Shown here one piece after another: positions 1 to 64,000 of a stretch of 64,000 nt of DNA. Under the pieces are notes generated by a model that saw nothing but the letters and a program-made list of their open reading frames with translations, was not told the DNA's origin and searched no databases. Source of the DNA: Microvirga soli. Its GTDB lineage: Bacteria > Pseudomonadota > Alphaproteobacteria > Rhizobiales > Beijerinckiaceae. Position numbers and translations under genes: made by a program. Position 1 is the first letter of the stretch; the number at the start of each line of letters is the position of its first letter. The stretch is from NCBI RefSeq assembly GCF_016734765.1, contig NZ_JAERQE010000001.1, forward strand, positions 1 through 64,000, read 5' to 3'.

Positions 1-486
1 ACAGCGATTGTCTCCAATCGCCCGCAAGGACACCGCCGCCTACGCTTCTCTTCCCCTCTCAACAATGTCAAAGAGCACTTGCCTCACCCAGGAGACAAAA
101 TAGAGCTTCCGCAGAACAGACCTTGTTCCCGACTTAACGTCAGGCCCAACAGCCCGGTCTCTGAGGAAGTTCTTGCCGACAGCCACCAAGTGGCCGCCGT
201 CGATGGGCGGTATATAGGCTGAACCCTTTTGGGCTGTCAACGGGCTTGTGAAAGTTTTTTGACAGCAGGCAGAAACGCAGGCTCGGCGTGCCGCCGCACA
301 GGTTTTTCAGCACTTGCCTCACTGCGGACACAGAAAGGCACGAAGCAGGGCCGCGCAGGCCCCTTCTCTTATGGAGTTGGCGTTCTGAACAAGCTTATCT
401 ATTGACCTGTGCGGTTGCTGTCTCTTGTGTTAAGGCCTTCAGTGCCTGTGACGGCAACCCACCCGCAGCGACACTCGACAGGGATC
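1..486. other. leading non-coding stretch
   Basis: No convincing gene is seen here. The short open frames have no recognisable protein features. Two TTGAC-type -35-like hexamers occur (about 258-263 and 402-407), but neither has a clear -10 partner. The stretch is probably the 5' region of the peptidase gene that follows, plus flanking DNA of a gene outside the window. Confidence 0.4.
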
Positions 487-2520
487 ATGAGCCATCTCCC
501 CCCCGATGACAGCCATGCCAGAGGCGCTCGCAGGAGCGCGTTGCATCTGTCGTCCGGGATTGATCTCGGGCATGAGCCACCCCTGAACGGCAGCGGCAAT
601 GCCGCCCCTGAGGTCGACAAGTGGGACGTCAATCTGCGCTGGCTCGGCGCCAGCGTTCTGACCGGGGTCACGGGAGCCGCCCTGATCGGGGCTTCCATCT
701 ATATTACCTTCGAAGGCGCATCGATCTCCGCGCTGCCGCCCGAACGGGCCGCTCTCAACGGCCGCGCACCCTCGCACAAGGATGAGGACAAGGCGACGAA
801 CGTGGCCCGCAAGGCTGATCGGCTGAACATGACGGAGAACACGGTCTCCGCACGCCAGAGCTTCAAGGCCCCGATGACGATCCGCAACGGCGAGCGCGAG
901 GCCATCAAGGTCCGCCAGTTCGTGCGCGTTGCCACTAATCTTTCGCTCAGCTCCGGTACCTACGCGGCCGACATCCCGCCTTTCAATCCCTTGCGTCTGT
1001 TCGCGGAAGAAACGGAGGGACGGGTCGAGCCGGCCCCTGAGGTCGCCGATGCCGATGTTTCCGTTCTCAGGCGCGATCTTGCGTCGCTCGCCATCGAGGC
1101 GAGTGCCCCGTCGCTGACCGACAGCGACGTGCTCGCCATCCTGGAAGAGGAGCGCCGGCTGTTCAACGAGGCGGGTCGCCGAACCTCGGTGCCGATCCCC
1201 GCCCAGCAGATGCTATCGAGAACGCTGCGGCCGCCGGAGGCCTTGGGCGATGCTCTCGGCTATGCCCGCGTGGTCGATGCGCCCTTCAGCACGATCGAGG
1301 TTCGGGTCGTGCCGGAGAACGTGACCGATCTTGCAAAGATCGAGCAGAAAGCCATGCCTCCCCTCATCGAGGAGCGCGACGTGGTTCTCCGTAAGGGGGA
1401 AACCCTTGAGACGGTGCTGCGCAGCTACGGGGGAACGCCGGAGCAGATTGCCGCCATCACCTCCGCGCTTTCGGCCCGGATCAAGGTGGAGGGCATGACC
1501 GAGGGTCAGCGGCTGCGGATCCTGATCGCTCCGGGTCCTCGCCTGGGGGATCCGCGACAGATCGTGCGCGTGATCGCGTTTGGCGAGCGCGGCATCGAGG
1601 GCATCGCCGCCACCAACGACCGCGGCGTCTTCGTGTCCGTCACGCCTCCCGAGGATCCTGCGAGGCAGCAGATCGCGGATGCGTCCGAGGAGGAAGGCGA
1701 GGAGGATGCCCGCGGCGGCGTACGCCTTTACGAGAGCCTCTACGAGACGGCGCTCAAGAACGAGCTGCCCCGGGAAACGGTGGACGAGCTCGTGCGCATC
1801 TTCGGCTACGACGTGGATTTCCAGCGTCGGGTCTCACAGGGCGATTCCTTCGAGGTCTTCTTCGGCTCGGACGACGAGAACGGACTGCCGGAGGTGCTCT
1901 ACGCCTCCCTGACGGTGGGCGGGGAGCAGCGCCGGGTCTACCGCTACCAGGGCGACGACGGCACTATCGACTTCTTCGACGATGCAGGCCGCTCCCTCAA
2001 GAAGTTCCTCATCCGCAAGCCCATCGCCGACGGTATTCTGCGCTCAGGGTTCGGCTCGCGCTATCACCCGATCCTGGGCTATTCGCGCCCCCATACCGGC
2101 GTCGACTGGGCCAACCGGGTCGGCACTCCCATCATCGCGGCCGGCAATGGCACCGTGCTCAAGTCCGAATGGGATTCCGGCTATGGCCGCCGGGTCGAGC
2201 TCCAGCACACCAACGGCTATGTGACCGCCTACTCGCACATGTCGAGCTTCGCCAAGGGCATTGCGCCCGGAAAGCGGGTGCAGCAGGGTCAGGTTATCGG
2301 CTATGTGGGCAATTCCGGCCTTTCGACGGGACCCCACCTTCATTATGAGGTGATCATCAACGGCAGCTTCGTCGACCCGCTGAAGATCCGCCTGCCCCGC
2401 GGGCGCGAGCTCGAAGGCCGCGGCCTGGTGGAGTTCAAGCGTCAGCGCGAGCAGGTCGACGAGCTGATGTCCCACAGCGTGGCCTCCGCGAGCCTCTCCC
2501 AGCGCGCCGAACTCCGATAA
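487..2520 (+). CDS. M23 family metallopeptidase (membrane-anchored)
   Basis: 677-residue LytM/M23 zinc endopeptidase predicted to cut peptidoglycan cross-bridges. One hydrophobic segment at about residues 51-75 anchors it in the inner membrane, with the rest periplasmic. A middle region at about 297-350 resembles the LysM/OapA-like module often found before M23 domains. The catalytic domain lies at about 521-640, with zinc ligands in HTGVD (H536, D540) and HLH (H617, H619), so it looks active. The ATG at 487 is chosen because translation from there leads directly to the cytoplasmic tail and membrane anchor; an in-frame ATG at 409 would add 26 residues of no clear character. An AEC transporter gene follows after 6 bp and may be co-transcribed. 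Confidence 0.9.
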   Translation: MSHLPPDDSHARGARRSALHLSSGIDLGHEPPLNGSGNAAPEVDKWDVNLRWLGASVLTGVTGAALIGASIYITFEGASISALPPERAALNGRAPSHKDEDKATNVARKADRLNMTENTVSARQSFKAPMTIRNGEREAIKVRQFVRVATNLSLSSGTYAADIPPFNPLRLFAEETEGRVEPAPEVADADVSVLRRDLASLAIEASAPSLTDSDVLAILEEERRLFNEAGRRTSVPIPAQQMLSRTLRPPEALGDALGYARVVDAPFSTIEVRVVPENVTDLAKIEQKAMPPLIEERDVVLRKGETLETVLRSYGGTPEQIAAITSALSARIKVEGMTEGQRLRILIAPGPRLGDPRQIVRVIAFGERGIEGIAATNDRGVFVSVTPPEDPARQQIADASEEEGEEDARGGVRLYESLYETALKNELPRETVDELVRIFGYDVDFQRRVSQGDSFEVFFGSDDENGLPEVLYASLTVGGEQRRVYRYQGDDGTIDFFDDAGRSLKKFLIRKPIADGILRSGFGSRYHPILGYSRPHTGVDWANRVGTPIIAAGNGTVLKSEWDSGYGRRVELQHTNGYVTAYSHMSSFAKGIAPGKRVQQGQVIGYVGNSGLSTGPHLHYEVIINGSFVDPLKIRLPRGRELEGRGLVEFKRQREQVDELMSHSVASASLSQRAELR

Positions 2521-2526
2521 CTCCCG

Positions 2527-3444
2527 ATGCTTGAGCTGTTCGCGATTGTCCTGCCGGTCTTCGGCCTGATCGGCATCGGCTATGTCGCGCGCCAGACGGG
2601 CTTCGTCTCCGAGCGGGTCGGCGAAGGGCTGTCCGAGTTCGTCTTCACCCTCTCCCTCCCCTGCCTGATCTTTCGCACCCTGGTCCGGGCCGAGATCCCG
2701 GCGGTTCAGCCCTGGGGCTACTGGATCTCGTATTTCGCCGGCGTGGCCGTGGTCTGGGTTCTGGCCACCACCATCGGCCGGCACTTCTTCGGCATCAAAG
2801 GCGTCTCCGGGGTCGTGGCCGGGTTCTCGGCCGGCCAGGCGAACACCGTCTTCGTCGGCATCCCGATGATCCTCAAGGCCTATGGCGATGAGGGCGCCGT
2901 GCCGCTCTTCCTTCTGATCGCCGTCCATCTTCCCGTCACCATGACGCTCGCGACGATCCTGGCCGAGGGACGGCAGGCCTCGCCTCTGGTCATCCTGCGC
3001 CGCCTCCTGACCCACCCGATCGTCGTCGCCATCCTGGCGGGATCCGCCTTCCGCCCGATCGTCTCCTATGTGCCCGCCCCCGCCTGGCAGGTCATGGATC
3101 TGCTGGCGAGCGCGGCCGTGCCCTGCGCTCTGATCTCCATGGGCATTGCGCTTCGCCGCTACGGCCTGCAGATGGGCTGGAAGCTGCCGAGTCTGATCTC
3201 GTTCCTGAAGCTCGTGGTGCATCCGCTCGTGGTGCTGCTGCTCGCCACGCAGGTCTTCGAGATGCCGCCGGTCTGGGCCGGCGTGGCGGTGCTCTTCGCC
3301 TCCTGCCCGTCCGGCATCAACGCCTATCTGTTTGCCGAGCGCTACGGAGAGGGCGTAGCCCTGGCTTCGAGCGCCGTGACCCTCTCGACCTTCCTGGCCC
3401 TGGGGAGCACCCTCGTCTGGCTTTACGTGCTGGGGATCGGCTGA
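2527..3444 (+). CDS. AEC family transporter (auxin efflux carrier type)
   Basis: 305-residue polytopic inner-membrane protein of the AEC family, whose bacterial members export or exchange small organic anions such as malate or malonate. It has about ten hydrophobic segments, beginning at the N-terminus (LFAIVLPVFGLIGIGYVA), and the conserved central stretch with FSAGQANTVFVGIP followed later by SCPSGINAYLFA, both typical of the family. The length matches bacterial AEC proteins (300-320). It starts 6 bp after the M23 peptidase gene and converges on gluQ. The substrate cannot be told from sequence. Confidence 0.88.
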   Translation: MLELFAIVLPVFGLIGIGYVARQTGFVSERVGEGLSEFVFTLSLPCLIFRTLVRAEIPAVQPWGYWISYFAGVAVVWVLATTIGRHFFGIKGVSGVVAGFSAGQANTVFVGIPMILKAYGDEGAVPLFLLIAVHLPVTMTLATILAEGRQASPLVILRRLLTHPIVVAILAGSAFRPIVSYVPAPAWQVMDLLASAAVPCALISMGIALRRYGLQMGWKLPSLISFLKLVVHPLVVLLLATQVFEMPPVWAGVAVLFASCPSGINAYLFAERYGEGVALASSAVTLSTFLALGSTLVWLYVLGIG

Positions 3445-3448
3445 CCGT

Positions 3449-4333
3449 TTAAAAACCCAGGCGCTGCCGGATGCTCTGGGGCGTAGCACCTGCTTCCCGC
3501 AACTCCGCCAGGGCTTGCGACTGACGGCTCTTCGCCAGCTTGTCACCCTCGGGATCGAGCACCAGCCCGTGGTGGTGGTACAGGGGCGTCGGAAGCCCGA
3601 GCAGGGCCTGCAGCAGGATATGGAGATCGGTGGCGGCCTCGAGATCCTGGCCGCGGACCACATGGGTGACACCCTGAAGCGCATCGTCGACCACCACGGA
3701 GAGGTGATAGCTCGTCGGCGTATCCTTGCGCACGATGACCGCATCGCCCCAGCGCCAGGGATCTGCGGCGACCTCCTCTTCACGGCCGTCCCGGTCGAAC
3801 CGGCAATAGCCATGAGGCCCTGGCAGGAGTTCGTGCAAAGCCGCCCCATCGAGCCGCCAGGCATGGGGCTCACCGGCTGCAATGCGCTGCTCGATCTCAC
3901 CGGCCGATAAATCTCGGCAGGTGCCGGGATAGAGCGAAGCGCCGTCCGGGTCGCGGGGCCAGGGCTGGGCTGCCCCTGTCTTTGCTTCCGCCTCCCGACA
4001 GGCAACCGCCTCCGCGATCTCCTTGCGTGAGCAGAAGCATGGATAGACCACTCCCCTCCCCTTCAGGGCGCGGAAGGCGGCGTGGTAATCGTCGAAATGC
4101 TCCGATTGGCGCCGGACCGGCTCTTCCCAGGCAAGCCCAAGCCAGGCGAGATCCTTGTAGATCGCTTCCTCGAATTCGGGACGGCAGCGTGTGGTATCGA
4201 TATCCTCGATGCGCAGAAGCAGGCGCCCATCGAAGCGTTGGGCGAAATCGGCGTTGAGCAGGGCCGAATAGGCATGGCCCAAGTGAAGCCGTCCGTTGGG
4301 ACTGGGTGCAAATCGGAAGACGGGCTTCGTCAC
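3449..4333 (-). CDS. gluQ: glutamyl-Q tRNA(Asp) synthetase
   Basis: 294-residue GluQRS, a truncated class I synthetase that attaches glutamate to the queuosine at position 34 of tRNA(Asp). It has the HIGH-type motif (HLGH, about residues 17-20) after FAPSPNG, a CFCSRKEI stretch that fits the zinc-binding insertion, and a KLAKS signature near residue 255 in place of KMSKS. The C-terminal anticodon-binding domain of true GluRS is absent, as expected. The start codon is GTG at 4333. The gene is divergent from the glycosylase gene, whose ATG is only 32 bp away, so the two promoters must overlap. Confidence 0.93.
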   Translation of the reverse strand: MTKPVFRFAPSPNGRLHLGHAYSALLNADFAQRFDGRLLLRIEDIDTTRCRPEFEEAIYKDLAWLGLAWEEPVRRQSEHFDDYHAAFRALKGRGVVYPCFCSRKEIAEAVACREAEAKTGAAQPWPRDPDGASLYPGTCRDLSAGEIEQRIAAGEPHAWRLDGAALHELLPGPHGYCRFDRDGREEEVAADPWRWGDAVIVRKDTPTSYHLSVVVDDALQGVTHVVRGQDLEAATDLHILLQALLGLPTPLYHHHGLVLDPEGDKLAKSRQSQALAELREAGATPQSIRQRLGF

Positions 4334-4365
4334 GGGAGCCTGCGGATTGGAAGGAACGCGAAGGA

Positions 4366-5010
4366 ATGGCCACCCTCCTCGAAACGGACGCGGTTCTCAA
4401 GAGGGGCCTGACTGCGTTGGCGAAGGCCGACCCGGTCATGGCGCGGCTGGCCGCCGAAGGCGTCACGCCGCAGCTGCGCAAGCGCCCGCCCGGTTTCGAA
4501 GGGCTCGCCTGGATCGTGGTGGGTCAGCAGGTCTCGACCGCGAGCGCGACAGCGATCTGGGGCCGCTTGCGGGCCATTCTCGAACCTGCAACCCCGGAGG
4601 TTTTTCTCCTGCTCTCTGACGCCTCCCTGCGAACGGCAGGCCTCTCGGCCGGCAAGGTCCGGACCCTTCGCGCCGTGGCAACGGACATCATTGAAGGGCA
4701 GCTGCCCCTCGACAAGCTCCATGATTATCCGGCCGACGAGGCCCACAGCCTTCTCACGCGGGTGAAAGGGATCGGACCGTGGACCGCCGACGTCTACCTG
4801 CTCTTCTGTCTCGGGCACCCGGATGCCTTCCCGAGCGGGGATCTCGCCGTGCAGGAGGCAGCCCGCCTCGCCTACGGATTAGAGCAGAGGCCGGATACCA
4901 AGGCGCTTAACGCCCTGGCCGAACGGTGGCGGCCGTGGCGCGGCGTCGCCGCCAAGGTGCTCTGGGCCTATTACCGGGTGGTCAAGGCGCGGGAGGGCGC
5001 GCCTGCTTGA
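4366..5010 (+). CDS. DNA-3-methyladenine glycosylase, AlkA-like HhH-GPD
   Basis: 214-residue HhH-GPD base-excision glycosylase of the AlkA/MAG branch, removing alkylated purines from DNA. The helix-hairpin-helix is visible as VKGIGPWTADVYLLF at about residues 127-141, followed by the catalytic aspartate in PSGDLAVQ. It lacks the N-terminal domain of E. coli AlkA, like the short MAG-type enzymes. The ATG at 4366 is preceded by AAGGA. An upstream ATG at 4306 would add 20 residues that overlap the gluQ start and look non-coding. It is divergent from gluQ. Confidence 0.9.
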   Translation: MATLLETDAVLKRGLTALAKADPVMARLAAEGVTPQLRKRPPGFEGLAWIVVGQQVSTASATAIWGRLRAILEPATPEVFLLLSDASLRTAGLSAGKVRTLRAVATDIIEGQLPLDKLHDYPADEAHSLLTRVKGIGPWTADVYLLFCLGHPDAFPSGDLAVQEAARLAYGLEQRPDTKALNALAERWRPWRGVAAKVLWAYYRVVKAREGAPA

Positions 5011-5067
5011 CGGCCAGGCCGTTCCGCTCTGCAATCGCCTCACCTTCAATGATCGGGGGTACGCTTC

Positions 5068-5751
5068 ATGGCAAGCATCGACGGTCCGCGCCTGGCGCCG
5101 CAATCCGGGGTGGCAAAGCAGCTCGTCGTCTTTCTCCACGGGCTCGGAGCGGATGGGAACGACCTCATCGAGCTCGGCAGCCAGTGGCGCAGCTGGCTGC
5201 CGGACGCCGCCTTCGTGGCCCCGCATGCGCCCGATCCCTGCAGCAACGTGCCGATGGGCCGGGAGTGGTTTCCTCTCACCCTGACCGATCCGCGGGAGTT
5301 CTGGCGCGGCGTGACCTACGCGGCGCCGGGCCTCGATGCCTTTCTGAACCAGGAACTCGCCCGTTATGCCTTGCCGCCGTCGAAGCTTGCCCTCGTGGGC
5401 TTCAGCCAGGGCGCCATGATGGCGCTTCATCTGGGACTGCGCCGCCCAACGTCTCCGGCTGCCATCCTGGGCTATTCGGGGCTTCTCGTGCTGGAGGATG
5501 GCGAGGGGCCGGAGGGTCTTATGCCCCTGGCCCGGACGGCACCGCCCATTCTGCTGATCCATGGCGACCAGGACGACGTAGTGCCGGTCGAGATGTTCTT
5601 CTTCTCGAAGGAGGCTCTGGGCGCGGCGGAGATCCCCTGCCAGTGGCACCTCTCGGCGGGGCTCGCTCACGGGATCGACAGCGAGGGCCTGCGCCAGGGA
5701 GGACTCTTCCTCGCGCAGTCCTTCGGCCTCCCCTACCCTGCCGGAGCTTAG
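5068..5751 (+). CDS. alpha/beta hydrolase, phospholipase/carboxylesterase family
   Basis: 227-residue serine esterase of the Abhydrolase_2 group (carboxylesterase or acyl-protein thioesterase-like). The oxyanion region FLHGLGADGND is near residues 27-37, the nucleophile elbow is GFSQGAMM near residue 111, the acid lies in HGDQDDVVP and the base in AHGID near the C-terminus, so the triad is complete. There is no signal peptide, so it is probably cytosolic. Its stop overlaps that of the convergent aldolase gene by 4 bp. The natural substrate is unknown. Confidence 0.88.
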   Translation: MASIDGPRLAPQSGVAKQLVVFLHGLGADGNDLIELGSQWRSWLPDAAFVAPHAPDPCSNVPMGREWFPLTLTDPREFWRGVTYAAPGLDAFLNQELARYALPPSKLALVGFSQGAMMALHLGLRRPTSPAAILGYSGLLVLEDGEGPEGLMPLARTAPPILLIHGDQDDVVPVEMFFFSKEALGAAEIPCQWHLSAGLAHGIDSEGLRQGGLFLAQSFGLPYPAGA

Positions 5752-6518
5752 GCGCGGGCCGCCGTCAGGGCCGCATGGGCGCCGGCGCGCAGCATGGAGA
5801 TGTCGCTGCCGATGGAGACCATGTGGAAGCCTTTGGCGGAGAGTTCCGCCGCCCGAGCCCCCGACACCGCGTAAATGGCCGCGATCTTGCCGGCGGCCTT
5901 CACCCGGGCAAGCGCGTGATCCAGGGCCTTGTCCACCTCGGCGCTGGTCGGATCGACCCCTTTGTCGCCGGAAAGCGCGATCGACAGGTCGGAGGGGCCG
6001 ATGAAGACCCCGTCGATCCCCGGCACCGCCAGGATGTCGTCGATGATCGCGAGCGCCTCCCGGGTCTCCACCATGGCGAAGGAAACGGCCAGATCATTGG
6101 CTGTCCGGAGATAGTCGCCCGGCTCAAGCCCCGTAAGCGCCAGCGCCCCGTAGGCGCCCCAGCTGCGCTCGCCCACAGGCGGGAACTTGGTGAAGGCGGC
6201 AAGCCGCCGGGCATCCTCCACCGTGTTGATCATCGGGGCGATGATGCCCGATGCGCCGGCATCGAGGTACCGGGAGGCCGAGGCGAAATCCCCCACGGGA
6301 ATGCGGACGATCGCCGGCTTTCCGGCTGCCGCGATCAGCGGAATGGCCTGGACGGAGGCGGCGAAATCGATGGAGCCGTGCTGCGTGTCCAGCACCACGG
6401 CGTCGAAATCCTCCCGGGCCAGGATTCCGGCCACGGACGGGTCCGGCAGGCCGCACCAAGCCGTCAAAAGGGGTGTGCCGCCTTTCAGGCGCTCGGGGAA
6501 CGATGAATGGAGCGGCAT
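5748..6518 (-). CDS. HpcH/HpaI family aldolase
   Basis: 256-residue class II (metal-dependent) aldolase of the HpcH/HpaI family, which cleaves 4-hydroxy-2-oxo acids into pyruvate and an aldehyde. Visible family marks are DTQHGSIDF near residue 46 (the usual DxEHG region, here with Q), VRIPVGD, APMINTVEDA, an arginine in FPPVGERSWGAYG, a metal-binding glutamate in FAMVETREA and FIGPSDLS. Length and layout match 4-hydroxy-2-oxoheptanedioate or 2-keto-3-deoxy-L-rhamnonate aldolases. No aromatic-degradation genes are nearby, so the physiological substrate is not evident. Confidence 0.87.
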   Translation of the reverse strand: MPLHSSFPERLKGGTPLLTAWCGLPDPSVAGILAREDFDAVVLDTQHGSIDFAASVQAIPLIAAAGKPAIVRIPVGDFASASRYLDAGASGIIAPMINTVEDARRLAAFTKFPPVGERSWGAYGALALTGLEPGDYLRTANDLAVSFAMVETREALAIIDDILAVPGIDGVFIGPSDLSIALSGDKGVDPTSAEVDKALDHALARVKAAGKIAAIYAVSGARAAELSAKGFHMVSIGSDISMLRAGAHAALTAARA

Positions 6519-6577
6519 GGTGCCCTTTCGACGGATGATGAGGTTTTGTGAGCCAGGGTGGCGGGTGAAGCGAGCCG

Positions 6578-6901
6578 TTACCGGCTCGTCTTGACGTCCT
6601 CGATGGCCTTTCCAGTCAGCTCATTGAGCTTGGCCTGGAGCTCGGCATCGCCCATGGTGTTTCCGGCTCCGTCGAGATCCCGGCGGACCTTGCGCAGGAC
6701 GTCGGCATCGCCTGCCTCCTCGAAATCGGCCAGGACGACGCTTTTGGCATAAGCCTCCGCCTCGTCACCGTTCTTACCCAGGCGCTCGGCCACCCAGAGC
6801 CCGAACAGCTTGTTTCGGCGGGCCGTGGCCTTGAAGCGCAGGTCCTCATCGTGGGCGAACTGCTTCTCGAAGGCGTTTCTCCGGTCGTCGAAAGCGGTCA
6901 T
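6578..6901 (-). CDS. F1-ATPase inhibitor subunit zeta (DUF1476)
   Basis: 107-residue small helical protein of the DUF1476 family, known in Paracoccus denitrificans and other alphaproteobacteria as the zeta subunit that inhibits F1-ATPase hydrolysis by inserting its N-terminus at the catalytic interface. The N-terminal stretch [18 protein letters not shown] is the characteristic inhibitory segment, and the rest is charged and predicted to form four helices. The length matches the family (103-108). It sits next to purC on the opposite strand, an arrangement common in Hyphomicrobiales. Start at 6901 is set by the conserved N-terminus. Confidence 0.92.
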
Positions 6902-7228
6902 TCCGTTCTTCTCCTTATATTTCAGCCTTCATGCGATATAAGGGCGCACTCGCGCGGATGCCAGACGCTCCCCATCTTTAAGATCGGTGCTTCGACTTTT
7001 GGCTGGCGCATCGTTCTTGCCGGAAATCGTATCCACTTCTTCCGCACGATGCGCGAGGCTTTTTGCCTTCAATTCTCCTCCGCGTTGTACTTGCCCGAGG
7101 GATCGGATAGGTTGCCCTTTCAAGCGGAGCGCCGGCCGAAAGCCGCGCTTGACGCCAGCCGCGGATCTAAAAATGACCATCCCCAGGAGCCACGGCAAAT
7201 GGATTTTCTCAAACCACGGTACACGCCT
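6902..7228. other. intergenic region between zeta inhibitor and purC
   Basis: About 330 bp of divergent intergenic DNA. It must hold promoters for both neighbours and contains one 45-bp palindromic repeat (7008-7052, listed separately). No purine riboswitch or other known structured leader was recognised. An AGGAG motif at 7185-7189 lies 9 bp upstream of an in-frame ATG at 7199, which bears on the purC start. Confidence 0.5.
7008..7052. repeat. 45-bp alphaproteobacterial palindromic repeat, copy A
   Basis: Begins GCATCGT and ends ACGATGC, a 7-bp perfect inverted pair, with a core containing CGTATCCACTTC. It has the same length and the same core (TCCACTTC) as the copy at 10733-10777. It resembles the abundant Rhizobium-type intergenic palindromes built around CCGGTTTCCACTT. 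It lies in the purC leader, where a transcript could fold it into a hairpin. Confidence 0.7.
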
Positions 7229-8008
7229 ATGAATCGTCGCCGTCGCATCTATGAGGGCAAGGCGAAGGTCCTCTATGAGGGCCCCGAACCCGGTACGCTC
7301 ATCCAGCACTTCAAGGATGACGCGACCGCTTTCAATGTCACCGCGAATGCCAAGAAGCATGAGGTGATCGACGGCAAGGGCGTGCTCAACAACCGGATCT
7401 CGGAATACCTGTTCCAGCATCTGAACGACATCGGCATACCGACCCACTTCATCCGCCGCCTCAACATGCGTGAGCAGTTGATTCGGGAAGTCGAGATCAT
7501 TCCCCTGCAGGTGGTCGTGCGCAACGTCGCGGCGGGCTCGCTCGCCACGCGCCTCGGCATCGAGGAGGGCACGCAGCTCCCGCGGTCCATCATCGAATTC
7601 TATTACAAGAACGATGCCCTGGGCGACCCGATGGTGTCGGAGGAGCACATCACGGCTTTCGGATGGGCCTCGCCTCAGGAGATCGACGACATCATGGCGC
7701 TCGCCATCCGGGTCAACGACTTCCTGTCGGGCCTCTTCCTCGGCGTCGGCATCCGCCTCATCGATTTCAAGCTCGAGACTGGCCGCCTCTGGGAAGGCGA
7801 AATGATGCGCATCGTCGTGGCCGACGAGATCTCCCCGGATTCCTGCCGCCTCTGGGACATCAAGTCCAAGGACAAGCTCGACAAGGACCGGTTCCGCCGG
7901 GACATGGGCGGGCTGGTGGAAGCCTATACGGAGGTCGCCCGGCGGCTCGGCATCCTGTCCGAAAACGAGAACCCGGTGACCGGCGGCCCGCGCCTCGTGC
8001 AGGGATGA
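7229..8008 (+). CDS. purC: phosphoribosylaminoimidazole-succinocarboxamide synthase
   Basis: 259-residue SAICAR synthetase, the ATP-dependent step joining CAIR and aspartate in IMP synthesis. The N-terminus [13 protein letters not shown] and the following [32 protein letters not shown] and [12 protein letters not shown] blocks are typical of the alphaproteobacterial enzyme. The start at 7229 follows the family N-terminus, but it lacks a good ribosome site. The in-frame ATG at 7199 has AGGAG 9 bp upstream and would add 10 residues, so the real start may be 7199. A terminator follows the stop. The other purine genes resume 1.7 kb downstream. Confidence 0.95.
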
Positions 8009-8034
8009 ACTGCTCTGCCTGATCGATAATGCGA

Positions 8035-8060
8035 AGCCCGGCCCAGTGCCGGGCTTTTTG
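8035..8060 (+). terminator. intrinsic terminator after purC
   Basis: Perfect 8-bp stem AGCCCGGC / GCCGGGCT with a 5-base loop, followed by a T run (8055-8059). It lies 26 bp past the purC stop. Confidence 0.85.
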
Positions 8061-8130
8061 TCGACTAGTCCAACTCTTGGCACTCTATTGCTTCCGGCAG
8101 CCCAGAATGGGGCGCTTGATCCTCGCCGGT

Positions 8131-8255
8131 GTCATCCCCGCGCAGGCGGGGATCCAGAACCACGACGGGTGCAGAAGAGCGCGAACAGCGTCGCGCCTCA
8201 TTCTGCACCGTCGTGGTTCTGGATCCCGGGCTCTGCTGCGCAGCCCCGGGATGAC
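8131..8255. repeat. GTCAT...ATGAC palindromic repeat unit 1
   Basis: A 125-bp near-palindrome bounded by GTCATCCC and GGGATGAC. The two arms share GGATCCAGAACCACGACGG and TGCAGAA in inverted order around a short centre near 8183-8200. Each arm also folds on itself (CCCCGCGCAGGCGGGG; CCCGGGCT...AGCCCCGGG). This is the style of Hyphomicrobiales intergenic palindromes. Confidence 0.75.
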
Positions 8256-8274
8256 AGTGCTGGGCTGGTCTGAC

Positions 8275-8310
8275 GATCCCGGATCTCCGCTGCGCTTCGT
8301 CCGGGATGAC
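8275..8310. repeat. GATCCCGG...CCGGGATGAC half unit
   Basis: 36-bp imperfect hairpin ending in CCGGGATGAC, the same terminal sequence as unit 1, but with the other terminus reduced to GATCCCGG. Probably a partial or single-arm copy of the same repeat family. Confidence 0.55.
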
Positions 8311-8652
8311 GCTGTTGATCAGCTTGTCAAAGAGCCAGCACCTGTGGGCCCGCAGCGGGTGCTGCGAGCCTGAAGGTTGATCGAGGGTGGCGCGTTGGGC
8401 AGCCCGGCTCGATGGTTGTGGAAGATGTAAGAGCCAGACTGCTCTTCGCGCACGGTTTGTTTCAGCGGACCTGGAGGCATGCCAGGATCGGCCACCCGCG
8501 ATCACAGGGGTGCGAGCCCTGCGGCGGGACCGTGCCTGCTCCCACACTGCGACGCCTCGCGAGCGCGCCCCTCTCAGGAACAGATCTAAGGAAACTCTAT
8601 AGCTCAGCTTAGGACGATTGTCAAGAACAAAAGAGGAACAAACATCCCCTCC
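8311..8652. other. non-coding spacer between repeats
   Basis: About 340 bp with no recognisable gene, RNA or mobile element. Short open frames here have arbitrary composition and no ribosome sites. It may be degraded sequence trapped between repeat insertions. Confidence 0.4.
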
Positions 8653-8859
8653 GTCATGGCCGGGCTCGTCCCGGCCATCCACGTCTTGCACCCGCTCAAG
8701 CAACCTCAATCCTCATCCTGAGGAGCAGACGCAGTCTGCATCTCGAAGGAGGCTCCAGTGCTCTCTGGAACCTCCTTCGAGACGGTCGCTTCGCGACCTC
8801 CTCAGGATGAGGGTGGAGAAACACACAACGTGGATCCCCGGAACAAGTCCGGGGATGAC
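8653..8859. repeat. outer GTCAT...ATGAC repeat split by an inner repeat
   Basis: Left arm 8653-8684 (GTCATGGCCGGG...ATCCACGT) and right arm 8828-8859 (ACGTGGATCCCC...GGGGATGAC) are inverted copies of about 32 bp. Each is itself a small hairpin, and paired changes (GG..CC against CC..GG) keep each hairpin intact. The roughly 140 bp between them holds a different palindrome (8711-8812), so one repeat appears to sit inside another. Confidence 0.7.
8711..8812. repeat. inner CCTCATCCTGAGG palindromic repeat
   Basis: About 100 bp bounded by CCTCATCCTGAGG (8711-8723) and CCTCAGGATGAGG (8800-8812), exact inverse complements. A second inverted pair, TCTCGAAGGAGG and CCTCCTTCGAGA, lies inside. This BIME-like unit is of a type seen in Bradyrhizobium and Methylobacterium relatives and is nested in the outer repeat. 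Confidence 0.75.
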
Positions 8860-8901
8860 GGGAAGGGTGGCAGGATTGCGGGAGTTTCAGAGACAGGAGG
8901 T

Positions 8902-9004
8902 GTCATTCCCGGCCGGAGATGGCGTAGCCATCGGAGGGGAAGAAAATCCATAGAGCTGAGCCTGATCGTGATCCCCTTCCCGGCCTACGGCCGCCGGGGA
9001 TGAC
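8902..9004. repeat. GTCAT...ATGAC palindromic repeat unit 3
   Basis: 103 bp bounded by GTCATTCCCGGCC and GGGGATGAC, with internal GGCGTAGCC and GGCCTACGGCC symmetric pieces and a less symmetric centre. It ends 92 bp before the lipoprotein gene at 9097. Confidence 0.6.
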
Positions 9005-9096
9005 ATCAGGTGCTGACCACGCGCTTTCACATATGAGCGGAGACGGCGACCTCAATCCCCATTCCCTTTCCCCTTGTTTCGCGCATAGATAGGGCC

Positions 9097-9636
9097 ATGC
9101 TCCTCCGACTGTTGCGTTTCAGCGTCCTGATCCTCGCCCTCGGCCTGGCCCTTGGCAGTTGCGGATATATTCCCCGGCAGGTCGCGGGCCTCCCGACGGA
9201 TGCATCCTGGGATGCCCTCCCTTTGCGGAAGTGGCTGGCCGAGGATCGGTCCGAGCCTGTTGCCCTGTCCTTCTGCGCCCCACCCGAATGCAGCCCGGGC
9301 CTCGCCGTCAGTGTGGTGCGTCTGACGGGAAAGGACGCTGACATTACGGAAGCCGTCCTGAAGGATCCGGAGCGCCTGGCTCGGGCCCTGCGCTCGCCGG
9401 CAGGTCGGGCCAAGCCGGTCAAGACCCTGATCACCGTTGAGCGCCTGAGAGAGGGCCCCTATCCGGGCTTTGCCATCGATCTTGCCCCGGCCGACGGCGG
9501 CAAGCGCCCGGCCTATGGCGCGGCCTTCGGCAGGCGCGAGGGCGAGACCCTGTCGGTCGTGCTGGCGATCGGCGAGGTTCAGGATGCTGTGCGTGAAACG
9601 GCCAGGCAGGTCGCTGCCCGCGAATTGGGCTCATAA
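9097..9636 (+). CDS. putative lipoprotein of unknown function
   Basis: 179 residues. The N-terminus is a lipoprotein signal: basic MLLRLLR, a hydrophobic run, then a lipobox LGSC with the cysteine at residue 22, so it should be a periplasmic membrane-anchored lipoprotein. The mature part has no family that I recognise. It contains an FCAPPECSPG stretch with two cysteines that could form a disulfide and is otherwise soluble in character. It sits between the repeat cluster and purS, with 132 bp to the purS start. Confidence 0.75.
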   Translation: MLLRLLRFSVLILALGLALGSCGYIPRQVAGLPTDASWDALPLRKWLAEDRSEPVALSFCAPPECSPGLAVSVVRLTGKDADITEAVLKDPERLARALRSPAGRAKPVKTLITVERLREGPYPGFAIDLAPADGGKRPAYGAAFGRREGETLSVVLAIGEVQDAVRETARQVAARELGS

Positions 9637-9768
9637 GGTTTCTGGGTTTGTCGCACGATCTTGCGGTGAACCGCCTCACACTTCACCGGATCGTGCTTCG
9701 AGCCCGTTGTTTCTTGGGCCCAATGCCTTTATGGCGTGGGGCACATCGTCAAACAGCCCGAGGCCCCC

Positions 9769-10008
9769 ATGAAAGCGCGTGTCACCGTGACCCTCAAGAA
9801 CGGCGTTCTCGACCCTCAAGGCAAGGCCATCGAGGGCGCCCTCAAGTCGCTGGGGGTTGAGGGCATCGACGGCGTGCGCCAGGGCAAGGTCTTCGACATC
9901 GAGCTCGGCACCGCCGACAAGGCCCAGGCCGAAGCCCAGCTCAAGGCCGCCTGCGAGAAGCTCCTGGCGAATACCGTCATCGAGAATTACCGCGTCGAGA
10001 TCGCGTGA
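9769..10008 (+). CDS. purS: phosphoribosylformylglycinamidine synthase subunit PurS
   Basis: 79-residue PurS, the small dimeric subunit that bridges PurQ and PurL in the three-part FGAM synthase. The sequence [21 protein letters not shown] and the C-terminal [11 protein letters not shown] are typical. The ATG at 9769 matches the family start; an upstream in-frame ATG at 9736 would add 11 atypical residues. purQ follows after 7 bp. Confidence 0.94.
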
Positions 10009-10015
10009 GGCCGAC

Positions 10016-10714
10016 ATGAAATCCGCCGTCATCGTCTTCCCCGGCTCCAATCGCGAAGGCGATGTGCTGCGGGCGCTGAAATCCGCCGGCTCTCAGGCCG
10101 AGAAGGTCTGGCACGCCGAAACCGAGCTGCCGCAGGGCACGGACCTCGTGGTTCTTCCTGGCGGCTTCTCCTACGGCGACTACCTGCGTTGCGGTGCCAT
10201 CGCGGGCCGGGCCACAATCATGGATGCGGTGCGGGCGCATGCAGCCCGCGGCGGCCTCGTGCTCGGCATCTGCAACGGCTTCCAGATCCTGTGCGAGTCG
10301 GGACTTCTGCCCGGCATCCTGATGCGCAACGCGAACCTCAAGTTCATCTGCCACCGCCAGTTCTTGCGGGTCGAGCGCAACGACACGGCGTTTACCAAAG
10401 CGTACGCCAAGCATCAGGCCATCGATGTCTGCGTGGCGCATGGCGAAGGCAACTACACGGCCGATGAGGAGACCCTGAAGCGGCTTGAAGGCGAAGGCTT
10501 GGTGGCTTTCCGCTATGCGGATGCCCAGGGGCACATCACGCAGGATGCCAACCGCAACGGATCGATGAATTCGATTGCGGGCATCTATTCGACCAAGCTC
10601 AACGTGCTCGGCATGATGCCTCATCCGGAAAACCTGATCGAAGACCTCGTGGGCGGCACCGATGGGCGCGGCCTGTTCGAGAGCCTCGTGTCGTCCTTCC
10701 CCCGCGCTGCCTGA
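10016..10714 (+). CDS. purQ: phosphoribosylformylglycinamidine synthase subunit PurQ
   Basis: 232-residue class I glutamine amidotransferase that supplies ammonia to PurL for conversion of FGAR to FGAM. The catalytic cysteine is in GICNGFQIL (about residue 86) and the His-Glu pair in the C-terminal [10 protein letters not shown]. The N-terminus [12 protein letters not shown] is characteristic. The ATG at 10016 lies 7 bp after purS. An 81-bp gap containing a palindromic repeat separates it from purL. Confidence 0.95.
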
Positions 10715-10732
10715 ACACTGAACATATTGGTC

Positions 10733-10777
10733 GCATTCTTCGGGCGGCGAACCGGTTTCCACTTCGCCTAAGAATGC
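10733..10777. repeat. 45-bp alphaproteobacterial palindromic repeat, copy B
   Basis: Begins GCATTCTT and ends AAGAATGC, an 8-bp perfect inverted pair, around a core with CGAACCGGTTTCCACTTCG. Same length and core as copy A in the purC leader (7008-7052). It fills the purQ-purL gap, ending 19 bp before the purL start, so it could act as a transcript hairpin between the two cistrons. Confidence 0.75.
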
Positions 10778-10795
10778 TCAAATCGCGAGACCCCG

Positions 10796-13006
10796 ATGAT
10801 CCGCAACGACGTCGCCATCACCCCGGAGCTGGTCAAGGAGCACGGGCTGAAACCCGATGAGTACGAGCGCTTCGTGAACCTGATCGGCCGCGAGCCGACC
10901 ATCACCGAGCTCGGCATCGTGTCGGCCATGTGGAACGAGCATTGCTCGTACAAATCCTCGCGCATTCATCTGCGCGGCCTGCCCACTAAGGCACCGTGGG
11001 TCATTCAGGGTCCGGGCGAGAACGCCGGCGTGATCGATATCGGCGATGGCCTCGCCTGCATCTTCAAGATGGAGAGCCACAACCACCCGTCCTTCATCGA
11101 ACCCTACCAGGGCGCCGCGACGGGCGTGGGCGGAATCCTGCGCGACGTGTTCACCATGGGGGCGCGGCCGATTGCGGCGCTGAACTTCCTGCGCTTCGGC
11201 GAGCCGGATCATCCGAAGACCCCTCACCTCGTCTCCGGCGTGGTGGCGGGCATCGGCGGCTACGGCAATTCCTTCGGCGTGCCTACCGTCGGCGGTTCTT
11301 TCGGCTTCGACAAGCGCTACAACGGCAATATCCTGGTCAACGCCATGGCGGTTGGCCTCGCCCGCACGGACGAGATCTGGTACGCGAAGGCCACCGGCGT
11401 CGGAAACCCGATCGTTTATCTCGGCTCCAAGACCGGCCGCGACGGCATCCACGGCGCCACCATGGCGTCGGCCGAGTTCGATGACGCGTCCGAGGAAAAG
11501 CGCCCCACCGTGCAGGTCGGCGACCCCTTCGCCGAGAAGCTGCTGCTGGAAGCCTGCCTCGAGCTCATGAAGTCGGGCGCCGTCATCGCCATCCAGGACA
11601 TGGGTGCGGCGGGGCTGACCAGCTCGGCGGTCGAGATGGGCGCGAAGGGCAATCTCGGCATCGAGCTCGACCTCGACAAGGTGCCCTGCCGCGAGGAGGG
11701 CATGACGGCCTACGAGATGATGCTGTCCGAAAGCCAGGAGCGCATGCTCATGGTCTTGAAGCCCGGCATGGAGAAGGAGGCGCAGGCCATCTTCCACAAG
11801 TGGGGCCTCGACTTCGCGGTGATCGGCAAAACCACCGACACGCTCCGTTTCGTCATCAAGCATCAGGGCGAGGTGAAGGCCGATCTTCCGATCAAGGAAC
11901 TCGGCGACGAGGCTCCTCTTTATGACCGTCCTTGGGTGGAAAGCCCGAAGCAGCCTGTGATTGCGCCCGACAGCGTGAAGGCCCCGATGTCGGAGGCCGA
12001 GGCGCTGCTGAAGCTCGTCGGCTCGCCGGACCAGTGCTCCAAGCGCTGGGTGTGGGAGCAGTACGACCACCTGATCCTCGGCAACACGGTCCAGACGCCG
12101 GGCGGCGACGCGGCCATCGTGCGCGTGGAGGACGGGCCGAAGGGGTTGGCGCTCACCACAGACGTAACGCCGCGCTATTGCGAGGCCGACCCGTTCGAGG
12201 GCGGCAAGCAGGCGGTGGCGGAAGCCTGGCGCAACATCACGGCGGTGGGCGGCCTGCCGCTCGCGATCACCGACAACCTCAACTTCGCGAGCCCCGAGCG
12301 GCCCGAATCCATGGGCCAGTTCGTGGGTTGCCTGAAGGGCATTGGCGAAGCCTGCCGCGTCCTCGACTTCCCCGTCGTGTCCGGCAACGTCTCGCTGTAC
12401 AACGAGACCAACGGCCAGGGCATCCTGCCGACACCTGCCATCGGCGGCGTCGGCCTCGTCGACGACGTGACGGTGAACGCCTCGGTCGCCTTCAAGCGCG
12501 AGGGCGAGGCGATCATCCTCATCGGCGCGACCCAAGGCTGGCTCGGCCAGTCGATCTACCTGCGCGACGTCTGCGGCCGCGAGGAAGGCGCTCCGCCGCC
12601 GGTCGATCTCGCCACCGAGAAGCGAAACGGCGACTTCGTGCGCCAGCTCATCCGCTCAGGCCAGGTGACGACCGTGCATGATCTCTCCGACGGCGGCATC
12701 GCGCTGGCCTTGGCCGAAATGGCCATGGCGGGCGGCGTGGGCGCCGAGATCACGGCGTTCCCCGAAGGCTTCCCCCTGCACGCCTTCCTGTTCGGCGAGG
12801 ATCAAGCCCGCTACCTCATCGCCGTCGACGAGGACGTGGCCGCCGACATTCTCTACGAGGCGGGCGCCGTGGGCATTCCGGCCGTAACCCTGGGGCTGAC
12901 CGGGGGCGACGCGTTGATTCTGCCGGGCCAGCAGGCCATATCGGTGAAGCAATTGAAGGCGGCCCACGAGGCGTGGCTGCCGAACTACATGACCGGCAAA
13001 GCGTGA
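10796..13006 (+). CDS. purL: phosphoribosylformylglycinamidine synthase subunit PurL
   Basis: 736-residue small-type PurL, the ATP-using synthetase subunit of FGAM synthase. It has the expected tandem AIRS-like halves; visible blocks include [31 protein letters not shown] near residue 90, and [16 protein letters not shown] starting the second half. The length is right for the PurS/Q-dependent class and far below the fused enzyme of about 1,300 residues. The start ATG at 10796 gives the typical [13 protein letters not shown]. bolA and grxD follow closely in the same direction. Confidence 0.96.
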
Positions 13007-13032
13007 CCCGAAGGTCCTGAGGAGTTTGATCC

Positions 13033-13269
13033 ATGCCAATGAATGCCCATGAGATCGAGAGCATGATCAAGGCTGCCCTGCCGGATGCTGTCGTGGAGAT
13101 CAAGGATCTGGCGGGCGACGGCGACCATTATGCCGCCACCGTCACGTCCTCGGCCTTCAAGGGCAAGTCCCGGGTTCAGCAGCACCAGCTGGTCTATGCC
13201 GCGCTGCAGGGCCACATGGGCGGCACGCTGCACGCCCTTGCATTGACGACGCTGGCACCCGACAATTGA
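13033..13269 (+). CDS. BolA family protein
   Basis: 78-residue BolA-like protein, a partner of CGFS glutaredoxins in Fe-S cluster and iron handling. The class II KH-like fold region runs through DAVVEIKDLAGDGDHY and VQQHQLVYAALQGHMGG; the histidine in QQHQ is the conserved cluster ligand region of the family. It lies 26 bp after purL and 46 bp before the monothiol glutaredoxin gene, the usual pairing in alphaproteobacteria. Confidence 0.92.
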   Translation: MPMNAHEIESMIKAALPDAVVEIKDLAGDGDHYAATVTSSAFKGKSRVQQHQLVYAALQGHMGGTLHALALTTLAPDN

Positions 13270-13315
13270 AAGCATGAACCCGGCGCCTTGACCGCCGCGG
13301 AACAGGAGAACCCCC

Positions 13316-13651
13316 ATGGCTGACGCCAACCAGATCATCGACAACGAAGTGAAGTCCAACGACGTCGTGCTCTTCATGAAGGGCACGCCGCAATTCCCCA
13401 TGTGCGGGTTCTCAGGCCAGGTGGTCCAGATCCTCAACTATCTCGGCGTGCCGTATAAGGGCGTCAACGTGCTTGAGGACGAGACCGTGCGCCAGGGCAT
13501 CAAGGACTATTCCAACTGGCCGACCATTCCCCAGCTCTACGTGAAGGGCGAGTTCGTCGGCGGCTGCGACATCACCCGCGAGATGTTCCAGACCGGCGAG
13601 CTGCAGCAGCTCTTCACCGACAAGGGCATCCAGGTTCAGCAGAGCGCTTGA
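13316..13651 (+). CDS. grxD: monothiol glutaredoxin, Grx4 family
   Basis: 111-residue CGFS glutaredoxin that binds a [2Fe-2S] cluster with glutathione, usually together with BolA. The active-site motif is MCGFSGQ with the cysteine at residue 30, preceded by [12 protein letters not shown] and followed by the glutathione-binding [19 protein letters not shown]. It is adjacent to bolA, supporting a joint role in Fe-S trafficking. A strong terminator follows. Confidence 0.95.
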
Positions 13652-13678
13652 TCCAGGCACTGTCTCGGACGTGATCGA

Positions 13679-13704
13679 GGCGGGGCCGGTGCCCCGCCTT
13701 TTTT
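13679..13704 (+). terminator. intrinsic terminator after grxD
   Basis: Perfect 8-bp GC stem GGCGGGGC / GCCCCGCC with a 4-base loop and a run of six T. It ends the likely purL-bolA-grxD transcript. Confidence 0.9.
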
Positions 13705-13839
13705 GTCTCACGCCCCTCGGAACAGGGGGCGTCTTATGTCGCATTCCTTAAACGGCTCAGTTTCCGGCACACTATCGGCTCTGAACGCATCGAAGCCGCC
13801 GAGACAAAAATAATCCGGCGGCCGGACTGGGGGCCTTTC

Positions 13840-14154
13840 ATGATCGAGCCGGACACCAACGTCGTCGCCTTCAAGCCGCGTGCAGCGGTCACGCATCACC
13901 CTAAGAGCCTGATGGAGCGGGTCTATGCCGCCGGCTCCCTTTCCTTGAGGGCCGATGACCGCGCCACCAAGACGGCGGCCGTGATGCTGCAGGCCTTGGG
14001 ATTCCTGGTGATCGACGAGATCACGGCCGACGGAGCACCGCGCCGGCTTCAGCGCGGGGAAGCCAAGGGGGCTATGGACCGGCCCTGGCGGCTCTCCAAG
14101 CCGGCCTATTCCGGCACGGTCGGCGTTCCCGACGGCGGAGCTGTTCCGACCTAG
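13840..14154 (+). CDS. hypothetical protein, 104 aa
   Basis: 104 residues starting MIEPDTNVVAFKPRAAV, soluble, with no signal peptide or motif that I recognise. The ATG follows GGGGGCC at short spacing. The composition is like neighbouring genes, and the stop at 14154 leaves 110 bp before the cyclase gene. It could be a lineage-specific regulator or small accessory protein. The coding call rests only on frame length, composition and position. Confidence 0.5.
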   Translation: MIEPDTNVVAFKPRAAVTHHPKSLMERVYAAGSLSLRADDRATKTAAVMLQALGFLVIDEITADGAPRRLQRGEAKGAMDRPWRLSKPAYSGTVGVPDGGAVPT

Positions 14155-14264
14155 CATTCTACCCCAGATTCCCTCCGATTGTTGGGTTGGTCCCTGGGCA
14201 ACCTGGGTGTAGCCTGTCCTGACCGTCTCTGCACGTCGGAGCGATCTGGAAGGGGACTTGAGGA

Positions 14265-15002
14265 ATGTCGCCCGCCCAAGCCATGATCTGCAAAGGCTGC
14301 TGGCAGCAGATGCGGATCCCCGTGCCCCTGCACGGCTTGGCCTCCGTGCCATTTCGAGCTTTCGGCATTCGTCCGAGCCGGATGAACCCGAACACATGCA
14401 CGGTGTGCGAGCTCATGTTCACGCGCATCATGAAGGCCCGCAAGATCCCGGTCGACGTCTCCATCCTGTTTGCCGATCTCAGAGGCTACACGGCCCTGTC
14501 GCAGTCGCTCCCGCCCGACGCGCTCTCGTCCCTGCTCGATGCCTTCTATGACGAATGCGCGGAGGCCATCTGGGACTACGACGGGCTCCTCAACAAGACC
14601 ATCGGCGATTCCGTCATGGCCATCTTCGGCTTCCCGATCCAGCAGCCCAATCACGCCGAGCAGGCCGTGCGGGCGGCGCGTGAGATCCAGCGCCGCTGCG
14701 AGGCCCGCAGCAGGACCCTTCTGGCCGAGAACGGGGGCCTCGAAGGCAGTGAGCTTGGTGTCGGGATCGGCATCGATTCAGGCACGGCAAGCTTCGGCGA
14801 GTTCGGCCGCGCGCATCGGGACCTCACCGCCATCGGACCCGTGGTGAACACGGCCGCCCGTGCCCAGGCCGCCGCCGGAACGGGCGAGATCCTGGTGACC
14901 CGAACCGTCTTTGAGCGGGCCGGGGTCGACCTGGTCAGGGGCGAGGGGCGGGAGTATCAGCTGAAGGGGATCGAGGCTCCGGTTCAGCTCTTCGCCGCTT
15001 AA
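14265..15002 (+). CDS. zinc-ribbon class III adenylate/guanylate cyclase
   Basis: 245-residue cytosolic cyclase. Residues about 64-230 are a class III nucleotidyl cyclase domain: first metal aspartate in LFADLRGYT (D71), second in TIGDSVMA (D115), K111 at the purine-recognition position, and VNTAAR with the transition-state Asn and Arg. A threonine seven residues before that Asn fits the second base-recognition site; together these favour ATP. The N-terminal part has CKGC (C9, C12) and CTVC (C45, C48), a CxxC-CxxC pair likely to bind zinc. The stop overlaps the convergent tlpA-like gene by 4 bp. No cAMP target gene is adjacent. Confidence 0.85.
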   Translation: MSPAQAMICKGCWQQMRIPVPLHGLASVPFRAFGIRPSRMNPNTCTVCELMFTRIMKARKIPVDVSILFADLRGYTALSQSLPPDALSSLLDAFYDECAEAIWDYDGLLNKTIGDSVMAIFGFPIQQPNHAEQAVRAAREIQRRCEARSRTLLAENGGLEGSELGVGIGIDSGTASFGEFGRAHRDLTAIGPVVNTAARAQAAAGTGEILVTRTVFERAGVDLVRGEGREYQLKGIEAPVQLFAA

Positions 15003-15646
15003 GAGCGGTTCAGTGCCGCCTTCATGAACGCGACGGCATCCGGCGAGGCCCATTCGGCCGGCCCTTTGAGCAGCGCGATCTCGCAGCCCGAAGCATCGAC
15101 CACGAAGGTGGTCGGCAGGCCGACCACATGGCCCGACTTCTGCAGGATCTGCAGGATCTTGCCCTCGGGATCGGCGTGATAGGCAAGGTTCGTGATGCCG
15201 TTCTCCTTGAGCCAGGCCTTCGGTTTCTCCCGGTTGCGGGTGTCCACATTGATGGCCACCACCTGGAAATCAGGACCGCCCAGCTCCGCCTGAAGCTTGT
15301 CGAGAGCCGGCATCTCCTCCCGGCACGGCACGCACCAGGTCGCCCAGAGATTGACCAGGATGGTCTTGCCCTTGAAGTCCGCAAGGCTCGTCGGCTTCTC
15401 CTCGGGGCCGGTGAAGGCGATCGCCGGAGGCGGCTTGGGTGCGCTGCTCACCCCGACGGCCGCCACCTCGCCCTTAGCCAGCGGCTTCAGGCGCTTGGCC
15501 GTCTCTTGAGAGGCCCGGCACTCGGCGACGCCAGCCACCATGGGATCGCGGGGCGCGAAGCCGTACCAGGCCGCGCCTGCCCCAGTGAGAACGAGAGCGG
15601 CAAGGCCTATGAGCCAGGTTTTTCTGGATTTTGCTGCGTTCGACAT
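14999..15646 (-). CDS. tlpA: TlpA-type thiol:disulfide oxidoreductase
   Basis: 215-residue membrane-anchored periplasmic thioredoxin-like protein. One N-terminal hydrophobic segment (about residues 8-28) is followed by a TlpA/ResA thioredoxin fold with the active site WATWCVPCREEMP and a later cis-proline region GLPTTFVVD. Such proteins reduce periplasmic disulfides, for example in cytochrome c or cytochrome oxidase assembly. The start at 15646 puts the membrane anchor at the N-terminus; an in-frame ATG at 15682 is less likely. In many relatives argH lies between this gene and lysA; no argH is seen here. Confidence 0.9.
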   Translation of the reverse strand: MSNAAKSRKTWLIGLAALVLTGAGAAWYGFAPRDPMVAGVAECRASQETAKRLKPLAKGEVAAVGVSSAPKPPPAIAFTGPEEKPTSLADFKGKTILVNLWATWCVPCREEMPALDKLQAELGGPDFQVVAINVDTRNREKPKAWLKENGITNLAYHADPEGKILQILQKSGHVVGLPTTFVVDASGCEIALLKGPAEWASPDAVAFMKAALNRS

Positions 15647-15815
15647 AGCCCGAGATGTGGCGCCTTTCGGCTCCAGCCTCAAGCCCTGAGTGGCGGAACG
15701 GCTCCGGTTGGCAGGTCACAATCCTGTGGCGGCGGTGCCTGTTGTCTTTCACACCTTGCCCCTCGCATCTCTGGGGACTTCCCGTTATGGTGCGGCCACG
15801 TTTCGGAGCCTCTCG

Positions 15816-16058
15816 ATGTCGTCAAGCCTGTCTCTCACCCGCACGGCCCTGGTTGCGGGTCTTGTTGTTCTAAGCCTTTCGGCCTGCGGCCGCCGCGGCG
15901 CGCTCGAGGCGCCGCCGAGCGCCTCGGCGCCGGCCGCGCAGCCGCAAAGCACGGTCAGCGACACCGCCCTGCCCTCCCCGGTCGGGACGCCCCGCTCCTC
16001 GCCGCGCCAGGGCTACACGATCCCGAACAAGCCCTTCATTCTCGATCCGCTGCTTTAG
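15816..16058 (+). CDS. lptM: small lipoprotein, LptM/YifL-like
   Basis: 80-residue lipoprotein with signal peptide MSSSLSLTRTALVAGLVVLS and lipobox LSAC (cysteine at about residue 24), followed directly by GRRGALEAPP, the CGxxGxLxxP signature of the LptM (YifL) family that helps LptD maturation in the outer membrane. The Ala/Pro/Ser-rich tail ends in FILDPLL, another common family ending. It lies just upstream of lysA, the conserved position in proteobacteria. The ATG at 15816 starts the signal peptide. Confidence 0.82.
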   Translation: MSSSLSLTRTALVAGLVVLSLSACGRRGALEAPPSASAPAAQPQSTVSDTALPSPVGTPRSSPRQGYTIPNKPFILDPLL

Positions 16059-16067
16059 GCTTATTCG

Positions 16068-17336
16068 ATGCACCATTTTGCCTATCGCGACGGCGTCCTC
16101 CATGCGGAGGGCGTCGATCTGCGCCGCCTTGCGGATGAGGTCGGGACCCCGTTCTATTGCTATTCGAGCGCGACTCTTGAGCGGCACTACCGCGTGTTCG
16201 CCGAGGCCTTCGCTGACACGGACGCCCTCGTCTGCTACGCCATGAAGGCCAACTCCAACCAGGCCGTGCTCAAGACCCTGAGCCGCCTGGGCGCCGGCAT
16301 GGACATCGTGTCCGAGGGCGAGCTACGCCGGGCGCTTGCAGCCGGCACTCCGGGCGAACGCATCGTGTTCTCCGGCGTCGGCAAGACCAAGTCTGAGATG
16401 GCCTTTGCGCTCGACAGCGGCATCCTATGCTTCAACGTGGAATCGGAGCCCGAGCTCGAGGCTTTGTCCGAGGTCGCTGTTTCCAAAGGATTGCGCGCGC
16501 CGGTCTCGATCCGCATCAATCCGGACGTGGACGCCAAGACGCACGCAAAGATCTCGACCGGCAAGTCCGAGAACAAGTTCGGCATACCGATCTCCCGCGC
16601 CCGCGAGGTTTATGCGCGGGCGGCAGCCCTGAAGGGCATCCAGGTTACCGGCGTCGACATGCATATCGGCAGCCAGATCACGGATTTGAGCCCCTTCGAC
16701 AACGCCACGGCGCTGCTGGCCGAGCTCGCCCGCGACCTGATGGCCGACGGACACAAGCTGCATCACATCGATCTCGGCGGCGGGCTCGGCGTGCCTTATC
16801 GCGAGAACAACGAACCGCCGCCCGACCCGCAGGCCTATGCTGCGATCATCAAGCGCCACACGGGGGATCTGGGGCTCAAGCTCGTGTTCGAGATGGGCCG
16901 GTTGATTGCCGGCAACGCGGGTGTGCTCATTGCTCGCGTGATTTATGTCAAGCAGGGCGCCGACAAGCCTTTCGTGATCGTCGACGCGGCGATGAACGAC
17001 CTCATCCGCCCGACGCTCTACGAGGCCTATCACGACATCAAGCCGGTCAGGCAAGCCTCGCCCGACACGCCGCGCATTGTCGCCGACGTGGTCGGTCCCG
17101 TCTGCGAGACAGGCGATTATCTGGCCCTGTCCCGCGATATGCCCCAGCTGAAAGCCGGCGACCTCATCGCCATCATGACGGCCGGTGCCTATGGGGCCGT
17201 TCAGGCCAACACCTACAATACGCGCCTGCTGGTGCCCGAGGTGCTCGTGCGCGGCGACGATCATGCCGTGGTGCGGCCCCGTCCCTCCTACGAGGACCTC
17301 ATCGGCCTCGATCAGGTTCCTGACTGGCTACGCTGA
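16068..17336 (+). CDS. lysA: diaminopimelate decarboxylase
   Basis: 422-residue PLP-dependent enzyme converting meso-diaminopimelate to lysine. The fold III barrel holds the PLP lysine in CYAMKANSN (K60), the HIGSQI segment, glycine-rich DLGGGLGVPY that binds PLP phosphate, and the dimer-site GPVCETGD supplying Cys and Glu to the active site. The length is typical. It follows the LptM-like gene by 9 bp, probably as one transcript, and ends at a strong terminator. Confidence 0.96.
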   Translation: MHHFAYRDGVLHAEGVDLRRLADEVGTPFYCYSSATLERHYRVFAEAFADTDALVCYAMKANSNQAVLKTLSRLGAGMDIVSEGELRRALAAGTPGERIVFSGVGKTKSEMAFALDSGILCFNVESEPELEALSEVAVSKGLRAPVSIRINPDVDAKTHAKISTGKSENKFGIPISRAREVYARAAALKGIQVTGVDMHIGSQITDLSPFDNATALLAELARDLMADGHKLHHIDLGGGLGVPYRENNEPPPDPQAYAAIIKRHTGDLGLKLVFEMGRLIAGNAGVLIARVIYVKQGADKPFVIVDAAMNDLIRPTLYEAYHDIKPVRQASPDTPRIVADVVGPVCETGDYLALSRDMPQLKAGDLIAIMTAGAYGAVQANTYNTRLLVPEVLVRGDDHAVVRPRPSYEDLIGLDQVPDWLR

Positions 17337-17352
17337 CGAGATCGCGTTTCAT

Positions 17353-17389
17353 AAAAAAAGCCCCGGCGTCGTGCGTGCCGGGGCTTTTC
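17353..17389. terminator. bidirectional intrinsic terminator after lysA
   Basis: Stem GCCCCGGC (17360-17367) / GCCGGGGC (17377-17384), preceded by a run of seven A and followed by TTTT. It can stop lysA transcription rightward and the converging RTX gene leftward. Confidence 0.85.
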
Positions 17390-17408
17390 GTTGGAGCAAT
17401 CCCTTCGC

Positions 17409-20400
17409 TCAGATCACGAAGAAGTCTTTCTCCGTCAACGAGAGGCCTTTCTTGAGGGTGGCGATCTTCACCTGTGCCGTGCGGCCGGTGCCGTCCTGGT
17501 CGTAGTAGAGCGCGCCAGCCTTCTTGTCGTAGATGATCCGGTCGGATGCATCATGCGCGGCCTTGCCGGTCCAGAACATGGCCTTCGCCAGCTTGCCGGG
17601 GTTCAGCTCCGAACCCTTGCCGATCTTGGTGAACACCGCATTGTCGAGCCAGATCGAGTCGTCCTTGACGACGAAATCGGCGAGCTTGTCGACGGTGGTT
17701 TTCTTGTTCGTCTTGGTGTCGAAGACGAAGATGTCCTTGCCTCCGTTGCCGGTGAGCACATCGTTGCCGAGGCCGCCGAAGATCGTATCCTCGCCAAGCC
17801 CTCCGCCCAGCGTGTCCTTTGCGACGCCGCCGACGATCCGGTCATTGGACGCGCTGCCGCTCGTCGTCTCAACGCCGACGTCATTGACCGCGATGGTGAC
17901 GACACGGTCGCTGGACAGCCCACCCGCGGAGGCCCGGATGGTGAAGGTGTAGGCCTTGGTCTGCTCGTAATCGAGGGCGACGCCGTTCTTCACCCGCAGT
18001 TCGTTACCGACAATCTCGAACGGCGCATTGCCTGCGCCGACGAGGGAGTAGGCAACTGCCTGCCCATTGCCATCCTGGGCCGAGAGTGTACCGACGGGCG
18101 TGCCGTCTAGCGCCAGTTCATCGATCCTGTCGTTGGAGAGTGTCGGCTGCGACGGCGGCCGATCCGCGATGACGGCATTGACCTTCACCACAGACTGAAC
18201 GGGCTGGGCTCCATCCGTGACAGTGACCGTGAAGGTTGTCTCCTCGCCCGCACCGACCGGACCGCTCCGGTCCCTCGGGTCGAACTGCAGGGCATTCAAA
18301 GCGCGCGTCACGTAAGGCGCCGAACCTGTGATCGTGTAAAGCCCCGTGCCAGGATCGTAGGTGCCTCCGGCCAGCGGGATGAGCATGCCTTTTGTCTTGT
18401 CGAAGGCCACCGTGACCGAGAGGGAACTCGTATCGCGATCATCGACAACCATGCCGGCGAAAGGCGAGAGAATGCCGGTGTCGGCCATCTGCTGGACTCC
18501 CGCCGGTGCCCCGTCGATGACAGGCGCCTTGTTCTCGACACCTCCCGTCGGAAGCGCGATGTCGACTTGCACGCCATGCGTGCTTTGCGCCCCGCCCGCA
18601 TCGGTCAGGGTCACCATGATGTCGCGCTGCTTGGCGACGAAGCTTCCAGAGGCCGTGTTGACGTAGGCCAGGGCCCGCACAATGGTTGTGACCATGGCGG
18701 ATGTGGCGGCAGCCTCGAAGTTGATCAGGAGACCATTCTGCCCGGACCCGTCTCGTTCGAGCGTTCCGGCGAGCGTGCCGTTCACGCGGACTTGGGTTCC
18801 GACAAGCGTCACGCCGTCCGTTTCAACAAGACCGATCCGGTCCTCTCCGACTACGCGGTTCGTAATCTTCACCGCAAGAGACCTGAACCGGCCCAGATCC
18901 TCAGTCACCACTGCGGCTGCATCGGTGTCGAGTCGGGCCGTACCGCCGACCAGTGCCTTGCTTTGGTCGCCATTGAAGCCGGCTATCTGCGGCAGAGCGT
19001 TGGTGTGCTCGCCGTTTCCATCGATGACGGTATCCACGCCCTGGCTGAAAAGCTGGATCAGCTCGTCCTGGGTGAAGTTCCGGCTGTCCACGAGCCGGAC
19101 CGTGTCGCCGGAACTCGCGCTTCCGTCGATGAGGAGGGCCGTCGCGACGCTGTCGACCGTCACGACGTAGTTGACATAGTCCGACAGGAGGATCCTCTCG
19201 ATGCCAGTGAACGTCATGTCCCGCAGGCTGTAATTGTCGCCGCTGAAGAGTTCCAGAACGTCGTCGTCGCCGGCGCCGCCGGTGATCGTTTGGAACTGAT
19301 CGAGACGTGCCATATCCGTCACGATGCGATCGTTGCCGCTTGTGCCGACCAAGGCCTCGAAGCGGAGAAGCTCGGTGGGAAGCGTCAGGTCGATCGTGCC
19401 CGCCGACGCCATCTGCAAGGTATCGATGCCGCCGCCACCATCGATAATATCGCCCTGAGATAGCCCACCCTGCTCCACCTGCAGGGTCTCGTCCTGTCCA
19501 GTGCCAGTTGCATATTCCATGGCATTCGTGATCGACTCCACGGTGGTGGGGGTGAAGATCCGCTGGGCAATGCCGCTGCCGGGGATTTCGTCCTGGTCTA
19601 AAGTTTGCCAAACAACGACCCAGCGGCCATCCGGAAGGGTGATGACTTTTGGACGTGAGTTGTTTTCGCTGCCGAGCCAAGCCGGAACGACCGCATCGGG
19701 GCCGGAGGTTGAGCCATCTGCCGCGTAGCGCCGCTGGTGGACGTCAGAACCGGACTCCCATGTAATCACCCAGCTTCCATCTGCATGCACCGCCACATCA
19801 GGGTTTTCCTGTGAGCCTTCAGTGGTCGTGTTGACGATCTGAGGCAAGCTACCGACGCCGTGCTCATCGTAGCGCTTGAAGAAAACGTCATCCGATCCGT
19901 CGGCGCCGACGCCGTACCAGACCACGAGCCATCCACCGTCCGGCAAGGCTGCAATCTGCGGCCGGGTCTGCATTCCGCTCGCCGTCGTGACCGCGACATC
20001 AGACGAGATCGCTTGCCCATCTTTGTCGTAGCGACGCATTTGGATGTTGGCCGCCGAGCTGAAGGCGTCTCCGTCAACCCAGGTCACAATCCAGCCATCG
20101 TCCTTGAGCTTGGTGACATCGGAGAAGCGCTGCGGACCTTCTGACTTTTGATTGACCTGCTGGTTGGCGAATGGAATCTGCGGCTCGCCCTGGGCGTTAA
20201 AGCGCTGCTGATAGATCCCGTAGTTACTCCCATCGCCACTCTGCCAAGTGACGAGCCATTCGCCACCGGCCAAGGCCGTCATTTCGATATTGCTCAACTT
20301 TTCCGCCCCCCGCCCAGGGTTGACGATAGTAGGGCCCGGTTGTGCTACTCCCCCAGAAGTGTAACGAATCTGGTGGATCGACCCGGTGCCGTCCAGCAGA

Positions 20401-20699
20401 TCGACCCAGCTCACCACCCATCCACCGTCGGAGAGACCAACAACCGAAGACCAGATCTGACTTCCTTCGATACTGGGATTAACGAGCTTGTCCGCCGGCA
20501 CACCACCAACAGTGAACTGCGGCACCCCGCTCGCGCTATAGCGCTGCATGTAGATGCCAGATTCGTTCGCATCCTGGCCGCTCCAAGTCACGATCCACCC
20601 GCCATCCCCAAGGCGCGCAATTGTTGGGTGGGTCTGGTTGCTCTGGGTTAGCGTATTAACCTGCTGTTCTTCTCCGCTGCGCATCACTGTGAAAGCCAT
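17409..20699 (-). CDS. large RTX/cadherin-type secreted protein with N-terminal repeat propeller
   Basis: 1,096 residues, no N-terminal signal peptide. Residues 30-385 hold seven repeats of 50-59 residues built on DGGWxVTW...QRYxxxG, with the repeat tryptophans at W35, W94, W148, W203, W257, W310 and W360. This predicts a seven-bladed beta-propeller. Then come a variable region with RTX-like GGxGxD pieces, a cadherin-like module (GVALDYEQT near residue 920) and RTX nonapeptides (GGLGEDTIFGGLGND). The last 110 residues match those of the next gene. These marks point to calcium-dependent folding and type I secretion. The start at 20699 is chosen from the upstream promoter and the absence of sense in the 24 extra residues. 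Confidence 0.82.
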   Translation of the reverse strand: MAFTVMRSGEEQQVNTLTQSNQTHPTIARLGDGGWIVTWSGQDANESGIYMQRYSASGVPQFTVGGVPADKLVNPSIEGSQIWSSVVGLSDGGWVVSWVDLLDGTGSIHQIRYTSGGVAQPGPTIVNPGRGAEKLSNIEMTALAGGEWLVTWQSGDGSNYGIYQQRFNAQGEPQIPFANQQVNQKSEGPQRFSDVTKLKDDGWIVTWVDGDAFSSAANIQMRRYDKDGQAISSDVAVTTASGMQTRPQIAALPDGGWLVVWYGVGADGSDDVFFKRYDEHGVGSLPQIVNTTTEGSQENPDVAVHADGSWVITWESGSDVHQRRYAADGSTSGPDAVVPAWLGSENNSRPKVITLPDGRWVVVWQTLDQDEIPGSGIAQRIFTPTTVESITNAMEYATGTGQDETLQVEQGGLSQGDIIDGGGGIDTLQMASAGTIDLTLPTELLRFEALVGTSGNDRIVTDMARLDQFQTITGGAGDDDVLELFSGDNYSLRDMTFTGIERILLSDYVNYVVTVDSVATALLIDGSASSGDTVRLVDSRNFTQDELIQLFSQGVDTVIDGNGEHTNALPQIAGFNGDQSKALVGGTARLDTDAAAVVTEDLGRFRSLAVKITNRVVGEDRIGLVETDGVTLVGTQVRVNGTLAGTLERDGSGQNGLLINFEAAATSAMVTTIVRALAYVNTASGSFVAKQRDIMVTLTDAGGAQSTHGVQVDIALPTGGVENKAPVIDGAPAGVQQMADTGILSPFAGMVVDDRDTSSLSVTVAFDKTKGMLIPLAGGTYDPGTGLYTITGSAPYVTRALNALQFDPRDRSGPVGAGEETTFTVTVTDGAQPVQSVVKVNAVIADRPPSQPTLSNDRIDELALDGTPVGTLSAQDGNGQAVAYSLVGAGNAPFEIVGNELRVKNGVALDYEQTKAYTFTIRASAGGLSSDRVVTIAVNDVGVETTSGSASNDRIVGGVAKDTLGGGLGEDTIFGGLGNDVLTGNGGKDIFVFDTKTNKKTTVDKLADFVVKDDSIWLDNAVFTKIGKGSELNPGKLAKAMFWTGKAAHDASDRIIYDKKAGALYYDQDGTGRTAQVKIATLKKGLSLTEKDFFVI

Positions 20700-21175
20700 G
20701 AGATCCCCCCTAAACATCTGAGTGTTTGCGCTTGTCGGGCCCTGGTTGCTCAGCGCTGGCCAGAAAGGCATAGGATCTATGTTAATGAATTGTAATAACG
20801 TTTCAATGGTGCTTTAGGTATTTATGCAAGCAACAGGATTATGAACAGAGATGAGAGAATGGATTACTCTAGCTATATTGTAACAATGAATACCCTGTTG
20901 GCGCTTTTGGGCGCTCCACCTAAGTGTTAGATTTCCGGTTCGTAGCGCGACGTGTGTTTCTGACAGGTCGCAAGATAGAGTTCTCGTAAGCTATCAAACG
21001 AGAACATGATTGCGGATTGTGCGCGCCGATTAGCGTAATACCTAGCGCAATTGGGCCAAAGATATTGAGTTTTATAGAGGATCTGGATCTTCCCGCTTTA
21101 TTAATGGATTTTGTCTCCTCTGCAGGGCGGGCCAGCCTTGGCATCAGCCAGTCCGGCACCGCCCTTGATTTCGCA
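20700..21175. other. AT-rich intergenic region between two RTX genes
   Basis: About 480 bp, visibly richer in A and T than the rest of the window. It carries the probable promoter of the upstream-facing RTX gene. An open frame at 20920-21159 (minus) is unsupported. No repeat, IS end or RNA was recognised. Confidence 0.5.
20779..20806 (-). promoter_or_regulatory. sigma-70-like promoter for the 1,096-aa RTX gene
   Basis: On the minus strand, TTGAAA then a 16-base spacer then TAACAT. It would start transcription about 73 bases before the ATG at 20699. Confidence 0.4.
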
Positions 21176-23200
21176 TCAGATCACAAAGAAATCCTTGTTG
21201 GTCATCGCGAGCTTCTTCGAGAGCGTGGCAATCTCCACGGCGGCTTTGGAGCCTGACCCATCGCCGTCGAAGAACAGCTTTCCGGTCTTCTTGCTGTAGA
21301 TGATGTAGTCGTCCTTATCCTTGGCTTTGTCGCCGAGGACGACGAACGACTTCTTGAGCTGCGCGGGAGCCGCCTCGGAGCCCTTCTTGCCGAGCTTGGT
21401 GAAGATCTTGTTCTCCAGCCAGATGGAATCGTCCACCACCTTGAAGTCTGCAATCTTGTCGAGATTGGTCTTCTTGTTCGGCTTCGAGTCGAACACGAAA
21501 ACATCCTGGCCAACGCCACCGGTCAGAACATCCTTGCCCGCCCCGCCGTAAAGGGTGTCATTGCCTGTATTTCCGACGAGACTGTCGTTACCAGCAAGGC
21601 CCTTGATGATATCGCGACCGGCCGTGCCATTGAGGCTATCGGCCCTCGCCGTACCGGTGATCACGTCGACTTCGTCAGTCATATTGATGGCGAAATCCTT
21701 AGTGACCGTGTTGCTCCCATCGGACACGACCATCCTGACCTTATGATGAGCAGGATTTTCGTAGTCGAGCTTGACGCCTTCGCGGACGACAATGTCGTAA
21801 TGGCCGTTTCCATGGTCCACGATGTCGAACAGAGCCTCGCTCTCGGGAGACAAGCTGCAATCGATGGTGTCATCAATGTCAGGATCGGTGACCTTGAACT
21901 TTGCAACGACGGTAGCGCCTCCGTCACCCTCCTTCACGGTGATTGAAGAAGAGTCAGTCACTACAGGGGCAAAGCTTCCGAAAACCAGATCGAAGCTCTC
22001 CTCGAATGGGGGATTGAAGCCGTCGGCAACCCTCACGGTGAAGCTGCGCTGCGCGTCATCACTATAATCGAGAGTAGCGCCCTGCTTTACCAAGACATCA
22101 TAGTGGCCGCTCGCATTTTTCACGAGAGTGAACGGACCGGCGCTCTCACCTGTGAGGGTGTAGCTGACTGCTTCGCCATATGGATCATATCCGACAAGCG
22201 TACCAACGAGGGTGCCGGCTGGCGCGTTCTTTGCGACTTCAAGAAACTCGAAAGTGGCCTCCGGTTCCAGGTTCTCAATGATGTCGAGATCGACGGTTTC
22301 TGGTGTCGTGTTGCCCGCAGTGTCTGAAACTTCAACTACGAAGCTCTGAAAGGCTGCTCTGTCCGAGCGCAGGGTGACGCCCTGCTTTACCACGACATTC
22401 CAGGTGCCGTCGTTATTATTGATAAGATCGAACCACTGAGCGCTGGCTGCAGACAGCTTGTAGGTCAGCACACCGTCTTCAGGATCTACGGCGCTGACCA
22501 CCGCGACGAGGGTCCCTCCCTTCGATCCATCCAGCACCTCCCTCGGATCGGCGGTCACCTCCGGGGATTCGTTCACGGGGATCACGGTGAGCGGGATCGG
22601 CTTCACGTGAAACAGACCTTCGGCGTCCGTGACCTTGACATAGACCGTCATCGGTTCGAGCAGCGCGTCGCTGAGGTCATGCTTGACCACGATCTCGTTG
22701 CTGCCCGGTTGAATTTCAAAATAAGGATGGTCGTCCTCGTCCTTGCCGGACATGTCCGTGACGATCGTATAAGTCAGAACATCGCCGCGATCCGGGTCCT
22801 GACCCGCCAACTTGGCTACGGTTGCCCCGATGATGGCGTTATCCCCGATGGTGCCGCCATCGACAAGGATGATATCCGTGGGGGCCTCGTTCGCATTGGT
22901 GACCTGGATGGTCACCGGTTGAACTGAAACCGGTTCGCCTGCGCTGTTGGCAACCTGAATGTTGAGGGCGAGCGACTTCGGTCCATTCTCGAAATCGAAG
23001 GCGACACCTTGCTTCACCGCGAGTTCGTAAATGCCACCAGACTCAAGAATCTCGAAACGTGGATCGTCTAGTGTGAAAGTGTACGTCTCATTCGGTTCAC
23101 CGCCGTCGATGGTGAGAACACCGAGAATGAAACCCTCTTCCGTATCCTCTGGAATGGAAGCGACAGGAATATTATCATCTAAAATTACAATCGTAGCCAT
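21176..23200 (-). CDS. cadherin-repeat RTX protein, type I secretion substrate
   Basis: 674 residues, acidic, no signal peptide, beginning MATIVILDDNIPV. Five repeats of about 100-110 residues carry cadherin-like strands with the marker VVKQGVxLDYE (for example VKQGVAFDFEN, VKQGVTLRSDR, VKQGATLDYSD, VREGVKLDYEN). RTX nonapeptides follow (GLAGNDSLVGNTGNDTLYGG). The final 110 residues, from QDVFVFDSKPNKKTNLDKIADF to the terminal DFFVI, are clearly related to the end of the neighbouring 1,096-residue protein and are the likely secretion signal. Probably a secreted surface or matrix adhesin. No type I secretion ABC, MFP or TolC gene lies nearby. Start at 23200; an in-frame ATG at 23218 is possible. 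Confidence 0.82.
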   Translation of the reverse strand: MATIVILDDNIPVASIPEDTEEGFILGVLTIDGGEPNETYTFTLDDPRFEILESGGIYELAVKQGVAFDFENGPKSLALNIQVANSAGEPVSVQPVTIQVTNANEAPTDIILVDGGTIGDNAIIGATVAKLAGQDPDRGDVLTYTIVTDMSGKDEDDHPYFEIQPGSNEIVVKHDLSDALLEPMTVYVKVTDAEGLFHVKPIPLTVIPVNESPEVTADPREVLDGSKGGTLVAVVSAVDPEDGVLTYKLSAASAQWFDLINNNDGTWNVVVKQGVTLRSDRAAFQSFVVEVSDTAGNTTPETVDLDIIENLEPEATFEFLEVAKNAPAGTLVGTLVGYDPYGEAVSYTLTGESAGPFTLVKNASGHYDVLVKQGATLDYSDDAQRSFTVRVADGFNPPFEESFDLVFGSFAPVVTDSSSITVKEGDGGATVVAKFKVTDPDIDDTIDCSLSPESEALFDIVDHGNGHYDIVVREGVKLDYENPAHHKVRMVVSDGSNTVTKDFAINMTDEVDVITGTARADSLNGTAGRDIIKGLAGNDSLVGNTGNDTLYGGAGKDVLTGGVGQDVFVFDSKPNKKTNLDKIADFKVVDDSIWLENKIFTKLGKKGSEAAPAQLKKSFVVLGDKAKDKDDYIIYSKKTGKLFFDGDGSGSKAAVEIATLSKKLAMTNKDFFVI

Positions 23201-23248
23201 AAATGCGCCCCAGAACATCGTTAGTTACTTAGTTTCAGTTTGATCCGA

Positions 23249-23276
23249 TGTATCGCTATAAAGTTTAAAGCGTCAA
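23249..23276 (-). promoter_or_regulatory. sigma-70-like promoter for the cadherin RTX gene
   Basis: On the minus strand, TTGACG, 16-base spacer, GATACA, in locally AT-rich DNA about 50 bases before the gene start. Confidence 0.45.
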
Positions 23277-23448
23277 GAGACTTGGCTGCCCGAACGGCAT
23301 GTTCTTTCGGGCGCTCAAGTTTATGATGGATGGGCAGTCACCTCTTCTTGAACCCCCGTGCCCATTTGACCGCTGGTCATCCGAGGCCTCCGTGCTAGCT
23401 TCCCTGCGGGGCGTCTGCACATGCGGTGCAGCGGGAGACTTGGTTGGC

Positions 23449-26049
23449 ATGAGCGAAGGCCCGAACCCGACACCTGGGCAGAGCCGCCTGAACCAGCGGT
23501 TCGGCCGGCTTGTGGCTCATGCGCGCTGGTCCCTCTGGTGGGAGGAGGCTTGGCCCCGGCTCTGGCTGCCGCTTGCCATCGTTGTCGCATTTCTCACCCT
23601 GTCATGGCTCGGCCTCTGGCTCGACCTACCCGTTCTGTGGCGCACAATCGGGCTCAGTCTGTTCGCCGGGGCCTTCCTTCTCTCCCTCTGGCCGATTCTA
23701 AGCCTGCGGATGCCGAACCGGGTCAGGGCGCTCGACCGCCTCGACCGGGAGACCGGCCTTGCCACCGGTCCGGCCAGGGTGCTGGACGATTCCCTTGCCC
23801 TGGGCTCCTCGGATCCGGGCAGCCGGGCGCTTTGGGCTCTCCATCGCAAGCGCGCGGAAGAGGCGGTCGGCCGGATGCGGGTGGGCCTGCCGCGGCCGGA
23901 CATGCCACGGCGCGACCGCTATGCCTTGAGGGCCGCCGGCCTGCTCGCCCTGGTGACGAGCGCCTTCGTGGCCGGTCCCGAGATCGGCTCGCGCCTCGCC
24001 GCGGCCTTCGACTGGCGCGATCCAGAGGTGGCAGCCGCCTCCTTCCGCATCGACGGCTGGATCGATCCGCCCCTCTACACCCGCACCCCGCCGCTGATGA
24101 TCGATCTCGCCCGCGGGCAGAGCCTGAGGGCGCCGGTCCATTCGACGGTGGTGATCCGCATCGCCGGTGAAGGCCGCGCGGAGGTCACGCCGGGCAAGGG
24201 CCTCGCCCCCCTGCCTCCCAAGGCCAATCAGCGCACCGACATGCGCGAGGAGCGCTACACCCTCGAAGGCTCCAGCGAGCTCACGGTCAGCACGGGCTTT
24301 GCCCAGAGCGTGACGCTGACCATCGAGGCCATTCCAGACCGGCTGCCCGAGATCGCCTTCTCCACGCCGCCGGAGGTGAATGCGCGCGGCACCTTCACGC
24401 TGTCCTACAAGGGCAAGGACGATTACGGCATCACGGCCTTGGAAGGCATCGTGGAGAAGGCTGACAACAGCCGGGGCCGCTCTCTGGTGCCAGCGCCCCA
24501 GCTGACGCTGGCGCTCCCGAGCCACGAGGAGAATGCCCCGGACACCAAGTCTCCGGTGGACCTCACCAATCATGCCTGGGCCGGCGCCCCGGTGACGATC
24601 CAGCTCAAGGCCAGGGACGAGGCCGGCCAGGAGGCTAGAAGCGAAAAGATCAGCTTCACCCTGCCGCAGCGCCCGTTCACCAATCCGCTCGCCAAGGCTC
24701 TGGTGGAGCAGCGGCGCAACCTCGTGCTCGCGGCCGACGACCGCAAGCGCGTTCAGGTGGCGCTCGATGCTCTGCTGATCGCCCCGGAGGAGTACACGCC
24801 GCAATGGGGGGTGTTCCTGGGGCTGCGCCAGGGGGCGGAGCGCCTGCGGGTCGCCAGAACCGACCAGGATCTGCTCGATGTGGCCGAGTGGCTCTGGGCC
24901 ATGGCGCTGCAGATCGAGGATGGTGGGCTCTCCGACGCGGAGCGGGAGCTGCGCGCCGCCCAGGAGCGCCTGAAGGAGGCCATGGAACGCGGCGCGCCGA
25001 ACGAGGAAATGCGCCGCCTGACGGAGGAGCTGCGCCAGGCCATGGACAAGTTCCTGCGGGAATTCGCCCAGCGCATGCAGCAGAACCAGCAGCAATCGCA
25101 GAACCAGAACCAGCGCAATCCGGACCGGATGATCTCGCAGGACGATCTCAACCGCATGCTGCAGCAGATGGAGGAGGCCATGCGCCGCGGCGACGTGGCC
25201 GAGGCCCAGCGCCTGCTCGAGCAGTTGCGCAACATCCTCGAGAACCTGCAGACCGCCCAGCCCAACAGCCGCATGACCGACCCTCTCGGCCGCGAGATGA
25301 ACCAGGCCATGCAGGATATGGAGGATATGGCGCGCGAGCAGCAGAACCTGCGCGACGAAACCTTCCGCGAGGGCCAGAACCAGCGCATGCAGCAGGGCGA
25401 GCGCAACGGGCAGCGCCAGCAGGGTCAGCGGCAACGGGGGCAGCGCCAGCAAGGGCAACAGGGCCAGCAAGGCGAGCAAGGCGAAGGCCAGGAACAAGCC
25501 GACGGCCAGCAGGCGGGACCGGATCAGGATCCCTTGGGCCTCAGGCAGCGGCAGCAGGCCCTGAGGGAGCGCCTGGAGGAGCTGCAGCGGCGCATGCAGG
25601 GCATGGGCATGCAGGGCGAGCAGGGCCTCGGCGAGGCCGAGCAGGCCATGCGCGATGCCGAGGGCGCCCTGGGTCAGGGCCAGGACGGCCCGGCGGTCGA
25701 TGCGCAGGGCCGGGCCTTGGAGAGTCTCCGGCGCGGCATGCAGGGCATGGCCCAGCAGATGCAACAGATGCAGCAGGGCGAAGGCCAGGGGAACGAACAG
25801 GCAGGCGACCAGCCCGGCCAAGGCAATCCGCAGGGCAACCAGCAGACAGGCCAACGCGATACGGATCCCTTGGGACGGCCTACCCGAAACAGGGATTATT
25901 CCGACGGCCGCGTCGATGTGCCCAGTGCCGGTGCGTCACCGGCCCAGCGCGCCCAGCAGATCTTGGAAGAATTACGCCGCAAGCTGGGCGATCCGAGCCG
26001 TGCGCAGGAGGAACTCGAGTATTTCGAGCGGCTGCTGCGCAGAAACTGA
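23449..26049 (+). CDS. TIGR02302/DUF4175 family membrane protein
   Basis: 866-residue envelope protein of the TIGR02302 (DUF4175) family, found almost only in alphaproteobacteria. Two transmembrane segments lie at about residues 35-85 (LWLPLAIVVAFLTLSWLGL and the segment after it) and a third near 160-180, followed by a large periplasmic region. Residues about 540-830 are extremely Gln/Met/Gly-rich with helical heptads and probably form extended coils; the tail RAQEELEYFERLLRRN is the conserved ending. Function is unestablished. It follows the lysA locus here, as in many relatives, with the RTX pair in between. The ATG at 23449 has GGGAG upstream; 50 residues of in-frame upstream sequence look non-coding. 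Confidence 0.85.
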   Translation: MSEGPNPTPGQSRLNQRFGRLVAHARWSLWWEEAWPRLWLPLAIVVAFLTLSWLGLWLDLPVLWRTIGLSLFAGAFLLSLWPILSLRMPNRVRALDRLDRETGLATGPARVLDDSLALGSSDPGSRALWALHRKRAEEAVGRMRVGLPRPDMPRRDRYALRAAGLLALVTSAFVAGPEIGSRLAAAFDWRDPEVAAASFRIDGWIDPPLYTRTPPLMIDLARGQSLRAPVHSTVVIRIAGEGRAEVTPGKGLAPLPPKANQRTDMREERYTLEGSSELTVSTGFAQSVTLTIEAIPDRLPEIAFSTPPEVNARGTFTLSYKGKDDYGITALEGIVEKADNSRGRSLVPAPQLTLALPSHEENAPDTKSPVDLTNHAWAGAPVTIQLKARDEAGQEARSEKISFTLPQRPFTNPLAKALVEQRRNLVLAADDRKRVQVALDALLIAPEEYTPQWGVFLGLRQGAERLRVARTDQDLLDVAEWLWAMALQIEDGGLSDAERELRAAQERLKEAMERGAPNEEMRRLTEELRQAMDKFLREFAQRMQQNQQQSQNQNQRNPDRMISQDDLNRMLQQMEEAMRRGDVAEAQRLLEQLRNILENLQTAQPNSRMTDPLGREMNQAMQDMEDMAREQQNLRDETFREGQNQRMQQGERNGQRQQGQRQRGQRQQGQQGQQGEQGEGQEQADGQQAGPDQDPLGLRQRQQALRERLEELQRRMQGMGMQGEQGLGEAEQAMRDAEGALGQGQDGPAVDAQGRALESLRRGMQGMAQQMQQMQQGEGQGNEQAGDQPGQGNPQGNQQTGQRDTDPLGRPTRNRDYSDGRVDVPSAGASPAQRAQQILEELRRKLGDPSRAQEELEYFERLLRRN

Positions 26050-26124
26050 TAACGGGGTTAATGCACCTCTTGTCTCTTCGACAGGTTCGGGCCACGGTCG
26101 CCCGGACTTTCTCATGGAATCACG

Positions 26125-26316
26125 ATGTCCGGTTTTGTCGATCTGCTTGTGCCGATAGCGGTTGTCGCTGTCGCTCTCGTGTTGCTTCTCGGCCTTTTCA
26201 ACATGCTGCGCGGCGGCAACGCCAGCCGGTCGCAGCATCTCATGCGGTTGCGCGTGCTGCTGCAGTTCATCGCCATCATCGTCATCATGGGCGTGATCTG
26301 GTGGAGAGCCACCTGA
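26125..26316 (+). CDS. twin transmembrane protein (HIG1-domain-like)
   Basis: 63-residue protein with two hydrophobic helices (about residues 5-27 and 43-60) separated by the basic loop MLRGGNASRSQHLMRLRVLLQ. Small twin-TM proteins of this form precede the cobalamin adenosyltransferase gene in many alphaproteobacteria and are annotated as HIG1-domain or twin-TM proteins. HIG1 proteins assist respiratory complex assembly in mitochondria; whether this one does is inference. It lies 75 bp after the TIGR02302 gene. Confidence 0.82.
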   Translation: MSGFVDLLVPIAVVAVALVLLLGLFNMLRGGNASRSQHLMRLRVLLQFIAIIVIMGVIWWRAT

Positions 26317-26381
26317 GTGGCGAGACTCAATCGTGGACAACTGGCAACACCCACCCGGTTAACGCTCCGGGCTTCTCCGTA

Positions 26382-26411
26382 TTGACACGTTTTCGCCACG
26401 GTTTGTATTAA
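26382..26411 (+). promoter_or_regulatory. strong sigma-70-like promoter for the lipid A deacylase gene
   Basis: TTGACA (26382-26387), 18-base spacer, TATTAA (26406-26411). Predicted transcript start near 26418, giving a 5' leader of about 45 bases. Confidence 0.6.
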
Positions 26412-26463
26412 GAGATCGTTAGCCATAACGGCGTAGCCTGTTGGCCTTGATTTTTATTGAGTT

Positions 26464-27072
26464 ATGGACCTTTTAATGCGCACCAGCCCGGCCTTAGGCC
26501 TGAGTCTTCTGGTCCTGTTCATGGGATCGGCAGGCGCTTTGGGCTCCGATTTTAGGCGACAGGCCAACGCTTCTCCTACGGCATATCAACCGGGCATTCT
26601 GTCGGAATTCCGTTTCGGACTGTCCGCTCAGGATCCGTGGGGCCGTGAAGGGGCTGACGGATCGGCAAACCTGACCGGCGAGATCCTGTTCGACAAGCCT
26701 TTCACCGCATCGGACCTTTTCACCAGCTATTTCATTCCCCGGCCACATATCGGCGGCAGCCTGAACTTCGACGACCGCACCAGCTTCGCCTATGCGGGCC
26801 TGTCGTGGACCATCGACGTCACGCCGAGCATCTTCGTGGAAGGCAGCTTCGGCGGCGCTATCCATAACGGCAAGGATTCCTCGCATCCGCTCTCGGACGG
26901 TCAGGCTGTGGGTTGCTCGCCCCTGTTCCGCGAATCCGGTTCGGTGGGTGTACGGCTGTCCGCCAACTGGAGCGTGTTGGCGACCATCGAGCACCTGTCC
27001 GATGGCGGAACCTGCTCGGATGAGAATAGAGGCTTGACGAATGTCGGCGCGCGGGTTGGGTATTCGTTCTAA
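26464..27072 (+). CDS. acyloxyacyl hydrolase / lipid A 3-O-deacylase (PagL-like)
   Basis: 202-residue outer-membrane beta-barrel of the PagL/acyloxyacyl hydrolase family, which removes the 3-O acyl chain from lipid A. A signal peptide ends near residue 27. The catalytic His-Ser pair is seen as IEHLSDGG (H177, S179), the family HxS motif, and the protein ends in aromatic VGYSF, the usual Bam signal. Two or three cysteines (C151, C184) might pair. A good promoter lies just upstream, and it is followed by the adenosyltransferase gene, so it interrupts the usual twin-TM/adenosyltransferase adjacency. ATG at 26464 or 26476; neither has a strong ribosome site. Confidence 0.85.
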   Translation: MDLLMRTSPALGLSLLVLFMGSAGALGSDFRRQANASPTAYQPGILSEFRFGLSAQDPWGREGADGSANLTGEILFDKPFTASDLFTSYFIPRPHIGGSLNFDDRTSFAYAGLSWTIDVTPSIFVEGSFGGAIHNGKDSSHPLSDGQAVGCSPLFRESGSVGVRLSANWSVLATIEHLSDGGTCSDENRGLTNVGARVGYSF

Positions 27073-27097
27073 CGAGTCCTAACCTGTCGGGCCATTC

Positions 27098-27673
27098 ATG
27101 GTCGTTCTCAACCGCATCTACACCCGCACCGGCGACACCGGCACCACGGCGCTGGCCGCCGGCGGGCGCCGTCCCAAGCACGACCTGCGCATCGAGGCCT
27201 ATGGCACGGTCGACGAGACCAATGCCTGCATCGGGCTGGTCCGCCTTCACACGGCCGGCCACGAGATCGACCCGATGCTGGGCCGCATCCAGAACGACCT
27301 ATTCGATCTCGGCGCCGATCTGGCGACGGTCGAGACCGACAAGCCCCTCCCCTACGAGCCCCTGCGCATCACGCAAGCCCAGGTGGACCGATTGGAGCAG
27401 GAGATCGACCGCCTCAACGGCGAGTTGTCGGTGCTCCGCTCCTTCGTGCTCCCGGGCGGCACGCCCGCCGCCGCAGCGCTGCATCTGGCCCGCACGATCT
27501 GCCGCCGCGCGGAGCGTCATGTGGTCGAGCTCACGGAAAAGCCGGACGAGAAGGTCTCGTCCGAGGCGGTGAAGTACCTGAACCGCCTGTCCGATTTTCT
27601 GTTCGTCGCGTCCCGCTACGTCAACGATAAGGGTGCGCTCGACGTTCTCTGGGTGCCGGGGCAGAACAGGTAG
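27098..27673 (+). CDS. cob(I)yrinic acid a,c-diamide adenosyltransferase, PduO type
   Basis: 191-residue trimeric ATP:cob(I)alamin adenosyltransferase that makes adenosylcobalamin. The N-terminal ATP-binding block RIYTRTGDTGTTAL, the DLRIEAYGTVDETNACIG segment and the C-terminal CRRAERHVVELT and YLNRLSDFLFVASRYVN blocks are diagnostic of the PduO/MMAB class. The length is typical. It is followed by the rhomboid gene after 11 bp and may be co-transcribed with it. Confidence 0.94.
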   Translation: MVVLNRIYTRTGDTGTTALAAGGRRPKHDLRIEAYGTVDETNACIGLVRLHTAGHEIDPMLGRIQNDLFDLGADLATVETDKPLPYEPLRITQAQVDRLEQEIDRLNGELSVLRSFVLPGGTPAAAALHLARTICRRAERHVVELTEKPDEKVSSEAVKYLNRLSDFLFVASRYVNDKGALDVLWVPGQNR

Positions 27674-27684
27674 AAAGCAGCACC

Positions 27685-28392
27685 ATGTTTCTCCCGCTTC
27701 ACGATGGCGTCCCGCTCAAGCACATGAAGACGCCGCTCGCGACGCGGTTTCTGATGGGCCTGTGCATCGTCGCCTACTTCGTCACCTTCCATGCCCCGCC
27801 GGGTCCCGATGCGATGGTGGCCGGCCTGGGCTTCATTCCCTCGGTCCTGTTCGGCACGGAGGTGTTGCCCGAGGGCTATCCCTTCGTGCCGGTGGAATTG
27901 ACCCTCGCCACGAACATCTTCCTGCACGGATCCCTGTTCCACCTGATCGGCAACATGCTGTTCCTGTGGGTGTTCGGCGACAACGTGGAGGATGCCATGG
28001 GGCATCTTCGTTTCGTGGCGTTCTTCCTGCTCTGCGGCACGGCCGCGAGCCTGGCGCACGCCTATATCACCCCGGAGCCGCACCGGCCGCTGATCGGGGC
28101 CTCCGGCGGCGTCTCGGGCGTGGTGGCGGCCTACCTCATCCTCTATCCACGGGTGAAGATCTGGGGCCTTTTCCTGAAGGGCATTCCGCTGCACCTGCCG
28201 GCCTATTGGACCATCGGATTCTGGTTCGCGCTCCAGTTCGCCTCAGCCTTCCTGGGCGGGGACGACAGCGTCGGCTGGTTCGCGCATCTTGGCGGCTTCC
28301 TCGTGGGCGCTATTCTCATCCCCCTCATGCGCCGTCGCTACGATCCCGTGCTCGCCCGCGTCCAGGCGCAGGAACTGCAAGCGCCGCGTTGA
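27685..28392 (+). CDS. rhomboid family intramembrane serine protease
   Basis: 235-residue six-helix rhomboid protease. The catalytic serine is in GASGGVSG (S140) and the histidine partner in the last core helix, WFAHLGGF (H201). The HxxxN oxyanion motif of helix 2 is HLIGN (H86, N90), so it looks active. It is expected in the inner membrane; substrates are unknown. It lies between the cobalamin adenosyltransferase gene and etfBA, a conserved neighbourhood in Hyphomicrobiales. Confidence 0.93.
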
Positions 28393-28437
28393 CAATCGGG
28401 GCCTGGAAGCTACGGTCCCATCCGCCTTTTTCCTATA

Positions 28438-28472
28438 TGTCCGGAGGGCTCATGATCGCTCATATCCGGACA
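28438..28472. promoter_or_regulatory. inverted repeat upstream of etfB
   Basis: TGTCCGGA (28438-28445) and TCCGGACA (28465-28472), perfect 8-bp arms with a 19-base spacer, in the 103-bp gap before etfB. It could be an operator or a leader hairpin. A TTGACA at 28389-28394 lies upstream without a clear -10. Confidence 0.4.
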
Positions 28473-28495
28473 CGACCTTTGGTGAGGACATTCGA

Positions 28496-29245
28496 ATGAA
28501 GCTTCTTGTGTGTGTGAAGCGGGTTGTGGACTACAACGTGAAGATCCGGGTGAAGCCGGACGGCTCCGGCGTGGAACTCGCCAACATCAAGATGTCCATG
28601 AACCCGTTCGACGAGATCGCCGTCGAGGAGGCGGTTCGCCTCAAGGAGCAGGGCAAGGCCACCGAGATCGTCGCCGTGTCCATCGGCCCGCAGCAGGCGG
28701 GCGAGACCATCCGCACCGCGCTCGCCATGGGGGCCGACCGCGGCATCTTGGTCAAGACCGACGCCACCGTGGAGCCGCTCGCCGTCGCCAAGATCCTGGC
28801 CAAGGTGGTGGAGCAGGAAAAGCCCGACCTGATCATCATGGGCAAGCAGGCCATCGACGACGATTCCAACCAGACCGGCCAGATGTTGGCCGCGCTCCTC
28901 GGCTGGCCGCAGGGCACCTTCGCGTTCAAGGTCAATGTGGGGGAGGGCTCCATCGACGTGACCCGCGAGGTCGACGGTGGCCTGCAGACGGTCGGCCTCA
29001 AGCTTCCGGCCATCGTCACCACGGACCTGCGCCTCAACGAGCCGCGCTATGCGTCGCTTCCCAATATCATGAAGGCCAAGAAGAAGCCGCTGGACGAGAC
29101 CAGCCCTGAGACGCTCGGCGTTGATGTGGCCCCGCGCCTGAAGGTCGTGAAGACCGTCGAGCCCGGCGGCCGCAAGGCCGGCGTGAAGGTCGGGTCCGTG
29201 GCCGAACTGGTGCAGAAGCTCAAAGTCGAAGCCGGCGTGCTCTAA
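28496..29245 (+). CDS. etfB: electron transfer flavoprotein subunit beta
   Basis: 249-residue ETF beta subunit, which with EtfA passes electrons from acyl-CoA and other flavoprotein dehydrogenases to ETF-ubiquinone oxidoreductase. It starts [20 protein letters not shown] and carries the AMP-binding [15 protein letters not shown] and the recognition-loop region [15 protein letters not shown] near residue 190. etfA follows after 13 bp. The ATG at 28496 gives the family N-terminus; in-frame upstream sequence belongs to the end of the rhomboid region. Confidence 0.96.
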
Positions 29246-29258
29246 GGAGAAGACCAAC

Positions 29259-30206
29259 ATGACCACTCTTCTGATCGCCGAGCACGACAACGCTCACCTG
29301 AAGGACGCCACCCACAAGGCGCTCTCCGCCGCCCAAGCGCTTGGCGCTCCCGTGCATGTGCTGGTCGCCGGTGCGAACGCCCAGGCGGCGGCTGAGGCGG
29401 CCGCGAAGCTCGCGGGCGTGGAGAAGGTGCTGCTGGCAGATAACGCCGCTTACGAGCACCAGCTCGCCGAGCCGACCGCCGCGCTCATCGTGTCGCTGGC
29501 CGGCTCCTACGATGCCCTGGTGGCGCCCGCCACCAGCAAGGGCAAGAACGTGATGCCGCGCGTCGCTGCGCTCCTCGACGTGATGCAGGTCTCCGACATC
29601 ATCAAGGTCGTGTCGCCCGACACCTTCGAGCGGCCGATCTATGCCGGCAACGCAATTCAGACCGTGCAGGCCACAGACGCCAAGAAGGTGATCACCGTAC
29701 GCACCGCCGCCTTCCAGGCTGCGGCTGGCGAGGGCGGCTCCGCCGCCATCGAGACGGTGAACGCAGCCGAGGATTCGGGCCTGTCGAGCTTCAAGGGCGA
29801 GGAGATCGCCCAGAACGACCGGCCGGAGCTGACCTCGGCGAAGATCATCATCTCCGGCGGCCGCTCGCTCGGCTCGGCCGACGCTTTCAAGCAGTATATC
29901 GAGCCGATCGCCGACAAGCTCGGGGCTGCCATGGGAGCCTCCCGCGCGGCTGTGGATGCGGGCTATGCGCCCAACGACTGGCAGGTGGGCCAGACCGGCA
30001 AGGTGGTGGCGCCCGACCTCTACATCGCGGTGGGCATTTCAGGCGCCATTCAGCACCTGGCCGGTATGAAGGATTCCAAGGTGATCGTGGCGATCAACAA
30101 GGACGAGGAGGCTCCGATCTTCCAGGTGGCCGATTATGGCCTTGTGGGCGACCTCTTCACCATCCTCCCCGAACTCAAGGAGGAGTTGACCAAAGGCGGT
30201 CAATAA
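29259..30206 (+). CDS. etfA: electron transfer flavoprotein subunit alpha
   Basis: 315-residue ETF alpha subunit that binds FAD through its C-terminal half: SGGRSLGSADAFK, GYAPNDWQVGQTGKVVAPDLYIAVGISGAIQHLAGM and the terminal IFQVADYGLVGDLF are all present. It follows etfB in the same operon with a good ribosome site (AAGGAGA). The 3-hydroxybutyryl-CoA dehydrogenase gene follows, consistent with fatty acid or polyhydroxybutyrate metabolism. Confidence 0.96.
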   Translation: MTTLLIAEHDNAHLKDATHKALSAAQALGAPVHVLVAGANAQAAAEAAAKLAGVEKVLLADNAAYEHQLAEPTAALIVSLAGSYDALVAPATSKGKNVMPRVAALLDVMQVSDIIKVVSPDTFERPIYAGNAIQTVQATDAKKVITVRTAAFQAAAGEGGSAAIETVNAAEDSGLSSFKGEEIAQNDRPELTSAKIIISGGRSLGSADAFKQYIEPIADKLGAAMGASRAAVDAGYAPNDWQVGQTGKVVAPDLYIAVGISGAIQHLAGMKDSKVIVAINKDEEAPIFQVADYGLVGDLFTILPELKEELTKGGQ

Positions 30207-30225
30207 GGTCAGGAATAGTGACGGA

Positions 30226-30246
30226 CCGGGCGGAACCTCCGCCCGG
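30226..30246 (+). other. hairpin between etfA and hbd
   Basis: Perfect stem CCGGGCGG / CCGCCCGG with a 5-base loop, 20 bp after the etfA stop. No T run follows, so it is more likely a message-stabilising or attenuating hairpin than a terminator. Confidence 0.5.
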
Positions 30247-30279
30247 CCGGTTTGACGGTTGGATGCAGGCAGCAGATCG

Positions 30280-31161
30280 ATGGGCATTGAGATCAAAACG
30301 GTTGGCGTGATCGGCGCGGGTCAGATGGGGAGTGGCATCGCTCATGTCTGTTCGCTTGCAGGTTTCAACGTCCGGCTCAACGATCTCTCGGAAGATCGGA
30401 TCAATACCGGTCTGGCCACGATCAACGGCAACATGGCCAGGAAGGTCTCCAAGGGGACCATCACCGAGTCCGACCGGCAGGAAGCGCTTGAGCGCATCAA
30501 GCCCGCCCGCACCTATGACGATCTGGGCGCCTGCGACATCGTCATCGAGGCCGCGACCGAGAACGAGGAGGTGAAGCGCAAGATCTTCACCAATCTCTGC
30601 CCGTCGCTCCGGCCCGACGCGATGGTGGCCACGAACACCTCGTCCATCTCCATCACAAGGCTCGCAGCCGCGACGGATCGGCCCGAGAAGTTCATCGGCA
30701 TTCATTTCATGAACCCGGTGCCGGTGATGCAGCTCGTCGAGCTGATCCGCGGCATCGCCACCGACGACGCGACCTACGAATCCTCCAAGGAATTCATCGC
30801 CAAGCTTGGTAAGACCTCGACGGCCGCCGAGGACTTCCCGGCCTTCATCGTCAACCGCATCCTGCTGCCGATGATCAACGAGGCGATCTACACCCTCTAC
30901 GAGGGCGTGGGCTCCGTGGAGGCCATCGACACGGCCATGCGGCTCGGCGCCAACCATCCCATGGGCCCGCTCCAGCTCGCCGATTTCATTGGCCTCGACA
31001 CCTGCCTGTCGATCATGCAGGTGCTGCACGAGGGCCTGGCCGATTCCAAGTACCGCCCCTGCCCGCTTCTGGTGAAGTATGTCGAGGCTGGCTGGCTCGG
31101 CCGGAAGACCAAGCGCGGCTTCTACGATTATCGCGGCGAAAAGCCGGTTCCGACCCGCTAA
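30280..31161 (+). CDS. 3-hydroxybutyryl-CoA dehydrogenase
   Basis: 293-residue NAD-dependent 3-hydroxyacyl-CoA dehydrogenase (often named hbdA or paaH). The Rossmann site is VGVIGAGQMGSGIAHV, the catalytic His is in IGIHFMNPVPVMQLVE and the Glu lies shortly after; the C-terminal helical domain with FIVNRILLPMINEAI and the ending GRKTKRGFYDY are typical. The ATG at 30280 is preferred over 30259 by the family N-terminus. Co-directional with etfBA, it fits beta-oxidation or acetoacetyl-CoA metabolism. Confidence 0.93.
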   Translation: MGIEIKTVGVIGAGQMGSGIAHVCSLAGFNVRLNDLSEDRINTGLATINGNMARKVSKGTITESDRQEALERIKPARTYDDLGACDIVIEAATENEEVKRKIFTNLCPSLRPDAMVATNTSSISITRLAAATDRPEKFIGIHFMNPVPVMQLVELIRGIATDDATYESSKEFIAKLGKTSTAAEDFPAFIVNRILLPMINEAIYTLYEGVGSVEAIDTAMRLGANHPMGPLQLADFIGLDTCLSIMQVLHEGLADSKYRPCPLLVKYVEAGWLGRKTKRGFYDYRGEKPVPTR

Positions 31162-31182
31162 GGCGAGCCTCCCGGATGCGCG

Positions 31183-31701
31183 TCAGAGCAGGCGCCGGAA
31201 TGCATCCGTAAAGAAATACACGCCGAAGCTCCACAGCCCCGCCCATAGGGCTGCCCCAAGGGCGTTCGCCACGACGAAATGGTGCCATGGCATCCCGACG
31301 GATCCGGCGATCACGCCGTTGAGCTGCCGAAGGACCACGATGAAGCGCGCGGTGAGCACCATGAGAAAGCCTCTGGTCTGCGCCATCGCTTCAAGCCGCG
31401 CCAGGCGCTCCGGGGTCAGCTTCACCGACGGACCGAAACGCTTCAGCAGACGGCGCCCGCCGAACCGGCCGATGAGATAGCCCGTGCTGTCCCCGAGCAC
31501 GGCTCCGGTCCAGGCGGCCAGGAACACGTGCCCGACCTCCAGATCACCCCGGACGGCCAACAGAGAAGCGGCGATCAGGGCGCTTTCTCCCGGGAGCGGA
31601 ACACCGAAGGATTCGAAGTAGAGGATGACCAGCAGGGCCCACGCACCGTAGGCCGCAATCGCCGGCTCGATCCAGGCTAGACCGTGCTGCAGCAGGTTCA
31701 T
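31183..31701 (-). CDS. DedA family membrane protein
   Basis: 172-residue DedA/VTT-domain inner-membrane protein; members act as undecaprenyl-phosphate or phospholipid flippases. The signature FESFGVPLPGES near residues 24-35 and the GDSTGYLIGRFGGRRLLKRFG and ARFIVVLRQLNGVIAGSVGMP blocks are clear. There are about five hydrophobic segments. Start 31701 gives the usual short N-terminus; an upstream ATG at 31800 would add 33 implausible residues. It converges on hbd and is divergent from the HNH gene. Confidence 0.9.
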   Translation of the reverse strand: MNLLQHGLAWIEPAIAAYGAWALLVILYFESFGVPLPGESALIAASLLAVRGDLEVGHVFLAAWTGAVLGDSTGYLIGRFGGRRLLKRFGPSVKLTPERLARLEAMAQTRGFLMVLTARFIVVLRQLNGVIAGSVGMPWHHFVVANALGAALWAGLWSFGVYFFTDAFRRLL

Positions 31702-31795
31702 CGACGCTCCAAGGGAAGAACGAGCCCCAGGATCATACCATTGGTCAAGGCCAGCGCTTCCTGTGGGTGCGTCACAGACGTTCGAGCCTTTGATC

Positions 31796-31823
31796 TTCAC
31801 AACAGCGTCACACTGCCTATAGT
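31796..31823 (+). promoter_or_regulatory. possible promoter for the HNH gene
   Basis: TTCACA, 16-base spacer, TATAGT, ending 46 bases before the GTG start at 31870. Confidence 0.35.
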
Positions 31824-31869
31824 CTACTCACACGGGATATGACTCTTCTCTTTCCCAAGGGGAGGTGCG

Positions 31870-32439
31870 GTGACGATACACGTCCAGCCTGTTGTGCGAC
31901 CGGAGGCCTGCCCGGCCCTCGTTCTCAATGCCGATTACCGGCCCTTGAGCTATTACCCCTTGTCCATCTGGTGCTGGCAGGATGCGATCAAGGCGGTCTT
32001 CCTCGACCGGGTCAACATCGTGTCGGAATACGACAAGGTCGTGCGAAGTCCGACCTTTGAGTTTCGTCTTCCCTCGGTCATCTCCCTCAAGACCTACGTC
32101 AAGCCGTCACGGCACCCAGCCTTCACCCGCTTCAACGTCTTCCTGCGCGACCGCTTCAGCTGCCAGTATTGCGGCATTCGTGAGGACCTCACCTTCGATC
32201 ACGTCATTCCCCGCTCGAAGGGCGGGCAGACCACCTGGGAAAATGTCGTCGCGGCCTGCGCGCCCTGCAACCTCAGGAAAGGGGACAAGCTGCCCCGCGA
32301 GGTGGAGATGTGGCCGAGACAGAGCCCCTTCGCTCCCACGATCCACGACCTCCATTCGAACGGCCGCCTCTTCCCGCCGAACTATCTCCACGACAGCTGG
32401 ATGGACTATCTCTACTGGGACAGCGAGCTGGAGCCGTGA
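31870..32439 (+). CDS. HNH endonuclease
   Basis: 189-residue HNH nuclease-fold protein. The HNH core is in the C-terminal half: CQYCG (first zinc knuckle), LTFDHVIPRSKGG with the catalytic histidine, WENVVAACAPCNLRKGDK with the Asn, Cys and second knuckle. The N-terminal 90 residues include LNADYRPLSYYPLSIWCWQDAI, widely conserved in alphaproteobacteria. The GTG start is set by GGGGAGG directly upstream. The chromosomal role is unknown; there is no adjacent methylase, so a classical restriction system is unlikely. Confidence 0.9.
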   Translation: MTIHVQPVVRPEACPALVLNADYRPLSYYPLSIWCWQDAIKAVFLDRVNIVSEYDKVVRSPTFEFRLPSVISLKTYVKPSRHPAFTRFNVFLRDRFSCQYCGIREDLTFDHVIPRSKGGQTTWENVVAACAPCNLRKGDKLPREVEMWPRQSPFAPTIHDLHSNGRLFPPNYLHDSWMDYLYWDSELEP

Positions 32440-32450
32440 GATTCCGGCCG

Positions 32451-32951
32451 TCAGCGGCCTAGCAGGAAGCCCTTGCCAGCCGCCGCCCTGGCGGCGAAAC
32501 CCGCAAGCGCGAGCGAGATCAGCACGTTCCATCCCGCGAGCGACAGGCCGAGAAAGCGCCACGCGGCTTCCGTGCAGCTGACCACGCGGGTGCTCTGGAG
32601 CTGGTTCAGGAAATCCCCCACATTGCCCGCGCCCTGGCCTGCCCCGCCCCCGCAATCGCTGGGACCCGCGAAGAAGCCCCATTCAACTCCGGAATGATAG
32701 GCGCCGAGCCCGGCGCTCACCACGAAAACCAGGGCGAGAAGCCACAGACCGGCCCGCGTCCAGCGCGGCGGCAGGAGCGCCGCCGCAAACCCGAGCGGAA
32801 TGGCCACATAGTAGGGATTGCGCTGAATGAGACAGAGCTTGCAGGGCACGTAGCCGAACACATGCTCGAACACGAGCGCCCCGCCGATTGTGGCCGCCGC
32901 GCCTAAAGCGACAGCCAAGGCGGCTTGGCGCATGGAGAGAGCAAGGCGCAT
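32451..32951 (-). CDS. dsbB: disulfide bond formation protein B
   Basis: 166-residue four-helix inner-membrane protein of the DsbB family, reoxidising DsbA with quinone. The two redox pairs are visible: C37/C40 in VPCKLCLIQR and C100/C126 in PSDCGGG and VVSCTEA. Length and hydrophobic pattern match. It lies 11 bp downstream of the YqaA-type gene on the same strand, probably one transcript. No dsbA is in the window. Confidence 0.9.
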   Translation of the reverse strand: MRLALSMRQAALAVALGAAATIGGALVFEHVFGYVPCKLCLIQRNPYYVAIPLGFAAALLPPRWTRAGLWLLALVFVVSAGLGAYHSGVEWGFFAGPSDCGGGAGQGAGNVGDFLNQLQSTRVVSCTEAAWRFLGLSLAGWNVLISLALAGFAARAAAGKGFLLGR

Positions 32952-32962
32952 CGATCCTCTCC

Positions 32963-33544
32963 TCAGAACAGATAGCGGAACGCCACGAAGCCGCCGACAA
33001 GGGCGGCGATCCCTAACCCCGCCACCAGGTTGAAGTTGTTGTCGATGATCGCCTTGATGCGCGGTCCGAACTGGCTCATCAGCAGGGCCACCAGGAAGAA
33101 CCTGGCGCCGCGGGTCAGAATCGACAGCGCAATGAACCAGCCCAGGTGATAGCCCGCGAAGCCCGACGTGATGGTCACGAGCTTGTAGGGGATCGGGGTC
33201 AGCCCCTTCAGCAGGATCACCCAGTGGCCGTAATCGGCATAAGCATGCCGGAACGTCTCCGCCCCCTCGCCGAGGCCATAGAGTTGGAAGAGCCACGCGC
33301 CGACGGAATCGTAGAGCCCCAGGCCGATGAAATAGCCCAGGATGCCGCCCAGGACCGACGCAATCGTGCAGATCAGGGCGTAGGACCAGGCTTTGTCCGG
33401 CCGCGCCAGCATCATGGGCACGAGCATCACGTCCGGCGGAACCGGGAAGAAGGAGCTTTCCGCGAAGGACACGGCCGCCAGCGCATAGGGGGCCGAGGGC
33501 CGCGCCGCGAGGGAGAGGGTCCAATCGTAGAGACGTCTGAGCAT
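32963..33544 (-). CDS. YqaA family VTT-domain membrane protein
   Basis: 193-residue membrane protein of the SNARE-associated/VTT superfamily (YqaA or DedA-like). It has FAESSFFPVPPDVMLVPM near residues 28-45, GILGYFIGLGLYDSVG, and GLTPIPYKLVTITSGFAGY, typical of the YqaA branch, and about five hydrophobic helices. It is the second VTT protein within 2.5 kb. The start at 33544 gives MLRRLYDWTLSLAARP. It is linked to dsbB. Confidence 0.9.
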   Translation of the reverse strand: MLRRLYDWTLSLAARPSAPYALAAVSFAESSFFPVPPDVMLVPMMLARPDKAWSYALICTIASVLGGILGYFIGLGLYDSVGAWLFQLYGLGEGAETFRHAYADYGHWVILLKGLTPIPYKLVTITSGFAGYHLGWFIALSILTRGARFFLVALLMSQFGPRIKAIIDNNFNLVAGLGIAALVGGFVAFRYLF

Positions 33545-33691
33545 AAGGATCCGACCGGGTTGAGGGGCTTGACGCGCCCCGCGCCCTTTGAGCACAAGGC
33601 GCCCGGAAAGGCGAGAGGCCGGCTGTGCGGCGTCCCTTCACATCTGGCACATTGACCAGCCTTCATGCCTCATGGTACGTCGCAGGTCCTT

Positions 33692-33776
33692 GCCCCTGTG
33701 GCGGAATTGGTAGACGCGCTCGACTCAAAATCGAGTTCCGCAAGGAGTGCTGGTTCGATCCCGGCCAGGGGCACCA
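33692..33776 (+). tRNA. tRNA-Leu (anticodon CAA)
   Basis: 85-base class II tRNA. Acceptor GCCCCTG pairs with CAGGGGC at 33766-33772, discriminator A, and CCA is encoded. The anticodon stem CTCGA/TCGAG encloses CTCAAAA, giving CAA, which reads UUG. A long variable arm and TTCGATC T-loop are present. A weak TTGACC lies 40 bases upstream. Confidence 0.95.
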
Positions 33777-34066
33777 TCCCTTTTGTGATGGTACGACGGA
33801 AAGCCGAAGAACATTCAAAAAATCCGATGGTTTTGACGGCCTCCGCTTCACGGAGCTGCGCTTGGCTGACTGCATCGCCGCCTCAACGGATTATCGCTTT
33901 CGAGCTACCTCATCTTCCACATTGCATAGCTGACTGCGTTTGGAACAAATGCGCCCGGGCCGGGGACACCGATGCGGATGGGACTTGAGGCAGCCTGTGG
34001 ACAGGTGCTTCGAGGCGATCACGCCGCATCGCGGATCAGATCAATGCAAGCCGGGAGGGGCATGTC
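33777..34066. other. intergenic region after tRNA-Leu
   Basis: About 290 bp without a recognised gene. The 3' end of a tRNA gene is a common integration site, but no integrase, repeat of the tRNA end or element boundary was seen downstream. Confidence 0.4.
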
Positions 34067-34267
34067 ATGGAATGTGAAATCGAAGCCGTCGCGCGTGCGC
34101 TGTATTCTGCCGAAGATGATGCTCAGGTGTGGGAGCGTGAGCCGGAGACCGTCAGGCAGGAATTCCGTGAGCTTGCAGAGGTCGCCATAACGCTCCTTGC
34201 GCAGCAGCGCAGGCAAGAGCGCTACGACAGGCAGGCCCTCGCCTTTCCTTTTCCCTATGCTGCGTAA
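34067..34267 (+). CDS. small hypothetical protein, 66 aa
   Basis: 66 residues, helical and charged: it opens MECEIEAVARALYSAEDDAQVW, resembling small rhizobial proteins of unknown function with an ARALYEAED-type N-terminus. GGGAGGGG lies 10 bp upstream of the ATG, a good ribosome site. No signal peptide or membrane segment. Function unknown. A hairpin follows at 34344. Confidence 0.6.
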   Translation: MECEIEAVARALYSAEDDAQVWEREPETVRQEFRELAEVAITLLAQQRRQERYDRQALAFPFPYAA

Positions 34268-34343
34268 GCTCTCGCGGCCATTCCGCTCGATTGCCTCCGG
34301 CACCTGATACAAGCAGGCCCCATAAGAGGTTTCGCCATGAGAA

Positions 34344-34371
34344 CGCCCGCGGCTCACCTTGAGCTGCGGGC
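34344..34371. terminator. hairpin between the 66-aa gene and the DUF1236 gene
   Basis: GCCCGCGGCTCA / GAGCTGCGGGC stem with one mismatch and a 4-base loop, followed on the plus strand by GCTTCGTTT. It probably ends one or both convergent transcripts. Confidence 0.55.
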
Positions 34372-34406
34372 GCTTCGTTTCAGAAGAATCCTTGCCGTGC
34401 TGTCGA

Positions 34407-35156
34407 TCAGCCGCGGTGCTCGATTACCGTCACGATGCGACGGGTGCGAGGCTCGAGGATCACGATTTGATCGCGCACGACAATGTATTTGCACTCCGGC
34501 AGGCCGGTCAGGATGCGCTCAACATTGTCCGGGCAATCGTACAGGGTCGTCACCGATGTCGGAACGGTCGAGCCGACGCTGACGCTGAACTCCACATTGG
34601 TGAGCGGCTGCACGTTCACGCTGGTGAACGACCGCGAGATCTGCGTCCGCTGCTCCGACGTCACGTTGATGTTCGTCGAGCTCGACGACGAGGTCGTGCT
34701 GCCGGTGGTGTTGGTGTTGGCCGCACCACCCGTGCTGTTGGACGCGTTGCCCGTGGTGTTCGAGCTGCCGCTGGTGCCGCTGGCGGCCGTGCCCGATTTC
34801 GTGCCTTGGGTCGTGCCCTGCGCCGTGCCGGACGTGCCGGAGGTCCCCGATGAGCCGGATTGGTCACTGTCGGTCGAGCTGCCGCCCGTGGTCGAGGTGC
34901 CGGAGGAACCGCCGGTGCTGGTGGACGCAGAGCCACCGGATGAGGTTCCGCTCGTCGATCCGGATGCACCGCCCGAGGTCGTGCCCGAGGCGCCGCCGGA
35001 CGAACCGCCGGGCGTCATGATCGTTGAGCCGCCCGAGGAACCACCCGAAGCGCCGCCGGCGCTGCCGCCGCTCGAGCTACCGCTCGTCTGCGCCATGGCA
35101 GCCACGCTCAAGGAGAGGGTCGCTGCTGCTACGCTGGCCAGTAAAGTCACACGCAT
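34407..35156 (-). CDS. DUF1236 domain-containing exported protein
   Basis: 249 residues. A signal peptide (MRVTLLASVAAATLSLSVAA, cut after MAQ near residue 22) leads into about 140 residues almost wholly of Gly, Ser, Thr and Ala repeats (GGSSGGS, SGTSGT patterns). The last 80-90 residues are a DUF1236 domain, beginning around QRTQISRSF and ending with a two-cysteine DCPDNVERILTGLPECKYIVV segment. DUF1236 proteins are periplasmic and common in Hyphomicrobiales, with no known biochemical role. A strong AGGGAGG precedes the ATG at 35156. The plus strand opposite is open by codon bias only. Confidence 0.88.
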   Translation of the reverse strand: MRVTLLASVAAATLSLSVAAMAQTSGSSSGGSAGGASGGSSGGSTIMTPGGSSGGASGTTSGGASGSTSGTSSGGSASTSTGGSSGTSTTGGSSTDSDQSGSSGTSGTSGTAQGTTQGTKSGTAASGTSGSSNTTGNASNSTGGAANTNTTGSTTSSSSSTNINVTSEQRTQISRSFTSVNVQPLTNVEFSVSVGSTVPTSVTTLYDCPDNVERILTGLPECKYIVVRDQIVILEPRTRRIVTVIEHRG

Positions 35157-35427
35157 TGGATGAAACCTCCCTTTGATGAGGAGCCGAGAATAGCCCTCTG
35201 CAATGCCTATCAACGGGGGTTTTCAGGTGGGGTTCCGTTCCCATCATCAAGTGCCTGCGCCGTACATCTGGGGTTCATGAACATGAACGAAAGGCCTTGA
35301 AAACCGGGGCTTTTTTGAGCAAGTGACGCGGTGTGCTGCTGCCGCGTTCCGCCCACGAACACAGACGCTGCAAAGCCCGTTCGGCGCAGGCTCGAGGCCG
35401 CTCGGTCGAATGAGGATCGGAAGATCG

Positions 35428-35976
35428 TCAGGGGTGGACAGAACTATGCAGTCGTTCCGATGTGAGCGGCGCAAAGGCCGTCACGACCTTCTCGTAAACA
35501 GGCCGCTTGAACGGGATGATCAGCTCCGGCAGGCGGTACATCTCCTCCCAGCGCCATTCGTCGAATTCCGGCCTGTGGCCGCCGCCGCCCGGCTGAAGGA
35601 TGTTGATCTCGCTGTCATCGCCCTCGAAGCGGAAAGCGAACCATTTCTGGTTCTGCCCGCGGTAACGTCCGCGCCATGCGCGCCCCGCCACCATGGTGGG
35701 CAGATCGTAAGCATACCATTCGGGCGCCTCTGCCAAGAGGCTCACGGAGCGGACGCTGGTTTCCTCATGAAGTTCGCGCAGAGCCGCCTGATAGGGCTCC
35801 TCGCCCGGATCGATCCCGCCCTGGGGCATCTGCCAGGAATAGCCGTCGGACGCCGCATCGGCCTCGGAACGGCGCCGGCCGATGAAAACCAGGTTATCCT
35901 TGTTGATCAGCATCACGCCGACACAGGAGCGGTAGGGCAGATCCTTTCTGGCCTGTGATCCTCTTGCGCTCCTCAT
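35428..35976 (-). CDS. rppH: RNA pyrophosphohydrolase
   Basis: 182-residue Nudix enzyme that removes pyrophosphate from 5' triphosphate RNA, starting mRNA decay. The Nudix box [23 protein letters not shown] covers residues 53-75 in full consensus, preceded by YSWQMPQ and followed by the conserved WYAYDLP and FAFRFEG blocks of the RppH/IalA branch. The start at 35976 fits family length. It lies downstream of ctpA in the same direction, but a terminator separates them. Confidence 0.92.
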
Positions 35977-36126
35977 CAGACACTCACTCCCTCGATCACG
36001 GAATTCGGATGCAGCCGGTTCTTGAATACTGCCGGCGCTTGGTCCTGGTTCCGAAGCAGGAGGAGAGAGTGCCGCTTCGCCAGCCCTCGCACAAGCCTTT
36101 CCGCAAGGCTGTGGATGCCTCAACAG

Positions 36127-36165
36127 AAAAGGGCCTGACGGAACGCGATCCCGTCAGGCCCTTTT
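36127..36165 (-). terminator. intrinsic terminator after ctpA
   Basis: Perfect 11-bp stem GGGCCTGACGG / CCGTCAGGCCC with a 9-base loop and T runs on both sides, so it can work in either direction. It lies 37 bp past the ctpA stop. Confidence 0.88.
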
Positions 36166-36201
36166 GCATTACTGTTTCTCGGACGAAAGAACGAGCCGCC
36201 C

Positions 36202-37524
36202 TTAGTTCGGATTCGGCCGCGTCGCCGTATTGGCCGCATCCTTGCGAACGCCATGCAGCAGGTCATAAGCCGCGATCAGCTGCTTGTCCTTGCTGGCATC
36301 CGGCGGGATGTAGGCCGAGGAGCCGCCGCGCTCTTCCTTCTCGCCGCCGTTCTGCAGGTGACCGCGCAGACCGGCTTCGCCCTTGGTCTCGTCCTTGCCT
36401 TTGAGCTCTTCGGGAATGTCCTGCAGCACCTCGATGTCAGGATCGATGCCCTTGGCCTGGATCGACCGGCCGGCCGGGGTGTAGTAGCGCGCCGTCGTCA
36501 GGCGCACGGCCCCGTTGCCGCCGAGCGGGATAATGGTCTGGACGGAGCCCTTGCCGAATGAGCGGGTTCCGAGAACTGTCGCCCGCTTGTGATCCTGCAG
36601 GGCGCCGGCCACAATCTCGGAGGCCGAGGCGGAACCGCCGTTGACGAGCACCACCAGCGGCTTGCCCTTGGTCAGGTCGCCGGCCTTGGCGCTGAAGCGC
36701 TGGGTATCCTCGGCGTTCCGGCTGCGGGTCGAGACGATCTCGCCGCGGTCGAGGAAGGCGTCGGACACCATGATCGCCTGATCGAGCAGGCCGCCCGGGT
36801 TGTTACGCAGGTCGATGACGAAGCCCGCCACCTTGTCGGCCCCGATATCGCTGGTGAGCTTGTCGATGCCGGCCCGCAGAGCCTCGTAGGTCTGCTCGTT
36901 GAACTGGGTCACGCGCAGCACGCCGATGTCGCCTTCGACGCGGGCCCGAACCGGACGCACCTTGATGGTCTCGCGGGTCAGCTTCACCTCCACCGGATCC
37001 TTGGCTTCCTTGCGCTGGATCTTGAGGGTGACGGAGGAATTGACCGGGCCGCGCATCTTGTCGACCGCCTGGTTCAGGTTGAGGCCCTGAACCGGCTCGT
37101 CGTTGATGTGGGTGATGATGTCGTTGGCGAGGACGCCGGCGCGGGACGCGGGGGTCTCGTCGATCGGGGTCACGACCTTGACGAGGCCGTCCTCCATGGT
37201 GACCTCGATGCCGAGGCCGCCGAACTCGCCACGGGTCTGCACCTGCATGTCTCGGAAGCTCTTGGCATCCATGAAGCTCGAATGCGGATCGAGGGAGGTC
37301 AGCATGCCGTTGATGGCGGACTCGACCAGCTTGGCCTCTTCAGGCTTTTCGACATAATCCGTGCGGACCTTCTCGAAGACGTCTCCGAAAAGGCTCAGCT
37401 GCCGGTACGTGTCGGCCGAGGCGGCAACCGCGCTCATGCCCGACAGCAGGCTGGTCTGCGACACCATGGTCGCGCTGCCTGCGCCGATGGCCGCACCGAG
37501 AATCAAGAGAGATAGTTTGCGCAT
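36202..37524 (-). CDS. ctpA: C-terminal processing peptidase, S41 family
   Basis: 440-residue periplasmic serine protease. An N-terminal signal or anchor (MRKLSLLILGAAIGAGSATM) is followed by the N-terminal helical part, a PDZ domain at about residues 85-170 (FGGLGIEVTMEDGLVKVVTP) and the S41 domain with the Ser in GGSASASEIV and the Lys in RSFGKGSVQT, the Ser-Lys dyad. Such enzymes trim or degrade envelope proteins. The ATG overlaps the envC stop by one base. The order envC-ctpA-rppH is conserved in Hyphomicrobiales. Confidence 0.95.
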   Translation of the reverse strand: MRKLSLLILGAAIGAGSATMVSQTSLLSGMSAVAASADTYRQLSLFGDVFEKVRTDYVEKPEEAKLVESAINGMLTSLDPHSSFMDAKSFRDMQVQTRGEFGGLGIEVTMEDGLVKVVTPIDETPASRAGVLANDIITHINDEPVQGLNLNQAVDKMRGPVNSSVTLKIQRKEAKDPVEVKLTRETIKVRPVRARVEGDIGVLRVTQFNEQTYEALRAGIDKLTSDIGADKVAGFVIDLRNNPGGLLDQAIMVSDAFLDRGEIVSTRSRNAEDTQRFSAKAGDLTKGKPLVVLVNGGSASASEIVAGALQDHKRATVLGTRSFGKGSVQTIIPLGGNGAVRLTTARYYTPAGRSIQAKGIDPDIEVLQDIPEELKGKDETKGEAGLRGHLQNGGEKEERGGSSAYIPPDASKDKQLIAAYDLLHGVRKDAANTATRPNPN

Positions 37525-38861
37525 TATCCGCGAACCTTTTCGCTTTGCGATTTTGCCCACCAGGGACTTGGATCGATAGAACCGCCGTCTTTTCTGAACT
37601 CAACATAGAGGACAGGATTGTTCTTTTCTATGGCAGAGCCGATCAAACTCATGAGAGGAGCTTCTCCCATGGTCGCAACAGGCTCGCCGGCGAGCACGAA
37701 CTGCCCAACATCGACGTTGATTTGGTCCATCCCGGCCAGAAGAATATAGTATCCCCCACCGGCGTTGATGATCAAGAGTCGCCCGTAGGAACGGAAGGGG
37801 CCTGCAAAGGCCACCCAGCCATCCGCCGGTGATACCACGCTTGCATTCTGCCGCGTCGTGATCGAAATGCCACGCGTCGTTCCGCCATACCCGTCCGCGG
37901 CGCCGAATTCCTGGGCTGTCTCGCCGCTGACCGGACGCGGCAGGAGGCCACGGGCTTCCGAGAAGGGAATCTTGGGAGCAAGCCGCGCCGGGTCCCGGAA
38001 GGCCAGCTGGGCGAACTTCTCGCGGGTTTCCCGCTCCTGGGCCTCGGCGGCCTTGCGGGCCTCCTCGGCGGCCCTCCGGGCGCCGGCCGTCTCCGCTTCC
38101 ATGCGGTCGATCAGTTCCTTGAGGGTTCCGGCCTGACGGGCCAGTTCCTCGGCTCTTGAGCGCTCGGCGCCGACATTGCGCTCCACCTCGGCGATGCGGC
38201 CCTGCCGGGCCTCCATGAGGGCGGCAAGACGCTCCTGCTCCCGGGTGAGCCCTGTCAGCTCCCCATTCAGGGTCGCGCGATCCGTGGTGATCGCCTCCTT
38301 CAGGCGCACGAGCTCAGTCAGGTCCGTGGCCAGGATCTCGGCCTCGACGCGCAGCTCGGGTAGAACGGCGCCCAGCATGATCGAGGCGCGCACCGCCTCG
38401 AGCATATCCTCGGGCCGCACCAGCACGGCCGGCGGCGGGCGGCGTCCCATGCGCTGCAAGGCGGCGAAGACCTCGATGATGACGCCCCGCCGGCTCTGCA
38501 GGGAGCGCCGGATGGCCGCTTCGCTGGAGGTCAGGGTCTGAAGCCGCTGCTCCAGGCCCCGGATGCGGTCCTCGATGCCGCGCACGCGCTCGGCCGTGCC
38601 GATCAGAGCGGCATTGAGCTTGGCCCGGTCGGCCTTGACGGTTTCGATTTCGGCTTCAAGGCGGCGGCGCGCTTCGGCATTGGCCGTGATCGCCTCCTCC
38701 AGGACCTTCAGATCCTGCTCCCGGCGCGCCTTGTCCTCAGGCGTTTCAGCCGGAAGCGCAGGCGCGGGCTGCTGGGCCCCGGCAGGGCTCAGGCTGGCGG
38801 CAACCATCAGGGCTGCAAGGCAAAAAACCTTGCGAGAGGGTAAGGATTTGATGCTGATCAT
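37524..38861 (-). CDS. envC: murein hydrolase activator EnvC
   Basis: 445-residue periplasmic protein with a signal peptide (cut after about residue 29), long coiled-coil from about 35 to 290, and a C-terminal LytM domain at about 320-435. The LytM domain has lost the zinc ligands: the HxxxD site reads TRQNASV and the HxH site region reads YYILLAGM. It is thus non-catalytic, as in EnvC proteins that activate amidases during division. It is 2 bp downstream of rlmH and overlaps ctpA by one base. Confidence 0.92.
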   Translation of the reverse strand: MISIKSLPSRKVFCLAALMVAASLSPAGAQQPAPALPAETPEDKARREQDLKVLEEAITANAEARRRLEAEIETVKADRAKLNAALIGTAERVRGIEDRIRGLEQRLQTLTSSEAAIRRSLQSRRGVIIEVFAALQRMGRRPPPAVLVRPEDMLEAVRASIMLGAVLPELRVEAEILATDLTELVRLKEAITTDRATLNGELTGLTREQERLAALMEARQGRIAEVERNVGAERSRAEELARQAGTLKELIDRMEAETAGARRAAEEARKAAEAQERETREKFAQLAFRDPARLAPKIPFSEARGLLPRPVSGETAQEFGAADGYGGTTRGISITTRQNASVVSPADGWVAFAGPFRSYGRLLIINAGGGYYILLAGMDQINVDVGQFVLAGEPVATMGEAPLMSLIGSAIEKNNPVLYVEFRKDGGSIDPSPWWAKSQSEKVRG

Positions 38862-38863
38862 CC

Positions 38864-39358
38864 TCAGGAATCATCATGGCCGGCGCGATGATAAGGGTGA
38901 CCGGCGATGATTGTCAGGGCCCTATACAGCTGTTCGGCCACGAGCGCCCGCACGATCTGGTGCGGCATCGTGAGCGCCCCGAAGGAAACCACGAGTTCCG
39001 CGCGCTGTCGCAGCTTGGGGTCGAGCCCATCGGGCCCGCCGATGACGCAGGCGATGCCGGAGCGGCCCTCGTCCCGCCACTGCCTGATTTTTTCGGCGAA
39101 AGCCTCGCTGGAGGGGCTCTTGCCGCGCTCGTCGAAGACGATCAGCACGGATGAGCCGGCTTTCTCGAGCAAAGCCGCGGCCTCTTCGGCACGGCGGTCG
39201 TCATCCCGGCGCGCACGGCTTTCGGGCAGCTCGACCATGTCGAGCCCGGCCAGCCCCAAGGCCCGGCCCATGCCCTCGACCCGTTGCCTGTATCGCTCGA
39301 CCAGCTCTCGCTCGGGGCCGCTCTTGAGACGGCCCACGGCCAGCAAGCTCAGTCGCAC
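38864..39358 (-). CDS. rlmH: 23S rRNA (pseudouridine1915-N3)-methyltransferase
   Basis: 164-residue SPOUT methyltransferase that modifies pseudouridine 1915 in helix 69 of the 70S ribosome. The N-terminus MRLSLLAVGRLKSGPERELVERY and the knotted SAM-binding part with VLIVFDERGKSPSSEAFAEKI, CVIGGPDGLD, SFGALTMPHQIVRALVAEQLYRA are diagnostic. It follows rsfS by 15 bp and precedes envC by 2 bp. Confidence 0.96.
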   Translation of the reverse strand: MRLSLLAVGRLKSGPERELVERYRQRVEGMGRALGLAGLDMVELPESRARRDDDRRAEEAAALLEKAGSSVLIVFDERGKSPSSEAFAEKIRQWRDEGRSGIACVIGGPDGLDPKLRQRAELVVSFGALTMPHQIVRALVAEQLYRALTIIAGHPYHRAGHDDS

Positions 39359-39373
39359 GATCTCGGCCTTAGG

Positions 39374-39808
39374 TTAGCTTGCGCGATCCTGAGGACGGTC
39401 GGCGCCCCACATCTTCTCGAGGTTGTAGAAACCGCGAACTTCGGGGCGGAAAACGTGGATCAGCACGTCGCCGGCATCGATGAGCACCCAATCGCAGGCC
39501 GGCAGGCCTTCGACGCGCGCGTTCCCGAACCCCTTGTCCTTGAGGTCCTTGATGACGCGCTCGGCGATCGCACCGACATGGCGGTCGGAGCGGCCCGAGG
39601 TCACGATCATGGTGTCAGCAAGCGAGGTCTTTCCGGCCAGGTCGATCTCGACCGTGTTCTCGGCCTTCATGTCCTCGATGGAAGCCAGGGCAACGGCCCG
39701 GATGTCCTCTGCGGCAGGAGCGTCCGCTCCGGCGAGAGGCGGAAGCGGCTTCAAGTCCGCTTCGACGGAAGATAGTCGGTTCAGGTTCAGACCCTTTCTC
39801 AGCAGCAC
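39374..39808 (-). CDS. rsfS: ribosome silencing factor RsfS
   Basis: 144-residue RsfS/Iojap protein that binds L14 on the 50S subunit and blocks subunit joining in poor nutrient conditions. The core shows VEIDLAGKTSLADTMIVTSGRSDRHVGAIAE and the conserved CDWVLIDAGDVLIHVFRPEVRGFYNLEKMW. No ATG lies at a sensible place; the GTG at 39808 is the best start by frame and family length, giving about 30 extra residues before the core. nadD ends 44 bp upstream. Confidence 0.9.
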   Translation of the reverse strand: MLLRKGLNLNRLSSVEADLKPLPPLAGADAPAAEDIRAVALASIEDMKAENTVEIDLAGKTSLADTMIVTSGRSDRHVGAIAERVIKDLKDKGFGNARVEGLPACDWVLIDAGDVLIHVFRPEVRGFYNLEKMWGADRPQDRAS

Positions 39809-39852
39809 TCGGAGGTGCCAGCCCTTAAGATAATGCGGGAAGGCCCCATTTT

Positions 39853-40509
39853 TCAACGTCCCCCAACGGGAGAAGTTCGTCGCAGACGGCGCAGCAGGGT
39901 GGACGACAGATGGGACCGGGGTCCGTGCAGGAAGACCCAGGCGGGCGGCTTCAGGCCCGGCAGGGCCAGGGCATCGGCCTCGTCGATCCGGGCCTCCGAC
40001 AGGGCCGTGGCGCTGCGGGAGCGGGCAGCCTTCAATGTCCAGCCCGGTCGGTCGACAATGGCCATCGGCATCATGCGGGCGATGCGCCGCCAGCCCCGCC
40101 AGCGATGGAAGCTCGCCAGATTGTCCGCCCCCATGATCCACACGAAGCGGACATTCGGATAGCGTCGCTTGAGGTAGGCCAGGGTATCGACCGTGTAGCG
40201 GGCGCCGATCTCCTCCTCGAAGGCGGTCACGTCGATGCGGGGGTGATCGGCCAAAGCCTGAGCCTCCTCGACCCGCATGGCCATGGTGGCGAGCTCGCCC
40301 GTATCCTTGAGAGGATTGCCCGGGGTCACGATCCACCAGACCCGGTCGAGGCCGAGCCGCTTCAGGGCCATCTGGCTCACGTGCCGGTGCCCCGCATGGG
40401 CCGGGTTGAAGGACCCGCCATAGAGGCCGATCCGCATGCCGGGCGCCACCCGCGGCAGACGGGTCAGGCGAGAGGGTCCGATGCGGAAGCGGGAGGGGCT
40501 CAGCTTCAC
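39853..40509 (-). CDS. nadD: nicotinate-nucleotide adenylyltransferase
   Basis: 218-residue NaMN adenylyltransferase of NAD synthesis. The nucleotidyltransferase motif [18 protein letters not shown] begins at residue 28, with the later [16 protein letters not shown] and [14 protein letters not shown] blocks; the C-terminal ISSTxxR region appears as [10 protein letters not shown]. The ATG overlaps the proA stop by 4 bp (ATGA), so nadD is translationally tied to proA. Confidence 0.95.
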
Positions 40510-41861
40510 GGACGGGTCTGGCCCGTGCCACGGATGCGGTACTTGAACGAGGTCAGCTGCTCCACGCCCACCGGCCCACGGGCATGCATCCGGCCCGTGG
40601 CGATGCCGATCTCGGCACCGAAGCCGAACTCGCCGCCATCGGCGAACTGGGTCGAGGCGTTGTGGAGCACGATGGCCGAATCCACCTCGGCCAGGAAGCG
40701 CTCGGCGGCGGCCCCGTCATCCGTGACGATGGAGTCGGTGTGGTGGGAGCCATAAGATTCGATATGGGCAATCGCCTCGTCCAGGCCCTCCACGACCCGG
40801 ACTGAGATGACGGCATCGAGATACTCGGTGCGCCAATCCTCTTCCGACGCCGGGGTCGCACGCGGATCGGCGGCCTGCACGGCCTCATCGCCGCGCACGG
40901 CGCAACCAGCCTCGATCAGCGTCGTGACCAGGGGGTTGAGATGCGTCGCAGCGCAGGCGCGGTCGACCAGCAGCGTCTCGGCCGAGCCGCAGACGCCGGT
41001 GCGGCGCATCTTGGCGTTCAGCACGATGGCCTTCGCCATCTCCAGATCGGCTTTGGCGTGAACGAAAACGTGGCAGATGCCCTCCAGATGCGCGAAGACC
41101 GGCACCCGGGCCTCCTCCTGCACCCTAGCGACAAGGCTTTTGCCGCCGCGCGGCACGATCACGTCGATGTTGCCATCGAGACCCGACAGCATGGCGCCCA
41201 CTGCCGCCCGGTCGCGGGTCGGAACGAGACGGATTGCATCCGCCGGCAGACCCGCCTGCTCAAGCCCCTCCCCCATGGCCTGTGCGATGGCCAGGGACGT
41301 GCGGAAGCTCTCCGACCCCGTGCGCAGGATCGCGGCATTGCCAGCCTTCAGGCACAGCGCTCCCGCATCCGCCGTCACGTTGGGACGGCTCTCGAAGATG
41401 ACGCCGACGACCCCGAGCGGCGTCGCCACCCGGTCGATCTCCAGCCCGTTCGGACGCTCGAAGCGCGCCAGCACGCGCCCGACAGGATCGGGCAGATCGG
41501 CAATGCTCTCGACCGCAGCAGCAATCGCCTCAAGCCGCTCAGGACTCAGCATGAGGCGGTCGATGAAGGAGGCAGGCTGCCCCTTGGCCTTCGCCTCGGA
41601 CAGATCCCGCTCGTTGGCGCCAAGGATCGCATCCGCCCGCGCCCGGATGCGGACGGCCATGGCGCGCAGCGCGGCATTCTTGTCGTCAGCGGAGGCGAGC
41701 GCCACGCGCCGGGCGGCCGTCCGGGCGCGGCGGCCGAGCTCGCGCATGAGCGCCGGAACGTCCGGCTCGCCAACCCAGGCCGCACCTGAAGCTGCCCTTG
41801 GCGCGTTGAGATGGTCAGCGAGCACTTCTGAAATCAAGGCGCGAATGTCGTCCATGTCCAA
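40506..41861 (-). CDS. proA: glutamate-5-semialdehyde dehydrogenase
   Basis: 451-residue gamma-glutamyl phosphate reductase, the NADPH-dependent second step of proline synthesis. The aldehyde dehydrogenase fold has its catalytic cysteine in [14 protein letters not shown]; other blocks are [32 protein letters not shown], and C-terminal [20 protein letters not shown]. Start 41861 or 41855 (MDMDD). Unusually, proB is not adjacent: a DUF72 gene on the other strand lies between, with only 28 bp separating the two divergent starts. Confidence 0.95.
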
Positions 41862-42680
41862 ATCCCGGCCCCTGAGAATTCCAAGGGAAATGCCTCATTC
41901 GCAACCCATAGCACGGCAGGCGGCCCCGGAGCCAAGCCGCCTCACCTTGCCTGAGATTCGCGTCGGAACCTCGGGCTGGCACTATCGATCCTGGCATGGA
42001 CCTTTCTACCCGGCGCACGTGAAGATCAAGGACTTCCTGTCCTATTACGTCCAGCGCTTCGACACGGCGGAGATCAACAACTCCTTTTATCGCCTCCCCA
42101 CCGAGCAGGCCGTGCAGGCCTGGCATGATTCCACGCCGAAGCGGTTCCTGTTCGCCTGGAAGGCTTCGCGCTTCATCACTCACATGAAGCGACTGAAAGG
42201 GATCGAGGAGAGCATTGATCTCGTCTTCGGCCGCATGAGCGGCTTAAGCGACAAGTTCGGCCCGGTCCTGTTTCAGCTGCCGCCTACCTTCAAAGCCGAG
42301 GCCGAGACCCGGGAGCGGGTGGCGCGCTGCCTGTCGCTCATCCCGCAGGGACGCCGCTGCGCCTTCGAGTTCCGTCATTCAAGCTGGTATGAGGAGAACA
42401 CCTTCCGGATCCTGCGTGATCATAACGCGGCGCTCTGCATCTCCGATCACGCGGATGCGCCCGCGCCCTGGGAGGCGACCGCCGATTTTGTCTATGTACG
42501 CGCCCACGGCACCGATGGCCGCTATGCGGGCAGCTATTCGGCCGAGACGCTGCAGGATTGGACCGGGCGCATTGCCGATTGGCGCAAGGATGAGCGCAGC
42601 GTCTATGTCTATTTCGACAACGACATCAAGAGCGCCGCCCCCGGTGACGCACAAACCTTGCTGAAGCTTTTGGATGAGGA

Positions 42681-44839
<2,159 letters not shown>

Positions 44840-44850
44840 TTACGGGACTG

Positions 44851-44879
44851 GAGCACTTTTCGCAAAAGCGGATCTGCTC
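44851..44879. repeat. palindrome upstream of obg
   Basis: 29 bp from GAGCA to TGCTC with CACTTTTCGCAAAAGCGGATC inside, containing the CGCAAAAGCG partial palindrome. It looks like a short member of the Rhizobium-type intergenic repeats and is 24 bp before the obg start on the minus strand. Confidence 0.45.
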
Positions 44880-44934
44880 TCGCGGTTAAAATGCGGCCGT
44901 CCACGTCCATCGTGCGGGAGCAACGCGGACGAAA

Positions 44935-44970
44935 GAGAAGCGCTCCCGGAAAGACTCCGGGAGCGCGGCA
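44935..44970 (-). terminator. intrinsic terminator after the GNAT gene
   Basis: Perfect 11-bp stem GCGCTCCCGGA / TCCGGGAGCGC, 5-base loop, followed on the minus strand by TTCTCTTTC. It is 9 bp past the GNAT stop and separates it from obg. Confidence 0.75.
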
Positions 44971-44974
44971 TGTA

Positions 44975-45625
44975 TTAGCTCGCGAGAGAGATTTCCCGCT
45001 CCACCTCCACCTCGAGGGAGAGCGGCTCGCGCACGAAGCCGGTCTGACCCCAGGTCTTCAGGCTCTCCCAGGTGCGCCGGTCGAGCCGGAAGTGATCCAC
45101 CGGATAGAGGCCGCACCGGGCCGGCAGCTCGGAGAGCCCGGCGCCCTGATAGGCAAAGCCGCACTTCTCCAGCACCCGCCGGGACCCGGGGTTGATCACC
45201 CGGGCGCAGGCCGTGATCTCATCCTCCTCGCCATAGGCGAAGAAGGCGTCGATCAGGGCGTGGACTGCCTCGGTGGCATAGCCCTTGCCCCAGTAGGGGG
45301 TGCCGAGCCAGTAGCCGAGATCGGGCTTGCCGGTCTCAGGGCTCGGACCGATGCCCACCATGCCGATGAGGGTGTTGGGCTTAGCCACTGGCGTGATGGC
45401 GAGCTGCAGACCCCCGCCGTCCGCATTGGACCGACGGGACTGGAAGATAAATCGCTCGGCATCGTCCGGGTGATATGGATGCGGAATTCGCGCCGTCATC
45501 TCCGCGACCGCTTTCTCCCCGGCGAGGCGTACGATGGCTTGAGCATCCGCAAGGCGGGCCCAGCGCAGCCACAGGCGGCGGGTCTCGAGGCGGAAAACAT
45601 CGTCACGGGTGAGGTCGGGAAACAT
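44975..45625 (-). CDS. GNAT family N-acetyltransferase
   Basis: 216-residue Gcn5-type acetyltransferase of the RimJ/RimL-like group. The acetyl-CoA pocket is seen in GYWLGTPYWGKGYATEAVHAL near residues 110-130, after the strand LIGMVGIGPS, and is followed by INPGSRRVLEKCGF. A start at 45625 (MFPDLTRDDVFRLETRRLWLR) gives the usual N-terminus. It lies between rpmA and obg. The substrate (protein N-terminus, antibiotic or other amine) cannot be told. Confidence 0.88.
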   Translation of the reverse strand: MFPDLTRDDVFRLETRRLWLRWARLADAQAIVRLAGEKAVAEMTARIPHPYHPDDAERFIFQSRRSNADGGGLQLAITPVAKPNTLIGMVGIGPSPETGKPDLGYWLGTPYWGKGYATEAVHALIDAFFAYGEEDEITACARVINPGSRRVLEKCGFAYQGAGLSELPARCGLYPVDHFRLDRRTWESLKTWGQTGFVREPLSLEVEVEREISLAS

Positions 45626-45673
45626 CGTCTTGCTCCGATCCGAATGGGCCCTCCCTGGGCCCGGAAATGACGA

Positions 45674-45700
45674 AGGGGAGGTGGACATCCCACCTCCCCT
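45674..45700 (-). terminator. hairpin between rpmA and the GNAT gene
   Basis: Perfect 11-bp stem AGGGGAGGTGG / CCACCTCCCCT with a 5-base loop. On the minus strand it is followed by TTCGTCATTT. It lies 106 bp past rpmA; a second imperfect hairpin (GAGCTC...CCGCCGG / CCGGCGGGAGCTC, 45743-45785) lies nearer to rpmA. Confidence 0.6.
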
Positions 45701-45805
45701 GTCGATCTCGGATTGGAGCTTGGCCTTTAAGGGGCCTGTCTGGAGCTCTTCATCCGCCGGGTCGGTGTGATGCCGGCGGGAGCTCCTTCGCTTTGCTCTC
45801 GCCGT

Positions 45806-46072
45806 TTACTCTGCGGCCTCTTGGGCCGGTACGACCGATACGAATGCTCGGCCTTGACGCGTCAGGAATCGGACTCGGCCATTGGCCGTGGCAAAGAGGG
45901 TATGATCTTTGCCCATGCCGACATTCGCGCCGGCATGCCATTTGGTGCCGCGCTGACGAATAATGATGTTGCCGGCAACGACCTGCTGATCGCCGAAGCG
46001 CTTGACGCCTAGACGACGGCCTGCCGAGTCGCGACCGTTGCGAGACGAACCGCCTGCTTTTTTGTGAGCCAT
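45806..46072 (-). CDS. rpmA: 50S ribosomal protein L27
   Basis: 88-residue L27, at the peptidyl-transferase centre through its N-terminal tail. The sequence [27 protein letters not shown] and [12 protein letters not shown] are essentially invariant family blocks. It follows rplU by 34 bp in one transcript. Confidence 0.97.
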
Positions 46073-46106
46073 GGGTTACTCCCGTGTCCTGTGTTGAGCC
46101 GAGCGC

Positions 46107-46499
46107 TTATTCAGCGGTGGCCGGCGCAGCTTCGTCAGCCGCAGCCTTGGTGGTCTTCTTGGCCGCAGCCTTCTTGGGCTTTTCGCCACCGGCGAGGATC
46201 TCGGTGATCCGCACAACGGTATAGTCCTGGCGATGCCCGCGCTTGCGGCGCGAATTCTGGCGACGGCGCTTCTTGAAGGAAATGACCTTCTCGCCGCGGG
46301 TGTGTTCCACCACTTCGCCTGCCACGGTCACGCCCTCGATGAGGGGGGCGCCAACCTGGGTCGAGCCGTCGTTGGTGACCATGAGAACCTGGTCGAAGGT
46401 AACGGCGGTGCCCGGCTCGCCTGCGAGCGTGGCGACGGTGATGACATCGTTGGCGGCAACGCGATACTGCTTGCCGCCGGTCTTGATCACTGCGAACAT
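46107..46499 (-). CDS. rplU: 50S ribosomal protein L21
   Basis: 130-residue L21, a 23S rRNA-binding assembly protein. The start at 46499 gives MFAVIKTGGKQYRVAANDVI; the RNA-binding KKRRRQNSRRKRGHRQDYT block lies at about residues 74-95. The C-terminal 30 residues are a Lys/Ala/Glu-rich tail (KKAAAKKTTKAAADEAAPA), an extension common in alphaproteobacterial L21. A good promoter lies about 145-170 bp upstream. Confidence 0.97.
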   Translation of the reverse strand: MFAVIKTGGKQYRVAANDVITVATLAGEPGTAVTFDQVLMVTNDGSTQVGAPLIEGVTVAGEVVEHTRGEKVISFKKRRRQNSRRKRGHRQDYTVVRITEILAGGEKPKKAAAKKTTKAAADEAAPATAE

Positions 46500-46643
46500 C
46501 TTGATCCTCGTGTTCAAACCCAATTCTCAGCGGGGGAAGCCCCGTCGGATTGGCTTTTTGGCAGTTTCCGGCTTCGGTTCACGGCAGCCTCACGCTGCCG
46601 CACGGATATGCGCAGGCACTCGTGCCCGCTCATAGAGGACGCC

Positions 46644-46672
46644 TATCTACGGACGGGCCCGGTCTTTGTCAA
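46644..46672 (-). promoter_or_regulatory. strong sigma-70-like promoter for rplU-rpmA
   Basis: On the minus strand TTGACA, exactly 17 bases, TAGATA. Predicted start near 46637 leaves a leader of about 137 bases before rplU, containing a GGCAGC / GCTGCC hairpin at 46583-46599. Confidence 0.62.
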
Positions 46673-46762
46673 TCAAAAACCTTGCTTTTGGCGCTTGAAG
46701 AGCCGCAAAGCCCATGATATCCACCCGGCCTCAACCAGCGGGGCTTAAGCCCTTCGCACCCC

Positions 46763-46852
46763 GGAGAGGTGGCAGAGTGGTTGAATGCACCGCACTCGAA
46801 ATGCGGCATACGGGCAACCGTATCGGGAGTTCGAATCTCCCCCTCTCCGCCA
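46763..46852 (+). tRNA. tRNA-Ser (anticodon CGA)
   Basis: 90-base class II tRNA. Acceptor GGAGAGG pairs with CCTCTCC at 46842-46848, discriminator G and encoded CCA follow. The anticodon stem CCGCA/TGCGG encloses CTCGAAA, giving CGA, which reads UCG. A long variable arm (ACGGGCAACCGT) is present. Confidence 0.95.
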
Positions 46853-47096
46853 CATCTCAGTCTCTGATGTTGTAGATTTCCCTCTTAAAGGTCCCTGCCT
46901 TTAAGTGCCGGATTTGCTGCGCCAATTCTGAGGGAGGCATTCTTTATGTCGCTCTCGAGTGCGGTCGGCTCCCTGCCTGTCACCGACCTTTCGGATCGGT
47001 TCGGCGTATAGGTGACAATCAAGCCCTGAAGACACCTGCCCGTTCAGGGAACCGTTGAATGCGAACTTGCCCTCCAGGAGAGGGCCGATGATGTTC

Positions 47097-48416
47097 TCAG
47101 GCAGCGAGCAGGCCGTGCCAGTGCGCATCACGCGCCGACGGGCGGCGGTGCAGGCGGCGGTCGAGCAGTTGACCGGCTTTCACGGCCTCGCCGCTGCGCA
47201 TCAGGGCTAGCAGCAGCATGTCCTCGATCATCTCGCGCTGAGCACCGCTGCCGCCGATGCGCACGACCTCGGCCGCGACCGGCTCCAGGATGCGCGCGCA
47301 GGCCGCGTAGTCTTCCCCTGCAAAGGCAAGCGCCGCGCGGCAGATCGCCGGCACCACCGGTCCTGCGGCGAGGGCACCCGATTCGATCAGCTCCATCTGA
47401 GCCTTCACGCGCTCTTCGACGGCAGCCTTGTCATCGGTCGCCGCGGCAAGAAGAGCCATGTGGACATCGGCGAAGGCGAAGCCCGCCTTCTGGAAGTAGC
47501 TTCCCGAATAAGCCGCTGCGTCCTTCCACAGCCCCGCCGGCACATTGTGGCCATAGGCCTTCAGCCGCCACAGGAAAGATGCGGTGTCGCTCACCACATT
47601 GACCGGCATGCCGGCCGTTACCGAAGGCTGGATGTGATCGGCGTAGATCGCCAACGCCTGCTCCGGATCGCCGCGCTCCAGGGCACCGAGCGCAGAGTGC
47701 CAGGCGATGTGACCGTGGAGGATTCCGCTGCGGTCGTAACCCGGCAGCCACTCGGCGATCAGCCTCTCTGCCTCGTCGTGAGCGCCGCCCTCATACATGG
47801 CATGCGAGAGCGCATGCGCTGCATTGGCGTTATTTCTGCGTAGGTCGTAGCCGCGTTGCGTCAGCACGCGGCCGTGCGCCACGTTGCCATTCTCGGCGTG
47901 CGACCAGCCGCGATACGTGAGAAACCACCAGTCGTCGGCATCGAAGTGCCGTGCGTGACGCTCGCAGAGATCGACGCGCGCCTGATCGTGATCCGCCATG
48001 CCGGAGAAGGCGAAGAGTCCGAAGGCGCCGAGCGGCAGCGACAGGATCAACACATCCCGCGGCCACGTATCCGCATGGGCGAGGGCTCGCTCCAGGGCCT
48101 TGGCCGACTGGCCGCTGACGGCCAGCGACAGGATCGCCACATGGCTGCGCTCCCGCTCGGTCCCACGACGCGAGACGATCTCCTCTGCCATTGCGATCCG
48201 CGCCTTGGCCTTCGTCACCTCCGTGCGGATCACGTGCAGGCGGGCGCGGGCCGCATGGGCGAGGGTGAAGTCCGGATCGGCCGCGATGGCCTCGTCCAGG
48301 ACCTCCCCGGCGCCGGGCCAGGCGGAGAGGAGCAGGTCGACGCCTGCCCGGTAGCGCTCGGCCGCAAGGTCGGACGTGGTCGAGAGCGGCAGGCCGCGGC
48401 TGTCGAAACGGGTCAT
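47097..48416 (-). CDS. TTC38-like tetratricopeptide repeat protein
   Basis: 439-residue soluble helical protein of the TTC38 family (bacterial relatives of human tetratricopeptide repeat protein 38). TPR-like helix pairs run throughout, for example residues 38-60 (VLDEAIAADPDFTLAHAARARL) and 188-215 (RNNANAAHALSHAMYEGGAHDEAERL). Tryptophan-rich segments DDWWFLTYRGWSHAENGN and GHIAWHSALGALE are family marks. No enzyme motif is evident and function is unknown. It is divergent from an AraC-type regulator 101 bp away, its likely controller. Confidence 0.87.
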   Translation of the reverse strand: MTRFDSRGLPLSTTSDLAAERYRAGVDLLLSAWPGAGEVLDEAIAADPDFTLAHAARARLHVIRTEVTKAKARIAMAEEIVSRRGTERERSHVAILSLAVSGQSAKALERALAHADTWPRDVLILSLPLGAFGLFAFSGMADHDQARVDLCERHARHFDADDWWFLTYRGWSHAENGNVAHGRVLTQRGYDLRRNNANAAHALSHAMYEGGAHDEAERLIAEWLPGYDRSGILHGHIAWHSALGALERGDPEQALAIYADHIQPSVTAGMPVNVVSDTASFLWRLKAYGHNVPAGLWKDAAAYSGSYFQKAGFAFADVHMALLAAATDDKAAVEERVKAQMELIESGALAAGPVVPAICRAALAFAGEDYAACARILEPVAAEVVRIGGSGAQREMIEDMLLLALMRSGEAVKAGQLLDRRLHRRPSARDAHWHGLLAA

Positions 48417-48467
48417 GGCAGGTTCCTTATTCCGGCGGTTTATACAGGATCGTCCTCTGTCCGTCTT

Positions 48468-48494
48468 TTGACAATTTGCCAAACGATGTAGAAT
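48468..48494 (+). promoter_or_regulatory. possible promoter for the AraC-type regulator
   Basis: TTGACA (48468-48473), a short 15-base spacer, TAGAAT (48489-48494), 23 bases before the ATG. The short spacer suggests dependence on an activator or a slightly different hexamer choice. Confidence 0.4.
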
Positions 48495-48517
48495 AGACGC
48501 CAAACCGGGGGCCGGCG

Positions 48518-49315
48518 ATGTCATGGAAAACGATTGAGGCGCCGCCTGGGTTGGATCCCCCTCGACCCATCACCGTGCGGGCACAGACGATCCCGGCGCG
48601 GCACTTCTTCCCGGAGCACTCGCACCGCTGGAACCAGATGGTCTACGCGATCTCGGGCGTGCTCACGGTAGCCGTGGAAGGGCATTCCTTCGTGATCTCG
48701 CCGGAGCAGGCGGTCTGGCTTCCGACGGGCCTGCGGCACCGGACCGGGTCCCTGCTCGGAGCGGAGTTCCGCAGCCTCTGGATCGCCGACGAGGCCGGGC
48801 GCGGCCTTCCGACAATGCCAACCGTGTTCGGCGTCACGCCGCTGTTGAAGGCGCTGATCGTCGAGGTCACCGCCATCGAGGGCGAGGAGGATGGCAGCGG
48901 TTATGCAGGCCGCGTAACCGACCTTCTCCTCGACCAATTGCGGCGGGCGCGGCCCCTCCCGGGCGCGCTGCCATGGCCGCGCGGGGGATCCTCCCTGACG
49001 GCTTTGTGCGAGGCGCTCTACACCGACCCTGCCGACCTGCGCGGACCGGAGGCCTGGGGCCGGGAGCTTGGGATGTCGGAGCGAACCCTGACCCGCCGCT
49101 TCGAAGCGGAAGTGGGCATGAACCTGCGCTCCTGGCGCCGGCGCCTGCGGCTGTTCAAATCGATTGAGCTTATGGGCGGCGGCCTGGACGTGACCCGCAC
49201 AGCTCTGGAACTAGGCTACGGCTCGACATCGGCGTTCGTGTACGCATTCCGGACCGAGATGGGTTGCAGCCCCCAGGCCTATATGCGCGGGCGCGGGGCG
49301 GATCGACTGAGATGA
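48518..49315 (+). CDS. AraC family transcriptional regulator with cupin sensor
   Basis: 265 residues. An N-terminal AraC-type cupin at about residues 20-85 has HFFPEHSHRWNQMVYAISGVL and LPTGLRHRTG, a fold that binds small ligands. The C-terminal about 100 residues carry two helix-turn-helix units, with WGRELGMSERTLTRRFEAEVG and LDVTRTALELGYGSTSAFVYAFRTEMGCSPQAYM. It is divergent from the TTC38-like gene, the standard layout for a regulator and its target. The ligand is unknown. Confidence 0.9.
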   Translation: MSWKTIEAPPGLDPPRPITVRAQTIPARHFFPEHSHRWNQMVYAISGVLTVAVEGHSFVISPEQAVWLPTGLRHRTGSLLGAEFRSLWIADEAGRGLPTMPTVFGVTPLLKALIVEVTAIEGEEDGSGYAGRVTDLLLDQLRRARPLPGALPWPRGGSSLTALCEALYTDPADLRGPEAWGRELGMSERTLTRRFEAEVGMNLRSWRRRLRLFKSIELMGGGLDVTRTALELGYGSTSAFVYAFRTEMGCSPQAYMRGRGADRLR

Positions 49316-49445
49316 CTGCATTGGAAATTCCTGTCTCTTCCGGAATATCCATTCTCGCGTGAAAAGCTGACCCAAGCCTCGGGCGAGTGGGCTCGTTTGC
49401 AAGCTGGTGCGTTGTTGCTCCAGGACCCGCGCATCAGGAGCCGTC

Positions 49446-50555
49446 GTGTCGGACACCAGCCTCGCAGAAACCATAGCCCAAGTTTCCCTGACCTTTTCCG
49501 ACTGGACGCCGATCCGACACTTGGAAGACCCGCTGCACAAGGATCTCTCAGCCGTCACGCGGATTGGAGACAGCCTCTTTCTCGCCTGCGACGAGACCGC
49601 CAGCGTCGAACGCCTACGGCGCCTGGATGACGGCAGCTTTGGCGACCATCGGCATTTCGTCCTGGACGCGCTGGTGGATCTGCCTGGGGGCGCCGACGGT
49701 GAGATGGACATCGAGGGCCTCTGTGCGGACGGTGGTTTTCTCTGGGTCGTCGGATCCCACTCGCGCAAGCGCTGCAAGCCCAAGCGGGATGAGAACGACC
49801 ACACCGAGGCTCTCCAGAAGATGGAGGAGGTCGAACGCGAGCCGAACCGCTACTTCCTGGGACGCATTCCTCTTGTGGAGGACGCGCCGGGCCTGTTCTC
49901 CCCTGCCCGATCAGACGGAGAACGACAGGCAGCCTGGCTCAAGCTGGGCAGGAAACGGAGCGCTCTTGAGCGGTGGCTGGCAGCCGATCCGCACCTCGAT
50001 CCATTCCTGAGCATTCCGGCGAAAGAGAATGGCTTCGACATCGAGGGAATGGCGGTGCGGGGAAATCGGGTCTGGCTCGGCCTGCGCGGCCCTGTGCTGC
50101 GCGGCCATGCTGTGGTTCTCGATCTGGAACTGAGACAAAGGTCGCCTGACCGGCTGAAAGGGCGCCAGGTCGACGGCGAGCGACGTTATCGCAAGCACCT
50201 GCTCGACACCCGAGGTCTGGGGATCCGCGACATGCGGTTTCAAGGCGATGATCTTCTTCTGCTGGTGGGTCCCACCATGTCCCTGGAAGGCCCGGCGTTT
50301 GTTCTGCGGTGGCGGGACGCGGCGCATGATGACGGTTCCGGCGTCATTGCTCCCGAGCGCATCGAGACGGTCGCCGAACTGCCCTACCGGTTGCATGCGG
50401 ATCATCCGGAGGGGATTGAGCTCTGGCCTGAGGCGGGCGCCGGTGCCTTGCTGATCATCTACGATGCACCGGCCCCGGAGCGGACCGACCCTGACACATC
50501 TACGGTATGGGCTGACGTGATCTGCCCGGGCCGAGCAAGCTCGAACCAGAACTGA
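49446..50555 (+). CDS. DUF3616 domain-containing protein
   Basis: 369 residues, soluble, matching the DUF3616 layout: an early LHKDLSAVTRIGDSLFLACDE, DIEGLCADGGFLWVVGSHS, NGFDIEGMAVRGNRVWLGLRGPVLRGHAVV, and LHADHPEGIELWPEAGAGALLIIYD. The repeated IEGLxxxGxxLWxG-type segments suggest a beta-propeller. The GTG at 49446 is chosen because AGGAG lies 5 bp upstream; an ATG at 49407 would add 13 unlikely residues. Function is unknown. Confidence 0.87.
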   Translation: MSDTSLAETIAQVSLTFSDWTPIRHLEDPLHKDLSAVTRIGDSLFLACDETASVERLRRLDDGSFGDHRHFVLDALVDLPGGADGEMDIEGLCADGGFLWVVGSHSRKRCKPKRDENDHTEALQKMEEVEREPNRYFLGRIPLVEDAPGLFSPARSDGERQAAWLKLGRKRSALERWLAADPHLDPFLSIPAKENGFDIEGMAVRGNRVWLGLRGPVLRGHAVVLDLELRQRSPDRLKGRQVDGERRYRKHLLDTRGLGIRDMRFQGDDLLLLVGPTMSLEGPAFVLRWRDAAHDDGSGVIAPERIETVAELPYRLHADHPEGIELWPEAGAGALLIIYDAPAPERTDPDTSTVWADVICPGRASSNQN

Positions 50556-50572
50556 GTGCGCTGGCGCCGTTC

Positions 50573-51271
50573 CTATGCCGGCAGGACGACCACCTTTGTC
50601 TTGACCGGCGTGTGATCGTACAGGTGCATCATGTCCTGGGTCAGGAGGCCGACGCAGCCGCTGGTGATGCCGTTGCCGATCGATTCCGCATCGAGGCTGG
50701 CATAGATCGTGTAGAGCGTGTAGGCGCCGTTCTGGTAGAGATGAAGCGTGCGCGCGCCGAGCGGGTTGTCGAGGCCGCCCGGCATGCCGCGGGCCCATTT
50801 GGCCGCCTCCGGCTGGCGCTTGATCATTGCCGCGGGTGGCGTCCAGGTCGCCCATTCGCTCTTGCGCCCGACATAGGCATCCCCGTTCCACCGGAACCCG
50901 TCGCGGCCGACATTGGCGCCGTAGCGGGTGGCGTTTCCGTCCTCCTCGATGCGGTAGACGTAGTAATTGCCGGGGTCGACGATGATCGTGCCGGGGGCCT
51001 CCTTGGTGTCGTAGCGAACCGTCCGGCGGTAATATTTGGGATCGACCTTGCTGACATCGATCGCCGGGATCGGGAATTTCTCGTCGGGCACCGGCCCATA
51101 GAGCTTCGATGCCTCGGCAAGGCTCATGCCGTCGGAGGTCACGCAGCCGGCGAGCCCCAGGGCACTGGCGCCGACCAGAAACGACCGGCGGCTGAGCCCC
51201 CCCGCCCGGGATCCAAGCAAACCGGTCTCTTCCGTTTCGCCGGCACCGGCATTCCCACCGTTCATGATCAT
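50573..51271 (-). CDS. YkuD-domain (L,D-transpeptidase-like) lipoprotein with altered active site
   Basis: 232 residues. The N-terminus has twin arginines (LSRRSFLVG, R28-R29) and a lipobox LAGC (C43), so it is probably a Tat- or Sec-exported lipoprotein. Residues about 92-230 match the YkuD fold of L,D-transpeptidases: GTIIVDPGNYYVYRIEEDG, YGANVGRDGF, NPLGARTLHL and the C-terminal nucleophile region. The cysteine (C206 in ITSGCVGLL) is kept, but the usual HGT histidine block reads YAS (190-192), and the arginine after the cysteine is Gly. Start 51271 or 51265. Confidence 0.82.
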   Translation of the reverse strand: MIMNGGNAGAGETEETGLLGSRAGGLSRRSFLVGASALGLAGCVTSDGMSLAEASKLYGPVPDEKFPIPAIDVSKVDPKYYRRTVRYDTKEAPGTIIVDPGNYYVYRIEEDGNATRYGANVGRDGFRWNGDAYVGRKSEWATWTPPAAMIKRQPEAAKWARGMPGGLDNPLGARTLHLYQNGAYTLYTIYASLDAESIGNGITSGCVGLLTQDMMHLYDHTPVKTKVVVLPA

Positions 51272-51684
51272 GATTGGGCCGCTTCCCTTGCTTCTGCTGC
51301 CCGACGAGCCAAGGCTCCGGCAACCACCCGCTGAATATTTTGTTGAGCTGGAGATTGCCGTCACACGGCCCGATTGGCAAGTCCAGGCCTCCAGGCGGGG
51401 GCTTGCCATGCGCCGGAGACGGGAACACCCATGCGGTCCGCAATCTCACTTGCGTACCGCTCGGTGTCGCCCGGGCGGCATTGGACCACCTTTGAAATAC
51501 TAGCCCCTACGCGACATATGCGTGAACAGGCCGAAGGCTGATCTGCAGCTTGAAGGGGACAGGGACGACAAATTGTGGCAAATCTTGTTACCCGAGAAGC
51601 ACATCCAGCCCTAGCCTTGACCGTCCGCACAACCCGCAAAGTGTCCCTGAGGCCCGAGCCAGTATCGTGCGGCGAGGCGGTCTG

Positions 51685-54600
51685 ATGAGCATTAGGACAG
51701 ATCCGCCCATAACGCCTTCTTTTCTCGCCGGAGGCGGCGAGATGGGAGCCCTCATGCGAAGCCATGATTGGTCAGGCTCTCCGCTTGGGGCACCGGAGAC
51801 CTGGCCGCAGTCCCTGCGTTCTGTTGTGGGTCTGCTCCTCGGCTCGAAATTTCCGATGTTCGTCGCCTGGGGGCCGGAACTCGGATTTCTCTACAACGAC
51901 CCTTATGCCGAGATCCTCGGCGCCAAGCACCCGGCGGCCCTGGGTCAGCGCTTCCATGACATCTGGTCGGAGATCTGGCCGGACATCTCTCCCTTGATCG
52001 ATGCGGCCCTGGCAGGCGAGGCGACCTATCGCGAGAACTTGCCTCTCCTGATGAACCGGAAAGGATTCGACGAGCAGACATGGTTCACCTTCTCCTACTC
52101 GCCGGTGCGCGACGAGAGCGGACAGGTTGCGGGCATGTTCTGCGCCGTTGCCGAGACGACCAGTCAGATCCTGGCAGAACGGCGACGGACATTCCTGCTG
52201 GACCTTGAGGAGTGCCTGCGCAACGCCGCCACGCCCCGCACGGTCATGGATGCGGCTGTCGAAGCGCTCGGCCGACACCTGGGAGCCTCCCGTGTCGGAT
52301 ACAGCGAGGTTCAGGGCGACGGCGAGACCATTGTCTGCGCCACTTGCTACGCGGACGGCGTTGAGCCGATCCTCGGCACATTCCGCCTCGACACTTTCGG
52401 CCGAGCAAGTGTTGATCGCCAGCGTGGAGGCGCCACGGAAGTCGTGAACGACGTCAAGGCGGACCTGGCACACGCGCAAGAAACCTGGGCCGCGATCGAC
52501 ACCCGCGCCTTCGTGTCCGTTCCGCTCGTGCAGGAGAAGCGCCTTCAAGCCTCCCTCTATGTGAACCGTCGCCACCCGCACGCCTGGACAGCGGACGAGG
52601 TCACGCTGATCGAGGACGTTGCCGCTCGCACTTGGGCGGCGGTCGAGCGAGCGCGGGTCGAAGCCCAACTACGCGACAGCGAAGCGCGCTTTCGGCTCAC
52701 CGCAGATGCGGTTCCTCAGATCGTGTGGATCATCGACGCGGAAGGTCGGACCGAGTTCTTCAACAAGCAATGGTTCGACTATACCGGGGTCCCCTACGAG
52801 CCGACGACCGCCGCCGAGGTGGCGTCCAATCATGTCCATCCTGACGATGAAGCCGCAACATTAGCCGCATTCGACGAGGCTCGCCGCGCAGGAACGACCT
52901 TCCTGGTCGAGCACCGCATCCGTTCGGCAGCGGGCACCTACCGCTGGTTCCTTGTCCGTGCGGACCCCTACCGCGATCCGGCTACCGGCAAGATTTTGCG
53001 CTGGTTCGGGGCGTCGGTCGACATCCACGACCGCAAGGTGGCGGAAGACTCCTTGCTGGCACTCAATGCCAACCTGGAACGCGAGGTTATCGAGCGCACT
53101 CGCGAGCGCGGCCTCATCTGGCAGCACAGCCTGGACCTTCTGTCCGTCATCGATATGGAGACTGCAACCTTCGACGCCGTCAACCCGGCGTGGACGGCTT
53201 CTCTCGGTTGGGCAATGGAGGAACTCCAGGGTCGTCCCTATGGGGACTTCGTGCACCCGGACGACACTGGCGCGAGTTCACAAGCGTTCGAGCGGGTGCG
53301 AGAGGGCAGCCCTGTGCTGCAATTCGAGAACCGCTACCGCACAACGGACGGTGACTGGCGCTGGTTGTCCTGGGTGGCTGTGCCCGAGAGTGGCAAGCTC
53401 TACTCGGTGACACGCGATGTCACTGCGGAGAGGAACCGGCAAGCCAGACTTGAGGCGGCTGAAGCGGCTCGGCGCGATGCGGACACGCTTTACCGCACTT
53501 ATTTCGAGAACACGCCTGAGGCGCTGTTCGTGATCGCGGTTAGCACCGACGGCAGCTTCGTCGTCGAGGAACTCAATCCCGCTCACGAGGCGGGCATTGG
53601 CTTCAAGCTGGCGGATGTGCGCGGCAAACGCATCGAGGATATCCTGCCACCCGACGTCTCGGATCGCGTGCTGGCCATCTATCGACAGGTTGTCGAAACT
53701 GGAGAGGTCTATCAGTTCCGCGAGGTGTTCGACCTTTCCGGAGACCCGCAGTACTGGGACACCTCGCTGGTGCCCATGCGCAATGCCGAAGGCCGGATTG
53801 TCCGGTTGATCGGTTCGAGCCGCAATGTGACACGTCAGGTCGTCGCCGAAGAAGCGCTGCGCCAGAGCCAAAAAATGGAGGCGATGGGCCAACTCACGGG
53901 CGGGGTGGCGCACGACTTCAACAATCTCCTTACGCCCATTTTCGGGGCGCTCGATATGCTGCAGCGGAAAGGCCTAGGAAGCGACCGGGAGCAGCGCTTG
54001 ATTGCAGGCGCGGCCCAGTCGGCAGAGCGCGCCAAGACGCTCGTCCAGCGTCTGCTCGCCTTTGCCCGCCGGCAGCCCCTCCAAGCTGTTCCGGTGGATG
54101 TCGCCAAACTGGTAACGGGAATGGGAGATCTCGTCGCGAGCACGACAGGGCCGCAGATCAAGGTGGTCGTAGACGCACCTGAAGATCTTCCTGCCGCCCT
54201 GGCCGATCCCAATCAGATCGAGATGGCGCTCCTGAACCTTGCCGTGAACGCACGCGACGCGATGCCCGAAGGCGGCACGCTGCGCATCTCGGCTCGCATG
54301 GAGCGTGTCAGCCACGACCACCGCTCAAAGCTTCACCCTGGTGTCTACATCTGCCTGTCGGTGGCTGACACCGGCTCAGGCATGGACGAGTCGACGTTGG
54401 CCCGTGCCGTCGAGCCGTTCTTCTCCACCAAAGGCATCGGCAAAGGGACGGGCCTGGGGCTCTCCATGGTGCATGGTCTCGCGTCCCAACTCGGTGGAGC
54501 GCTCACGATCCAGAGCCGGCCTGGTCTCGGAACCAATGTCGAGCTCTGGCTTCGGCAAAGCCCTGTTGCCCCAGCGACGGACGAGCGTCCTCCGGAAGCA

Positions 54601-54969
54601 ACGCTACCTGATGTCAAAGTTGGGAGAGCGCTCCTCGTCGACGACGAGGAGCTCGTTCGGATGAGCACGGCCGAGATGCTGATCGACCTCGGTTATGCGG
54701 TCATTGAGGCCTCTTCAGCCGAGGAGGCGATGCGGCTGATCCACAGAGGCGAGACATTCGATTTACTCGTCACCGATCACTTGATGCCTGGGATGAACGG
54801 AACCGATCTCGCACGGGAAATCCGATCAATGCGGCCGACCGTGTCCGTTCTCCTGGTGTCCGGATACGCTGAGCGCGAGGGGATCGATCCCGACCTGCCG
54901 AGGCTCACGAAGCCTTTCCGAAAGGACGAACTTGCAGCCGGGCTGGCGCAACTGCCGTCGCTCAACTGA
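51685..54969 (+). CDS. hybrid histidine kinase (PAS-GAF-PAS3-HisKA-HATPase-REC)
   Basis: 1,094 residues, no transmembrane segment, so cytosolic. Order: N-terminal PAS-like domain (about 20-160), GAF (about 170-330), three PAS domains (about 335-465, 475-600, 610-735), HisKA with phospho-acceptor H743 in GGVAHDFNNLL, HATPase_c (about 850-965, with NLAVNARDAMP and GKGTGLGLSMV), and a C-terminal receiver with D1031 in VTDHLMPG. It converges on the second hybrid kinase with 67 bp between stops. The start at 51685 leads straight into MSIRTDPP. It could feed the nearby chemosensory cluster, but that is inference. Confidence 0.92.
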   Translation: MSIRTDPPITPSFLAGGGEMGALMRSHDWSGSPLGAPETWPQSLRSVVGLLLGSKFPMFVAWGPELGFLYNDPYAEILGAKHPAALGQRFHDIWSEIWPDISPLIDAALAGEATYRENLPLLMNRKGFDEQTWFTFSYSPVRDESGQVAGMFCAVAETTSQILAERRRTFLLDLEECLRNAATPRTVMDAAVEALGRHLGASRVGYSEVQGDGETIVCATCYADGVEPILGTFRLDTFGRASVDRQRGGATEVVNDVKADLAHAQETWAAIDTRAFVSVPLVQEKRLQASLYVNRRHPHAWTADEVTLIEDVAARTWAAVERARVEAQLRDSEARFRLTADAVPQIVWIIDAEGRTEFFNKQWFDYTGVPYEPTTAAEVASNHVHPDDEAATLAAFDEARRAGTTFLVEHRIRSAAGTYRWFLVRADPYRDPATGKILRWFGASVDIHDRKVAEDSLLALNANLEREVIERTRERGLIWQHSLDLLSVIDMETATFDAVNPAWTASLGWAMEELQGRPYGDFVHPDDTGASSQAFERVREGSPVLQFENRYRTTDGDWRWLSWVAVPESGKLYSVTRDVTAERNRQARLEAAEAARRDADTLYRTYFENTPEALFVIAVSTDGSFVVEELNPAHEAGIGFKLADVRGKRIEDILPPDVSDRVLAIYRQVVETGEVYQFREVFDLSGDPQYWDTSLVPMRNAEGRIVRLIGSSRNVTRQVVAEEALRQSQKMEAMGQLTGGVAHDFNNLLTPIFGALDMLQRKGLGSDREQRLIAGAAQSAERAKTLVQRLLAFARRQPLQAVPVDVAKLVTGMGDLVASTTGPQIKVVVDAPEDLPAALADPNQIEMALLNLAVNARDAMPEGGTLRISARMERVSHDHRSKLHPGVYICLSVADTGSGMDESTLARAVEPFFSTKGIGKGTGLGLSMVHGLASQLGGALTIQSRPGLGTNVELWLRQSPVAPATDERPPEATLPDVKVGRALLVDDEELVRMSTAEMLIDLGYAVIEASSAEEAMRLIHRGETFDLLVTDHLMPGMNGTDLAREIRSMRPTVSVLLVSGYAEREGIDPDLPRLTKPFRKDELAAGLAQLPSLN

Positions 54970-55036
54970 GGCGGATCACGCTGTCGTGTGAGACCAGTTC
55001 TCGGGAAAGGCCACCGCAGTTGTTTTGGACTTCAGC

Positions 55037-57031
55037 CTATCTTGGACCCTGGATGATATTCCGAATGCGGGTGGTCAAGGCTTCGACCGCGAAGGGCTTG
55101 GTGATCATCTCCATTCCTGGATCAAGGAAGCCGTTCGCCAGTGTGGCGTTCTCCGCATAGCCGGTGATGAAAAGCACCTTCAGGTGAGGCCGCGTCTCTC
55201 GCGCAGCATCGGCGAGTTGCCGCCCGTTGATTCCCGGCAAGCCGACATCCGTGACGAGCAGATCGATGCGTTGCCGCGACTGCAGGATCTTGAGGCCCGC
55301 AGGACCATCCGACGCTTCGAGAGCGCGATAGCCCAGGTCCTGGAGCACTTCGACGATCAGGTTGCGGATGACGGGCTCATCCTCGACCACCAGCACCGTC
55401 TCGCCCGCCTCTGCCCGGGAAACCGCGGCATGGGAAGCCGGAAACGTCTCCTCCTGGGCGGCGCCACGGTGCCGCGGAAGGTAGATTCTGATCGTCGTGC
55501 CCTGCCCCACCTCCGAGTAGATTTTGACATGGCCCTCGGATTGCTTGGCAAAGCCATAGACCATTGAGAGCCCAAGCCCTGTGCCCTGGCCTATGGGCTT
55601 CGTGGTAAAGAAGGGCTCGAAAACGCGCTCGGTCAGATCCGGCGCCATGCCCATGCCGGTATCCGTGATGCAGATCGCCACATACTGTCCCGGCGTGATG
55701 TCAAGGTGAGTCGCCGCATAGGCCTCATCGAGAGAGGCATTCGCCGTCTCGATGGTGAGCTTGCCGCCATCCGGCATGGCATCGCGCGCATTGATGGCAA
55801 GGTTCAGGATGGCGCTCTCGAGCTGGTTGGGATCGCACAAGGTCGTCCACAATCCGCCCGCCGTGACGATCTCCAGGGCATGCAGAGGACCTATGGTGCG
55901 GCGGAGCAGATCCTCCATGGAGGCGATGAGCTGGTTGGCATTGACCGGCTTCGGATCGAGCGGCTGCCTGCGGGCGAAAGCGAGCAGGCGGTGAGTGAGC
56001 GCAGCAGCCCGCTGCGCCGAGCTCATCGCCGCCTTGGCATAGCGCCCGACGTGTTCCGTACGTCCCTGTGTAATGCGGGTCTGCATCAGGTCGAGAGAGC
56101 CGACAATGCCTGCAAGGAGGTTGTTGAAGTCGTGGGCGATACCACCTGTCAGTTGCCCGACGGCCTCCATCTTCTGAGCCTGGCGAAGCTGCTCTTCGGC
56201 GCGCAGAAGCTCCTGTGTCCGTTCCTCGACACGCTCTTCTAGGGTCTGGTTCAGGTGCCGCAGCGCTTCCTCTGCGGCTCGACGTTCGTTCACATCACGT
56301 AGAATGGCCGTCACGAAAATACGTGTATCGCTCTGCCAGCGCGCGGCGGAAACCTCTAGGAAGCTGACCGATCCGTCCTTGCGCCTGGCCGTGACCTCCA
56401 GGGGACGGTGCATGGCATTTCCTGCCAGGACACTTGTCCAGAGTTCATTCCATGTCTCAGGCACATTCAGAAGCGCGGTCATCTCCAGACCGATGAGTTC
56501 GCGCAGAGCATACCCGAATTCCCGTGCAGCCGCCGGGTTGGCGAGCTGGATGACGCCTTGAGCATCGAGAGTGATGATTGCGTCCGGAGCGCTGTTCACC
56601 ACGGCGTCGTAACGTGCGTTCTGACGCTCGCGCAGGACCTGCTCGCGTTGAACGGCAACCGTAACATCGACGATTTGCACGAGGCATCGGAGATCCGGCG
56701 GCGTTCCCAGCGGGCGCACGGAAACGTTGTGAATGAGCTGCCTTCCCGAGCGGGTCTGCAGCGGCAGGATGAGCGGGTGCAGGGAATGGGTCAGGAGCCT
56801 TGAGGAGCCTGCTTCCAATGTGTCCCTGATGGCGGATTTGAGCCCAGGCGAGACTGCTCCCGGGAACAGCTCATCCAAAGGTCGTCCGGCAGCCTCCTGA
56901 CCTGAGATCCCGCTGGCCGAGGCGAACCACGCGTTCCAAGCAATCACCCGCATGCTGCCATCGAGCACGATGAGGCCCGTATCTACGGCGTCGAAGACCG
57001 ACGATAGGAGTTCATCTTCAAGCTGATGCAT
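55037..57031 (-). CDS. hybrid histidine kinase (PAS-PAS-HisKA-HATPase-REC)
   Basis: 664 residues, soluble. Two PAS domains (about 5-115 and 135-250) are joined by coiled coil to HisKA with H300 in GGIAHDFNNLLAGI, an HATPase_c domain (NLAINARDAMP, GQGTGLGLSMVYGF) and a receiver with D595 in VTDVGLPG. The H-box type matches the kinase at 51685, so the two belong to one subfamily. It begins 3 bp after the cheC-like stop, making it the last gene of the chemosensory unit. Confidence 0.92.
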   Translation of the reverse strand: MHQLEDELLSSVFDAVDTGLIVLDGSMRVIAWNAWFASASGISGQEAAGRPLDELFPGAVSPGLKSAIRDTLEAGSSRLLTHSLHPLILPLQTRSGRQLIHNVSVRPLGTPPDLRCLVQIVDVTVAVQREQVLRERQNARYDAVVNSAPDAIITLDAQGVIQLANPAAAREFGYALRELIGLEMTALLNVPETWNELWTSVLAGNAMHRPLEVTARRKDGSVSFLEVSAARWQSDTRIFVTAILRDVNERRAAEEALRHLNQTLEERVEERTQELLRAEEQLRQAQKMEAVGQLTGGIAHDFNNLLAGIVGSLDLMQTRITQGRTEHVGRYAKAAMSSAQRAAALTHRLLAFARRQPLDPKPVNANQLIASMEDLLRRTIGPLHALEIVTAGGLWTTLCDPNQLESAILNLAINARDAMPDGGKLTIETANASLDEAYAATHLDITPGQYVAICITDTGMGMAPDLTERVFEPFFTTKPIGQGTGLGLSMVYGFAKQSEGHVKIYSEVGQGTTIRIYLPRHRGAAQEETFPASHAAVSRAEAGETVLVVEDEPVIRNLIVEVLQDLGYRALEASDGPAGLKILQSRQRIDLLVTDVGLPGINGRQLADAARETRPHLKVLFITGYAENATLANGFLDPGMEMITKPFAVEALTTRIRNIIQGPR

Positions 57032-57034
57032 AGA

Positions 57035-57682
57035 TCAGGATGCCATGCCGTCGGTTGCCCGCTCGATAAACTCACCGAGCAGGCTTTTGAGTACGGCCAA
57101 GGAAGGGATATCCATCAGCATGACGATATAGCCGCTGATATCCCGTTGCCGGACCGTGAAGTTTATATAGAGGAACATCACCACGTCGGCAGCCTCGGGT
57201 GGAGGCGCAAGGTTGAAGAGCTCAGGTCCTTTTCCCCGAATGATCTCCGGCAGGGACATCTTCAGGCTGCGATGGAGCATATTGGCGATCGTGCCCAGGC
57301 AGCCGTTCAGCAGAATGTTGCCGGTCTCGGCCAGTGCCTCCTGCTCCAGCTCAATGATGTCTTCAAGAGACAGCTCTCCGCCTGTGACCGCTCGGACGAG
57401 CTCGAGGCTCTTGGTCTCGGGGAAGATCAGCAGGGCACGCCCCGTGATGTCTCCCTCGAAGACCTGGTGAACCGCCACGAGCGGGCCGGCCTCGCGTCCC
57501 TCGAGGATTTCGATGGCCCGCGTACGATGCACAAGATCGACACCTGGCACGGAGAGATGAACCTGCTCGCCGACCATCTCGCGAAGGCTGAAGGCGGCAC
57601 GGCTGACACCGATGTTCACGAGTTCCGTCAGAGCATCGAGCTCCAGCTCGTTGAGCACTTCCGAGATCGTTGACGCCATCAT
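57035..57682 (-). CDS. cheC: CheC-type CheY-P phosphatase
   Basis: 215 residues, matching CheC in length and in both phosphatase sites: E20-x-x-N23 in LTELVNIG with the downstream LSVPG, and E119-x-x-N122 in LAETGNILLNGCLGTIANML with the downstream SLPEII. With both sites kept it should dephosphorylate CheY-P. No cheD is in view, although CheC often pairs with it. It lies 50 bp after the CheY gene, the expected substrate. The start is MM at 57682 or 57679. Confidence 0.88.
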   Translation of the reverse strand: MMASTISEVLNELELDALTELVNIGVSRAAFSLREMVGEQVHLSVPGVDLVHRTRAIEILEGREAGPLVAVHQVFEGDITGRALLIFPETKSLELVRAVTGGELSLEDIIELEQEALAETGNILLNGCLGTIANMLHRSLKMSLPEIIRGKGPELFNLAPPPEAADVVMFLYINFTVRQRDISGYIVMLMDIPSLAVLKSLLGEFIERATDGMAS

Positions 57683-57732
57683 CTCAACCCTCGGCCGTAG
57701 CGTGTCGCTAGGTTTTTCGAGACTAACACTTG

Positions 57733-58116
57733 TTAAGCCGCGCTCGACCGCAGGCGCAGGGCTGCTCCGGAAATGAATCCTCTCAAACCGTCTTCCGTCA
57801 GAGGCTTGCTGACGAAAGTGGCGTTCACCTCCCGGGCCCGAGCGATCACCTCGTCCTGAATGTTGGCTGTAATCACCGCAATCGGCATCGTCGGATGACT
57901 GGAACGGATTTCCGTGGCCAGTTCGAGCCCATCCTTCTCCGGCATGTTGAAGTCGATCATGGCCAGGTCGATCTTGCGCTCGCCCAGGATAGCAAGGGCC
58001 TCCCGGGCGTTGCCAGCCTCGACTCTGTCCCATTCAGGCTGAAGGGCGGCCAGAGCCTTGGCTGCGACGATGCGCGCAAGCTTGCTGTCGTCGACGATCA
58101 GAACCGTTATCACCAC
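57733..58116 (-). CDS. single-domain response regulator (CheY-like)
   Basis: 127-residue receiver domain without output domain. The acidic pocket is in LIVDDSK, the phospho-acceptor is D55 in MIDFNMPEKDG, with T83 in VITAN and the lysine in FVSKPL. It lies between the STAS and CheC genes and is the probable output of CheA in this unit. Whether it acts on flagellar motors or another target cannot be told. Confidence 0.92.
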   Translation of the reverse strand: MVITVLIVDDSKLARIVAAKALAALQPEWDRVEAGNAREALAILGERKIDLAMIDFNMPEKDGLELATEIRSSHPTMPIAVITANIQDEVIARAREVNATFVSKPLTEDGLRGFISGAALRLRSSAA

Positions 58117-58217
58117 TCAGATACTCCGCTAGGGATAGACTGCCCGGGATAACCGGATCGACTAGGAGAGAAAGGCCGTAAGTCTCTTTTAGTGTATGCC
58201 GGGAGAATGACAACGTT

Positions 58218-58487
58218 TCAGCTGCCCCGCTGGTCTGATTCGACAGGGTTTTTTCCCACCAAAGCCGGAGCGATCCAGTCCCGGAGAAAACTGTCCCCTG
58301 CCGCTCCGCGGATGGTTGGGCGCAGAGCCATCAGAACCTGGAGAACGGCGGCGTGGAGATGCTCGGCACCCGCCAGGTCGACCATACGCCCCCTGTCGGC
58401 CTGGAGCCATCCGAGCAGCGGCTCCGCGTCCTCGACCCGGCATAACCCTTCCAGGATGATGACATTGCCGTCCAACCGCACGCTCAT
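58218..58487 (-). CDS. STAS-domain protein lacking the phospho-acceptor serine
   Basis: 89 residues with the STAS (anti-sigma factor antagonist-like) pattern: N-terminal strand VRLDGNVIILEG, then VDLAGAEHLHAAVLQVLMAL, in which the usual D-L-S...I-D-S-S/A-G-L motif is altered. The phospho-acceptor position reads Ala (A46, in LHAAVL), so it should not be switched by a serine kinase. Its start overlaps the cheA stop by 4 bp (ATGA), which ties it to CheA. Function within the unit is unknown. Confidence 0.75.
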   Translation of the reverse strand: MSVRLDGNVIILEGLCRVEDAEPLLGWLQADRGRMVDLAGAEHLHAAVLQVLMALRPTIRGAAGDSFLRDWIAPALVGKNPVESDQRGS

Positions 58488-60478
58488 ACGATCAGCTCCG
58501 GGATATCGAGAATCATAAGGACGCTGCCGTCCCCGAGCAGGGTCGTCCCCATCACCCCGGGCATGTTCGCGAGAATGCCGGTCATAGGCCGCATCAATAC
58601 GTCCATCCGCTCGGCAAATCCATCCACCGCAACCCCGACCAAATCGTCACCCGCCGCCATGACGACGATCTTCAGGCGCTGAGGGGCCTCTCCCAGGGCT
58701 TGTATTCCCAAGAGATCGGCAAGTCTCACCAGAGGAAGCGTCCTGTCACGCCAGACGAAAGCCTCCGCGTCTCGAACCGGAAGGACTCGGGAGGCCGGCA
58801 CGAAGGCAGTCTCGATGATCCCATCGAGGGGAATCCCGTAGAGCTCGTGGCCCAGCCGGACCGCCATGACTTTCGTCATGACGATGGTCAACGGGAGCGA
58901 CAGGCGAATTGTCGTGCCCTGACCGGGCAGGCTTCGAACGCTGGCCTGCCCGCCCAGGCGCTCCACCGCGGAGCGTACCGCGTCCATACCGACTCCCCGG
59001 CCGGACAGGTCGGTCACCTCCGATGCGGTCGAAAAGCCTGGGGCAAAGATAAGGTCGAGGGCGTCCCCATCGCTCATGCGATCAAGGTCATCCACTGAAA
59101 CGATCCCGCGTTGGCGCGCCGCCTCACGGATAGCCGCCGGATCAATGCCCTGTCCGTCGTCCCCGACCTCGACCTTGACGCGGTCGCCATCGCGATAGGC
59201 CTTGAGCACAATCCTGGTTTTTGCAGGCTTCCCGGCCTCCAGACGGAGACGTTCAGGTTCGGCGCCATGGCCGACGGCATTGCGCAGGATATGGAGCAGC
59301 GGCTCGAAGAGACCCTCCACCACGGCCTTGTCGGCCTCGACCTCCTCGCCTTCCATGGAGAAGTCGATGGCTCTGTCCAGCTGACCTGCGAGATCGCGCA
59401 CCGCCTTGGGAAAGCGTCTGAAGATGTCCCGCAAGGGCATCATGCGAACATCCATCACGGCCCCATGCAGTTCGGCCACAAGGCGTTCGATGGCAGCCTG
59501 ACTCGCAAGCAGGCCCTGCGCAACATGCTTCCGATCCAGCCCGTCGTCGAATTGTCCCGCCAGATGCGCCAGCGCGTTTTTGGCGATGACCATTTCACCG
59601 ACGAGATCCGCCAGCCGGTCGATTCGCGAGGCGTCGACACGCAGCATCCGTGCGCCCGCTCCACCGGTGGCTCCCGTCGCGGCACCGGCGCCTGCGCCGT
59701 TCAGCGCTGCAATGGAAGCCTCGTTCTGAGCGGCTTGGGCGACTTCATGAAGGGTCACCTGATCCGGTACAAATCGAAAGACAGCCTTGACCCTGTCGAG
59801 TTCGGCACCGGAGAGCGCTTCGATCCTCAGATTACAGGAGAAAGGGTCGATTTCAGCCGCAGGCGGCCACGGGTCCCGGGCCGAGAGACGAACGGCCAGG
59901 AGATCGGGAACCGAGCGCAGGAGCGCCATCGGGTCATCGCCTGCAAAGAAGCAGTCGGCCCGCGGCGTGTACCGGATCGCCACCAGAGGATGATCCTGCG
60001 CCCTCAGGGCTGCCGGATCATGGGCCTGGGCCATCAGCTCCTCGACCCAGCCAAGATCGGCCTGGAGCGCCGCATCTGGAGCTTGTGCAGGATCCTCATC
60101 GAGCTGGGAGCGCAGAGCCCGCGCCAGCTGGTAGCCCTCCTCCGCAGCGTCCGGCGGCAGCTGTCCTGTCTGCTCGATCACGGCAACCCACCGTTCCGCC
60201 TGACCGATGCAGGCGAGCAGGCTGTCGATCACATGGGTGTCGATGCCGGCCCGCTTCTCCCTGAGAGCGCCCAGCAGGTCCTCGGCGGCATGCAGGGCAA
60301 TGCCCATCGGGGCGAAGTCGAAGAGGCCGACCGATCCCTTGAGCGTGTGAACGGCTCGAAAGGCGCTGTCCATGGGCGCAGTCGCCTGCGGGTTGCGCTC
60401 CAAGGCCAGGAGGTCATCCGTCGCCTGCTGAATCAGCTCGTGGGCTTCGACGATGAAATGCTGGAGAAGATCATCCAT
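58484..60478 (-). CDS. cheA: chemotaxis histidine kinase CheA
   Basis: 664-residue CheA. Domains: HPt with phospho-acceptor H44 in AFRAVHTLKGSVGLF; a middle region with a second receptor/regulator-binding-like part (about 170-265); P3 dimerisation after a Gly/Ala linker (about 285-355); P4 HATPase with HILRNAVGHGAEP, VGDDGQGID, and GRGVGMD; P5 CheW-like from about 515 to the end. All catalytic blocks look intact. It overlaps the cheR stop by 8 bp and the STAS start by 4 bp. No P2 of the E. coli type is evident. Confidence 0.94.
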   Translation of the reverse strand: MDDLLQHFIVEAHELIQQATDDLLALERNPQATAPMDSAFRAVHTLKGSVGLFDFAPMGIALHAAEDLLGALREKRAGIDTHVIDSLLACIGQAERWVAVIEQTGQLPPDAAEEGYQLARALRSQLDEDPAQAPDAALQADLGWVEELMAQAHDPAALRAQDHPLVAIRYTPRADCFFAGDDPMALLRSVPDLLAVRLSARDPWPPAAEIDPFSCNLRIEALSGAELDRVKAVFRFVPDQVTLHEVAQAAQNEASIAALNGAGAGAATGATGGAGARMLRVDASRIDRLADLVGEMVIAKNALAHLAGQFDDGLDRKHVAQGLLASQAAIERLVAELHGAVMDVRMMPLRDIFRRFPKAVRDLAGQLDRAIDFSMEGEEVEADKAVVEGLFEPLLHILRNAVGHGAEPERLRLEAGKPAKTRIVLKAYRDGDRVKVEVGDDGQGIDPAAIREAARQRGIVSVDDLDRMSDGDALDLIFAPGFSTASEVTDLSGRGVGMDAVRSAVERLGGQASVRSLPGQGTTIRLSLPLTIVMTKVMAVRLGHELYGIPLDGIIETAFVPASRVLPVRDAEAFVWRDRTLPLVRLADLLGIQALGEAPQRLKIVVMAAGDDLVGVAVDGFAERMDVLMRPMTGILANMPGVMGTTLLGDGSVLMILDIPELIV

Positions 60479-61328
60479 CGCGGTCGCTCCCCGGCCGTTG
60501 ATAGACGATCGCATCCTCGAAGCGGCGAAGGTCGAAACGCTTCGAGATCCGAGTCATCGACTCGGTATGGCCGAGACAGATGTATCCTCCCGGATGCAGG
60601 GACTTGTAGAGATTGTCGACAGCGAGGAGGCGGGAGGAATCGTCGAAATAGATGAGAACGTTGCGGCAGAAGATGACGTCGAATTGCCCCTGCGCCGCAA
60701 CAGAAGCGGGATCAACGAGATTGGCCGATGTGAACTTCACCGATTCACGCAAATCCTGGATCAGACTGCGCTGACCATCGCGAGACGGTTCGAAATAGCG
60801 CTCGACCACGTCGGGAGGCAAACGCGAAAGAGCACGCTCGCCATAATCTCCCGCCTGAGCGTCCAGCAGAACCTGCGTGTCGATGTCCGAGCCGACGATT
60901 TCGATATGATAGGCATCGACCAGCGGCCAATTCTCGAGCAGCCAGATGGCGATGGAATAGGGCTCCTCGCCCGTGGAGCATGGCACGGACCAGATCCGAA
61001 CGAGATCACCGGGTTTCCTGCCCTGCACGATCTCGGGCAGGAGCGAGCGGCTCAGGCAGCGGAGCTGATGCTCCTCACGGTAGAAGTAGGTTTCGTTCAC
61101 CGTGAAGATATTGATCAACTGCTCGATTTCGCGGCGGTCGGCTTCGACATGCGCGAAATAGGCATTGAAGGTGCGCATTCCCGTCGCGGCCATGCGGTCG
61201 GCGATGCGCCTTTCGATGTAGTACCGCTTGGTTTCACCGAAGATCATGCCGGTGCGATGGTGGAGGAATCCACCGAGGCGCCGAATCTCGTCGGCCGTGA
61301 GCGCCTGGGCCTTGCGCGGCCTGCTCAT
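60471..61328 (-). CDS. cheR: chemotaxis protein methyltransferase CheR
   Basis: 285-residue SAM-dependent glutamate methyltransferase acting on MCP receptors. The N-terminal helical domain (IRRLGGFLHHRTGMIFGETKRYYIERRI) is followed by the SAM fold with NETYFYREEHQL, IWSVPCSTGEEPYSIA, FDVIFCRNVLIYFD and LGHTES. No C-terminal TPR is present. The start overlaps cheB by 4 bp (ATGA) and the stop overlaps cheA by 8 bp. Confidence 0.94.
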   Translation of the reverse strand: MSRPRKAQALTADEIRRLGGFLHHRTGMIFGETKRYYIERRIADRMAATGMRTFNAYFAHVEADRREIEQLINIFTVNETYFYREEHQLRCLSRSLLPEIVQGRKPGDLVRIWSVPCSTGEEPYSIAIWLLENWPLVDAYHIEIVGSDIDTQVLLDAQAGDYGERALSRLPPDVVERYFEPSRDGQRSLIQDLRESVKFTSANLVDPASVAAQGQFDVIFCRNVLIYFDDSSRLLAVDNLYKSLHPGGYICLGHTESMTRISKRFDLRRFEDAIVYQRPGSDRDG

Positions 61329-62425
61329 GAGCGCTCCACCATGTCCATGATCCGGTCGGCAATCTGCTCCAGGGGCGCGACAACCTCCGCGCCGCCTCGG
61401 CGAACCAATTCTCCGGGCATGCCCCACACGACGGCACTCTCTTCCGCCTCCGCAATGGTGCGCCCGCCCTGCGCTTTCAGCCGCGCCATCGCGTCGGCTC
61501 CATCGCTGCCCATGCCGGTCATCAGCACCCCGAGCAGGCGTTCGGGGGCGAAATGCTGCATGGCGCTGTCCACCAGCCGATCAGCGCTCGGATGCCACCG
61601 GTGCTCCGGCAGAGAGGGAGCGGCCAGCACTACAGGACCATCCGGCCGAGCGCTGATGATGACGTCGGCATCGCCCTTGCCGATATAGACGTTGCCGGGG
61701 GCAAGCGGCATCGGCAGAGCTGCTTCCGTCACGTTGAGCGCGCACAGCTTGTCGAGCCGGCGGGCCAAGGGGCCGGTGAACGTGCCCGGCATGTGCTGCG
61801 CCACGACAATCGGCCACGGAAAGTCGGCCGGCAGCCGCGACAGCACCGTATCGAGTGCAGGAGGACCTCCGGTGGAGACGCCGATCAGCACCAGACCATG
61901 GGCAGGCGCAGCCTTGATCCGCCGCTTCGGCGGCGCGGGCTGCGCACGCCGTCGCGGCACCTGAGGAGATGATGCCTGTCCCAGGCCGCTGCGCAGCCGC
62001 ACCCGCTCGGCCAGTCTCAGGCTGCTGGGCAAACGAGCCCGCGACGCAGCGCGCACCGTCTCCACGAGTCTCGGGGCGAGCGTCTCCATTTCTAGCGATA
62101 TGGCCCGGTCGGGCTTCGTGATGAAATCGACGGCTCCAAGCTGGAAGGCTTCGAGGGTCACGCTCGCGCCTGCTTCCGTGAGAGAGGAGATCATCACCAC
62201 CGGACACGGGCGCTCGAGCATGATGCGGTCGAGACAGGCAAGACCATCCATCTCCGGCATGTGCACATCGAGCGTGATCACGTCCGGCCTGAAGGCCTGC
62301 AATTGCTCCAGGGCCTCGACACCGTTGCGGGCGAAGGCGATCTCGAAATCTCCCTCGGCGGTGAACACCCCACCAAGGAGACGTCGCATCAGAGGAGAAT
62401 CGTCGACGATGAGCAGCCGGATCAC
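61325..62425 (-). CDS. cheB: chemotaxis response regulator methylesterase CheB
   Basis: 366 residues: receiver domain (phospho-acceptor D53 in VITLDVHMPEMDG), a variable basic linker at about 135-175, and the methylesterase domain with the catalytic Ser in GVSTGGP, His in AQHMPGTF and Asp in MTGMGSDGA. It removes methyl groups from MCPs under CheA control. ATGA overlaps link it to cheW upstream and cheR downstream. Confidence 0.94.
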   Translation of the reverse strand: MIRLLIVDDSPLMRRLLGGVFTAEGDFEIAFARNGVEALEQLQAFRPDVITLDVHMPEMDGLACLDRIMLERPCPVVMISSLTEAGASVTLEAFQLGAVDFITKPDRAISLEMETLAPRLVETVRAASRARLPSSLRLAERVRLRSGLGQASSPQVPRRRAQPAPPKRRIKAAPAHGLVLIGVSTGGPPALDTVLSRLPADFPWPIVVAQHMPGTFTGPLARRLDKLCALNVTEAALPMPLAPGNVYIGKGDADVIISARPDGPVVLAAPSLPEHRWHPSADRLVDSAMQHFAPERLLGVLMTGMGSDGADAMARLKAQGGRTIAEAEESAVVWGMPGELVRRGGAEVVAPLEQIADRIMDMVERS

Positions 62426-63888
62426 GAAGCGGACCGCTCCGGGTCGCTCTCACCCATGGCTGCGAGCAGATCCTTCTCCGCCCTGTCCAGCAACTCGCGC
62501 GGATCGAGCAGGAGGATCATTCTTCCCTCGACCTCGATGTTGGCGATGCGGTCGATGACCTGGCTCCCGTCCGCGGCCAGATCGGGGGTCGGGCGAAGCT
62601 GGCTTTGCGGAATGCTGATAACCTCCGACACGGTATCGACCACAAAGCCAGCCTGCATCTGGTCGATCCTGACGACAACGACGCGCTCCCGCCGTCGTTC
62701 TCCCTGCGCCTCGAACTTGAAGCGCCGCCGCTGATCGATCACGGGAACGACGCGGCCCCGCAGGTTCATGACGCCCTCGATGAAGGCGGGAGCCTTAGGC
62801 ACCCGTGTCAGCGCATCGGGCACGCGCACCACCTCATCGACAGCCCCGATGGGCAGCCCGTATTCCTCGCCGCCGAGTTGGAACACGATGAACTGCTCGT
62901 CGCCCGTTGAAGCGTCGTCCGCGGTGCTCATGTCGTGGTTCTTCCCCGTTTGCGACGTGATCTGCTCGATCAGCGCCTGATCCCTGAACAGGTGATCCGT
63001 CGACAGCACCGAGACCAGCCGCCGGCCACCTTCAAGACGACAGATGCCCTGGATCTGAGCCTCCGCATTTCCCCGTGTCAGGATAGCCGGCACAGGATCG
63101 ATGGCGCTGTCGGGAAGGCGAAGGATTTCCTTCATGCCGTCGATGGCGAGCCCCACGAGCCCATTGCCGATCCGCGCCACCACCACGCGGGACCGCTCAT
63201 TGGTCTGCCCACCTGTGCGAAGCCCGAGGAGCGCGCGCAGGCACACCAGCGGCAGCAATTGCCCGCGCAGGGACGTCACACCCAGCATGACGGAATCCGT
63301 CTGCGGGACAACCGAGACACCGTCCGGCAGGGCCACCACCTCGCGAACGGAGGTGAGCGGCAGGGCGAAATCCTGCCCGGCCACCGCAAAGCATACCAGC
63401 GCAACCTGGTTCTGTTCCAAGGCCGCTTGATCCTGCCCGTTGGCCACAGCCTGGACCTGCCGGTGCTGAGCCCGGCGGGTGAAGGTGCCGAAATCCTTGG
63501 CCAGCAAAGCATCCAGGTCGATCATCCGCGCAGGCGCGCCCGTGCCCTCATCGGCGGCGGTGCCCGGGGAAACGCCACCGGCGCTTCCCAGCGAAGTCAC
63601 CTTATCGATCATGAGACCGACCGGGACGCCGCGGTCGATCACTACGACACGTGCATTCGGCGAGGGGCGAGCCTCTCCCCCGAGAAGGCGATGCAGCGAC
63701 ACTACGGGCATCACCGCACCCCGCAGATTGGCCACCCCGAGCAGGCTCGAAGGCCCGAGGGGGACGCGGGTCACGGCTGGAGGGCGGATCACCTCGGATA
63801 CATCGGATGCCGGGAGGGCGAAGCGCTCATCGCCGACCTGCACGGTCAGGACCGACTGGGCGACAGCCGCAGGGGCCGCCTCGCTCAT
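62422..63888 (-). CDS. cheW: triple-domain CheW coupling protein
   Basis: 488 residues made of three tandem CheW domains, at about 8-150, 170-310 and 335-475. Each has the family core: LPASDVSEVIRPPAVTRVP...GVANLRGAVMPVV; LPLTSVREVVALPDG...GVTSLRGQLLPLV; LPIGAVDEVVRVPDALTRVP...GVMNLRGRVVPVI. Most CheW proteins have one domain (about 160 residues). The linkers are short, polar or Gly/Ala-rich. It lies 4 bp after the MCP stop and overlaps cheB by 4 bp. It should scaffold receptor and CheA, perhaps linking several array units. Confidence 0.92.
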   Translation of the reverse strand: MSEAAPAAVAQSVLTVQVGDERFALPASDVSEVIRPPAVTRVPLGPSSLLGVANLRGAVMPVVSLHRLLGGEARPSPNARVVVIDRGVPVGLMIDKVTSLGSAGGVSPGTAADEGTGAPARMIDLDALLAKDFGTFTRRAQHRQVQAVANGQDQAALEQNQVALVCFAVAGQDFALPLTSVREVVALPDGVSVVPQTDSVMLGVTSLRGQLLPLVCLRALLGLRTGGQTNERSRVVVARIGNGLVGLAIDGMKEILRLPDSAIDPVPAILTRGNAEAQIQGICRLEGGRRLVSVLSTDHLFRDQALIEQITSQTGKNHDMSTADDASTGDEQFIVFQLGGEEYGLPIGAVDEVVRVPDALTRVPKAPAFIEGVMNLRGRVVPVIDQRRRFKFEAQGERRRERVVVVRIDQMQAGFVVDTVSEVISIPQSQLRPTPDLAADGSQVIDRIANIEVEGRMILLLDPRELLDRAEKDLLAAMGESDPERSAS

Positions 63889-63892
63889 GACC

Positions 63893-64000
63893 TTAAGACT
63901 CCGCCATCTGGAGTTCGTCAGCCAGGGAGGCGATCTCTTCAATGGCAGCCGCCAGATCCTCGGCGCCTCGCGCCTGCTGGCGCGCCGCGGTGGCGGCCTG
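63893..64000 (-). CDS. methyl-accepting chemotaxis protein, C-terminal fragment
   Basis: Only the last 35 codons are inside the window. The visible peptide (QAATAARQQARGAEDLAAAIEE... ending in LADELQMAES) is a charged coiled coil with the Q/A/E pattern of the membrane-distal or methylation-helix end of an MCP. It is directly upstream of the CheW gene (4 bp gap), which supports the call. The sensing domain and the tip lie outside the window. Confidence 0.65.
   Translation of the reverse strand, partial: QAATAARQQARGAEDLAAAIEEIASLADELQMAES

Follow-up and report, generated by a model that had tools for sequence, protein, structure and literature searches.

Chemosensory gene cluster of Microvirga soli

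The last part of the window, a 64,000-nucleotide stretch of Microvirga soli contig NZ_JAERQE010000001.1, contains nine che-type genes arranged in a single run on the minus strand. This locus raises the question of which class of chemosensory system it encodes, and of how such a system might receive its signal. The genes are as follows:

63893..64000 (-), 3′ end of dosM; the whole gene reaches contig position 65839 and encodes 648 aa (one Pfam family, MCPsignal, in two stretches)
62422..63888 (-), cheW3, 488 aa, three CheW domains (Pfam CheW, E 6.5e-91, three stretches)
61325..62425 (-), cheB, receiver and methylesterase (Pfam)
60471..61328 (-), cheR, methyltransferase (Pfam, E 6e-55)
58484..60478 (-), cheA, with Hpt, dimerisation, HATPase and CheW-like domains and without a fused receiver (Pfam)
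58218..58487 (-), short STAS-fold protein, 89 aa (AlphaFold and Foldseek, no family match)
57733..58116 (-), cheY, one receiver domain (Pfam)
57035..57682 (-), cheC, predicted CheY-P phosphatase (Pfam CheX/CheC)
55037..57031 (-), soluble hybrid histidine kinase with two PAS domains, HisKA, HATPase and receiver (Pfam)

Pfam backs every gene call except that of the STAS protein. Spacings from dosM to the hybrid kinase gene are, in order, +4, -4, -4, -8, -4, +101, +50 and +3 bases, with the start of the STAS gene overlapping the cheA stop, 101 bp between the STAS gene and cheY, and 50 bp between cheY and cheC. The gene order agrees with that of the initial annotation, as do the four overlaps. The MCP gene ran off the window, and its double-signalling-domain nature was therefore missed at that stage; extension past 64 kb, as had been suggested, recovered the full gene to position 65839 with two signalling domains.

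Assignment to the F9 class

DosM consists of two tandem MCPsignal domains and no other Pfam domain, and thus has no recognised sensor domain. It also lacks a membrane segment, a weak stretch at the second tip aside, and its AlphaFold model is composed of helices spanning residues 36-195, 197-345 and 350-647. Both tips could be located in 91 of 100 DosM proteins examined, and in 78 of these the spacing between them is precisely 300 residues. The cluster therefore combines a chemoreceptor carrying two signalling domains in tandem with an adaptor of three concatenated CheW domains. These architectures are given as unique to F9 in the accessible text of a published survey (PMC9321776), and both are reported for Vibrio cholerae in the available part of a second paper (PMC7534058). 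Because DosM together with a triple CheW is the published F9 signature, the class left open by the initial annotation can be given as F9, and the gene content makes it well supported that the cluster encodes a complete F9-class system.

The features of two other classes were not found here. A standard flagellar che operon would lie near flagellar genes and contain an ordinary MCP and a single CheW. A Che3-like (ACF) system would have a CheA fused to a receiver and two separate CheWs, as does a different cluster in the same genome, about 70 kb away (C87:135-146 kb). Matches to FliM, FlhA and flagellin in the Microvirga soli genome fall on contigs C98 and C106 and none on the contig of the window, and inspection by eye of the 18 kb past the window found no flagellar genes upstream. 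The contig carrying FliM and FlhA has a separate cheA-cheW-cheY locus of its own. The absence of flagellar genes from view noted by the initial annotation thus stands, and its suggestion of an alternative function, distinct from a flagellar-motor operon, gains support.

A widespread F9 variant with cheC and a hybrid kinase

The F9 class itself is known and its function has remained mysterious; the present cluster belongs to a variant, here termed type b, in which cheC and a soluble sensor kinase occupy the place that a second chemoreceptor has in other members of the class. In the best 80 of 263 relatives ranked by CheC similarity, a sample that is mute on F9 clusters without cheC, the eight core genes (all but the STAS gene) occur in the same order and strand in 76 loci, and this conservation indicates an order beyond chance. 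The remaining four loci sit on contigs of 5-11 kb. In six other F9 loci (type a), the place of cheC and the hybrid kinase is taken by a stand-alone receiver together with an MCP. Judged from these sequences type b is widespread, so that the composition initially considered unusual proves to be that of a wide variant with CheC and the hybrid kinase as fixed members. Another 15 loci brought the type-b total to 95, of which 91 are distinct, four having been fetched twice from two collections. A DosM profile built from type-b members only found 18 distinct genomes (12 of 397 in the order and 9 of 398 in the phylum, with 3 shared). Seven of these are type b, six are type a and five belong to neither group: G451 and G649 are cut by contig ends, G675 is rearranged, and G618 and G261 have no cheC, kinase or MCP match in the available sequence after cheA or the STAS gene.

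A CheA tree of 42 rows from the 95 type-b loci, seven rows of other F9 loci and two long-branched outgroups, with one identical pair, placed type b on one side of a branch (support 97/99), beside the other F9 CheAs. Its label 'a' covers every non-b F9 row, including L062, a locus assigned to neither type; eight such rows were chosen and L071 was left out as too short. The CheA from the flagellar contig of Microvirga soli, one of these long-branched outgroups, is excluded from the type-b clade (97/99) but sits within the remaining F9 rows (93/92), and the class of CheA is therefore not settled by the tree alone. The type-b clade speaks against, and the position of that one row for, a grouping of CheA with a standard F-type system, which the initial annotation had named among the grounds for rejecting its view.

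Conservation of the component proteins

Key residues of the enzymes are retained. The CheA phospho-acceptor H44 is present in 92 of 92 aligned rows with a letter, as are CheB S184 (91/91), H211 (91/91) and D308 (90/90), which we take to be the catalytic triad. CheY retains D54, K103 and a T or S in all 94 aligned rows. Both copies of the motif D/E-x3-E-x2-N-x22-P occur in CheC in 95/95 rows, D/E/S-x3-E-x2-N-x22-P being the active-site motif of CheC/CheX/FliY phosphatases; the protein also matches the CheC chain 1xkr (E 7e-17), and is predicted to be a CheY-P phosphatase with both active sites. Two orphan cheC copies in one genome (L041 and L042 in G103) had no che matches around them.

The 89-aa protein matched no Pfam or NCBIfam model and, by sequence, no PDB entry up to E 1. 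Its AlphaFold model (mean pLDDT 86) found 4hyl as the best Foldseek match (E 7.9e-4) and the sole one under 0.001, followed by MlaB, RsbV and SpoIIAA and, further down, by unrelated ClpP and APOBEC chains. The modelled fold is that of a STAS domain, and TM-scores of about 0.5 indicate a divergent or shortened version. H45 is invariant in 82/82 type-b rows and in 65/65 rows of a set including type a, and is followed in the 82 rows by T (30), A (23), L (10), G (9), M (6), F (3) or S (1). In STAS proteins of the anti-sigma antagonist type, the loop preceding helix 2 carries a Ser or Thr that can be phosphorylated; Ser/Thr switching after H45 appears unlikely in the Microvirga soli protein because the residue there is A. 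A STAS match follows CheA in 67 of the 79 loci with a CheA match (from the best 80 of 263 relatives) and is missing in the other 12, and it also follows CheA in seven of nine F9 loci of other or unclear order that reach past CheA (the exceptions being L071 and L075). As STAS-only CheS proteins are in addition described from standard alphaproteobacterial che clusters in the available portion of PMC12654446, the view that a STAS protein is foreign to such operons had to be given up.

The hybrid kinase has no hydrophobic segment and, by best match, adjoins cheC in 94/95 type-b loci, in line with its initial inclusion in the system. A motif search found its phospho-acceptor His in 95/95 proteins, and the receiver Asp is D in 94/94 aligned rows (a stricter pattern caught 76/95 and missed 19). 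The number of PAS domains varies among relatives. Distances among the kinases are more loosely correlated with CheA distances (rank correlation 0.38) than are those of CheC (0.49) or CheR (0.66), so the kinase may be more exchangeable than a closely matched partner would be.

Other chemoreceptors and flagellar genes in type-b genomes

FliM and MCPs were sought in 51 type-b genomes, comprising that of Microvirga soli and 50 of the 80 best-CheC genomes; the 30 left out included many metagenome bins or near relatives of kept ones. For FlhA and flagellin, the scan covered 11 of the 51. FliM was found in 46/51, while three genomes containing scoring matches to all nine cluster genes (Ancylobacter aquaticus, Microvirga pudoricolor and Microvirga aerophila) had no match to FliM, FlhA or flagellin. 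These three help to set the system apart from motility.

Other MCP-signal matches were present in 49/51 genomes. The three MCPs without a membrane segment in Microvirga soli (L170, L171 and L173) could join the array, and as such count against a reading in which the hybrid kinase feeds it. DosM was the only MCP found in Ancylobacter aquaticus DSM 101 and Methylocapsa palsarum NE2, both of which are drafts (the M. palsarum cluster lies on an 18.6-kb contig) and still encode a hybrid kinase in which two or more PAS stretches are recognised. CheW-domain matches in M. palsarum are confined to CheW3 and CheA of the F9 cluster. As DosM is the only chemoreceptor found in these 2/51 genomes, input from another MCP would not always be possible.

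Proposed working of the system and alternatives

With DosM, CheW3, CheA, CheB and CheR all present and the enzymes keeping their key residues, we consider it rather probable that the cluster encodes a two-baseplate cytoplasmic F9 array of type b, with CheC as phosphatase, the PAS hybrid kinase as sensory partner and an output that is not only a flagellar switch. As observed in V. cholerae, the array would be a cytoplasmic sandwich of two CheA/CheW3 baseplates with DosM rods bridging them; CheR and CheB would adapt DosM. The STAS protein may dock on CheA and steer its phosphate, as reported for CheS of Sinorhizobium meliloti. CheA would phosphorylate CheY, the receiver of the hybrid kinase, or both, and CheC would remove the phosphate from CheY; the direction of flow among CheA, hybrid kinase and CheY is one that we infer. 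As DosM has no sensor with which to provide it, the cytoplasmic signal would come from the PAS domains of the kinase, and the output would probably be a slower programme such as flagellum building, development, adhesion or stress. A bolder version, to which we give only tentative credence, is that type-b arrays lack any sensory chemoreceptor, DosM acting as scaffold and relay only while the soluble kinase brings in the signal by exchanging phosphate with CheA-CheY-CheC. If true, the array would serve an ordinary two-component sensor as its cytoplasmic amplifier or memory, an arrangement for which no description was found in the open-access papers searched.

Alternatively, the array could be fed by ordinary cytoplasmic MCPs encoded elsewhere, with the hybrid kinase as an output whose receiver is phosphorylated by CheA and which switches a downstream pathway. 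The invariant receiver Asp (94/94) and the three soluble MCPs of Microvirga soli agree with this, and partial texts provide precedents in the V. cholerae F9 system, which is proposed to need another cytoplasmic receptor (PMC7534058), and in Rhodospirillum centenum, where CheA3 acts on CheS3 (PMC3868531); nevertheless, two of 51 genomes have no other MCP match and the varying PAS number makes the kinase look like a sensor, leaving this alternative possible but doubtful. Somewhat less likely still is that the system governs the building or number of flagella, as Che2 of R. centenum does for lateral flagella. The available text of PMC7184735 has an R. centenum F9 system governing flagella biosynthesis, and that of PMC2890560 describes Che2 mutants that are hyper-flagellated or without flagella and still chemotactic. 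The frequency of FliM (46/51) would fit such a role; the three type-b genomes without matches to FliM, FlhA and flagellin would not, and Che2 does not have to belong to type b, as the same part of PMC2890560 describes neither a CheC nor a hybrid kinase for it. It is very improbable that the locus is the usual alphaproteobacterial operon for flagellar chemotaxis, enlarged by additional genes: it does contain cheA, cheW, cheR, cheB, cheY and an MCP, FliM is common among the genomes tested, and the flagellar-contig CheA lies near other F9 rows on its long branch (93/92), but DosM and CheW3 are F9 signatures by the definition in the accessible part of PMC9321776, that same CheA stays outside the type-b clade, and the flagellar genes, accompanied by a separate cheA-cheW-cheY locus, are located on a different contig.

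Comparison with known systems

Cluster I of V. cholerae (F9; CheA1, triple CheW VC1402, DosM VC1403) shares with Microvirga soli a double-domain DosM, a triple CheW, CheA, CheB, CheR and CheY. Its array is purely cytoplasmic, as is predicted for that of Microvirga soli. The accessible text of PMC11940527 lists cheY1, cheA1, cheY2, cheR1, cheB1 and a putative cheW, with two cheYs and no cheC; compared by description, the Microvirga soli cluster has a single cheY, contains cheC and a hybrid kinase as well, and includes no MCP besides DosM. Che2 of R. centenum, also F9, shares the tripartite CheW, an alphaproteobacterial host and an alternative function, although a receiver is described as fused to its CheA, unlike that of Microvirga soli (by description, in the available part of PMC2890560). 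The CheA3-CheS3-CheY3 system of R. centenum (Che3, cyst formation) likewise pairs a CheA system with a hybrid kinase acting on a lone CheY (PMC3868531, partial text), but as described there has two CheWs, a CheA with a receiver and a hybrid kinase with its receiver at the N terminus. CheS of S. meliloti, which binds CheA, is likened by description to the small STAS-only protein; the class of its operon differs.

When the F9 cheA of V. cholerae was deleted, no phenotype could be detected in standard conditions, and the survey concludes that the signal has to come from further chemoreceptors or sensory proteins (available portions of PMC7534058 and PMC9321776). Type b points to a specific candidate feeder, the hybrid kinase adjoining cheC, and includes a built-in predicted phosphatase, while in two of its species no chemoreceptor other than DosM was found. 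The question of what feeds F9 becomes testable in one environmental bacterium.

Promoters and flanking genes

An EcfG general-stress promoter 5′ of dosM was unsupported (1/86 upstream regions versus 21/1720 in the background), and a sigma-54-like motif occurred in 0/86; the motifs used in both scans are presumed forms. Conserved flanking output genes likewise found no support: in a comparison of 12 loci, no ORF group outside the cluster occurred in three or more, and four of the five groups found in two loci run antisense to che genes.

Organisation and classification of the chemosensory cluster

All nine genes that the initial annotation had placed on the minus strand (dosM, encoding an MCP, followed by cheW3, cheB, cheR, cheA, a STAS-like gene, cheY, cheC and a hybrid PAS kinase gene) were present in that order, and Pfam named every one except the STAS-like gene. 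Successive intergenic gaps from the MCP to the kinase gene are +4, -4, -4, -8, -4, +101, +50 and +3 bases. Extension beyond 64 kb, a check proposed in that annotation, recovered a full MCP of 648 residues ending 4 bases before cheW. The window corresponds to positions 1-64000 of contig C87 in a draft assembly of 6.25 Mb. CheC shares 98% identity with its counterparts in Microvirga splendida and Microvirga sp. BT688, which places the host in Microvirga or close beside it, and aligns with the CheC structure 1xkr (E 7e-17). A second hybrid kinase gene at 51550-54969 (+) of the window (GAF, several PAS, HisKA, HATPase and receiver domains; 1139 aa as the longest frame) faces the cluster; 67 bases separate its end from that of the cluster's own hybrid kinase gene.

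PMC9321776 describes DosM, with a double signalling domain, and CheW3, with a triple CheW, as unique to chemosensory class F9. Their Vibrio cholerae counterparts assemble into a sandwich in the cytoplasm, with a pair of CheA/CheW baseplates (PMC7534058) spaced 35 nm apart (PMC7184735). A DosM profile built from members of the variant described here matched 12 of 397 genomes of the order and 9 of 398 genomes of the phylum.

The same gene order was also sought elsewhere. A CheC-profile scan of named genomes returned 320 stretches and 263 relatives, of which the best 80 were kept; in 76 of these best 80 the eight core genes (dosM, cheW3, cheB, cheR, cheA, cheY, cheC and kinase) share both strand and order, and the four exceptions are on contigs of 5-11 kb. 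We refer to F9 clusters with cheC and a hybrid kinase as type b (these 80 and 15 further loci, 95 in all, of which 91 are distinct). Hosts include Microvirga, Bosea, Bradyrhizobium, Ancylobacter, Caulobacter, Phenylobacterium, Sphingomonas, Novosphingobium, Nitrospirillum and Devosia; the cluster also occurs beyond the alphaproteobacteria, in Paraburkholderia and in a single bin with a gammaproteobacterium label. With four loci counted twice, the CheC motifs were kept in 95/95 aligned rows, the CheA phospho-His in 92/92 rows with a letter there, the CheY Asp in 94/94 aligned rows, and the receiver Asp and the His of the hybrid kinase in 94/94 aligned rows and 95/95 (motif search), respectively.

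In type a clusters (L057, L058, L060, L061, L073 and L074) the STAS gene is followed by a lone receiver and an MCP in place of cheC and the kinase; by Pfam these MCPs contain only a signalling domain (6/6 scanned). An extra gene with the look of HEAT repeats by eye lies between cheB and cheR in L073 (9104-9766, +). In a CheA tree a single branch separated the 42 type b rows from all others (97/99; recovered in 96% of 200 bootstrap trees), and the exchange between types a and b therefore probably happened once. The tree alone is not proof of class, because it has only two outgroups, both long-branched, one of which, the CheA of the flagellar contig of the genome bearing the window, falls among type a rows (93/92).

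Class F9, DosM, CheW3 and a STAS gene are already in print. Neither the variant with CheC and a hybrid kinase nor DosM as sole receptor was met in the open-access literature searched; the supplementary tables of PMC9321776 or the 2010 class-defining paper may list such clusters. Two near-identical orphan cheC genes were seen in one genome (G103), at L041 9698-10345 (-) and L042 9820-10455 (+), with no che matches around them; by eye, an insertion-sequence-like transposase gene directly follows the L042 copy and an integrase-like gene lies near the L041 copy.

The STAS-like gene

The 89-residue product had no match in Pfam or NCBIfam, nor in a sequence-profile search of the PDB. Its AlphaFold model, with 65 relatives as input, was confident (pLDDT 86), and the top Foldseek match was the anti-sigma antagonist 4hyl (E 7.9e-4), the sole match below 0.001; the next matches included MlaB, RsbV and SpoIIAA chains and the STAS-bearing SLC26A7, with unrelated ClpP and APOBEC chains lower. 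Given this model and ranking, the STAS call made from sequence is very probably right.

The cluster had been described as unusual in composition. This does not hold for STAS, which is common in F9 loci, but it does for CheC and the hybrid kinase, which mark a variant. STAS matches follow CheA in F9 loci L057, L058, L060, L061, L062, L070, L073 and L074, inside and outside the family, as well as in 67 of the 79 named loci with a CheA match; L071 and L075 reach past CheA, yet lack a STAS match. In the other 12 named loci the cheA-cheY interval read by eye gave no clear STAS frame, although that of L104 may hold a STAS remnant. Gene-order symbols for F3, F7, F8, F9 and F14 in PMC9239204 include a lone STAS gene and a histidine-kinase gene, which the legend assigns to no class, and a STAS-only protein that binds CheA, CheS, has been reported for standard alphaproteobacterial che clusters (PMC12654446).

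DosM and candidate inputs

Pfam reported two MCP signalling domains in DosM and nothing else, the protein has no recognised sensor domain, and a simple hydropathy scan picked up a single weak stretch, located right at the second tip. The AlphaFold model (pLDDT 88) has helices at 36-195, 197-345 and 350-647, the pattern that two consecutive hairpins would give. Both tips were detected in 91 of 100 DosM proteins; their spacing was exactly 300 residues in 78 of these and 297-304 residues in the remaining ones. The first tip retains the usual ALNAA core, with N in 91/91; the second reads MLAV, then mostly S, then G, the G (91/91) standing where the first tip has A after the invariant N. The two ends of DosM are thus consistently different, and in both F9 types.

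The genome bearing the window has nine further MCP-signal matches, one of them below the cut-off; three of its MCPs (L170, L171 and L173) lack a membrane segment across their whole open frames. Among 51 type b genomes, DosM was the only MCP found in two, Ancylobacter aquaticus DSM 101 and Methylocapsa palsarum NE2. All four CheW-domain matches of M. palsarum are CheW3 and CheA of the type b cluster; A. aquaticus has one extra, weak match (25.6 bits; L219 820-2106, -) beside a ChpT-like gene, and by eye this protein ends in a receiver-like stretch. In both species the predicted array would work without another receptor, unless the draft genomes miss genes. Such cases may be included in the 3 of 72 F9 species for which PMC9321776 gives F9 as the sole class.

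The PAS kinase is the only cluster-encoded protein with recognised sensor domains, and the type b variant thereby names a candidate input for class F9. The number of PAS stretches in this kinase is two here and rises to about four in relatives, and a hydropathy scan found no membrane segment in 94/95 loci. The best-match kinase adjoins cheC in 94/95 loci; in the exception, L154, which has a second kinase, the better match is found 2.1 kb farther along. Across 89 loci, sequence distances of the kinase tracked those of CheA weakly (0.38, compared with 0.49 for CheC and 0.66 for CheR), so that the kinase keeps its position but varies more freely in sequence.

Output and proposed circuit

FliM was found in 46/51 type b genomes, and FlhA in two of the other five. 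A. aquaticus, Microvirga pudoricolor and Microvirga aerophila (3/51) gave no match to FliM, FlhA or flagellin and keep the cluster; the flagellar switch therefore cannot be its only output. Che2 of Rhodospirillum centenum, with a tripartite CheW, affects lateral flagella biosynthesis (PMC2890560) and is apparently the F9 system to which PMC7184735 attributes control of flagella biosynthesis; its role speaks for F9 having an alternative function in alphaproteobacteria.

In R. centenum Che3, the target of CheA is a hybrid kinase, which then supplies a lone CheY (PMC3868531). By analogy, the type b CheA would act on the hybrid kinase and this in turn on CheY, with CheC added. The genome bearing the window has two other sets of che genes:

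L013 5040-16204 (C87:135-146 kb), about 70 kb away: second che cluster, resembling R. centenum Che3, with CheW, CheR with TPR, CheW, HAMP-MCP, CheA fused to a receiver, CheB and two receiver/kinase hybrids

L014 8187-11925 (C98:328-332 kb): CheA with a C-terminal receiver, CheW and CheY, on the contig that also carries FliM and FlhA; these are probably the genes for flagellar chemotaxis
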